The notes beneath the pieces were generated by a model that saw only the letters and a list, made by a program, of their open reading frames with translations, was not told the origin of the DNA and made no database searches. From assembly GCA_000333435.1 (NCBI GenBank), contig BADC01000538.1, positions 1 to 34,636 of the forward strand: a stretch of 34,636 nt of DNA, written 5' to 3'. This document shows positions 1 to 34,636 of this stretch, one piece after another; position 1 is the first letter of the stretch; the number at the start of each line of letters is the position of its first letter. This DNA is from Corynebacterium-like bacterium B27. Its GTDB lineage: Bacteria; Actinomycetota; Actinomycetes; Actinomycetales; Microbacteriaceae. The position numbers and the translations under genes are program-made.

Positions 1-918
1 TTGGCCGCCGCCCGCCAGGGCGATCGCGAGGTTCGCGATGGTCGTCGACTTCCCATCGCCCGGCAGGGGACTCGTGACCACGATCACCCGGGGAGGGTTG
101 TCCACATCCATGAACTGCAGATTCGTGCGGAGCTCGCGAAGCGCCTCAGCGACGGCCACGTCGTCGTCGTCGACATTCGCGTAGTAGGTTGCGCCTTCCA
201 TCGACACCAGACGGTCCTTGTCTGTGAATCGACGGTCGACCGGGATGGCCCCGACCACTGAGAGCTTGAACTCCCGTTCAACCGCATCCCCGGTCCGGAT
301 TCGTCGATCGAGCGTATGACGGATCGCGGCGTAGATTAGGCCGATGACGAGGCCCGCCAGGAGGCCGATGCCGATGGCCAGACGCGTGTTCGGCGAGGTG
401 GGGGACGACGGCAGTACAGCGGAATCGAGGGGGATAAGCTTGACGACACCCGTGGCGCTGCCGTCCGTCGGAGCACCCGCCTGATTCTCCACGGACTGGA
501 TCTGTTGCTGGATACCGCGCAACCATGCTTCGGCGAGATCTCGAGCGGTCTCCGGCGTTCCAGCCATCGCAGTCACCTTGATCAGGACAGTGTCCGAAGG
601 GTTCGTGACGCTGATCTTGCTCACCAGGGCTTCGGGGGTCGTATTCAGCCCGAGCTCGTCGATCGCGTACTGAGCAACTGCGCGCGACGTTCCGACGTCG
701 ATGTACGACTTCACCTTCGACTTGGCGAGGTTGTCGCCCACGAGCGCCGAACCGCTGTCGCTGTTCGAGCCGGCCGAGATGTAGCCACTCGAGTCGGCCT
801 CATAGACCTTGGGCTGCAGGAGCGTCCAACCGAAGGCGACCGCACCACCGATCAGCGTGAGGACGATTATCGAGATCCAGTGGGCTCGCAAGACTGCGAG
901 ATATGAACGAAGTTCCAT
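1..918 (-). CDS. Wzz-type chain-length regulator fused to BY-kinase (3' end beyond window)
   Basis: This gene reads off the left edge, so 306 codons are visible and the kinase end is missing. The ATG at 918 follows a GGGGGA Shine-Dalgarno run (925-929 on the other strand). The product starts MELRSYLAVLRAHW, has a membrane segment near residues 14-34, an extracytoplasmic Wzz-like domain with the usual PSSPTSPN motif, a second membrane segment followed by RHTLDRRIR, and then a kinase P-loop, SPLPGDGKST, with Lys290. The family controls polysaccharide chain length and export at the membrane through tyrosine autophosphorylation. It is a clear paralogue of the gene at 3246, with the same domain order and a matching P-loop. 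It is divergent from the HprK-like gene at 1083. The missing part should hold Walker A', Walker B and a tyrosine tail; I cannot tell whether they are intact. Confidence 0.9.
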   Translation of the reverse strand, partial: MELRSYLAVLRAHWISIIVLTLIGGAVAFGWTLLQPKVYEADSSGYISAGSNSDSGSALVGDNLAKSKVKSYIDVGTSRAVAQYAIDELGLNTTPEALVSKISVTNPSDTVLIKVTAMAGTPETARDLAEAWLRGIQQQIQSVENQAGAPTDGSATGVVKLIPLDSAVLPSSPTSPNTRLAIGIGLLAGLVIGLIYAAIRHTLDRRIRTGDAVEREFKLSVVGAIPVDRRFTDKDRLVSMEGATYYANVDDDDVAVAEALRELRTNLQFMDVDNPPRVIVVTSPLPGDGKSTTIANLAIALAGGGQ

Positions 919-1070
919 GCGTTTCCCCCAATTCGACGGTAACGAGGCATCCCTGAAACCTCATTGATGCCCCGTATTGCCGGGAGCGATCGGCGCACAA
1001 CCCTCCATATTGTAAACGCACTCCCATGTGGGCGTGAATTCAGCGAAATGAGCCCGCTCGACCGGTGCAT

Positions 1071-1076
1071 TATCGT
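1071..1076 (+). promoter_or_regulatory. Possible -10 box of a leaderless transcript
   Basis: TATCGT fits the actinobacterial TANNNT -10 pattern and ends exactly six bases before the ATG at 1083. No Shine-Dalgarno sequence precedes that ATG, so the mRNA may start at the start codon. The same spacing occurs before the genes at 24238 and 25778. No good -35 box is visible, and CATTAT at 1068 is an alternative. Confidence 0.35.
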
Positions 1077-1082
1077 TTCGGT

Positions 1083-2195
1083 ATGGCCGCCACGATCACC
1101 ATCTGTGCGCTCGGAGCTCGTGTCGGGGTTGAGTTCGACGAATCCGTGTCCCCGTCCGACGTCGCGCGCTTCTCGACGGCATGGGCAGGGGCCGCTGCGC
1201 CGGAAGGGCTGCGGGATGCTGATTTGCGTGTGACTCTTGGACCAGCGGCGGCACGCGGGGCGGGCGATTTCGACGTGGCGGCGGTCGGTTTCGAGCAGGC
1301 GGCTGCGGTGCTGTCGACGAAAGTGACCCTCGCGGCGATCGAATCCAACCGCGGACGCATGGTCATGCTTCACGCCTGCGGGGTCGCCACCGACGATGGC
1401 GATGTTCTCGCTTTCGTAGGCCCCTCCGGTCGAGGCAAGACGACGCTTGTTTCCCGTCTCGCACGGAAGTTCGCCTACGTCACTGACGAGACCGTGGGCG
1501 TCGAGGCTGACGGCACCGTACATCCATATCGGAAGCCTCTGTCGCGAGTCATCCCGTCTGGGACCAAAATCCAGACTTCGCCGGATGAACTCCACCTCCT
1601 GCCGCTGCCACACGTCGAACTACGTCTGGCGCAGGTCGTGCTGCTCGATCGTCAACCCGAGTGGATCGGGCCGCCAACCGTCGAGGTGCTACCCCTTCTC
1701 GATGCACTACCGCGCCTGGTACCCGAGATGAGCTATCTCGCCGACTTGCCCGACGCGCTTGCCCGGTTGGCGCGGTTGATCAGCGAGCGAGGTGGCGTGA
1801 AGGTGATGCACTACAGCGAGGCGGACACTGTCGTCGAGTCGATGCCCCAATTGCTCGACGTGGCAGGCGTTCAGGAACGGTGGGAACCGGTGCCTTTGGA
1901 ACCGGCCGACCAGTTGCCCCTGGCAGCGGGACTCGTGCGGCGAACCGCTGCCACGGACGCGCTGAGGGTCGGCGATGCACTCGTCCTGATGCACGGCTCC
2001 ATGCTGCGGGTAGTCGATGGCATCGGTCCCGTGATATGGGAGGCATCGGAGCGCTCGATCGATCTCCACGACCTGACGCGAATGGTCGTTTCGCGGTTCG
2101 GTGAGCCCGTCGATGGTGAAGCCCTCGATGCCGTGTCGAGCGCGGTCCGCGAGCTGGTCGACGCGGGCATTCTCGACATGGGGTCGGGCGCTTGA
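1083..2195 (+). CDS. HprK-related P-loop kinase with C-terminal PqqD-like domain
   Basis: A 370-residue protein. The P-loop VGPSGRGKTT at about residues 112-121 is followed by YVTDETVGVEADGTVHPYRK, which fits the nucleotide-binding core of HPr kinase/phosphorylase-related proteins. The last 90 or so residues (LVLMHGSMLRVVDGIGPVIWE, then FGEPVD and an ELVDAGIL ending) resemble a PqqD-like peptide-recognition domain. It is therefore probably a small-molecule or peptide kinase, not a true HPr kinase, since no HPr or PTS gene is near. The ATG at 1083 is preferred over the GTG at 1065 because a likely -10 box lies six bases upstream and neither start has a Shine-Dalgarno sequence. The stop overlaps the TTG start of the next gene, so the two are probably co-translated. 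The substrate is unknown. HprK relatives with PqqD-like partners occur in some exopolysaccharide and lasso peptide clusters. Confidence 0.75.
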   Translation: MAATITICALGARVGVEFDESVSPSDVARFSTAWAGAAAPEGLRDADLRVTLGPAAARGAGDFDVAAVGFEQAAAVLSTKVTLAAIESNRGRMVMLHACGVATDDGDVLAFVGPSGRGKTTLVSRLARKFAYVTDETVGVEADGTVHPYRKPLSRVIPSGTKIQTSPDELHLLPLPHVELRLAQVVLLDRQPEWIGPPTVEVLPLLDALPRLVPEMSYLADLPDALARLARLISERGGVKVMHYSEADTVVESMPQLLDVAGVQERWEPVPLEPADQLPLAAGLVRRTAATDALRVGDALVLMHGSMLRVVDGIGPVIWEASERSIDLHDLTRMVVSRFGEPVDGEALDAVSSAVRELVDAGILDMGSGA

Positions 2196-3097
2196 GCTCG
2201 GTTGAGGCTGTGGTTCGCCTGACGAATCTCGAGGCGGTGCCGTTGGCCTGTGCTCTCGTCGAAGACCGCGCGCGCCACAACGGTATCCGAGCGCTCGTGA
2301 TCAAGGGCCTAGTCATGGAGCACCACGGGCTTCGGCCGCCGCGTGCATACGCGGACGTCGATGTGTTGGTCGAGCCCGATCGACTTGGGGATTTCGTGGA
2401 GGTCCTGCGGCAGAGTGGTTGGCGCCCTCGCACGCATCTCTGGGTATTCGACCGGCTCGAGGTGCATTCGATCACGCTCATCAATGACAACTGGCCGTGC
2501 GATATCGATGTGCACGCCCACTTCCCGGGCTTCCTGGCGCAGTCGCAGACCGTGTTCGAGGAGCTTTGGCGGCGCAAACTGTCGATCGAGATCGCCCATC
2601 GCGCCGTCACCGTCACAGACGATGTCTCGAGCGCGGCGATTCTCGCCCTGCATGCTCTTCGTCGGCCGGACGTGGAACGGAATACGCGCGAACTCGCGGA
2701 CCTGACCGAAGTGCTGCGGAGCCAGCCCGACCTGGTCCGCAGGCTGTCGACTCTCGCAGCTGCCACTGGGAGCAGCGAACCGTTGCGCCCGTTGCTGATC
2801 TCATTGGGTGGCGTGATCGAGCGCGGTGAACGAATCTCGAGTCGCGATCTGCGCGCGTGGCGCCGACGAACCGCCGTGCACTCTCGCGCCGGGCAATGGA
2901 TCACGTACATGTCCCGGGTGCCGCTGCGTCGTTGGCCCCGCGAGGTGATGGTGGTCGCGTGGCCGCCGCGGAAGCTCTACCTTCAGGAGCATCCACACAC
3001 GCCGAGCGATGGCCGGACCCTGTTCATCGAGCGCAGCAAGCGAGTCTTCCGTGGACTCGTCGACCTGGCCAAGGTCGCATTCGGGGCGCGACGCTAG
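2192..3097 (+). CDS. Nucleotidyltransferase-family protein (NTP_transf_5-like)
   Basis: A 301-residue protein starting with TTG inside the TTGA overlap with the kinase stop codon. Residues near 30-60 carry IKGLVMEHHG and then RAYADVDVLVEP, the R-x-x-x-D-x-D-x-L-V pattern expected of the metal-binding aspartates in this nucleotidyltransferase family. A further WPCDIDVH segment near residue 105 could supply the third acidic residue. There is no signal peptide or membrane segment, so it should act in the cytoplasm. It is almost certainly functionally tied to the HprK/PqqD-like gene, given the overlap. The family is widespread in polysaccharide and some peptide-modification loci, but its reaction is not established, so nucleotide transfer to a sugar, lipid or peptide is only inference. 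Confidence 0.7.
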   Translation: MSSVEAVVRLTNLEAVPLACALVEDRARHNGIRALVIKGLVMEHHGLRPPRAYADVDVLVEPDRLGDFVEVLRQSGWRPRTHLWVFDRLEVHSITLINDNWPCDIDVHAHFPGFLAQSQTVFEELWRRKLSIEIAHRAVTVTDDVSSAAILALHALRRPDVERNTRELADLTEVLRSQPDLVRRLSTLAAATGSSEPLRPLLISLGGVIERGERISSRDLRAWRRRTAVHSRAGQWITYMSRVPLRRWPREVMVVAWPPRKLYLQEHPHTPSDGRTLFIERSKRVFRGLVDLAKVAFGARR

Positions 3098-3205
3098 GCC
3101 ACGGAAACGCTCCGTTTCATGACGGAGAACTTCATCTGCCCGTAACACCGACGGTTCGTACTCCCAAACGCTGCCGAACGGTCTGTGAGAGCATGAGTCC
3201 TGTAC

Positions 3206-3223
3206 GTGACCATTTGTGGTCAC
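3206..3223. repeat. Inverted repeat upstream of the second Wzz/BY-kinase gene
   Basis: GTGACCA-TTTG-TGGTCAC is a perfect 7-bp inverted repeat with a 4-base loop. It sits 22 bases before the GTG start at 3246 and just before its GAGAGGGA ribosome-binding site. It could be a repressor or activator site or a leader hairpin. There is no T-tract, so it is not a normal terminator. Confidence 0.4.
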
Positions 3224-3245
3224 CTGTGTGAGAGGGATTGCCTGG

Positions 3246-4658
3246 GTGGATTTACGTGACTACATCCGACTGCTCCGCCGTGGCTGGATATTCATCGTTG
3301 CGCTCACGCTTCTGGGTATCGCTGTCGGCGCCGCCTTCTCGATACTGAAGGCGCCTGAGTACCAGGCCACCTCCAAAGTCTTCGTGTCGGTGCAGTCGAC
3401 GGGATCCGTCAGCGATCTCTCCCAGGGCCAGAACTTCGCTCAGGGGCAGGTCCAGTCGTATGCCGATGTCGCGACCACGCCGATCGTGCTGCAACCCGTG
3501 ATCGATTCCCTCAAACTGGACACCACAGTGGACGCACTGGCCAAGCGCATCACGGCCACCTCCCCGCAGGGAACGGTCATCGTCGAGATCACGGCATCCG
3601 ACCCATCGCCGGAGATCGCCGCTCGGCTGGCGAACGGCGTTGCATCGAGCTTCGAGAAGGTCGTGACTGATCTCGTTCCGCCGAACAGTGAAGGGGTGAC
3701 CCCGGTCAAGATCACGGTCATCACCCAGGCATACGTTCCGAGTTCTCCGTCGTCTCCGAATGTGGTCTTGAACATTGTCATCGGTGGATTGATTGGACTC
3801 GTCATCGGAATCGTGATCGCGGTGCTGCGCGAAGTGCTCGACACTAAGATTCGGAACGAGCATGACGTCGAGGCGATCTCGAACGCGCCGATCCTTGGTG
3901 GGATCGTCTTCGACCCGTCGGCCGTCGAACACCCGCTCGTCGTCCGAGATGATCCGATGAGCCCGCGAGCGGAGTCTTTCCGTACTCTCCGGACGAATCT
4001 GCAGTTCATCGGCGCAGCCGACGGTGCGCGAAGTTTCGTCATGACGTCATCGATTCCGGGCGAGGGCAAGAGCACGACCGCCGCCAACCTCGCAATTGCC
4101 CTTGCGCTGTCCGGCCAGAACGTCGTCATCGTGGATGCCGATCTACGTAAGCCCAAACTGGCGGACTACCTGGGTGTGGAGGGGAGCGCCGGACTGACTG
4201 ATGTCCTGGTGAACCGCGCCCAACCGAGCGACGTGATCCAGCGGTGGGGTGAGACGAACCTCTACGTTCTTCCCGCCGGAAAGATTCCGCCGAACCCGAG
4301 CGAACTTCTCGGGTCGGCCGCCATGGTCAAACTCGTGAGGTCACTCGAGAGCTCATTCGATGTGGTGCTCTTCGACGCCCCTCCACTGCTTCCGGTCACG
4401 GACCCGATCATTCTCGCCAACATCACCGGCGGCGCACTACTGGTCATCGCATCCGGGCGTGCAAACAAGAGCCAGGTGAAAGCCGCAGTGGGAGCATTCG
4501 AGAACGTCGGTGCACGGCTGGCCGGCACCGTGCTGACGATGCTGCCGACCAAGGGACCAGATTCCTACGGCTATGGCCGATATGGCTACGGCTACGGGTA
4601 CAGCCCGACGGTGACGCATAGGCAAGATGGCGAAGGTCAAGCCGTCGAGAAGGGGTGA
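3246..4658 (+). CDS. Wzz/CpsD-type polysaccharide co-polymerase with BY-kinase domain
   Basis: A 470-residue membrane protein that sets polysaccharide chain length and supports export. It runs Wzz domain, membrane segment near residues 13-35, PSSPSSPN motif, second membrane segment near 175-195, then a cytoplasmic tyrosine kinase. The kinase has Walker A IPGEGKST (Lys275), Walker A' VVIVDADLRKP (Asp297, Asp299) and Walker B VVLFDAPP (Asp377). The tail carries six tyrosines at 441, 443, 446, 448, 450 and 452 in SYGYGRYGYGYGYS, the likely autophosphorylation cluster. The GTG at 3246 is chosen over an earlier in-frame start because GAGAGGGA lies about eight bases upstream and the protein then starts like its paralogue at 918 (VDLRDYIRLLRRGW). 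The next gene begins directly after the stop, in the same frame. Confidence 0.93.
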   Translation: MDLRDYIRLLRRGWIFIVALTLLGIAVGAAFSILKAPEYQATSKVFVSVQSTGSVSDLSQGQNFAQGQVQSYADVATTPIVLQPVIDSLKLDTTVDALAKRITATSPQGTVIVEITASDPSPEIAARLANGVASSFEKVVTDLVPPNSEGVTPVKITVITQAYVPSSPSSPNVVLNIVIGGLIGLVIGIVIAVLREVLDTKIRNEHDVEAISNAPILGGIVFDPSAVEHPLVVRDDPMSPRAESFRTLRTNLQFIGAADGARSFVMTSSIPGEGKSTTAANLAIALALSGQNVVIVDADLRKPKLADYLGVEGSAGLTDVLVNRAQPSDVIQRWGETNLYVLPAGKIPPNPSELLGSAAMVKLVRSLESSFDVVLFDAPPLLPVTDPIILANITGGALLVIASGRANKSQVKAAVGAFENVGARLAGTVLTMLPTKGPDSYGYGRYGYGYGYSPTVTHRQDGEGQAVEKG

Positions 4659-4664
4659 GCCAGA

Positions 4665-5627
4665 CTGTCTGATTCTCCTCGTTCGCGTGGCAGGGGTCTG
4701 CGATGGCTGACGACACTGGGCCTCGGTCTGCTTGCCCTTGTCGCAGTCGTGCTCGTCATCGTCGCTGTACAGCGCCCTGATGTGAAGGACAGCGGAACGG
4801 TACCGTCGGCTCCGCAGGCGTCGCCGCGGCCGTCGGCGTCTACGCCGCCCCCGCCGACGGCGACGGCGCCGCTCGCTTCGCTCGATCTGGAGCGGTCGTT
4901 CCTGAATATGACGAACTACCCCGTCGGCGCGCGAGTTTCGCCAGGTGATTGCGATGATCCCACACGACCCGCTGCGGTGCTCGAGCTCACCACCGACGGA
5001 GGAATGACGTGGTCGCCGACGGATTTCAATGGAATCGACGTACGCGAGATCCTTGCTCTCGACGTCGTCGACTCCACTCAGATCGATGTCGTCGCCGCTA
5101 CGGGCGCCGGTTGCACCGTGACCCTTGTGTCGACTTTCACAAGTGGGCAATTCTGGGACGTGTACCCCGCCCGTCTCGTCGAGAAGACGTTCGTCGATCC
5201 TGCACGGCCCAGCGAGATCGCCCGTCAGGGAACACGTATCGCCAGTCCCTGTTCTGCTGTGTTGGAAGTTGCGGAGATCCCCTCCGGCCTGGCGGTGGTG
5301 TGCGCGGAAGGCCTGTTCGCCTCCGACAGTACGTACTCGAATTGGATTCAGATCGGGTCGATGGCTCCCGCCGGAATCGCCGTGGACGCCGCCGATGGGT
5401 CACTCTTCGGAGTTCTCGTCGGCGCCGACGATTGCGAGGGCGCGGAGGTCACGGGATATGACGGCGTGAGTGGTGCACTCACCAAGCTTTCGGCTGGCTG
5501 TCTCGCGCTTCCGCCGGCCCCAACCAACGGAGCGCTGGCGGCACAAGGCGGGTCAGTGTGGTTCTGGTCCGACTCCGGCCTCTATGTTGCGCGACCAGCC
5601 GCAACCGACTGGGCCCGAGTCAATTGA
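4665..5627 (+). CDS. Membrane-anchored secreted protein of unknown function; start codon unclear
   Basis: The product has a basic N-terminus (RSRGRGLR), one membrane segment (WLTTLGLGLLALVAVVLVIV), a Pro/Ala/Ser-rich linker and an extracytoplasmic domain of about 270 residues. TDGGMTW resembles an Asp-box, as in BNR or Ycf48-like beta-propellers, so a propeller fold is possible. Several cysteines could form disulfides. The frame is open from the TGA at 4656-4658, but no ATG, GTG or TTG occurs before 4749, and that GTG would cut the membrane segment. CTG at 4665 lies nine bases after AAGGGGTGA, a good Shine-Dalgarno sequence. A GTG at 4655 (GTGA overlap) also exists, but its frame stops after five codons; one base fewer near 4667 would join it to this ORF. 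Its place between the kinase and the sugar transferase suggests a role in polysaccharide assembly or sensing. Confidence 0.7.
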   Translation: MSDSPRSRGRGLRWLTTLGLGLLALVAVVLVIVAVQRPDVKDSGTVPSAPQASPRPSASTPPPPTATAPLASLDLERSFLNMTNYPVGARVSPGDCDDPTRPAAVLELTTDGGMTWSPTDFNGIDVREILALDVVDSTQIDVVAATGAGCTVTLVSTFTSGQFWDVYPARLVEKTFVDPARPSEIARQGTRIASPCSAVLEVAEIPSGLAVVCAEGLFASDSTYSNWIQIGSMAPAGIAVDAADGSLFGVLVGADDCEGAEVTGYDGVSGALTKLSAGCLALPPAPTNGALAAQGGSVWFWSDSGLYVARPAATDWARVN

Positions 5628-5726
5628 GACGGGCGAATGCGAATTGGAGTGGCTTGCGCGGGTGAGGTCGATTACTCTAGATCCGGACGCTGACGTTCAC
5701 ACATTGGTGATATCGATGGGGGCGAG

Positions 5727-7214
5727 ATGGTCAGCGAGATAATATCTAGCAGTAGTGCGGTGACGGCATCGTCCGGGCGCGAGCCCTGGCAACGGGTTTA
5801 CGCCCGACGCCTTTTCATCACGGATGCCCTCGTACTCGCCGCAGTGATCTTCGGAGTTCAACTGATCTGGTTTGGCTTCAGTTCAGCCGATCTCAAACTG
5901 ACGGAGACGTGGGGCGGCCTCGCCGTCAGCTATTCGACCATTTCCTTCGTCGTCTTCGTGAGCTGGCTGATCGCCCTGCAGATATACGGCACACGGGGAT
6001 TCCGCGTGATCGGCACTGGCTCGCAGGAATACCGGCTCATCGCGGATGCGACCATCCGCCTGTTCGGACTGATTGCGATCTTCGCGTTCCTGTTGCAGAT
6101 CGACCTGGCTCGCGGGTACATCCTGATCGCTTTCCCGGTCGGCACGGGCATTCTTGTCCTGGGCCGGTGGCTCTGGCGCCAGTGGCTGCATGCTCAACGC
6201 GCCCACGGCGCGTTCAGTTCCACCGTGCTCTTGGTCGGCTCGTCTGCGTCTGCGTCGCACATCGCGAGGGAGCTCGTGCGACGGCCCGACGTGGGATACC
6301 GGGTGGTGGGAGCATGTGTTCCGACGACTCTGGTCGGAGACTTCCTGCCAGACACCGATATTCCGATCTTCGGCAATCTCGACAAGGTAGGGCGTGCGCT
6401 CGAGGCCTCAGGTGCCGACACGGTCATCATTACGAGCGCCGACGAACTCCCGCCCCAGCGCGTGCGCGAGCTCAGCTGGAGCCTAGAGCCCGGCCGCCAG
6501 CATCTCGTTGTCGCGCCGAGCCTGGTCGACATCGGTGGTCCTCGAATCCATACCCGGCCGGTAGCCGGCCTTCCCCTCATTCACGTCGAGACCCCGCGGT
6601 ATGAAGGTGGAAAGAAGTTCGCCAAGCGGATGCTCGACATCTTCGCGTCTGGGCTCGGCATCGTTCTTCTGTCGCCACTTCTCGCCGTCATCGCTGTCAT
6701 CATTCGGTTGAGCACGCCGGGCCCCGTCTTCTTCCGCCAGGAGCGTGTGGGGTACAACGGAGAGCACTTCCATATTCTGAAGTTCCGCTCGATGGTCGTC
6801 GACGCCGAGCAACTCCTCGACGAGTTGGCCCGGATGGAGCGCGACGAAGGAAACACAGTCCTGTTCAAGATGAAGGACGATCCCCGTGTAACGCCCATCG
6901 GTCGGTTCCTGCGACGATTCAGCCTCGACGAACTGCCCCAGTTGTTCAACGTCTTCGCCGGCAGCATGTCGATGGTCGGGCCCCGCCCTCCGCTCGACAG
7001 TGAGGTTGATCAATACGAGCAGCACGTCCACCGTCGGTTCCTGGTCAAACCCGGCATTACTGGCCTGTGGCAGGTCAGCGGGCGGTCGAACCTGTCGTGG
7101 GAGGATTCGGTGCGGCTCGACCTCTACTACGTCGAGAACTGGTCATTCACCGGAGACCTCGTCATTCTGTGGCGCACCGCCCGGGCCGTACTCGTACGTG
7201 ACGGTGCCTACTAG
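5727..7214 (+). CDS. Polyprenyl-phosphate sugar-1-phosphate transferase (initiating transferase, WbaP/PglC type)
   Basis: A 495-residue membrane enzyme that transfers a sugar-1-phosphate from a nucleotide sugar to undecaprenyl phosphate, the first step of repeat-unit assembly. Four membrane helices lie in residues 25-155, followed by a CoA-binding-like cytoplasmic domain (about 165-285) and the catalytic Bac_transf domain (about 298-495). The catalytic domain shows the re-entrant helix RMLDIFASGLGIVLLSPL, then TPGPVFFRQERVG, LKFRSM, SLDELPQLFNV, SMSMVGPRPPL and PGITGLWQVSGRSNLSWED, all hallmarks of the family. The ATG at 5727 follows a GGGGGCGAG ribosome-binding site. The sugar (glucose, galactose or another) cannot be read from the sequence. 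It is the only initiating transferase in the window, so the locus probably makes one type of repeat unit. Confidence 0.95.
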   Translation: MVSEIISSSSAVTASSGREPWQRVYARRLFITDALVLAAVIFGVQLIWFGFSSADLKLTETWGGLAVSYSTISFVVFVSWLIALQIYGTRGFRVIGTGSQEYRLIADATIRLFGLIAIFAFLLQIDLARGYILIAFPVGTGILVLGRWLWRQWLHAQRAHGAFSSTVLLVGSSASASHIARELVRRPDVGYRVVGACVPTTLVGDFLPDTDIPIFGNLDKVGRALEASGADTVIITSADELPPQRVRELSWSLEPGRQHLVVAPSLVDIGGPRIHTRPVAGLPLIHVETPRYEGGKKFAKRMLDIFASGLGIVLLSPLLAVIAVIIRLSTPGPVFFRQERVGYNGEHFHILKFRSMVVDAEQLLDELARMERDEGNTVLFKMKDDPRVTPIGRFLRRFSLDELPQLFNVFAGSMSMVGPRPPLDSEVDQYEQHVHRRFLVKPGITGLWQVSGRSNLSWEDSVRLDLYYVENWSFTGDLVILWRTARAVLVRDGAY

Positions 7215-7315
7215 GAGGTCTCGGCGCGCCGCGACTGTCTGCGGTGAAATTCAGATTTGTGCGTAATCCGACTGGATGTCGTAGGGTTTAGATCCAGCGT
7301 GATTGGGGAACGCAC

Positions 7316-9856
7316 ATGGGGACGACTGCGTCATTTTCTCGACGGATTTTTCTGACGGCAAGCACTCTGGGGGTGATTGCCGCAGCGACGGATGGGGCCA
7401 TTCGCCCGCAGCGGGCTTCCGCGGACCCGCTACCGGTGAGCCTGCCCGAGCTTTCTGGCTCCTCGGCTGACGCGACTGCGGCACTGAACAACTATCTCGC
7501 ATCGGCGCCGGCGGCGGCTGCGATCGTCGGCGACTACTTTCTCGACTCAGAGCTCCTCATTCCTCATTCAGTAGCCAGTCTCGAGATCCCAGCGGGTTCG
7601 CGACTCAAGATACGTGGGGACCACGCCGGGCTCACAAGATCGGGAACGGTGCAGTATCGCGAGATGCTGAAGGCCAACGTGGCGCAGGGTGATACGTGGA
7701 TCGCAGTGACATCCGGCGCGTACACGGTGGGCGAGCGCATCCTCGTCACCACCTACGATGTAGTGCCGAACTCGCCGGACAAGTACGGCTATCTTCGACA
7801 GGTAACCGGTATCGGGGCCGGCAGCGTTCAGATCGATGGACCGATCCCGCGTGCCATGTCGCTGCAGCCACGCACGGCCTCCGTCTCTCTGGCACCTTCG
7901 CTGCGTCTCTTCGGGGCCGGCGAGATCACTTCCGACGACCCGCAGGTCAGCACTCGCCCGCTCGTCAATCTATTCGCGGTCGACAATCCCGTGGTCGAGG
8001 GCCTCGAGATCCACGACTCCGGCGGAACCGGGGTGGCGGTGGCACATTGCCTGGGTGGGCGAATCGATTGCTCGATCCACGACCTCCTTGACGACGGAGT
8101 GGAGCACTTCGGCTATGGGGTCAACGTGCTCGGCGCCTCCCGAGGAGTCGTCGTGCTGGGCACGATGACCCGGGTCCGGCATGCTGTCACGACGAATCCC
8201 GGACCCTCGCTTTCTGGCATCGGGCCGGCAGGTGAACCAGAAGATTGCCATTTCGAGCCGATCGCCAAAGACTGCACAGACAAGTCCGTCGACACCCACC
8301 GCGTCGGTTGGAACACGACTATCGTTCCGCACGTCGAGGGCGGCCGCGGGGGAGTCCAGGTGCGTGCCGACAACACGCACATTGTCGGAGGGACCATTTA
8401 CGCCTCCTCCGGACCCGGTATCGCGGTCTCCAACGTCGTGGCGGTCGCGCCTACGATCTCCGGAGTCGCAATCAGCTACCTCAAACCATCGGGCACAGCA
8501 CTGCTCTGCAACGCGCCGAGCAACGTCTCGGATGTCTCGATTCGGGACTGTTACGGGACCAATATCGTCCTCAGCAACAACTGCGTGGTGACCGGCGGTT
8601 CGATCAGCGCTGGCAACAGCATCGGGGTGCAGTTCCAGGGCAGTAACAATGTCGTGCAGGGTATTCAGCTCGGCGCGTCGGTGACCACGCCCTATGTCGA
8701 ATCTGCCGGGGCGACCAACAACGTCTTCGAGGCCGCAGCCCCGACCGACATCGAAGCGCTGCCGTCTCCTCAGGCGCTTGTTCTCCCGACGATTTCCGGA
8801 GAGTTGGCGGTCGGTCAGCAGATCCGATCGAGCATGGGAACGTGGAACGTCGGACCACTGACCTATACCTACACCTGGCTCCGCGACGGAACTCCGATCA
8901 ACGGTGCCATTGCTCGCACGCACCCTCGGTATGACATCGTCAGTGCCGATGTCGGCAAAGCGCTCTCGGTCATGGTGACCGTAGACCGGGCAGGATACGC
9001 CCAAGGAAGCGCGACCTCGACACCGACGCCGCCGGTCGCTGGAGGCCCCCCGCTGGTCGCCACTACGGCGCCCGTCATAACGGGGACTATTCAGGCGGGT
9101 CAGTACATCACCGTGTCGAATGGCGCATGGACACCCGCGGCGCAATCGTGGTCTTACGCATGGCTGGTCGGCGGCGCCGTCGTGCCCGGTCTGGCGGTCA
9201 ATCGTGTGCAGATCCAGCCGACGTGGGCGGGAAAGTCCGTCGTGGCTCAGGTCACCGCAGGACGAGTCGGGTTTGCAGACGGAGTTGCCACGTCGGCGCC
9301 TGTCACCATGCCGCCCGCAGCGATCAAGAACACGGCATTGCCGGTGATCTCCGGTGACTTCTCGGTCGGCAGCTTCGTTTCTGCGTCCACGGGATCTTGG
9401 GACCCTTACGTCAGCACCCGCACGTACGAATGGCTGGTCGATGGAACTGTGGTAGCGGGACTGGTGGCCTCCAGGGTTCAGGTCAAGTCGGCTTGGGCGG
9501 GAAGGAAGCTGACGGTGCGGGTCACCGCTGTGAAATCGGGGTGGACGTCGACATCGGCGACTTCGCTCCCGGTGACCATCGCGCCCATTGCGATCCAAAA
9601 CACCGAGCGGCCCGTCATCACCGGAACGCCCTCGGTCGGCCAATTCATCACAGTGTCCAAGGGGACGTGGTCTCCTACCGCGACATCCTGGAACATCGCT
9701 TGGTTCGTCGACGGCGTGGAGTGGCCGAATCTCGCGGTCGCGCGCGTCCAGGTCAAGTCCGCCTGGGCAGGCAAATCGGTCGTCGCCCGTGTGACAGCCA
9801 ATCGTGCCGGAGTGACGAGTTCATCGTCTTCCTCTCTGCCGGTGCGGATCACTTGA
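7316..9856 (+). CDS. Tat-exported right-handed beta-helix protein with four Ig-like repeats
   Basis: An 846-residue secreted protein. The N-terminus has a twin-arginine signal, SRRIFL at residues 8-13, with likely cleavage after ASA near residue 37. Residues about 45-480 look like a pectate-lyase-like parallel beta-helix. Residues from about 490 form four Ig-like repeats with PxIxGxxxxGQ...GxW motifs; the last three begin at residues 585, 675 and 765, exactly 90 residues apart. The beta-helix part matches the gene at 19303 over its whole length. The best shared block runs from DLLDDG at 256 through SRVRHAVTTNPGP-like residues and AGEPEDC to VDTHR at 325-329 and GGVQVRADNT. A polysaccharide lyase, hydrolase or epimerase acting on the product is plausible, but no known catalytic set is certain. 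The ATG at 7316 follows GGGG. Confidence 0.8.
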   Translation: MGTTASFSRRIFLTASTLGVIAAATDGAIRPQRASADPLPVSLPELSGSSADATAALNNYLASAPAAAAIVGDYFLDSELLIPHSVASLEIPAGSRLKIRGDHAGLTRSGTVQYREMLKANVAQGDTWIAVTSGAYTVGERILVTTYDVVPNSPDKYGYLRQVTGIGAGSVQIDGPIPRAMSLQPRTASVSLAPSLRLFGAGEITSDDPQVSTRPLVNLFAVDNPVVEGLEIHDSGGTGVAVAHCLGGRIDCSIHDLLDDGVEHFGYGVNVLGASRGVVVLGTMTRVRHAVTTNPGPSLSGIGPAGEPEDCHFEPIAKDCTDKSVDTHRVGWNTTIVPHVEGGRGGVQVRADNTHIVGGTIYASSGPGIAVSNVVAVAPTISGVAISYLKPSGTALLCNAPSNVSDVSIRDCYGTNIVLSNNCVVTGGSISAGNSIGVQFQGSNNVVQGIQLGASVTTPYVESAGATNNVFEAAAPTDIEALPSPQALVLPTISGELAVGQQIRSSMGTWNVGPLTYTYTWLRDGTPINGAIARTHPRYDIVSADVGKALSVMVTVDRAGYAQGSATSTPTPPVAGGPPLVATTAPVITGTIQAGQYITVSNGAWTPAAQSWSYAWLVGGAVVPGLAVNRVQIQPTWAGKSVVAQVTAGRVGFADGVATSAPVTMPPAAIKNTALPVISGDFSVGSFVSASTGSWDPYVSTRTYEWLVDGTVVAGLVASRVQVKSAWAGRKLTVRVTAVKSGWTSTSATSLPVTIAPIAIQNTERPVITGTPSVGQFITVSKGTWSPTATSWNIAWFVDGVEWPNLAVARVQVKSAWAGKSVVARVTANRAGVTSSSSSSLPVRIT

Positions 9857-9874
9857 CGGCGCGGTAGCAGCCCT

Positions 9875-12034
9875 TCACGGTGCCGCGAGGAGGCCCGCGC
9901 TGCGGAGCATGTCGTGCAAGGGGTTCTCCATGGTCGCTACATACGTCGCCGTGACATGTGAGCCCTGGCGATAGATGAGCGACTCGCCGATGACCGGTGG
10001 ACAGTTGTCAGCGACCTGCGGCGGGCAGATGTAGTCGGTCATGTCCAGCACAGTCACCGGAGCCGCCGCGCTCGGTGTTGAGGAACTCGAGGTGAGAACG
10101 GGCGCCCCCAGTTCCTGCGCGGCTGCGAGTTGCGTCGGGAGAGCACTGTCCTTGATGCCGTCGGCGAGCGGGTAGCCGCAGACCGAGACATCGTCTGGAT
10201 TCTCGGCGACGCAATCGTAGACCGCGCCCGGAGTCTGGGGCGTGTCCGCGATGATGCCGACGTGCACGCCGGAGGCGGCGAGTTGCGACACCCGGTCACG
10301 GATTCCATCCGCCATCGTCTGCCGGGACTCGGCGGTTCGTGCCGGTTCCGTTCCGGTCCAGGCGAATCCTTGCACCTGTGACGTCAGCACGAGTTCCGGC
10401 CGGAGCGTGGCGAGTTCTGTCAGGGCATTCTCGTTCCACGCATCGCAACTCGTGTACCGAGCCCCATCGCGGCTGGAAGGCGCGGCAGAGAATGCGCAGG
10501 CACTCTTGGTCATCACGACCAGGCGCATCGACTCTTGCTTCGCTATGGCGTCGAGTGCGGGCTCCCACTGAGCCGCTTTCGAGTCTCCAACCAGAGCCAT
10601 GACGCGTGACGAGTCGACGTCGCCGTAGGTGCACACCTTCACATCGGTGCCGGACTCGTCCTGTTGGCACCCGTCGGCATACAGAACCGGGACATCTGCA
10701 GTCGCCTCGAGGGCGCTCGGGAGGGTCCAGTCGGGATTGGCTGCGAGTGCGGCGGCCGGGGTGTCCGTCACTGGCGACGCGAGCGAAGCGGCCCCGGCCG
10801 CCTTGGCCCCATCGGGCGCTTGTAGCACGTTCGATGGGCCCGAGAGCATGAGCCCTAACCCGGCCGCAACGGAGATGAATGCGCTCACCAAACCGAGTAG
10901 CAGTCCGTTCCTCGGTCGACGAGTCGCCCAGCCTGAGAACCGGATCGGATTCTCGACCAGGATGCTGGACAGCCACGCCAGCAGCACCGAGAGCACGAGG
11001 ATGATCGCTGCGTGGAGCAGACCGATTGTCGCGAACACATAGCCGGCGATGACGATGATGGGCCAATGCCAGAGGTAAAGCGAATAGGAAATACCTCCAA
11101 CCCACGTCAAGGGCTTCAGCGACAAGGTCCGTTCGGCGACGCTCTTGAAGCCTGTTCCCCCGGTCAGCAAGACCAGGGCGGTGCCGACGACCGGGATGAT
11201 GGTGAGCGTGCCCGGCCAGAAACGCGGCAACGCCATAAGGACGACGGAACCGATCACGACGAGCAGGCCCACCCAAAAGAGCAGCTTCAGCCAGCGCCCG
11301 GGTACAGTACGTTGAAGGCGAGCGATCGCGAGGGCGGCAAGGGCACCGGCTGCGAGTTCCCACAATCGCGTAAAGGTGGAGAAGTATGCCGTGACATCCT
11401 GCTGGATTTCGGCGAAGATCGCCGCGGCGAGCGACAGGACGACGACTGCAACAGCGCCGACTGCCATGACGCGCCGCTTCGGCAGTCGGCGTTGCGCCGC
11501 TATGGCTCCCGCGATGATCACGAGAAGTGGCCAGATGAGGTAATACTGCTCCTCGACCGCCAGCGACCAGAAGTGTTGCAGGGGGGAGACGATCGAATCC
11601 TCTGCGAGATAGTCGACCGACCTCGAAGCGAGCAGCCAGTTGATGACGTAGGTCGCCGCTGCGATCAGGTCAGTACCGATTTGGCGCCACAAGATTCTCG
11701 GTATGAAAATCACGGTGGCGACCGCGGTGCCGAGCAGCACAACCGTGGCGGCCGGGATGAGCCGAACCATTCGGCGGGCGTAGAAGCGCGCGAGCGAGAT
11801 CCGCCCCGTCTTCTCGTGCTCCCGCACTAGGTGCGACGTGATGAGGAAGCCGGAGATGACGAAAAAGATGTCAACTCCGATGAATCCGCCGGGCAACCAG
11901 TCAGAGCGCAAGTGATACACGAGCACCGACAGCACGGCCACCGCGCGCAGTCCCTCGATGTCGGGGCGGAAGCCCGACGAGCTACGGAGTCGACGAGGGC
12001 GAACCGGAAGTGACTGCTGCGCTATTGTCTTCAA
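9875..12034 (-). CDS. Acyltransferase 3 / SGNH fusion (OafA-like polysaccharide O-acyltransferase)
   Basis: About 719 residues. The N-terminal half is an acyltransferase 3 membrane domain: FRPDIEGLRAVAVLSVLVYH near the start, GFIGVDIFFVISGFLI, a conserved FYARRMVRLIP and the SLAVEEQYYLIWP motif, with about ten membrane helices. The C-terminal half is an extracytoplasmic SGNH-like esterase/transferase domain with MALVGDSKAAQW (likely nucleophile Ser485) and a late GSHVTATY (likely His693). Such proteins move acetyl or other acyl groups to surface sugars. The TTG at 12034 is preferred because GGGAG lies four bases upstream; an upstream TTG at 12046 has no ribosome-binding site. The gene converges with the beta-helix gene, only 18 bases apart. 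It probably decorates the polysaccharide, with the hexapeptide protein at 18780 as a second, different acyltransferase. Confidence 0.9.
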   Translation of the reverse strand: MKTIAQQSLPVRPRRLRSSSGFRPDIEGLRAVAVLSVLVYHLRSDWLPGGFIGVDIFFVISGFLITSHLVREHEKTGRISLARFYARRMVRLIPAATVVLLGTAVATVIFIPRILWRQIGTDLIAAATYVINWLLASRSVDYLAEDSIVSPLQHFWSLAVEEQYYLIWPLLVIIAGAIAAQRRLPKRRVMAVGAVAVVVLSLAAAIFAEIQQDVTAYFSTFTRLWELAAGALAALAIARLQRTVPGRWLKLLFWVGLLVVIGSVVLMALPRFWPGTLTIIPVVGTALVLLTGGTGFKSVAERTLSLKPLTWVGGISYSLYLWHWPIIVIAGYVFATIGLLHAAIILVLSVLLAWLSSILVENPIRFSGWATRRPRNGLLLGLVSAFISVAAGLGLMLSGPSNVLQAPDGAKAAGAASLASPVTDTPAAALAANPDWTLPSALEATADVPVLYADGCQQDESGTDVKVCTYGDVDSSRVMALVGDSKAAQWEPALDAIAKQESMRLVVMTKSACAFSAAPSSRDGARYTSCDAWNENALTELATLRPELVLTSQVQGFAWTGTEPARTAESRQTMADGIRDRVSQLAASGVHVGIIADTPQTPGAVYDCVAENPDDVSVCGYPLADGIKDSALPTQLAAAQELGAPVLTSSSSTPSAAAPVTVLDMTDYICPPQVADNCPPVIGESLIYRQGSHVTATYVATMENPLHDMLRSAGLLAAP

Positions 12035-12097
12035 AACGCTCCCCAAGCAGAGTGAACAGTGCGGTGGGCGCGCACCGTCAAGCGCCGAGTGCTTACT

Positions 12098-13015
12098 CTA
12101 TCTTGCGGGGGAGGGACCCGTCACCTCGGTCGGCGTACCATCGATCGATGGCACCTCGAAGAACTCGCGATCGAGGCGGTTCCGCCGGTCGCTCGCATAC
12201 TGCTTATAGGTGTAGTTGAGCAGCGCGCGCACTTTGTGGATCAGCCGTTGGCTGCGCTGCGGTGACGCATGACTGCGGATGCGGTGGATGACGAATTTCA
12301 TGTGCTTGCGGTCCGCGCGGGCGAGGTCGTGCCGGTGCTTGTTCAAGTAGGCCTCGGTGTGTTCAGCACGCGTGAGGGAATGCCCAGTCAATTGGCCGGA
12401 GTCGTGCTTCCGCTGATTGACCAGCCTCTCCTCGACCACGGCGTAACGGCCGCCGTCCTTGAGGAAGCGGAAGAAGAAGTCGGTGTCGTTCTTCATGCGC
12501 AGCTCGGAGTCGAAACCACCGACCCGTTCGAAAGCGCTGCGCCGCAGAAGCATGTTGCTCCCGGTCACCCCGGGGTTGATGGCGACCACGTCACGAGCGC
12601 TCAATCCGGTCGCGATGGCAGGGCCGAGCTTGACCTTGTCGTCCTTGAACATGTTCATCCAAGCGACCGTGATCTCGGCGCCGGACGCGTGCAGCGTTTC
12701 GAGCGAGCGTTCGAGGAAGGTCGGCGCCCACGTGTCGTCATCATCGAGGAAAGCGATCAATTCGCCGCTCGCCAAGGCCGCGCCTCGATTACGCGACGGC
12801 GAAGCACCTCCCTCGAACCATGTGCTCAGGACGAGCGGGATGCTGGACTCTGCTGAGAACTTGGCACAGACCTCTGCGGTTTGGGGGTCATCGACGTCCG
12901 AGACGACGATGACCTCGCCAGGCGTCACCGTCTGTTTTTCGATCGAGGCCAACGCCTCAGCGAGAAAATGTGCGCGCTGGTGGGTAGGGATGATGCAACT
13001 GACCGATCCCGACAT
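12098..13015 (-). CDS. Family 2 glycosyltransferase
   Basis: A 305-residue cytoplasmic GT-A enzyme. It opens SCIIPTHQRAHFLAEALASI, has the nucleotide-binding VIVVSDVDD segment, GGASPSRNRGAALASGE, and the metal-binding LIAFLDDDDTW motif near residue 90. The ATG at 13015 is chosen because GAGGAGAGG sits five bases upstream; the earlier ATG at 13060, which overlaps the preceding stop, has no ribosome-binding site. It is a paralogue of the transferase at 17223: both share INPGxxGSN, a GGFD segment, a QRKHxxGQLT segment and a basic tail of the type RKHMKFVIHRIRSHA. It lies in a minus-strand group with the pyruvyl transferase and flippase. Sugar donor and acceptor cannot be told from the sequence. 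Confidence 0.9.
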   Translation of the reverse strand: MSGSVSCIIPTHQRAHFLAEALASIEKQTVTPGEVIVVSDVDDPQTAEVCAKFSAESSIPLVLSTWFEGGASPSRNRGAALASGELIAFLDDDDTWAPTFLERSLETLHASGAEITVAWMNMFKDDKVKLGPAIATGLSARDVVAINPGVTGSNMLLRRSAFERVGGFDSELRMKNDTDFFFRFLKDGGRYAVVEERLVNQRKHDSGQLTGHSLTRAEHTEAYLNKHRHDLARADRKHMKFVIHRIRSHASPQRSQRLIHKVRALLNYTYKQYASDRRNRLDREFFEVPSIDGTPTEVTGPSPAR

Positions 13016-13056
13016 CTGATCCTCTCCTCGTTCTTGTTGCGGGTCATCGACTGAGC

Positions 13057-14106
13057 TCATGCGAGGTGTTCGCCGATCATCGCAGTGAGCGCATCCAGAC
13101 GCACCCGAGCCTGCTCGACGGCCTCGCGCACGACGGGAATCTGGTGGCTGAGCTCGGCCGCGACCATGCTCTTATCATCGTCACCAGTGTCGACGCCGAA
13201 GGCAAATGCACCGAGGCCTGCAGCGCCGAGTGTGCGCTGCAGTTTCTCGGGGCTCCCGACCGTCATCCCCACCGGAACTGCTCCCTCGGTGGCCCCGATC
13301 ACGAGTGCGTGCAGACGATCGCTGACGACGGCTGAGGCGCTTCGGTACAGCGAACGTGCGCGTCGCTCCCAGTCAGCGTGGGAACCCGACTCCCACGTGA
13401 TCGTCTCGGCCGCGCCCAGTGCCCTCGCGATGTCCTCGGCGCGCTCGTTGTCCCGGCGAACCTGGCTGAACACCACCACAGCAGCGTCGGCGCGGTCGGC
13501 GAATCCGCGGACCGCGTCGAGCCAGCGTTGAGTCGGCGCGGCTCGGTCACCGCGGAGCGAGACCACGATCCGGTCGCGCGTTAGCGCCGGTAGTCCCTCG
13601 CTTCGCTCGCCGAAAGCCCAATCAGGCTCCACCGTCCCGATGCCGACGGCCTCCCGACTCGGCTCATCCCGCCAGGTGACCAGGGCGCACGACCGCAGTG
13701 CGGCGCGGAGGGCCCGCGTGCTTCCTTGATGCGGAGCGCGGATACCCACTCCGACGTGAATGCCGCCACCTCGTCGCAGCCGCGCCAGCCGGATGCGGCC
13801 CACGGAGCGCCAGCCCAGGTGGGCGCGGGAGGACGTGACCTGCACCTCACCTGCGTTGAAGCCCAGCACAGTGCGCGTACGCCAGACGCTGCGATCGAGC
13901 GCCTTCGTCCAGGATGTCGCGCTTCGATAGAGGATTTCGTCTCCGGTGAGTCCCACCGCGCTGAGGTAATCGTCGTCGTTGTCTCCCACGTGCACATGCG
14001 TTCGCGCGACCTGCGGATGCGCGAAGGCCGCTCGGAATCCTCGGCGCAGTACCGAGTCGCCGAGGTTGTCGTTCTGACCTGCCACGGACACGAAGACTTC
14101 AGTCAC
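13057..14106 (-). CDS. Polysaccharide pyruvyl transferase family protein
   Basis: A 349-residue protein of the polysaccharide pyruvyl transferase family (CsaB/GumL-like), which forms pyruvate ketals on sugars using phosphoenolpyruvate. Supporting motifs are GQNDNLGDSVLRRGF at the N-terminus, a central CALVTWRDEPSRE, the VEPDWAF segment, and SASAVVSDRLHALVIGATEGAVPV near residue 265, where the Arg-His pair fits the PEP-binding region. The GTG start at 14106 follows AGGGAGGAAG. The stop lies inside the upstream part of the next gene's possible early start. It sits 12 bases after the flippase stop codon, so the two are probably one operon. Pyruvylation would add negative charge to the polymer. 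Confidence 0.88.
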   Translation of the reverse strand: MTEVFVSVAGQNDNLGDSVLRRGFRAAFAHPQVARTHVHVGDNDDDYLSAVGLTGDEILYRSATSWTKALDRSVWRTRTVLGFNAGEVQVTSSRAHLGWRSVGRIRLARLRRGGGIHVGVGIRAPHQGSTRALRAALRSCALVTWRDEPSREAVGIGTVEPDWAFGERSEGLPALTRDRIVVSLRGDRAAPTQRWLDAVRGFADRADAAVVVFSQVRRDNERAEDIARALGAAETITWESGSHADWERRARSLYRSASAVVSDRLHALVIGATEGAVPVGMTVGSPEKLQRTLGAAGLGAFAFGVDTGDDDKSMVAAELSHQIPVVREAVEQARVRLDALTAMIGEHLA

Positions 14107-14118
14107 CGGCTTCCTCCC

Positions 14119-15579
14119 TTATCGATCACGTCGCCGGGACACGGCTAGACGGGCGAATTCGAACAACACTCCGAGGTCGCGGCGCACCGGCCGGATGGTG
14201 AGCCACGCGATTGCGTACCAGACGAGCGCGGCGAGCACCGCGAGTACCACCTTGACGAAGTTGTCGAAATCGGTGAAGTTGACGACCGCGAACGCCGCCG
14301 CCGCCCCGGGGACGCCGAAGCAGAGAATCGTCCGGATCGCGTCAGTGATCAGCGGTCGCACGTCGAGCTGGGAGACCCGCCCCGCCCAGAGCAATGACGC
14401 CGCCCAGAAGAAGGCGTATCCCGCTGCATTTCCGACGGCCACTCCGATCGGGCCCCAGGGCAGGCCGGCGAGCATCGCGGCGATGACCACGGGCTGCGCG
14501 AAGAGGTAGAACCGCAGCTGGGCGCCGGCAAGGCCCTGCGACATGTACATCCAGTACGAGATCTGTTGAATGGAGCGGAAGAGTCCGCCCACCGCAAGGA
14601 TGCTGAGGATGTCGCCCGCGAGATCCCAGCCGTCGCCCAGCAGCAGTTGAACCGCCTCCGGACCGATCGCTGCGATGACCAGGAAAAGGCTGGCCGTGAG
14701 ATAGCAGGCGACGAGCTGAGCTTTGCGGAGGTAGTTGAGATAACGCGAACGGTCGTCCGTGATCCGGGAGAGGACGGGAACAGCGACTCGCGACAGTGGC
14801 GTGTTGATCTGATTCAACGGCAGGACCATCAGCTGGTAGGCACGGTTGTAGAAACCGAGAGGCCCCGGACCCCACACCCGACCGATGGCGATGCTGTCCA
14901 CGTTCCGGGTCAGGTACGAGATCAGCTGAGTGGCCGCGAAGCTCACCCCGAAGGTGAGCAGCGGCTTCATGTCCTGACCGCGACGTGGCAGGCTCGGCCA
15001 CCACCGTGCGAGGAGCACGACCATGACGAAGCTCCCGACCGCGATGATCATCTGTTGTGCCACGAGTGCCCACACCCCTGCACCGCCGAGCGCAAGCACG
15101 TACGCACCGGCAAAGGCCAGTGCGAGCGGGATGATGTCGCTCAGCGAGAGTGCGAAAAAACGCAGTTGCCGGTTGATCGCCACTCGGAACTGGGCCGAAA
15201 GACCGCCGACCAGATAGACGGTCGAGATGACCTGCACCATGGGCACGATCCGCGGTTCACCATAGAACGCTGCGATCGGGTAGGCCAGCGCGAAGATCAC
15301 GACGGCCAGCACCAGACCGACGACGGCGTTGATCCAGAACAGATTCGACTTCTGATGCTGAGTGAGGTCACGAGCCTGCAGCGCGGCCATCGACAATCCG
15401 AAGTCACGAAAGATGTCGGCGATGCCGACGATCGCTGTCACCATCGCGACCAGACCGTAGTCATCGGGCGAGAGGAGGCGGGCGAGGACGACTGTCGACG
15501 CGAGCATCACCAGTAGCCGGATGACTTGCGATGCCAGCGTGATGGCGCTGCCGCGCGCCGCGCTGGACTGCAACGACAT
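14119..15579 (-). CDS. Wzx-type polysaccharide repeat-unit flippase (MOP superfamily)
   Basis: A 486-residue integral membrane protein with about 12-14 hydrophobic segments along its length. The N-terminus, SAARGSAITLASQVIRLLVMLASTVVLARLLSP followed by DDYGLVAM, is typical of the polysaccharide-biosynthesis MOP flippases. It should move lipid-linked repeat units across the cytoplasmic membrane before Wzy polymerises them outside. The ATG at 15579 follows GGGAGA with a six-base spacer; a TTG directly before it is less likely. It heads the minus-strand group running to the acyltransferase and is divergent from the Wzy-like gene across 231 bases (15580-15810), so both Wzx and Wzy probably start from that shared region. 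Confidence 0.92.
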   Translation of the reverse strand: MSLQSSAARGSAITLASQVIRLLVMLASTVVLARLLSPDDYGLVAMVTAIVGIADIFRDFGLSMAALQARDLTQHQKSNLFWINAVVGLVLAVVIFALAYPIAAFYGEPRIVPMVQVISTVYLVGGLSAQFRVAINRQLRFFALSLSDIIPLALAFAGAYVLALGGAGVWALVAQQMIIAVGSFVMVVLLARWWPSLPRRGQDMKPLLTFGVSFAATQLISYLTRNVDSIAIGRVWGPGPLGFYNRAYQLMVLPLNQINTPLSRVAVPVLSRITDDRSRYLNYLRKAQLVACYLTASLFLVIAAIGPEAVQLLLGDGWDLAGDILSILAVGGLFRSIQQISYWMYMSQGLAGAQLRFYLFAQPVVIAAMLAGLPWGPIGVAVGNAAGYAFFWAASLLWAGRVSQLDVRPLITDAIRTILCFGVPGAAAAFAVVNFTDFDNFVKVVLAVLAALVWYAIAWLTIRPVRRDLGVLFEFARLAVSRRRDR

Positions 15580-15730
15580 CAAGATCTCCCGACATGCCTC
15601 GGTCTGCGAACTGCGAGTCCCCGTGCGCCACGGCGGACGGGCAGGTTCGGATGCCGGGCGTCTTCGGCTGGTCTACCGTGCTGCACATGCTACCGGATGC
15701 CACCACCTGGAGCGGCTCGTCGCGATGCGG

Positions 15731-15736
15731 TACCCT
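15731..15736 (+). promoter_or_regulatory. Possible -10 box in the Wzx/Wzy divergent region
   Basis: TACCCT, followed by AG, fits the TANNNT pattern and resembles TACTCTAG at 5673 upstream of the sugar transferase. It is 75 bases before the ATG at 15811. The -35 region is weak (TGGAGC). The rest of the gap from 15580 to 15810 shows no convincing small gene. Confidence 0.25.
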
Positions 15737-15810
15737 AGCGGTACACGGACACAAGACATCCATGTTCGGGCCCAGGGTCGGGTGAGACGGCGCGAGAGAC
15801 GGGGGCTCAC

Positions 15811-17226
15811 ATGAGTGCGAGAGGTCGATCAGTAGCCCTGTCCGAGCGCTTCGACCTCAAATCCGCCGCCTTGTTCGCTGGTTCCGCGGCGGCCGTGGTG
15901 GTGGTGAGCCTTGCCGTGCTGGCGGGTGGACCTCGTGCGGCGGTACTCGTGCTGATCGCCTGCTTCGGCGTCGGGTCGATCGTCGCCGCGGCGCTGAACA
16001 AGCCGGTCGCGCTGATCGCGCTGCTCGTGGTGGCCTCGGCTGTGCAGCGCGCCGTGGCTGCCTCCACGCAGGATGCCAATGCGCTGTGGCTCGACGACAT
16101 CGTGCTGGTGGGGATCATCCTTTACACGGCCATCCACCTCTTGAAGTCGTCGACGACACGTCTCAAGATCGTCGTGGTGCTGATCTTGGTCGTGCTGGCG
16201 GTGGCCGTGGTGCGGTCACCGGATCTTGGTGTTGGCATCTCCCAGTTCCGGCAGATGGCGGTGCCGATGATCCTGTTGCTGTTCGGCATGGTCCTCACCA
16301 AAGACCAGCTGATGCAAGCCGGGCCCATCGTCGTCGGAGTCATCCTCGTCGGAGCGATCTACGGCCTGTTCGAACAACTGGGCTGGCGTCCGATCGACCC
16401 GCTCGGAGTGCTCGGATTGAATCAGTACTCACACTCGGGTTCCCGCGACGACCTGCCGAACTCGTACTTCTACTACTTCTCGGACGGCGTGCGCCTCGAA
16501 CGTTCCGGTGGCCTCATTCTCAACCCGCCGTCATTCGGCATGCTCGTCGCATCGGGATTGATCTGGGCTTGGTTCACGCGGAAAGGCAATGGTCTGCTCG
16601 CAGCGATCGCCACCATCGTCTTCGTGGTCGTGGCGTTCTTCGCCTTCGGCCGCGGCGGGTTCGTGCTGCTCGCGCTCGCCGTCTTCCAGCCGCTGCTCAC
16701 GCGCCGGTCGGGTAAGTTGTCCTTCCTGGTGGTGGGTCTGGCGCTCGGCTACGTGGCTCTGTCGGAATGGGTCGGCGACGGTCAATCGTCCCGGCACGTC
16801 GATGGATTCTTCGGGGGGATCACTTACGCGATAACCCATCCGCTCGGCGGCGGTTTCGGTACGGCCGGAAACAGTCTGAGCCAACTCGGAATCGAGAATG
16901 AGAGCGGGGCGAACGAAAGCCTCGCGGCCATCTTCATGGCGTCCACCGGCTGGATCGGCGTCATCGTGATTCTGCTGCTCCTCATTCGTGGCGTTCTGTC
17001 TGGTGGCACCCTTGCGGGCGTGGCGCTCACGGGTGCCGTTCTCGTCAGCCTGGTCTCTGAGACTGCGGGTGGTCTCGACGCCACTGGACCGCTCTGGATT
17101 CTCGCCGGTTTTGCGCTCTCACCGGCTTCGCGCGACTCAGGCTCCCCCGGGGAGCCATTGGATGCCGACGCCCTGCCCGCCGCACCTGATGCCGGCCGAC
17201 GAAACAAGATTGGGTTCGCCACGTGA
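15811..17226 (+). CDS. Wzy-like O-antigen/exopolysaccharide polymerase (O-antigen ligase family)
   Basis: A 471-residue membrane protein with ten or more hydrophobic segments and a large extracytoplasmic loop at about residues 190-240 (LGLNQYSHSGSRDD and following). The pattern LERSGGLILNPPSFGML, then FFAFGRGGFVLL and SSRHVDGFFGG...THPLGGGFGTAGN, is typical of Wzy/WaaL-type proteins, where Arg and His in such loops act on the lipid-linked donor. It should polymerise repeat units after flipping. The ATG at 15811 follows a GGGGG run five bases upstream. The stop overlaps the GTG of the next glycosyltransferase (GTGA), implying coupled translation. The C-terminal 30 residues are polar and variable. 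Confidence 0.88.
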   Translation: MSARGRSVALSERFDLKSAALFAGSAAAVVVVSLAVLAGGPRAAVLVLIACFGVGSIVAAALNKPVALIALLVVASAVQRAVAASTQDANALWLDDIVLVGIILYTAIHLLKSSTTRLKIVVVLILVVLAVAVVRSPDLGVGISQFRQMAVPMILLLFGMVLTKDQLMQAGPIVVGVILVGAIYGLFEQLGWRPIDPLGVLGLNQYSHSGSRDDLPNSYFYYFSDGVRLERSGGLILNPPSFGMLVASGLIWAWFTRKGNGLLAAIATIVFVVVAFFAFGRGGFVLLALAVFQPLLTRRSGKLSFLVVGLALGYVALSEWVGDGQSSRHVDGFFGGITYAITHPLGGGFGTAGNSLSQLGIENESGANESLAAIFMASTGWIGVIVILLLLIRGVLSGGTLAGVALTGAVLVSLVSETAGGLDATGPLWILAGFALSPASRDSGSPGEPLDADALPAAPDAGRRNKIGFAT

Positions 17227-18122
17227 CCGACTCCGAGTTGCCGGCATCGCGCGTCGCTGTGTCGTGCATCATCCCCACCCATGGTCGCCCGGACTATTTG
17301 CGGGAGTCGATCGAGTCTGTCCTGGCTCAAACCGCGCTCCCAGCGGAATTGATCGTGGTCAGCGACGACGGAGACGCGCGGAGCAGACAGGTCGTGGAAT
17401 CCCTTGCAGATGGGGCGCCCGTTCCGGTTCGGTACATCGACAATGCGGGCGGGCCGGGAGGTGCGTCGTCGTCTCGTAACACCGGTGCCCGGGCGGCGAG
17501 CGCAAGGCTGCTCGCTTTTCTGGATGACGACGACCTGTGGGAACCGTGGTACCTCGATCAGGCTGTCAGCCTCCTTGAGTCATCGGGAACAGATTGCGTC
17601 GTCACCTGGCTGATGATGTTCCGGGACGATTCGCGGGTGCCCGGACTCATGATGCAGGAGGGGCTGCCGGCGAAGGCTGCTGCGGCCATCAACCCTGGAT
17701 TCATTGGAAGCAACTTCGTTCTCACTGCGACGTCGTTCTGGGCGATCGGTGGCTTCGACGACCAATTGCGCGTGATCAATGACGGCGATTTCGTCTACCG
17801 CTACCTTCAGGCGGGCTTCCGCTATCGCGTCAACATGGCATATGGCGTGCTGCAGCGAAAGCACTCCTTCGGTCAACTCACAGCCGCAACCGAGATGCGT
17901 GCTGCCGGTCTCGAGGCTTATATGCGTAAACACCAGGCGACGCTGACCCTGGGCGACCGCCGATACATGCGCTTGGCGATCAATCGCATCCGCTACCACG
18001 CAGCGACGTCCCGCGGGCAGAAGCTCCGCTACCTCGTCGCTGGGGCGATGAATTCGTCACCTCGATCGATCGCCATCAGCGTACGTGGATGGCGACAACG
18101 ACCGATCTGGCGATCGGCGTGA
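17223..18122 (+). CDS. Family 2 glycosyltransferase
   Basis: A 299-residue GT-A enzyme: SCIIPTHGRPDYLRESIESV, LIVVSDDGD, GGASSSRNTGARAASAR and the metal-binding LLAFLDDDDLW. It is paralogous to the transferase at 12098, sharing INPGFIGSN, GGFD, QRKHSFGQLT and a YMRLAINRIRYHAA tail, so both may use related donors or acceptors. The GTG start lies in a GTGA overlap with the polymerase stop. No membrane segment is present; it would work on the cytoplasmic face before flipping. The donor sugar is unknown. Confidence 0.9.
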   Translation: MTDSELPASRVAVSCIIPTHGRPDYLRESIESVLAQTALPAELIVVSDDGDARSRQVVESLADGAPVPVRYIDNAGGPGGASSSRNTGARAASARLLAFLDDDDLWEPWYLDQAVSLLESSGTDCVVTWLMMFRDDSRVPGLMMQEGLPAKAAAAINPGFIGSNFVLTATSFWAIGGFDDQLRVINDGDFVYRYLQAGFRYRVNMAYGVLQRKHSFGQLTAATEMRAAGLEAYMRKHQATLTLGDRRYMRLAINRIRYHAATSRGQKLRYLVAGAMNSSPRSIAISVRGWRQRPIWRSA

Positions 18123-18137
18123 CGTGATCGAGCGGTT

Positions 18138-18749
18138 GTGAGGCCGGCGCGATCGTGGCGAGCGCAGGACACCCGCCGATGGGACCGCTTCGTCGATCGT
18201 CTGCTGTTCAATTCGTTCGCCACCGTCACGTTGCTGGTGTGTTTCGGTGTGGTGGGTACGGTCGTCTTCGCCTTCCCGGCGACTGACGAGGTCACGTCCT
18301 CGGACGCGGTTCTCGTTCTCGGCCCACCCACGGTGCAGCGCCTGATCACTGCCCAAGCGCTCGTCGACGACGGAGTGGCACCGGAGATCGTCATTTCGGT
18401 GCCTGAAGGCGTGCGTGACGACGACACGCATCCGCGCTTACGCGACCTCTGCCGTGGTGACACGGACTATCGGGTGGAATGTCTGACCCCGAGTCCTTTC
18501 ACCACCCAGGGCGAGGCGCGGCTGGCACGACAGTTGATGGCGGATCGGAAGTGGGCAAGCGTGATCGTGGTGACGTCCGTCACACACGTCGCGCGAGCTC
18601 GGCTTTTGTTCGACCGCTGTATCCAACCCGAAGCGGGCAGGACCGAGTTCACGACGGACGGACGACACTACTCCCTCGCGCGCTGGATGTCGGAGTTCAT
18701 TTATCAAGCCGGGGCCTTCGTGAAGGCAGCCGTGAGACCGGGTTGTTGA
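18138..18749 (+). CDS. DUF218 / YdcF-SanA-ElyC family membrane protein
   Basis: A 203-residue protein with one membrane segment near residues 30-50 (FATVTLLVCFGVVGTVVFAF) and an extracytoplasmic DUF218 domain. Family features are SSDAVLVLGPPTVQRL at the domain start, PFTTQGEARLARQ in the middle and VIVVTSVTHVARARLLFDRC near the end. The GTG at 18138 is 15 bases after the preceding stop, so the gene is in the same operon. Members of this family affect envelope polysaccharide or lipid-carrier metabolism, but no reaction is established. The usual glycine-rich strand is partly degenerate (GPPTVQR), which may mark a subfamily. Confidence 0.8.
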   Translation: MRPARSWRAQDTRRWDRFVDRLLFNSFATVTLLVCFGVVGTVVFAFPATDEVTSSDAVLVLGPPTVQRLITAQALVDDGVAPEIVISVPEGVRDDDTHPRLRDLCRGDTDYRVECLTPSPFTTQGEARLARQLMADRKWASVIVVTSVTHVARARLLFDRCIQPEAGRTEFTTDGRHYSLARWMSEFIYQAGAFVKAAVRPGC

Positions 18750-18779
18750 CGATCGAGATGACGAGGAGCGGTGATTGAT

Positions 18780-19313
18780 ATGCAGTTGTCGAAGCGAATT
18801 CTGCTGCGTGCCAGGGGTGCGTTCCGACGGCCAGGTGTCAGCTGGGGCTCGAAGTTGAGGATCGGCAGAGCGGTTGCTTTGACCGGACCGGTGACACTGG
18901 GCGACCGGGTGACCTTGTACCGGAACGTCGAGATCGAGGGGCCGGTCACCGTCGGCGCTGAATCCTTCCTGAACCGCGACTGCTACGTTCGGCCGGAGGT
19001 CACGATCGGCGAGCGCGTCAACATCGGCGCATTCTGCCGACTGGTGACCGACACCCATGACATCGGCGGACCGCATCGCCGTGCCGCGTCGCCGACACGG
19101 CACGATCCGATCGTCATCGGGGACGGCGCCTGGCTCGGCGTCGGGGTGACGGTCCTGGGAGGTGTGACCATCGGGGCCGGGGCGGTGGTCGCTGCAGGCT
19201 CCCTTGTCCGATCGGATGTGGCGCCCAACACCCTGGTGGCCGGAATTCCTGCGAAGCTGATCCGTTCATTCGACGACTCCGAGGCTGCGGGCGATGTGCC
19301 GCTCACTGGATAG
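18780..19313 (+). CDS. Left-handed beta-helix hexapeptide acyltransferase
   Basis: A 177-residue cytoplasmic acyltransferase. Hexapeptide repeats run through VTLGDRVTLYRNVEI, VTIGERVNIGAFC and VVIGDGAWLGVGVTVLGG-like turns to GAGAVVAAGSLVRSDV. DTHDIG gives the likely catalytic histidine. The ending NTLVAGIPAKLIR is characteristic of serine or maltose acetyltransferase-like enzymes and WbbJ-type sugar acetyltransferases. It probably acetylates a sugar of the repeat unit from acetyl-CoA before flipping. The ATG at 18780 is 11 bases after GAGGAG; a GTG at 18771 is only two bases from it and so less likely. Its last 11 bases overlap the 3' end of the convergent beta-helix gene. Confidence 0.88.
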   Translation: MQLSKRILLRARGAFRRPGVSWGSKLRIGRAVALTGPVTLGDRVTLYRNVEIEGPVTVGAESFLNRDCYVRPEVTIGERVNIGAFCRLVTDTHDIGGPHRRAASPTRHDPIVIGDGAWLGVGVTVLGGVTIGAGAVVAAGSLVRSDVAPNTLVAGIPAKLIRSFDDSEAAGDVPLTG

Positions 19314-20790
19314 CAGTATCGACCTTGTTCGAGCTCGCGACGGGTCCTTCGACGAGCTTGTGCGCAACGTCGTCCGAGACGGACACTCCGGAGACGATGT
19401 TGTTCGACCCGATGAGCACGACCCCCTGCCGGAGTGTCCCGGTGATGGAACCGCCGCGGACCGAACTGTCGTTCCGGAGTGAGATCCCCGTGCCACTCGT
19501 GAGCACGATCGTCGGATCAACGATGTCGGCAGGGCCGCTACAGAGGATGCCGGTCTGGCCGACGGACAGATCGGAGATGGACACATCGCGGATCGTCGCG
19601 CTCACAGCGACGCGAGACCCGACCGTGATCCCGGGACCGGAGCAGTCCGTGATCGTTCCTCCGCGGATGATGGTGTTGTCGGCACGCACCTGCACGCCGC
19701 CGTTGCCTCGCACGACGTTGGGCAGGATGATCGTGCCCCAGCCCAACCGGTGGGTGTCGACGGACTTGTTGCTGCAATCAGTCGCGAGTGGTGCGAAGAC
19801 GCAGTCCTCGGGTTCGCCCGCTTGCCCCACGCCATCGATCAATGGTCCCGGGTTGGTCGTGACGGCGTGTCGAACCCGCGAAATGTCGCCTCCGACCCGG
19901 ACACCGCGGCTCGCGCCCGACACGCTGACCCCGTAGCCGAAATGCTTTTCGCCGTCGTCGAGGAGGTCGGAGATCGAGCACAGAATCTCTCCGCCTTCGC
20001 AGTGGCTCACCGAGATTCCCGTTCCGCCGCTGTGCGTCACCGAAACACCCGTCACTCGCGGCGATTCCACGGCGATGAATCGCAACAGCGGTGAGAACAT
20101 CATCGCGGGATCCGTGCTGGTGATCGTGCCCGTGCCCGTGATCCACAGCGAGGGGGCCAGCTCGACGAGCGAGGTGCGAGCAGCCTTCACGATCGCCCGG
20201 GGCAGCGGCCGGTCGATCACGATCGAGCTCTCGGCCACCGAGACCACTTGACGGAGGTAACCGTAGCGATCGGGTGAGTCGGAGACGACGTCGGCGCCGG
20301 AGAGCAAGAGCCACTCTCCCGCGGTGTAATCGCGGGCTGACCCGACTGCGATCGTCGTGGTACCGGTCGGCATGTCGAATCCGGTCACTTCTCGGAAGGT
20401 GACGTCTCCGAGGCGCGACAACCCGGGATGGTCGCCGCGGATGCGCAGCGTCGTGCCCGGAGTCAGCTCCAGCTGGCGGACGTTGGCCGGCACGACGATC
20501 TCATTGTCGAGGACATAGTTCCCGCGAATGGCCACGCGTTCCCCTGATGTCGCCAGCAGTGCGCTCAACGCGGCTGATGCGTCCACGTCGGTGCCGTCGA
20601 GCGCAGGCAACGATATGCGGACTGGCGATGTTCTCGGGGACGGGGAGAGATGGCGTTCTGGCCGAGGAGGCAGGCCCAGAACCCCGCCCAGTGCAGCGGC
20701 CGCGGTCGCTGCACCTAGTGTGCCGAGTGCGACCAGCAATCGCCGGCGAGTGGGCCAGCGCTGGCCGGACTCGGGCTGATCATCGTCCAT
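19303..20790 (-). CDS. Tat-signal right-handed beta-helix protein, paralogue of the gene at 7316
   Basis: A 495-residue protein with a twin-arginine stretch, TRRRLL at residues 14-19, and a hydrophobic Ala/Gly-rich segment, so it is exported by Tat or anchored in the membrane. A Pro/Ser-rich linker leads to a parallel beta-helix from about residue 60 to the end. It matches the first 480 residues of the gene at 7316. By eye, about two thirds of residues are identical over roughly 105 residues from DLLDDG (residue 275), with SRVRHAVTTNPGP, AGEPEDC, VDTHR (344-348) and GGVQVRADNT conserved. It lacks the Ig-like repeats, so this copy is enzyme-like without the adhesion part. The start overlaps the stop of the upstream glycosyltransferase by 11 bases. 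The activity is unknown; a lyase, hydrolase or epimerase is possible. Confidence 0.8.
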   Translation of the reverse strand: MDDDQPESGQRWPTRRRLLVALGTLGAATAAAALGGVLGLPPRPERHLSPSPRTSPVRISLPALDGTDVDASAALSALLATSGERVAIRGNYVLDNEIVVPANVRQLELTPGTTLRIRGDHPGLSRLGDVTFREVTGFDMPTGTTTIAVGSARDYTAGEWLLLSGADVVSDSPDRYGYLRQVVSVAESSIVIDRPLPRAIVKAARTSLVELAPSLWITGTGTITSTDPAMMFSPLLRFIAVESPRVTGVSVTHSGGTGISVSHCEGGEILCSISDLLDDGEKHFGYGVSVSGASRGVRVGGDISRVRHAVTTNPGPLIDGVGQAGEPEDCVFAPLATDCSNKSVDTHRLGWGTIILPNVVRGNGGVQVRADNTIIRGGTITDCSGPGITVGSRVAVSATIRDVSISDLSVGQTGILCSGPADIVDPTIVLTSGTGISLRNDSSVRGGSITGTLRQGVVLIGSNNIVSGVSVSDDVAHKLVEGPVASSNKVDTAIQ

Positions 20791-21754
20791 CGGAATTCAG
20801 CTGCACTGCGGCGCGAAGCTGAGCGAGTCCTTCTCGTTCCTCTTCCACCTTGGCTTCGCGCAGCTCTGCCATGGCCGCCGCGAGAGTGTCTCTATTCGCG
20901 AGCGCCTGCTCAGCTCCCTGCGCAATGCTCTCGGCATCCGGCCTGACGTACAGAGCGCTCGCGCCGAAATAATCCCGCAGAGTGCGCGTGTCGCCTGTGA
21001 TGAGAGCCCGACCCGCGCCCAATGCCTCGTAGCCCACTCGCTGCATGGTGAACTCACGTGTCGTGAGCGCCGCGATCACGGCCGCCCGATGCACCAGGCG
21101 AGCGTAATCCTCGTTGGTCACGTAGCCGGTGAAGCGGATGGTGGAGGGCGCAGCCTCCCGAACCCGTGCCGGAGCCTTACCGGTGAGAACCCACCTGACA
21201 CCGGGGGCAGCGCGAGCGGCCTGGAGAAGTGCGTCCACCGGTTCGTCGTTGGCGTAGGCGAGCGGGACGAGCACGAAGGTCTCTGAGGTGAGATCGGCGA
21301 GAGTGGCGTCGTCGAACGTCTCGCTGAGATCAGCCGGCCACGACGGAATGAGATCGTGCAACACGACCGTTTCGACGCCCGCCTTCCGGACGCGCTCGGC
21401 GAGCGGCGCGTTGGTCACGATTGCGAAGCCACGCCGTTTGAGAATGCGCAGGATCGTCCCGGCGGCCCAACGCCACTTCGGGTCTTCCAGCGCTCCGGTG
21501 TGGAGGTCTCCGATTACCTGTGCCTGCCGGCCCCGAGCGCTGGAAATGACTGCCAGCAATGCCGGCAAAGGCGGCTGCATGACGATGATGCTCCCGGGTC
21601 GCGCGTCGCGAATCGCAGCCCTGGTGCGTTGCCACTGGCGCAGATACCGGCGAATCGGATTTCCTGACCCGCCTTCGATGAACACGGCGTCCATGCTCAG
21701 GGCGCGAGCGAGGTCGGCGCTGCGACCGTGGTACTTGATCCAGCTGATGAACAT
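20780..21754 (-). CDS. GT-B type glycosyltransferase
   Basis: A 324-residue protein (MFISWIKYHGRSADLARAL). The two-domain GT-B pattern shows as SIIVMQPPLPALLAVISSARGR, GDLHTGALED, then VLTGKAPARVREAAPSTIRFTGYVTNEDYARLVHRAAV, and MQRVGYEALGAGRALITGD, where the E-A-L-G-A-G-R stretch fits the donor-binding region of family 4-like enzymes. No membrane segment is visible. The ATG at 21754 sits in a TGATG junction with the preceding stop, so the gene is translationally coupled to the Alg13/14-like gene. Donor and acceptor are unknown. Confidence 0.8.
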   Translation of the reverse strand: MFISWIKYHGRSADLARALSMDAVFIEGGSGNPIRRYLRQWQRTRAAIRDARPGSIIVMQPPLPALLAVISSARGRQAQVIGDLHTGALEDPKWRWAAGTILRILKRRGFAIVTNAPLAERVRKAGVETVVLHDLIPSWPADLSETFDDATLADLTSETFVLVPLAYANDEPVDALLQAARAAPGVRWVLTGKAPARVREAAPSTIRFTGYVTNEDYARLVHRAAVIAALTTREFTMQRVGYEALGAGRALITGDTRTLRDYFGASALYVRPDAESIAQGAEQALANRDTLAAAMAELREAKVEEEREGLAQLRAAVQLNSDGR

Positions 21755-22689
21755 CACAGAACTTTCGTGGCGGCTGCGCGAACGAGCGTCTCGGAGTCGA
21801 TCTCGTCGACCTCGGCAGAGACCGCCAGGCCTCGACGCGCAACCTCGCGAGTGATCTGCAACTGGTGATCGTCCACGTGCTCGTTGTGGATCTTTCGCCG
21901 GGGAACGACGAGGATCGGGCGTTTCATGTCGAGCAGACCCATGATCGTCCCGACGCCCGCATGCGTTACGACGAGATCGCTGGATAGCGCTGCGTCGCTG
22001 AAGGCTGCGGCCGACATCTCGGTGTGAACCTCGCCCGGTAGGTCATCGCGGGGAGTCGAACCGAGTTGCCACACGAACTCCGTGTCGCTCGGGGCGACTG
22101 ACGAGAGTCGCTCGACCAGGCGGTCGAAGCGGTAGGGATGGATTGTACCAAGGGTCACGAAGATTCTGCGCGGAGCCTCGGTGCTAACCCAGGACTCGTC
22201 GCGCGCGTAGGTGTCGAGAACTGAGAACTCCTGTTTCCACCGCGACGGGTCGTAGCCGGGATGCTGGGCGAAACGTTCGATCCGCGGCACCCGCTGCAGG
22301 ATGCGCCCGGTCATCGACGGGCCGTCGAAGCGAGACACGCTTTCGATGTAGATCGTGCGCGTCTGCCGCCGGGCGGGCAGATGTGAAGCGAGGGCGATGG
22401 CTGCACCTGTGCTGACGACGGCGTCGAAACGCTCCTCGGCGAGCAAGCTGCGGAAGGTTCTGATGCCCTTGGCCACCCCCAGGTAGTCGCGCGGGGAGAT
22501 GTAAGGAATGAACAGCCGACGTTGCCCGTCGAGCAACGAAAGGCTCTGCGGCTTCTCGAATGTCACCCACAAGGAATCCGGGGATGGTTCGATCCGCTCT
22601 GCCAGCCGATGCAATTGCGAGAGGTGACCCCCCGTCGATGCGACGAGCAGAAGTTTCTGGCCACGCATGCTCTCCAACGCCTGTGACAA
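21754..22689 (-). CDS. Alg14-Alg13-like fused glycosyltransferase (PssD-PssE / EpsE-EpsF type)
   Basis: A 311-residue protein with an Alg14-like half starting at LLLVASTGGHLSQL (residues 13-26) and an Alg13-like half from about residue 165 (RRIFVTLGTIHPYRFDRL) to VVTHAGVGTIM near 240, followed by KRPILVVPRRKIHNEH. The two halves are separate in many organisms but fused here. Such proteins add a second sugar, often glucuronic acid, to a lipid-linked sugar; the neighbouring UDP-glucose dehydrogenase fits that. The TTG at 22689 is chosen because GAGGAG lies five bases upstream; the longer frame from 22812 adds 41 residues without homology or a ribosome-binding site and would consume the divergent promoter region. 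A membrane association is possible through Alg14 but no clear helix is seen. Confidence 0.85.
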   Translation of the reverse strand: MSQALESMRGQKLLLVASTGGHLSQLHRLAERIEPSPDSLWVTFEKPQSLSLLDGQRRLFIPYISPRDYLGVAKGIRTFRSLLAEERFDAVVSTGAAIALASHLPARRQTRTIYIESVSRFDGPSMTGRILQRVPRIERFAQHPGYDPSRWKQEFSVLDTYARDESWVSTEAPRRIFVTLGTIHPYRFDRLVERLSSVAPSDTEFVWQLGSTPRDDLPGEVHTEMSAAAFSDAALSSDLVVTHAGVGTIMGLLDMKRPILVVPRRKIHNEHVDDHQLQITREVARRGLAVSAEVDEIDSETLVRAAATKVL

Positions 22690-22855
22690 TCCATCTCCTC
22701 GTCTGGGACCGGTGGTGGTGCTCGGCACGTGATCTGGCTCGATACCATTGTGACGCAGTTTCCGAGCCGCGCGCGCCATCCACAGACCTGCTATGAATGG
22801 TTCTGGCAGCACAGCGCGGTGATCGAACCACTTCCCTTCGGTTGGAGTAGCTCAG

Positions 22856-24172
22856 ATGAAGATTTCCGTTGTCGGCTGCGGGTACCTCGGCGCTGTGCAT
22901 GCCGCCGCGATGGCCGAATTGGGCCACGAAGTCATCGGTGTCGACGTTGATGACCGCAAGATCTCGGCCCTCGCCGTTGGCGAGGCGCCATTCTTCGAGC
23001 CCGGTCTGCCGGAGATCCTGACGTCGGCGAGCGCCTCGGGGCGCCTGTCGTTCTCGACCGACGTCGCAGCCCTCAAGGACGCGACAGTGCACTTCATCGC
23101 GGTGGGCACGCCGCAGAAGCCGGGCTCATACAGCGCCGACATGACCTACGTGGATGCGGCGCTCGAATCCCTTCTACCGTATTTGAAGGACGGCGACCTC
23201 GTGGTCGGCAAGTCGACGGTGCCGGTCGGCACTGCAGCTCGACTGGCAGCGCGAGTCGCCGAGGCTGCTCCGGGCGCTAATCTTGCGTGGAACCCGGAAT
23301 TCCTCCGGGAGGGCTTCGCCGTCAAGGACACGATCTCCCCTGACCGGCTCGTTTACGGTGTCTCGCCTGACGCCGACGTCGCCGCGGCGTCCAAGGCCGT
23401 CCTCGACGAGGTCTACGCGAAAGCGCTGAGTGAGAACACGCCGCTGGTGGTCACCGACTATGCGACCGCGGAACTGGTCAAGGTATCGGCAAACGCGTTC
23501 CTCGCTACGAAGATCTCGTTCATCAACGCGATCGCCGAGATCGCTGAGGTCACCGGTGCCAACGTGACCGAGTTGGCGGATGCGATCGGCTTCGACGCAC
23601 GCATCGGTCGCCGATTCCTGAACGCGGGCGTCGGCTTCGGCGGCGGCTGCCTGCCCAAAGACATCCGCGCCTTCGGCGCGCGGGCGGAGGAACTCGGCCG
23701 CGGCGAGTCGCTGGCATTCCTGAAGGAAGTCGACGCCATCAACCTCCGCCGCCGGCAACGGGTGGTCGATCTGGTGGTCGAGTTGCTCGATGGCCACGCG
23801 TTCGAGAAGAGGGTCGCGGTGCTCGGCTTGGCCTTCAAGCCGGATTCCGACGACATCCGCGATTCCCCGGCGCTGGATGTCGCGGTGCAGCTGAACGGTC
23901 TTGGTGCGGTCGTCACGGCGACCGATCCGGAAGCCATTGCGAATGCTCACGCCAAGCATCCGCAGCTGCATTTCGTGGAAACCGTCGCTGACGCTGTGAA
24001 GGACGCGGAGGTCGTGGTCCTGCTCACGGAATGGCACGAGTACCGATCCATCGTCCCCGCGGAGATCGAGGGGCTGGTCGCCGGAAAGAAGATCATCGAC
24101 GGCCGAAACGTTCTGGACTCGGTTACTTGGCGGAAGGCGGGCTGGGAGTACCGTGCGATGGGTCGGCCGTAA
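22856..24172 (+). CDS. ugd: UDP-glucose 6-dehydrogenase
   Basis: A 438-residue cytoplasmic enzyme that oxidises UDP-glucose to UDP-glucuronic acid using two NAD+. The NAD-binding GxGxxG occurs as VVGCGYLG at residues 5-12. The middle domain shows STVPVGT, then NPEFLREGFAVKD, and the catalytic GGGCLPKDIRAF with Cys265. The C-terminal UDP-binding domain shows VLGLAFKPDSDDIRDSPALDV. The ATG at 22856 follows GGAG. It is divergent from the Alg13/14-like gene across 166 bases (22690-22855), which show no clear promoter or other gene. It supplies the uronic acid that would make the polysaccharide acidic. Confidence 0.96.
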   Translation: MKISVVGCGYLGAVHAAAMAELGHEVIGVDVDDRKISALAVGEAPFFEPGLPEILTSASASGRLSFSTDVAALKDATVHFIAVGTPQKPGSYSADMTYVDAALESLLPYLKDGDLVVGKSTVPVGTAARLAARVAEAAPGANLAWNPEFLREGFAVKDTISPDRLVYGVSPDADVAAASKAVLDEVYAKALSENTPLVVTDYATAELVKVSANAFLATKISFINAIAEIAEVTGANVTELADAIGFDARIGRRFLNAGVGFGGGCLPKDIRAFGARAEELGRGESLAFLKEVDAINLRRRQRVVDLVVELLDGHAFEKRVAVLGLAFKPDSDDIRDSPALDVAVQLNGLGAVVTATDPEAIANAHAKHPQLHFVETVADAVKDAEVVVLLTEWHEYRSIVPAEIEGLVAGKKIIDGRNVLDSVTWRKAGWEYRAMGRP

Positions 24173-24209
24173 AGATCACCCGATCTTCACGCCCGCTGCG
24201 GTCATGGGC

Positions 24210-24219
24210 TTGTATACAA
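24210..24219. promoter_or_regulatory. Palindrome TTGTATACAA upstream of mqo
   Basis: A perfect 10-bp palindrome, centred about 14 bases upstream of the likely -10 box and 18 bases before the GTG at 24238. It resembles TNGTNNNACNA-type sites of FadR/FCD-class GntR regulators. Its place over the core promoter would suit repression. The regulator is not in this window. Confidence 0.4.
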
Positions 24220-24225
24220 CCGGCG

Positions 24226-24231
24226 TAAACT
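24226..24231 (+). promoter_or_regulatory. Likely -10 box of a leaderless mqo transcript
   Basis: TAAACT, then six bases (GGGTTT), then the GTG start at 24238. No Shine-Dalgarno sequence precedes the start. A transcript from here would begin at or next to the GTG. Confidence 0.5.
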
Positions 24232-24237
24232 GGGTTT

Positions 24238-25713
24238 GTGAGCACTAAAAGCGTCGACGTCGTATTGATCGGCGGTGGCATCATGAGTGCCACCCTCGGA
24301 ACCATGATCAAGGAATTGCAGCCGGACTGGTCGATCATGATCTTCGAGCAGCTGAGCGAGGTCGCCCAAGAGAGCTCCAACCCCTGGAACAACGCCGGCA
24401 CGGGTCACGCAGCCCTGGCTGAGCTCAACTACATGCCGGAAGCGCCCGACGGTACCCTCGAGACGTCCCGTGCAGTGAACATCAACGAACAGTTTCAGGT
24501 GAGCCGTCAATTCTGGTCGGCGCTGGTCGCTCAAGGGGTCTTGCCGCATCCAGGCACCTTCATCAACCCGACCCCGCACATGACATTCGTGCGAGGTGAG
24601 GAGAACGTCGACTACCTCCGCCGCCGCTACGAGCTGCTGAAGACAGAGCCGCTGTTCGAGGGCATCGAGTTCAGCGACGACCCGAAGGTGATCTACCAGT
24701 GGGCCCCGCTACTCGTGCGTCAGCGCGAAAAGGGCGAGAAGATCGCGGCGACGCGCGTGGCGTCCGGCACCGACGTCGATTTCGGCTCTCTCACTCGCCA
24801 GCTCATCGAGTACCTCGTGGCGAACGGGGCAGCCCTCCGCACCGAGACCGAGGTCAAGAAGCTCAAGAAGCAGAGAGACGGTTCGTGGAACGTCACCGTG
24901 CGCGATCGAGTCGGAAACACTCCTCACACCGTGAATGCGAAATTCGTATTCGTTGGTGCGGGTGGGCACGCGCTTCCCCTCCTTCAGAAGTCGGGCATCC
25001 CTGAGATCAAGGGTTTCGGTGGGTTCCCGATCAGTGGTCAGTTCTTCCGCACCGACAACCCTGCTGTCGTTGCTCAACATCAGGCAAAGGTCTACGGCAA
25101 AGCGTCCGTCGGAGCCCCGCCGATGTCGGTACCGCACCTCGACACCCGCGTCGTGGACGGGCAGTCCTCGCTGTTGTTCGGACCGTACGCGGGCTTCAGC
25201 CCGAAGTTTCTCAAATCGAGCTCGTGGACCGACCTGCCCGCATCGATCCGCCTGCACAACATCGGGCCGATGCTCGCGGTCGCCCGCGACAACCTCGACC
25301 TGATGAAGTATCTGGTGCGCGAGCTGCTCGCCAGCAAGAAGAAGAAGCTCGAAGCCCTGCGGGAGTTCATGCCGACGGCCGAGGCCTCCGATTGGTACCT
25401 CATCACGGCCGGGCAGCGGGTGCAGGTGATGAAGAAAGACGCCAAGCGAGGAGGTGTACTCCAGTTCGGCACGGAGGTCGTCACATCGGCCGACGGCTCG
25501 ATCGCGGGTTTGCTCGGAGCATCGCCCGGAGCCTCGACGGCGGTGCCGATCATGATCGACCTCATCCAGAAGTGCTTTCCCACCGAGTACGCGACCTGGG
25601 AGAAGAAGCTCGCGAAGCTCATTCCGTCGCTCGGATCGAAGTTGAACGTCGACAAGAAGGCCAGCGAGAGAGCCATCGCCACGACCGCCAAGGCGCTGGA
25701 GTTGGCTCGCTGA
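24238..25713 (+). CDS. mqo: Malate:quinone oxidoreductase
   Basis: A 491-residue FAD-dependent membrane-associated enzyme that oxidises malate to oxaloacetate and passes electrons to quinone. The FAD-binding motif VVLIGGGIMSATLG lies at residues 8-21, followed by FEQLSEVAQESSNPWNNAGTGH, a family signature. Further matches are NPTPHMTFVRG, the FVGAGGHALPLLQKSGIPE segment, and GFPISGQF. The end contains QFGTEVVTSADGSIAGLLGASPGAST. Length is normal for the family. It is unrelated to the polysaccharide locus and marks the return to housekeeping genes. The GTG start has no ribosome-binding site but has a -10 box six bases upstream. Confidence 0.96.
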   Translation: MSTKSVDVVLIGGGIMSATLGTMIKELQPDWSIMIFEQLSEVAQESSNPWNNAGTGHAALAELNYMPEAPDGTLETSRAVNINEQFQVSRQFWSALVAQGVLPHPGTFINPTPHMTFVRGEENVDYLRRRYELLKTEPLFEGIEFSDDPKVIYQWAPLLVRQREKGEKIAATRVASGTDVDFGSLTRQLIEYLVANGAALRTETEVKKLKKQRDGSWNVTVRDRVGNTPHTVNAKFVFVGAGGHALPLLQKSGIPEIKGFGGFPISGQFFRTDNPAVVAQHQAKVYGKASVGAPPMSVPHLDTRVVDGQSSLLFGPYAGFSPKFLKSSSWTDLPASIRLHNIGPMLAVARDNLDLMKYLVRELLASKKKKLEALREFMPTAEASDWYLITAGQRVQVMKKDAKRGGVLQFGTEVVTSADGSIAGLLGASPGASTAVPIMIDLIQKCFPTEYATWEKKLAKLIPSLGSKLNVDKKASERAIATTAKALELAR

Positions 25714-25765
25714 CGGTGAAGTCGGACACTCGCCGATCACACAGCCGCCGTCCGGGGCCCATCGG

Positions 25766-25771
25766 TAGAAT
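25766..25771 (+). promoter_or_regulatory. Likely -10 box of a leaderless DUF4012 gene transcript
   Basis: TAGAAT, then six bases (TAATCG), then the GTG start at 25778, the same arrangement as at 24226. There is no Shine-Dalgarno sequence. The -35 region is unclear. Confidence 0.5.
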
Positions 25772-25777
25772 TAATCG

Positions 25778-27625
25778 GTGACCGACGAGACACCGACCCG
25801 CCGATCCCTGAAGAACGACGCCGTCGGACGGGAGCGGCCACGACGCAAGCGTGCCCGCCGACGTCGGTGGCCTTGGATCGTCACCGGTGTGTTCGTTCTT
25901 CTCGTCGTGGTGGTGGGTGGCGCCGTGTGGGTCGGCGTGAAGGCGCTCACCGTCAAGGACGAACTGGAGGCAGCTCGCCCTTTGCTGTCGTCCGTGAAGG
26001 ACAAGGTGCTGTCGGGCGAGGCGTCTCAGGCACAGGCCGACGCTGACGCTCTGGCGGACCATGCAGCCAAAGCTCGGGACGCGGCATCCGGACCCGCATG
26101 GTGGTTGGCGGAACAGCTGCCCACCATCGGTGAGAACTTGCGAGCCGTGCGAATCGTGGCTGAGTCGGTCGACAACGTCGTGGATCAAGCCGTCGTTCCA
26201 GCAGTGGGGCTTGGTGATGCGCTCTCACCAGCGGTATTCAAGCCGGTCGACGGCGCCGTGAATCTCGCGGCCATCGAGTCGGTGCTGCCGGTGCTCGAGC
26301 AATCCAGCACGGCGCTGACCACCGCGAAGAGCGACATCGGGAGCATCGACACAGGAGGGCTCATCGGGCCCGTGAAGAGCGCAGTGACCCAGATCGAAAC
26401 CATGGTCGGAGAGATCGAGCCGGCATTGGCTACGGCGAAATCGCTGGCGCCCGTGCTACCAGGGCTGCTTGGTGCCGACGGTCCGAAGAACTACCTCCTC
26501 GTCTTCGAGAACTCGGCAGAGGTGCGCCCACTCGGTGGTATCGCGGGAGCCCAGATCCTGATCACGGCCGACCAGGGAAAAGTGAGCATCGCGCAGCAGA
26601 CATCGGGCCGCGAATTCGCGTTCGAATCGGAGCAGTTCGCCGACAGCCACCTACCCCGCGAAGCGCGGGACCTCTTTCTCGTGCCGTTCGGCGTGCAGAG
26701 CCAGAACAACACGCTGACCCCCCGGGTCGAGGTGGCCGCCGATCTGACCCGATCGATGTGGCAGAACCAACGCGGGGCGACAGCCGACACCGTCCTCTTC
26801 ATCGACCCGATTGCGCTGTCGTACATCTTGGAAGCGACGGGCCCTCTCGCGTTGCCGGATGGTTCGTCCCTCACCGCCCAGAATTCGACCGACATCCTCA
26901 TGAATGGGGTTTACCAGCAATTCCCTGACGATGCCGACGCCCAGGACGCCTATTTCTCCGCGGTCGCTGCGACAGCGTTTGGCTCCATCATGAACGGCGA
27001 CGTCGACATCCCCTCGTTCATCAGCGCTGTGCAGAAAGCCGGTGCTGAGCGGCGTCTGCTCGCCTCCAGCACCGATCAGGCGGTGCAGGATCTCGTCGTC
27101 GACGCGGGTCTGCAGGGACGAATGCCTCAGGAGACTGCGAATGCGCATGAGATCGGCGTCTACCTGAGCGATTTCCTGGGCTCGAAGATGGATTATTACC
27201 TTCGCACGGCGATCGCCGTCGGTCAGCAGCAATGCACGGACGGTTCGCGGAAGGTGCGCGTGCAGGTAACGGCCACGAACATCCTCGATCCAGCTGCCGT
27301 CGACGGTCTGACCACGTTCATCACCGGTGCCGGCGGTAACGGCTTCAGGGTGCCGCTGGGTGACCTCCGGGTCTTCACGTACGTCTACGCGCCTGAGGGT
27401 GCCACCATCTCCAGCATCACCGGAAGCACGAGTCAGGATGATTCGACGACCGGAACGGACGGGACCTACCCGGTCGCGCGTGCCGTCATCCAGTCCGCTC
27501 CGGGAGAGTCGCAGACGTCGACGATCGATATCGACGTGAGCGCCCTGCCGGAGAAGGAGATCCAGACCCTCGTCGGACCGATGCTGGCGAACCCGGAAAT
27601 GTCGGAGCTGCAGTTCACCTGCTGA
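25778..27625 (+). CDS. DUF4012 domain-containing membrane protein
   Basis: A 615-residue protein with a very basic cytoplasmic N-terminus (RERPRRKRARRRRWPW), one membrane helix near residues 35-55, and a large extracytoplasmic region. Residues about 60-215 are alpha-helical and Ala-rich (possible coiled coil). The DUF4012 part begins near KNYLLVFENSAEVRPLGGIAGAQILI and continues through a QNNTLTPRVEVAADL segment and ATADTVLFIDPIALSYILEATG. These proteins are common in actinobacteria near polysaccharide genes; the function is unknown, though the conserved domain suggests surface polymer handling. The frame begins at GTG 25778, six bases after a -10 box. It is the first gene after mqo in the same direction, 64 bases away. 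Confidence 0.88.
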   Translation: MTDETPTRRSLKNDAVGRERPRRKRARRRRWPWIVTGVFVLLVVVVGGAVWVGVKALTVKDELEAARPLLSSVKDKVLSGEASQAQADADALADHAAKARDAASGPAWWLAEQLPTIGENLRAVRIVAESVDNVVDQAVVPAVGLGDALSPAVFKPVDGAVNLAAIESVLPVLEQSSTALTTAKSDIGSIDTGGLIGPVKSAVTQIETMVGEIEPALATAKSLAPVLPGLLGADGPKNYLLVFENSAEVRPLGGIAGAQILITADQGKVSIAQQTSGREFAFESEQFADSHLPREARDLFLVPFGVQSQNNTLTPRVEVAADLTRSMWQNQRGATADTVLFIDPIALSYILEATGPLALPDGSSLTAQNSTDILMNGVYQQFPDDADAQDAYFSAVAATAFGSIMNGDVDIPSFISAVQKAGAERRLLASSTDQAVQDLVVDAGLQGRMPQETANAHEIGVYLSDFLGSKMDYYLRTAIAVGQQQCTDGSRKVRVQVTATNILDPAAVDGLTTFITGAGGNGFRVPLGDLRVFTYVYAPEGATISSITGSTSQDDSTTGTDGTYPVARAVIQSAPGESQTSTIDIDVSALPEKEIQTLVGPMLANPEMSELQFTC

Positions 27626-27707
27626 GAGTCCCGACGCGGTCCGGGGATGTCATCTGCCGGAGGGTGGATCCGTCTATCATCGCTGGAGGGAGTCATTTGG
27701 GGGTGGC

Positions 27708-28823
27708 ATGCCAGCGCCGGGTAACACGCACGGACCGTTGACGATTCCGTCGTTGGACGGCTTCCGGGCAGTTGCGGTTCTGCTTGTCTTCGTGGGTCAT
27801 GGTTTCACGGCACCGCGCATCTGGCCTGGTCATGTCGGTGTGACCATCTTCTTCTTCCTGAGTGGCTATCTCATCACGACCCTGCTTCGCCGTGAGTACG
27901 CCGCGAGCGGGCGGATCTCGCTTCAGAAGTTCTATCTCCGCCGCGCCTTGCGCATCCTTCCGCCGGCTTACATCACGATCATTGCGGCGATCGTCATCGG
28001 CGCGATCGGTCTGCTGCCCGCGACGACGGATATCTGGGGTGTGCTTGCGGAGGTTTTCAACTACACGAACTATTACATCGTCGTCGTCGGTCATGAGGGG
28101 CTTCCGCCGGAGACCAGCCAGTTGTGGTCTCTCGCCGTCGAAGAGCACTTCTATCTCGTCTTTCCCGCCGCTCTGATCCTGATGTTGCGAAAGCAACTCT
28201 CCATCACCGTCATCGGCCGGATACTGTTGATCGCCGTGGCGATCGCGCCGCTTTGGAGAATCGCGCTGACTGTAGGCGGTGCAGATTTCTACCGGCTTTA
28301 CACGTCGACCGATACTCGGTTCGACACGCTTCTCGCCGGTGCAGCCATGGCGCTTCTCTGGAACCCTGCCTTGGGCGACAGGTTCGTGGTGCGAGTCTCC
28401 GAAAGAACGCTCGCCGCCGTTCTTGTCCCCGCCGGGGCGGTCGTCTTCGCAGCAACGTCACTTGTCGGTGCCGAGTGGTTCAGGCTGACCATCGCTGACA
28501 CGATCCAGATCATCTGCCTGGTCCCGATTTTCTGGTGGCTCATCACGAAGCCGCAATCATGGGTGGGCAAGATCTTCAACAGTCGCGTGGTCGTGCGGAT
28601 CGGTTTGCTGTCGTTCTCGATCTACCTCGTGCACCGCTTGGTGCTTGCACTCACGCACACGGTCATCGCGTTCAACCCGCTCAACGACTTCGTCGCATTG
28701 ATCGTGACCATCGCGATCGCCCAGCTCATCTACTGGTTGGTTGAGAAACCCCTCGGCCGCGTTCGAAAGCGACTCGAGACGCGGCTTCCGACACGCTCTC
28801 GCGCGTCTGCTCAACGGTCATGA
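27708..28823 (+). CDS. Acyltransferase 3 family membrane protein
   Basis: A 371-residue integral membrane acyltransferase. Family marks are PSLDGFRAVAVLLVFVGHG at the N-terminus, GVTIFFFLSGYLITTLL, the FYLRRALRILPPAY segment and QLWSLAVEEHFYLVFP, followed by several membrane helices to LIYWLVEKPLGR. It has no SGNH domain, unlike the protein at 9875. It likely transfers acetyl or other acyl groups to surface glycans. The ATG at 27708 follows GGGGGTGGC. TATCAT at 27675 could be a -10 box. Its last six bases overlap the convergent VanZ-like gene. Confidence 0.92.
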   Translation: MPAPGNTHGPLTIPSLDGFRAVAVLLVFVGHGFTAPRIWPGHVGVTIFFFLSGYLITTLLRREYAASGRISLQKFYLRRALRILPPAYITIIAAIVIGAIGLLPATTDIWGVLAEVFNYTNYYIVVVGHEGLPPETSQLWSLAVEEHFYLVFPAALILMLRKQLSITVIGRILLIAVAIAPLWRIALTVGGADFYRLYTSTDTRFDTLLAGAAMALLWNPALGDRFVVRVSERTLAAVLVPAGAVVFAATSLVGAEWFRLTIADTIQIICLVPIFWWLITKPQSWVGKIFNSRVVVRIGLLSFSIYLVHRLVLALTHTVIAFNPLNDFVALIVTIAIAQLIYWLVEKPLGRVRKRLETRLPTRSRASAQRS

Positions 28824-29246
28824 GCTCTGGCGGGCGATTTCTAGCCGACGCCGGCGAAGAAGCACGAAAGCGAAGGTCGCACCGATCAGTGAGCCCATCG
28901 AGTTCGCGATGACGTCATCGACCGTCGCGTAGCGGTCGGGGAGGAGTGCGTACTGATACAGCTCGATGACAACTGAGAGGGTTGCGCACAGGAATGCCGC
29001 CAACCACCACCGTTCTAGCCCGAAGAGGACGGCCACGAGGAATGCCAGGGGCACGAACAGCGCAACGTTGGCGACGAATTCGACGAGGTCGTAACCGACG
29101 AAACCGGGTAGGCCGTGTCGATGGAGCCACTCAAGCACGCGGTCGATGAGACCTCGTGATCCCGCGTCAACGGGTTTCGGCCATGCGACGACGAACAGCA
29201 CGGCCGTGCCGTACGCCACGAGGAGGACGACGGTTGTTCGACGCAT
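28818..29246 (-). CDS. VanZ-like family membrane protein
   Basis: A 142-residue protein with four membrane helices: VVLLVAYGTAVLFVVAW, a second around FVANVALFVPLAFLVAVLFG, a third around WWLAAFLCATLSVVIELYQ, and a last around SMGSLIGATFAFVLL. The motifs DLVEFVANVALFVPLG-like and the VIELYQ...DRYATVDDVIANSMGSLIG stretch are the VanZ-like signature. The ATG at 29246 follows GGGGAG with a seven-base spacer; an earlier GTG at 29312 lacks one. The role is unknown in most bacteria; some relatives affect glycopeptide tolerance or cell envelope charge. No resistance genes are near. Confidence 0.88.
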   Translation of the reverse strand: MRRTTVVLLVAYGTAVLFVVAWPKPVDAGSRGLIDRVLEWLHRHGLPGFVGYDLVEFVANVALFVPLAFLVAVLFGLERWWLAAFLCATLSVVIELYQYALLPDRYATVDDVIANSMGSLIGATFAFVLLRRRRLEIARQSS

Positions 29247-29262
29247 GCGCGTGCTCCCCGCA

Positions 29263-29283
29263 ACCACTGATCGGATCAGTGGT
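29263..29283. repeat. 21-bp palindrome between the large CWB2 gene and the VanZ-like gene
   Basis: ACCACTGATC-G-GATCAGTGGT, perfect 10-bp arms around one base. It lies 16 bases upstream of the VanZ-like start, and downstream of the stop of the CWB2 gene at 29396. There is no T-tract, so an operator fits better than a terminator. Bases 29284-29395 show no gene. Confidence 0.5.
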
Positions 29284-29395
29284 CCCGCGGCGCGTCGCAG
29301 AGCGGACACCACGAGCGTTGTTCACGCTCGGTCATCAGCACCATGACCATGTCGTGGGTGGCGCACATGCGCACGCGTGAGATCATCCCGGCCCG

Positions 29396-32300
29396 TTATC
29401 CCCGAGCCGGGCACGCGGGGAAGGGGAGGGTGTTGAATCCGATGCTGTTGGGGCCCCCGAGAATCACGATCTTCTTTGCCTGGAGGCCGGTGATGTGGTC
29501 CATCATTCCTTGGTCGAGGCACCCGTTCTGGGCGAGGAAGATGGGTGTGGCGGTGCTGTAGCCGGCGAGTACGCCACCGGCGAGTGCGTCCGGGAACGTG
29601 GCGCCTGATGCGAGGTAAACGACATCCCGGTGATTCTGCACCCGGAAGTACGCCTTCGCGGTGTTGAGCGAGACGGCGTAACGGTCGGCGCCGCTGATGC
29701 GAGTGACGGTGATGCCGAGCTTTGTCAGTTGGGTGTCGATGCCGCCACTGATGCTCGCCGCACCGCCGAATGTCGTCACCGCGGTCACGCCGCGATCACG
29801 GAGCAGTTGTCGCTCGGCGGCGGTGAATGCGGTGCGCTGACCGTCGATCAGGAGTACTGGCGCTCCAAGGAGAGCGGCGGCCGGGCTGGCACTCAGCGCA
29901 TCTGGGAAAGTACGGCCCGTCGCAACGAAGAGCCGACTCGACGGTGCTGCGCCGAACTGCGGATCTTTGATCAGATTGCGTGACACCTCGTAGCGGTCAG
30001 CTCCACCGATCCGGTGCACCTCGGCGGTCGGCACGAGGGAGTTCAGCTGGGCGATGACGTCGGCTGTCAGCGTGTTGGCGCCGCCCAGCACGACGATGTC
30101 GCTGGGATTCAGCCGACCGATCTCGCTTGCGACGGAGTTCGGAATTGACGCCCGTGACGACAGCAGCAGCGGGGCGTCGTGCTGTGCGGCGATCGCCGAA
30201 CCGCTCAGGGCGTCGGAGAAGTTCTCACCGCTTGCCAGATAGACCAGGGCAGAGCCGTTCGGTGCGACCCGCTGCGAGATGAGTGCGGATTCTTCGTAGC
30301 GGTCGGCGCCGGCGATGCGTTCCACCGAGGGCGGCGGAACAGGAATGAGGAGCGTTGCCGAGGACTGGGAAACGCTCGGGTAGCCGCTCTTGCTGCCCGT
30401 TACCGTGACGCCGATCTTCTTCCCGGCGTCCACCGTCTGCAGGACGTACGTTGCCGATGTCGCACCAGAGATGAGCGTGCCGTTCCTGGTCCACTGATAA
30501 CTCAGTGTCACCGGAGCAGGACCCCACGTGCCAGCATTCGCGGTGAGCGTCGACCCAATCGCTGTGTCACCGTCAATGGTGGGCTTCGGCGTGGGGCTCA
30601 ACCCGCGAGTTACGGTGACGGGCGCCGACTCGACTGTGGCGACTCCGTTGACTGAACTGGTTGCGGTGACAGCGAATGTGATCGTGTGGCCGACATCCGC
30701 TTCCGTGGGCGAGTAGTCCAGACCCGTCGCACCCTCGATCTGCGCATAGTCACGGCGCCATTCATAGCGAACATTATCGGGCACCGGTTGCCAGGCGCCC
30801 GGGGAGGCCGTCAATGTCTGTCCGACCACAGGCGAACCTTCGATAGCCGGATACGGTGTGCTGGTATAGGTGTCTCCGCGAGTGATTTGAAGGTCGAGAT
30901 TGGCGGGAGTGTTCCGTTCGACGACAAAGACCTTCGTGCCAGAGCCGAGCGCCGTTGACGGGTATTCGTAGTCGAAGTCGCCTTGTATGTTCTCCCACGA
31001 CGAAACGTTATAGCTCGTGGCGTAGCCGTCATCAGTCCGCGGCGGGGCGATGCGAATCACGTAACGCCCTGGAGGCACCCGCAATTCGTAGTGACCAGAC
31101 GCATCGGGATGAGTTCCTCGGCTCCACGAATAAGGCAGTTCAAGGTCGGGGAAGAGTTCGGAAACGGCGTGAAAAGAGATCGAGAACTTCGTGATATCGC
31201 CTTCCACAGGCGCCGATCGAGTGAGCGTGCCAGAGATGAGCGTGAAGGCGTCCAGTGGGAAGTCGACGTCAGTGAGTTCCTCACCGCTCTCTACAGTGAC
31301 GGTTGGACCAGCGGTCTTCAGGTGCCACCCCTTGGTTTGGTCGCTCGGGGTCCCGACGAGACTCCACGTGCCGGCGGGAACTCCCGTGATGCGGTAGTGG
31401 CCCTGATAGTCGCTCAGCCCGGACAGATTCGTGAGACCTGATTCATCGGACGGGAACGCCGGACTTCCGACTACCACCCCGGGAAGCGGCGTGCCGTCCG
31501 CCGCAAGAACGGTGCCCGAGATAGAGCCCGCCGTTTCCAGCGCCGCATCCACATCTCCGATGCTCTGGGCGGAAGCGACAGTGATCGGCTCGGTTTGAAA
31601 TGCAACGAATGCGCCCAACGGGTCGAAGAAGGTCATCCGGTAGGAACCGATCGTTGCCCCTCGGAGGACGTACCTCCCGTCGGCGCCGGTGACCGCGCTC
31701 TGCCCGAGACGATGCACCTCGATGCCGGAAAGAGCTTCACCAGTTGCTTTTGACGTCACGGTGCCCGAAAGTACTCCCGGCGAGTTCAGAACGAGATGCA
31801 CGGGGTAGGCCTGCCCTATGACCACGTTCGGCAATTCGACGTATGCCGTGCCGCTGCCCTCAAGAGTGACCTGCACGCGGTAGCTTCCGGCGGTGAGACC
31901 CACCAGCGTGAACACTCCCTCGGCGCCGAGGGTGCGGCTCGTCACCACGTACGAACCCTGGCTGACCGTCAGGGTGGCGCCGGCCACGCTTTTACCGTTT
32001 GTCTGGACGACGGTCCCGTCGATGCGAGCGCCGAGCGGGACGGTGACGTTCACGACGTTGCTTGTGGACGGATTGGGGACGATCGGGCTGACCGAGGCGG
32101 GAAGGTAGCCGCTGTTGGTCGGAGGTGTCACGGACAGCTTGTAACCGCTTGAAAGTAGCGGCACCCCGTACAAAGCGTACTCACCGGATGCGTCGGTCGT
32201 GGCCGTCCACGTTTGGCTGTTGGCGTCTGAGGACAACCTCGCGGTGGCGCCGGCGATCGGTGGCGCAGACGCGTCGCTACCCGAGACGACCCCTGATATC

Positions 32301-32440
32301 GTGACGGTCGGCTCGACAGCGGCCGCCGACCATGCTCCGATCGGCGAGAAAAACGCCAGAACCAAGGCGATCAGCGTCGCCCCCACTATGGCGGCCTTGA
32401 TCATCCGCCTGCTTTCGCGCAGCGTTCCGGTGCGGCTCAT
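29396..32440 (-). CDS. Large secreted protein with carboxypeptidase-regulatory-like, Ig-like and three CWB2 domains
   Basis: A 1014-residue exported protein. The signal peptide (RRMIKAAIVGATLIALVLAFFS) is followed by several carboxypeptidase-regulatory-like beta-sandwiches (about 45-520) with SGxVxxxxGxPLxGVxV-type starts and DxxGxYxxxGVPxGxY-type ends. Two Ig-like repeats (about 530-700; PAIEGSPVVGQTLTASPGAW and PTIDGDTAIGSTLTANAGTW) are related to those of the gene at 7316. Three CWB2 repeats lie at about 707-805, 809-905 and 913-1014, each with RIxGADRYE/A and FPDAL or FSDAL motifs. CWB2 repeats bind cell-wall polymers noncovalently, so the protein is a probable surface adhesin or scaffold. 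The ATG at 32440 follows GGGGG. No enzyme domain is seen. Confidence 0.92.
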   Translation of the reverse strand: MSRTGTLRESRRMIKAAIVGATLIALVLAFFSPIGAWSAAAVEPTVTISGVVSGSDASAPPIAGATARLSSDANSQTWTATTDASGEYALYGVPLLSSGYKLSVTPPTNSGYLPASVSPIVPNPSTSNVVNVTVPLGARIDGTVVQTNGKSVAGATLTVSQGSYVVTSRTLGAEGVFTLVGLTAGSYRVQVTLEGSGTAYVELPNVVIGQAYPVHLVLNSPGVLSGTVTSKATGEALSGIEVHRLGQSAVTGADGRYVLRGATIGSYRMTFFDPLGAFVAFQTEPITVASAQSIGDVDAALETAGSISGTVLAADGTPLPGVVVGSPAFPSDESGLTNLSGLSDYQGHYRITGVPAGTWSLVGTPSDQTKGWHLKTAGPTVTVESGEELTDVDFPLDAFTLISGTLTRSAPVEGDITKFSISFHAVSELFPDLELPYSWSRGTHPDASGHYELRVPPGRYVIRIAPPRTDDGYATSYNVSSWENIQGDFDYEYPSTALGSGTKVFVVERNTPANLDLQITRGDTYTSTPYPAIEGSPVVGQTLTASPGAWQPVPDNVRYEWRRDYAQIEGATGLDYSPTEADVGHTITFAVTATSSVNGVATVESAPVTVTRGLSPTPKPTIDGDTAIGSTLTANAGTWGPAPVTLSYQWTRNGTLISGATSATYVLQTVDAGKKIGVTVTGSKSGYPSVSQSSATLLIPVPPPSVERIAGADRYEESALISQRVAPNGSALVYLASGENFSDALSGSAIAAQHDAPLLLSSRASIPNSVASEIGRLNPSDIVVLGGANTLTADVIAQLNSLVPTAEVHRIGGADRYEVSRNLIKDPQFGAAPSSRLFVATGRTFPDALSASPAAALLGAPVLLIDGQRTAFTAAERQLLRDRGVTAVTTFGGAASISGGIDTQLTKLGITVTRISGADRYAVSLNTAKAYFRVQNHRDVVYLASGATFPDALAGGVLAGYSTATPIFLAQNGCLDQGMMDHITGLQAKKIVILGGPNSIGFNTLPFPACPARG

Positions 32441-32552
32441 GTGATCCCCCGATCGACAGTCGTCTGTTCTGCAAAACGATACAGGTAATGAGGACGAGCC
32501 GTTCCGGGCGGCCTCGATCTCCGCGACAGAAGCTCCGTGGGTTGAACGACGA

Positions 32553-32588
32553 AGTCCCGCCCCTCCGCCGGGGCGGAAGGGCGGGACT
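32553..32588 (-). terminator. Strong hairpin, likely terminator of the gene at 32602
   Basis: Two 17-base arms (32553-32569 and 32572-32588) pair with one mismatch; the stem is GC-rich. It begins 13 bases after the stop codon of the minus-strand CWB2 gene. A short T-containing stretch follows on that strand, but there is no proper T-run, so strength is inferred. Confidence 0.65.
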
Positions 32589-32601
32589 CGTCAGCGCCGG
32601 G

Positions 32602-33585
32602 TCAGCCCGCGGCGCAGGCCGTGAGCGACTCCACTGCTGCCGAGAGCGAGTTCTCGCCGCCCAGCAGGGTCACCCGCGTCGCGCCCAGGGCCGCGATCTG
32701 CGCCAGCGTCTCCGCCGGAACACAGGTGCCGGGCACCGTGAACAGCGGGCCGCCCACCTTCGGCGCCAGGGCCGAACCGGCCAGCGCGTCGGGGAAGTTC
32801 GCGCCCGTCGCCAGCAGCACGCGGTCGGCTGCGGTGAAGAAGTGCGCGTTGATCGCCTGCGACGCGGCGTAGCGGTCGGCACCGCCGAGTCGCACCGTGG
32901 CCGCGACCTGCTGTGCGTCAGCCTCGATACCGGGGGAGACGGATGCCTCGCCACCGGCGATCACGATCGACGTGACCCCCAGGTCGGTCAAGAGCGCCGT
33001 CGTGTCGGCGTCGAGGCCGTCGGCTGCACCGTCGACCAGGATGACCGGACCGGCGGCGCCGATCGCGGCACCGGCGGAGAGAGCATCCGGGAAGTTGCGG
33101 CCCGTCGCCAGCACCGCGGTGCTCGCGCCTGACGGGAACGCGGCTGCTGCCACGGCCCGCGAGGCCGCGAAGCGATCCGCGCCGCCCAACCGGGTGACCG
33201 GTGCGATGGTGCCGAGCTCCGTGCCGACCGCCGCGCTCACGCTCGACGTTCCGCCCACGATCACGATCGACGCGGGGTCGAGCCGCTCGATCTCGGCCTT
33301 CACCGCTGCGGGCAGCGAATCGGCCGGGGTGAGCAGCACCGGTGCTCCCGACTTCGCGGCCGCGGGGGCTGCGGAGAGGGCATCCGGGAACACCGCGCCG
33401 GATGCGACGTACACGGCCTGGACGCCGGGCGCGAACCCGTCCTTCGACGCGTTCACCGCGACCTCGTAGCGGTCTGCGCCACCGATGCGGTCGACCGCAG
33501 GGCCGACCGTCACGGGCACCGACGCCGTGAACCGCGAACCGGCTCCCGTCGCCGTGAAGGCGGCCGGGCCGAACGACGCGTCGGC
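32602..33585 (-). pseudogene. 5'-truncated CWB2 (cell wall-binding repeat 2) gene
   Basis: Three CWB2 repeats are present, with RIGGADRYEVAVNAS, RLGGADRFAASRAV and RLGGADRYAASQAI as their starts and FPDAL in each. The frame remains open to a GTG at 33630, but the N-terminus so gained (MPVMKLAPGPLRKSTADAS) has no signal peptide and is antisense to a short-chain dehydrogenase end. A secreted CWB2 protein without a signal is not expected to work, so I read this as the 3' part of a longer gene, cut at about 33575-33600. Base composition is higher in GC than that of the CWB2 gene at 29396. It ends with a terminator-like hairpin. It could still be expressed if read from another promoter. Confidence 0.65.
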
Positions 33586-33721
33586 CGTGCTCTTTCTGAG
33601 CGGGCCCGGAGCGAGTTTCATCACCGGCACCGAGCTGATGGTCGACGGCGGCTACTCCGCGATGGGGCCCGAGGGTCTGGGCGACAGCGCCCAGTTCGCC
33701 GGAACGGATGCCGGCTCCTGA
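33579..33721 (+). pseudogene. 3' fragment of a short-chain dehydrogenase/reductase gene
   Basis: The plus-strand frame ends SAVLFLSGPGASFITG, then TELMVDGGYSAMGPEG and a short tail to the TGA at 33719-33721. The pattern FLxxxxASFITGxExxVDGGY is the C-terminal signature of classical SDR oxidoreductases. Upstream, the same frame becomes antisense to the CWB2 gene, so the Rossmann and catalytic (Tyr-x-x-x-Lys) parts are absent. About 45 residues of an expected 250 remain. The left limit is approximate. Confidence 0.7.
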
Positions 33722-33785
33722 ACGACAACATCTCAGATGTGCTGCACCAATTCAGGATGATTTTGGACGATTTTGAGGCAGAGAA

Positions 33786-33814
33786 TTGACACTGTTCAGA
33801 CAAGTTGGCACACT
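33786..33814 (+). promoter_or_regulatory. Possible promoter of the sugar ABC transporter gene
   Basis: TTGACA at 33786-33791 is a perfect -35 box. With a 17-base spacer, CACACT at 33809-33814 would be the -10 box, which is weak. Just upstream, GATTTTGGA and GATTTTGAG form an imperfect direct repeat (33754-33780). The region 33722-33857 contains no gene. Confidence 0.35.
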
Positions 33815-33857
33815 GGGCAAATCGCCCCGACGGCCCGGACTCGATGAGGAGGACTCC

Positions 33858-34636
33858 ATGGCACGTGCGCCCCGCCCCGGTGCCCCGCGCATCCGCCGGC
33901 CGCGCAGCGGTGGCCGGATGACCCGGCTCACGCTCCTGTTCGCGGTGCCCGCGCTCGTGTTCTACCTGTTCGTCATCGTGGTTCCGACGGTGCAGGGCGC
34001 GACCTACGCGTTCACCGACTGGGACGGCCTGTCGGCCACCTTCTCGTTCGTCGGGCTCGACAACGTGGTGTCGGTGCTCACCGACCCGGCGTCGCTCAAG
34101 GCGATCATCAACACCGTGATCATCGCCGTCGTGTTCACGATCGTGCAGAACCTGATCGGCCTGGGGCTCGCCCTGGGCGTCAACTCCCGCATCAAGTCGC
34201 GCAACGTGCTGAAGGTGCTGCTGTTCATGCCCACGGTGATGACGCCGGTGGTGATCGGCTACCTCTGGCAGTTCCTGCTCGCGCCCACCGGCCCCGTGAA
34301 CTCGGCGCTCGAGGTGATCGGGCTCGGCTCCCTGACGCACGCCTGGCTCGGCGACCCCACGTCGGCGCTCATCTCGATCATCGTCGTGCTCATCTGGCAG
34401 TTCTCGGGCTACTCGATGGTGATCTTCCTCGCGGGGCTCCAGGGCATCCCCGAGGAGGTGCTCGAAGCATCCGCGGTCGACGGCGCGGGGCCGCTCCGCC
34501 GGTTCTGGTCGGTGACCTTCCCGCTGCTGGCCCCGGCGGTCACCATCAACCTGATGCTCAGCATCGTCGGCGGCCTCAAGGTCTTCGACCAGGTCTGGGT
34601 GCTCACCGGCGGCGGCCCCGGCAACTCGACGCACAC
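33858..34636 (+). CDS. Carbohydrate ABC transporter permease, MalF/UgpA-like (3' end beyond window)
   Basis: About 259 codons of an inner-membrane permease are visible. A basic N-terminus is followed by the first helix (LTLLFAVPALVFYLFVIVVPTVQG), TDWDGLS and FVGLDN, typical of sugar permeases, and several more helices. EASAVDGAGPLRRFWSVTFPLL near residue 210 is the EAA loop that contacts the ATPase, and the visible end, VWVLTGGGPGNST, is the usual family ending region. It should import a sugar with a binding protein, a partner permease and an ATPase that lie outside. The ATG at 33858 follows GAGGAGGAC. The sugar cannot be told. Confidence 0.93.
   Translation, partial: MARAPRPGAPRIRRPRSGGRMTRLTLLFAVPALVFYLFVIVVPTVQGATYAFTDWDGLSATFSFVGLDNVVSVLTDPASLKAIINTVIIAVVFTIVQNLIGLGLALGVNSRIKSRNVLKVLLFMPTVMTPVVIGYLWQFLLAPTGPVNSALEVIGLGSLTHAWLGDPTSALISIIVVLIWQFSGYSMVIFLAGLQGIPEEVLEASAVDGAGPLRRFWSVTFPLLAPAVTINLMLSIVGGLKVFDQVWVLTGGGPGNSTH

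Follow-up and report, generated by a model that had tools for sequence, protein, structure and literature searches.

A kinase and nucleotidyltransferase pair that co-occurs with a dispersed Tat signal peptide in Actinomycetes, and its possible role in protein labelling

Genes and domains at the locus

The DNA analysed here, in the following called the window, is a stretch of 34,636 nucleotides from the Corynebacterium-like bacterium B27. It contains, in the exopolysaccharide locus already recognised by the earlier note, the genes for a kinase of the PEPCK/HprK fold (K) and for an NTP_transf_5 nucleotidyltransferase (N), which are considered together with a second, discrete PqqD protein of the same genome (B) and further members of what is here called the module (Table 1).

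Table 1. Location of the features discussed in the text; positions refer to the window unless contig C573 is given
Feature	Position	Strand	Remarks
Wzz/BY-kinase 5' part, member of the module	1..918	-	Wzz PF02706; gene truncated by the contig start
K, P-loop kinase domain of the PEPCK/HprK fold	1065..1931	+	residues 1-289 of 376; profile, alignment, model
C-terminal RRE (PqqD-like) domain of the K fusion protein	1932..2195	+	residues 290-376 and stop codon
N, NTP_transf_5 nucleotidyltransferase	2192..3097	+	PF14907, E 9e-13; TTG start
WxxP Tat-signal protein	C573:1649-2380		same contig as B
Discrete PqqD (B)	C573:2453-2767		profile

The open reading frame of K extends from position 1065 to 2195 on the forward strand and codes for 376 amino acids from a GTG start codon. 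As several K relatives among the sequences listed begin with (M/V/L)(H/R)Y, and the same start is given by the GTG at 1065, this codon fits better than the ATG at 1083. K has a Walker A motif (GPSGRGKT, residues 119-126), and in an alignment of 13 proteins residues H103, G124, K125, T127, D141 and E142 are invariant. The NCBIfam model TIGR04352 (HprK_rel_A) matches weakly (21.8 bits, E 8e-5, below its curated cut-off of 200), and residues 4-316 of the predicted structure (pLDDT 91) superimpose on PEP carboxykinase over 255 aligned residues (Z 14.7, rmsd 4.4). K thus combines the fold and the Walker A motif of the PEPCK/HprK-fold P-loop kinases, which bears out the HprK-like kinase proposed before.

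By sequence, the tail of K is matched only marginally by PF05402 (E 0.06, 14.1 bits, the gathering score of 23.4 not being reached). When predicted alone (pLDDT 95), it has a winged-helix RRE fold with three strands and three helices, and its top match in the PDB is the RRE TbiB1 with bound leader (Foldseek TM 0.76, E 1.0e-3; Z 10.0, rmsd 2.7, 85 of 87 residues aligned), the ten top structure rows being mostly RiPP proteins. In addition, a profile of the tail aligns with that of the discrete PqqD proteins which occur in the same genomes (hhalign 94%, E 1.4e-7), and its top PDB match by sequence profile is LppB (9x8z, E 3.4e-4). The PqqD-like nature of the tail, for which the earlier note had named structure prediction as a check, has therefore been corroborated. 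Its assumption that the fusion is an unusual variant has not: an RRE is fused to K or abuts it in all 27 mapped loci and, among the matches listed, in 8 of 14 loci from named genomes (19 loci, of which L089-L093 matched no profile and are left out of the 14).

N is matched by PF14907 with 48.8 bits (E 9e-13), above the gathering score of 31.2, and K38, G39, D55, D57, D106 and H108 are invariant in an alignment of 12 proteins; judged from the two alignments, catalytic-type residues are thus invariant in both K and N. The TTG start of N (2192-2194) is overlapped by the TGA stop of K (2193-2195), as had been noted. Within the genus, K and N are adjacent in four genomes (G000, G001, G005 and G013) and elsewhere lie about 4-28 kb apart, so that operon structure alone does not explain their joint inheritance, and since the two recur together in other genomes, the expected conserved linkage is real and the pairing is not due to chance.

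The profile of the discrete PqqD found no match in the window. In the same genome B lies on contig C573 (locus L102), with the gene order signal peptidase I, AraC-type regulator, Tat-signal protein, PqqD, low molecular weight (LMW) phosphatase and 3' part of a Wzz/BY-kinase. About 85 codons of the Wzz/BY-kinase are absent between C573 and the start of the window, and their adjacency is inferred from locus L064, where the gene order between PqqD and K is identical. The B family, first found by neighbourhood comparison, comprises proteins of about 98 amino acids; the member on C573 exceeds the gathering score of PF05402 (48.1 bits versus 23.4), and the family profile matches TbiB1 with E 1.9e-8. 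The signal peptidase of C573 is of the bacterial type (TIGR02227, 110.8 bits, cut-off 47; TIGR02228, 18.6 bits, below the cut-off of 51.85). A discrete PqqD lies at most 250 bp from N in 14 of 35 N loci (for the named genomes, among the matches listed), and at L068 and L211 N and B share a single reading frame.

Distribution of the genes and of a dispersed Tat signal peptide

Proteins encoded near K, N or B have a Tat signal peptide with an unusual h-region in common, which follows the motif RR-x6-[AG]-[AV]-W-[SAT]-x-P-[VA]-[IV] ... P-[AL]-x-A-x-[ST] (the WxxP signal). In a sample of 119 related genomes, consisting of 16 congeners and 103 others and with K counted from 46 bits upwards, K is present in ten congeners and in seven of the other genomes (G022, G033, G059, G088, G098, G099 and G100). 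K, N, B and the signal are found in exactly the same ten congeners, and the same six are devoid of all of them. The signal genes are scattered over the genome, with 7, 10, 5, 13, 13, 30, 27, 11, 11 and 24 copies in the ten positive congeners. Outside the genus, all seven K-positive relatives carry the signal, and G082 and G096 have one weak copy each. N likewise occurs in all seven (in G099 and G100 with only 45-50 bits) and is found without K in G036, G053 and G056 (44-63 bits) as well as in G093 and G105 (about 20 bits); generic PqqD matches outside the genus are more widespread than the K-positive set.

The same association is seen in 296 genomes drawn evenly from the class, 13 of which have a strong K (at least 200 bits, a threshold inside the gap from 203 to 64.8 bits). 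At E ≤ 1e-5 the signal was found in 15 of the 296 genomes, among them every one of the 13 strong-K genomes, and a limit of E ≤ 0.001 raises the number to 20; amongst the 283 genomes without strong K there are two and seven matches, respectively, each a single copy with at most 28.8 bits. If the two genomes that had contributed to the signal profile are left aside, the signal is present in all 11 remaining strong-K genomes (p = 3e-18 as compared to 6e-21 with these two, Fisher's exact test, E ≤ 1e-5; these values are descriptive, as relatives are not independent). One genome counted as positive, G332, has a single signal of 28.7 bits that is no stronger than those of the outsiders G082 and G351, and it counts mainly because its signal gene is located between K and N. 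Diverged K-like matches of 35-65 bits occur in a further 19 class genomes and probably represent other HprK/RRE systems; only one of these genomes, G149, has a signal match (E 7.8e-4), a weak one 0.3 kb from the K-like gene, beside which there is also a PqqD, and the other 18 have none. In a draw of 168 genomes from the phylum, some of them from the class, the signal was found in G000 and G088, and weakly in G485 (22.4 bits).

Presence of K and of the signal also agrees within genera that comprise both positive and negative genomes (g1, 10 positive and 6 negative; g89, 2 and 5; g129, 7 and 7; g180, 1 and 1; g66, 1 and 2; g69, 1 and 1), where concordance in the mixed genera of the class draw (g89, g129 and g180) was read at E ≤ 1e-5. 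In genus g68, G099 has both, G115 has neither, and G082 lacks K but has a weak signal. With respect to the partner genes, N scores at least 130 bits in 12 class genomes, 11 of which have K; the remaining genome, G176, lacks both K and the signal in spite of an N of 134 bits, and in G193 and G250, which do have K, the N match is weak and adjoins a signal gene. At E ≤ 1e-4, 43 class genomes have a discrete PqqD; 33 of them are without strong K and 10 belong to the 13 strong-K genomes, in the other three of which none was found. As generic PqqD proteins are this common, only a position of PqqD near K or N is informative. Taken together, the association of K, N and B with the signal is well supported.

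At the level of gene order, 6 of 11 strong-K class genomes (profile donors left out) have a signal gene no more than 3 kb away from K or N, and among the matches listed the fetched DNA contains at least one at 7 of 14 K loci of named genomes. In G350 one signal gene is located 0.21 kb from N, in Demequina activiva four Tat-signal genes follow K and its RRE in tandem, and L207 has the order Wzz, B, K, RRE, Tat protein and N on one strand within 4.5 kb, with a weak signal match. G022, G099, G206, G242, G289, G395 and G403 have no listed signal gene at a distance of 10 kb or less from K or N, the signals of G099 being known only among the matches listed, so that more may exist. The earlier note's statement that there is no precursor thus does not extend beyond the window, since candidate Tat-exported substrates are encoded on C573 and scattered over the genome; the two beta-helix proteins of the window itself have RR signals without WxxP.

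As the signal profile (A3) derives mostly from genes in the vicinity of K, and its own hits decided which proteins were fetched, the conservation of the motif is partly circular. With the W, P and S columns of the profile masked, 97 signal-bearing proteins were obtained, the mature parts of which (97-580 amino acids) fall into 58 families (blastp, 1e-3); it is therefore the signal that these proteins have in common. A C-terminal transmembrane-like segment is present in two of the 97 and an LPxTG motif in none. Amongst 93 distinct signals matched by the masked profile, the W is conserved in 89, the first P in 90 and the second P in 91, and 88 of 89 signals have S or T after the cleavage site; all these fractions are upper estimates, as the loci had been chosen with a profile containing W and P. 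Deviations occur at L196 (G350), where near N the W is replaced by I or L, and at L207 (G332), where it is displaced. By comparison, WxxP is found in none of the 15 sequences read from 17 matches to ordinary Tat models in the six negative congeners, the other two lying at contig edges; some of the 15 are matches with high E-values that could be spurious. None of the Tat-type proteins scanned against NCBIfam and Pfam matched a model for such a signal: the top NCBIfam hit had E 0.039, and Pfam hits were either marginal or located in the mature region. In the literature covered, with few subscription journals and no bioRxiv preprints, no paper was found that links RREs or HprK-like kinases to Tat signals.

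Relation to known systems and alternative explanations

In exosortase/PEP-CTERM systems, a short homology region is found on many unrelated exported proteins, together with one enzyme set and in polysaccharide loci. Here, too, a homologous targeting region on otherwise unrelated proteins is tied to a dedicated enzyme set, with the exceptions noted above, so that in this respect the signal is like that of a dispersed protein-sorting system. In contrast to PEP-CTERM, however, it is an N-terminal Tat signal, putatively read by RREs, and the enzymes are a kinase and a nucleotidyltransferase instead of a membrane transpeptidase. For the HPr-rel-A system we know of no named substrate. It has the same pairing of a TIGR04352 kinase with a TIGR04353 PqqD protein (NCBIfam), but K and a congener's discrete PqqD match these two models only weakly, with scores below the NCBIfam cut-offs.

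The closest parallels come from RiPPs of Bacillota, the linear polyphosphorylated peptides (LPP) and paeninodin, which are described as restricted to that phylum by Popov et al. 2026 (PMC13381572). According to this source, the LPP set consists of an RRE, an HprK-like kinase, an NTP transferase, a SipW-like archaeal-type signal peptidase and an MsbA-like transporter, and LPP as well as paeninodin clusters occur in capsule or polysaccharide loci; the kinase LppK phosphorylates Ser3 of the LPP core. The RREs bind [Y/W]xxPx[L/V/I/F/A], of which the W form is preferred by paeninodin RREs, and D70 of LppB forms a hydrogen bond with the Tyr of the motif (ibid.). The W-x-x-P-x-I/V of the Tat signal matches this leader motif of lasso and LPP peptides, and in 11 fused tails the position of D70 is occupied by L or A, which would fit a Trp rather than a Tyr in the motif, as judged from a hand alignment over two steps.

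The module resembles the LPP clusters of PMC13381572 in its RRE, HprK-like kinase, NTP transferase and signal peptidase I genes within polysaccharide loci, in the [Y/W]xxPx[hydrophobic] motif, and, with the Ser/Thr past the cleavage site, in a candidate acceptor placed much like the phosphate acceptor of LPP, a Ser (S3) close to the N-terminus of the mature product. It differs in its actinomycete hosts, in the fusion of the RRE to the kinase, and in having a bacterial-type LepB instead of a SipW-like peptidase. It may also differ in the exporter, as none of the MsbA type was seen in the window genes that were scanned (22 of 27). Furthermore, the LPP precursors follow the pattern YxxPxVLxHQxIxFETxxS and are encoded by one to three clustered genes (PMC13381572), whereas in the present case no YxxPxVLxHQ leader was seen, WxxPx[I/V] lies in the Tat signal of the candidate substrates, and these are dispersed Tat-exported proteins. 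In paeninodin and pseudomycoidin, the kinase (PadeK, PsmK) phosphorylates a Ser, and the nucleotidyltransferase homologue PsmN is needed for hexoses on the phospho-Ser (PMC9266682). This is similar to the scheme proposed below, but a macrolactam cyclase, a B2 peptidase and a lasso precursor were not seen here, and the predicted modification would be at the N-terminus of exported proteins.

Given these parallels, it might be argued that K and N modify a short LPP- or lasso-type RiPP of the polysaccharide locus that has escaped attention and that the Tat proteins are merely co-inherited matrix proteins, since the clusters for LPP and paeninodin that lie in capsule loci also combine an RRE, an HprK-like kinase and an NTP transferase (PMC13381572). 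However, the core pattern of the LPP leader, YxxPx[VLI]Lx[HN]Q, has no match in 46 sources, and the single match of the lasso-type leader pattern lies inside a long frame in L067, so that a short precursor peptide was rejected. Neither the family of the Asn-synthetase-like cyclases nor that of the B2 peptidases was found in the Pfam scan of 22 of the 27 window genes, and the Tat proteins, with their 58 mature families, have only the signal in common, and it is this that carries the RRE motif. Overall, a short RiPP appears unlikely. The pattern CxxxCxxC was uninformative (41 frames); ABC transporters are absent from the 22 window genes scanned, and the ABC signature pattern, a crude test, is present in two of the 46 sources.

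A second alternative assumes that K and N control the polymer directly, with K acting on the Wzz/BY-kinase or on a lipid-linked sugar and PqqD being a leaderless docking domain. The finding of a Wzz/BY-kinase near K or N in most mapped loci, where an LMW phosphatase is common as well, is in line with this. However, the polysaccharide marker WbaP is present in all 16 congeners, and in the 15-20 kb around WbaP of four K-negative congeners the core WbaP-prop5-Wzz is intact, with only one Wzz found, whereas none of K, N, B, the WxxP Tat signal, LepB and the phosphatase was found there. The polysaccharide locus was therefore rejected as the correlate of the module, which gives the impression of an optional supplement to a general polysaccharide locus. 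Direct control of the polymer would also leave the match with the dispersed signal peptide unexplained and is thus rather improbable; by the same token, the sugar or lipid carrier that the earlier note had listed among possible acceptors is not favoured, since the occurrence of the genes follows that of a signal on proteins rather than that of the polysaccharide locus.

Finally, a dedicated Tat translocase or signal peptidase of the module might read the WxxP signal while K, N and B act elsewhere in the pathway. Each of the ten positive congeners has a signal peptidase I gene in the neighbourhood of K (L102, L055-L057, L059, L061-L064 and L111), and six of them have an extra tatC there; however, a linked tatC was not found in G005, G006, G014 (of the genus) and G022, nor any tatC in G000, in spite of K, N and the signal being present, so that TatC was rejected as an obligatory partner, and since the motif is one bound by RREs and RREs belong to the set, this explanation has little probability.

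Proposed function and implications

With K, N and B tracking the signal, it seems rather probable that K and N form the catalytic core of a protein-labelling system which resembles RRE-guided RiPP tailoring but acts on exported proteins. This agrees with a guess of the earlier note that a protein could be tagged. In such a system the Tat signal would double as a leader, its W-x-x-P-x-[I/V] in the hydrophobic part being bound by RREs that could be provided by K's own PqqD tail and by the discrete PqqD that often adjoins N. K would phosphorylate the near-invariant Ser/Thr past the AxA cleavage site, and N might then add a nucleotidyl or sugar cap to this phosphate. Against this reading, W-P could instead serve the specificity of Tat or of the peptidase, and the S/T could mirror a preference of the signal peptidase. 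The folded, modified protein would be exported via Tat and cut by signal peptidase I, leaving an N-terminal phospho- or phosphoglycan label. By analogy, enzymes of known kinds would be working here as in LPP and paeninodin tailoring; as a code of dispersed signal peptides, there is a fair chance that the system is a kind of its own.

The least certain part of this proposal concerns the fate of the label, which probably retains the proteins within the exopolysaccharide or on the cell surface. Such a role is suggested by the lack of recognisable anchors in these proteins and by the second Wzz/BY-kinase and the phosphatase of the module. In its widest form, the hypothesis assumes a proteome-wide sorting code in Actinomycetes, in which RREs read a Tat signal and an HprK-like kinase together with an NTP_transf_5 protein builds a phospho-glycan at the N-termini of dozens of secreted proteins that are unrelated and anchorless, fixing them to the exopolysaccharide; this can be put forward only tentatively.

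If the hypothesis is correct, it would provide a candidate substrate, and hence a function, for the trio of HprK-like kinase, PqqD/RRE and NTP_transf_5 that recurs in polysaccharide loci, and it predicts a class of signal peptides that can be found from sequence. Natural substrates would become available for testing the nucleotidyltransferases, of which the LPP enzyme LppN had no activity in a heterologous host according to PMC13381572. RRE-guided modification would no longer be limited to small peptides encoded in clusters but would include exported proteins whose genes are spread over the genome, and there would be a route for anchoring proteins to polysaccharides that is unrelated to sortase and exosortase. 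Should the label indeed tie proteins to the exopolysaccharide, this would be a new way of building a matrix in Gram-positive bacteria.

Polysaccharide-locus proteins in and beyond the window

Within the window, the protein family encoded next to Wzz and WbaP is conserved near these two genes in kinase-positive and kinase-negative congeners alike, and the only matches of its window member, all of them marginal, are to NHL/BNR repeats. In five other loci, neighbourhood comparison also places a Pro-rich protein next to Wzz, in which a fixed motif, approximately IPAVDIFAPFYPPSSGxARDLxPLxLGG, is followed by a hydrophobic segment; a profile of this protein found no match in the window.

Features in the window and in the compared loci
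Feature	Position	Remark
Family adjoining Wzz and WbaP	window 4749-5627	kept in congeners
Cell-wall-binding-repeat protein, window end	window 29396-32440	CWB2 match
Cell-wall-binding-repeat-like protein, window end	window 32602-33630	resembles preceding protein, from translation only
Long WxxP Tat protein behind kinase	L068:14382-16241	
Long WxxP Tat protein behind kinase	L068:16917-18638	
Pro-rich protein	L057:6002-7156	
Pro-rich protein	L060:12209-13546	
Pro-rich protein	L062:3-875	
Pro-rich protein	L063:17745-18959	
Pro-rich protein	L071:4512-5900	

Diverged and partial sets

In genome G149, a weak Tat signal, a kinase-like gene (60 bits) and a PqqD gene lie within 1.3 kb (C236:389-1679) and form a diverged cluster. 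Profile searches of genome G176 revealed a homologue of the nucleotidyltransferase (C18:1446-2339, 134 bits), and neither a strong kinase match nor the WxxP Tat signal.

Tat signals at the kinase and nucleotidyltransferase genes

In Demequina activiva, a tandem of four WxxP Tat genes directly 3' of the kinase and its RRE (L080:11133-13131) resembles a compact RiPP cluster. Both long proteins of L068 look by eye like RCC1-type repeat propellers. In the signals adjoining the nucleotidyltransferase gene of genome G350 (L196:6140-10429), W is replaced by I or L while P is retained, a natural variant useful for probing RRE specificity.
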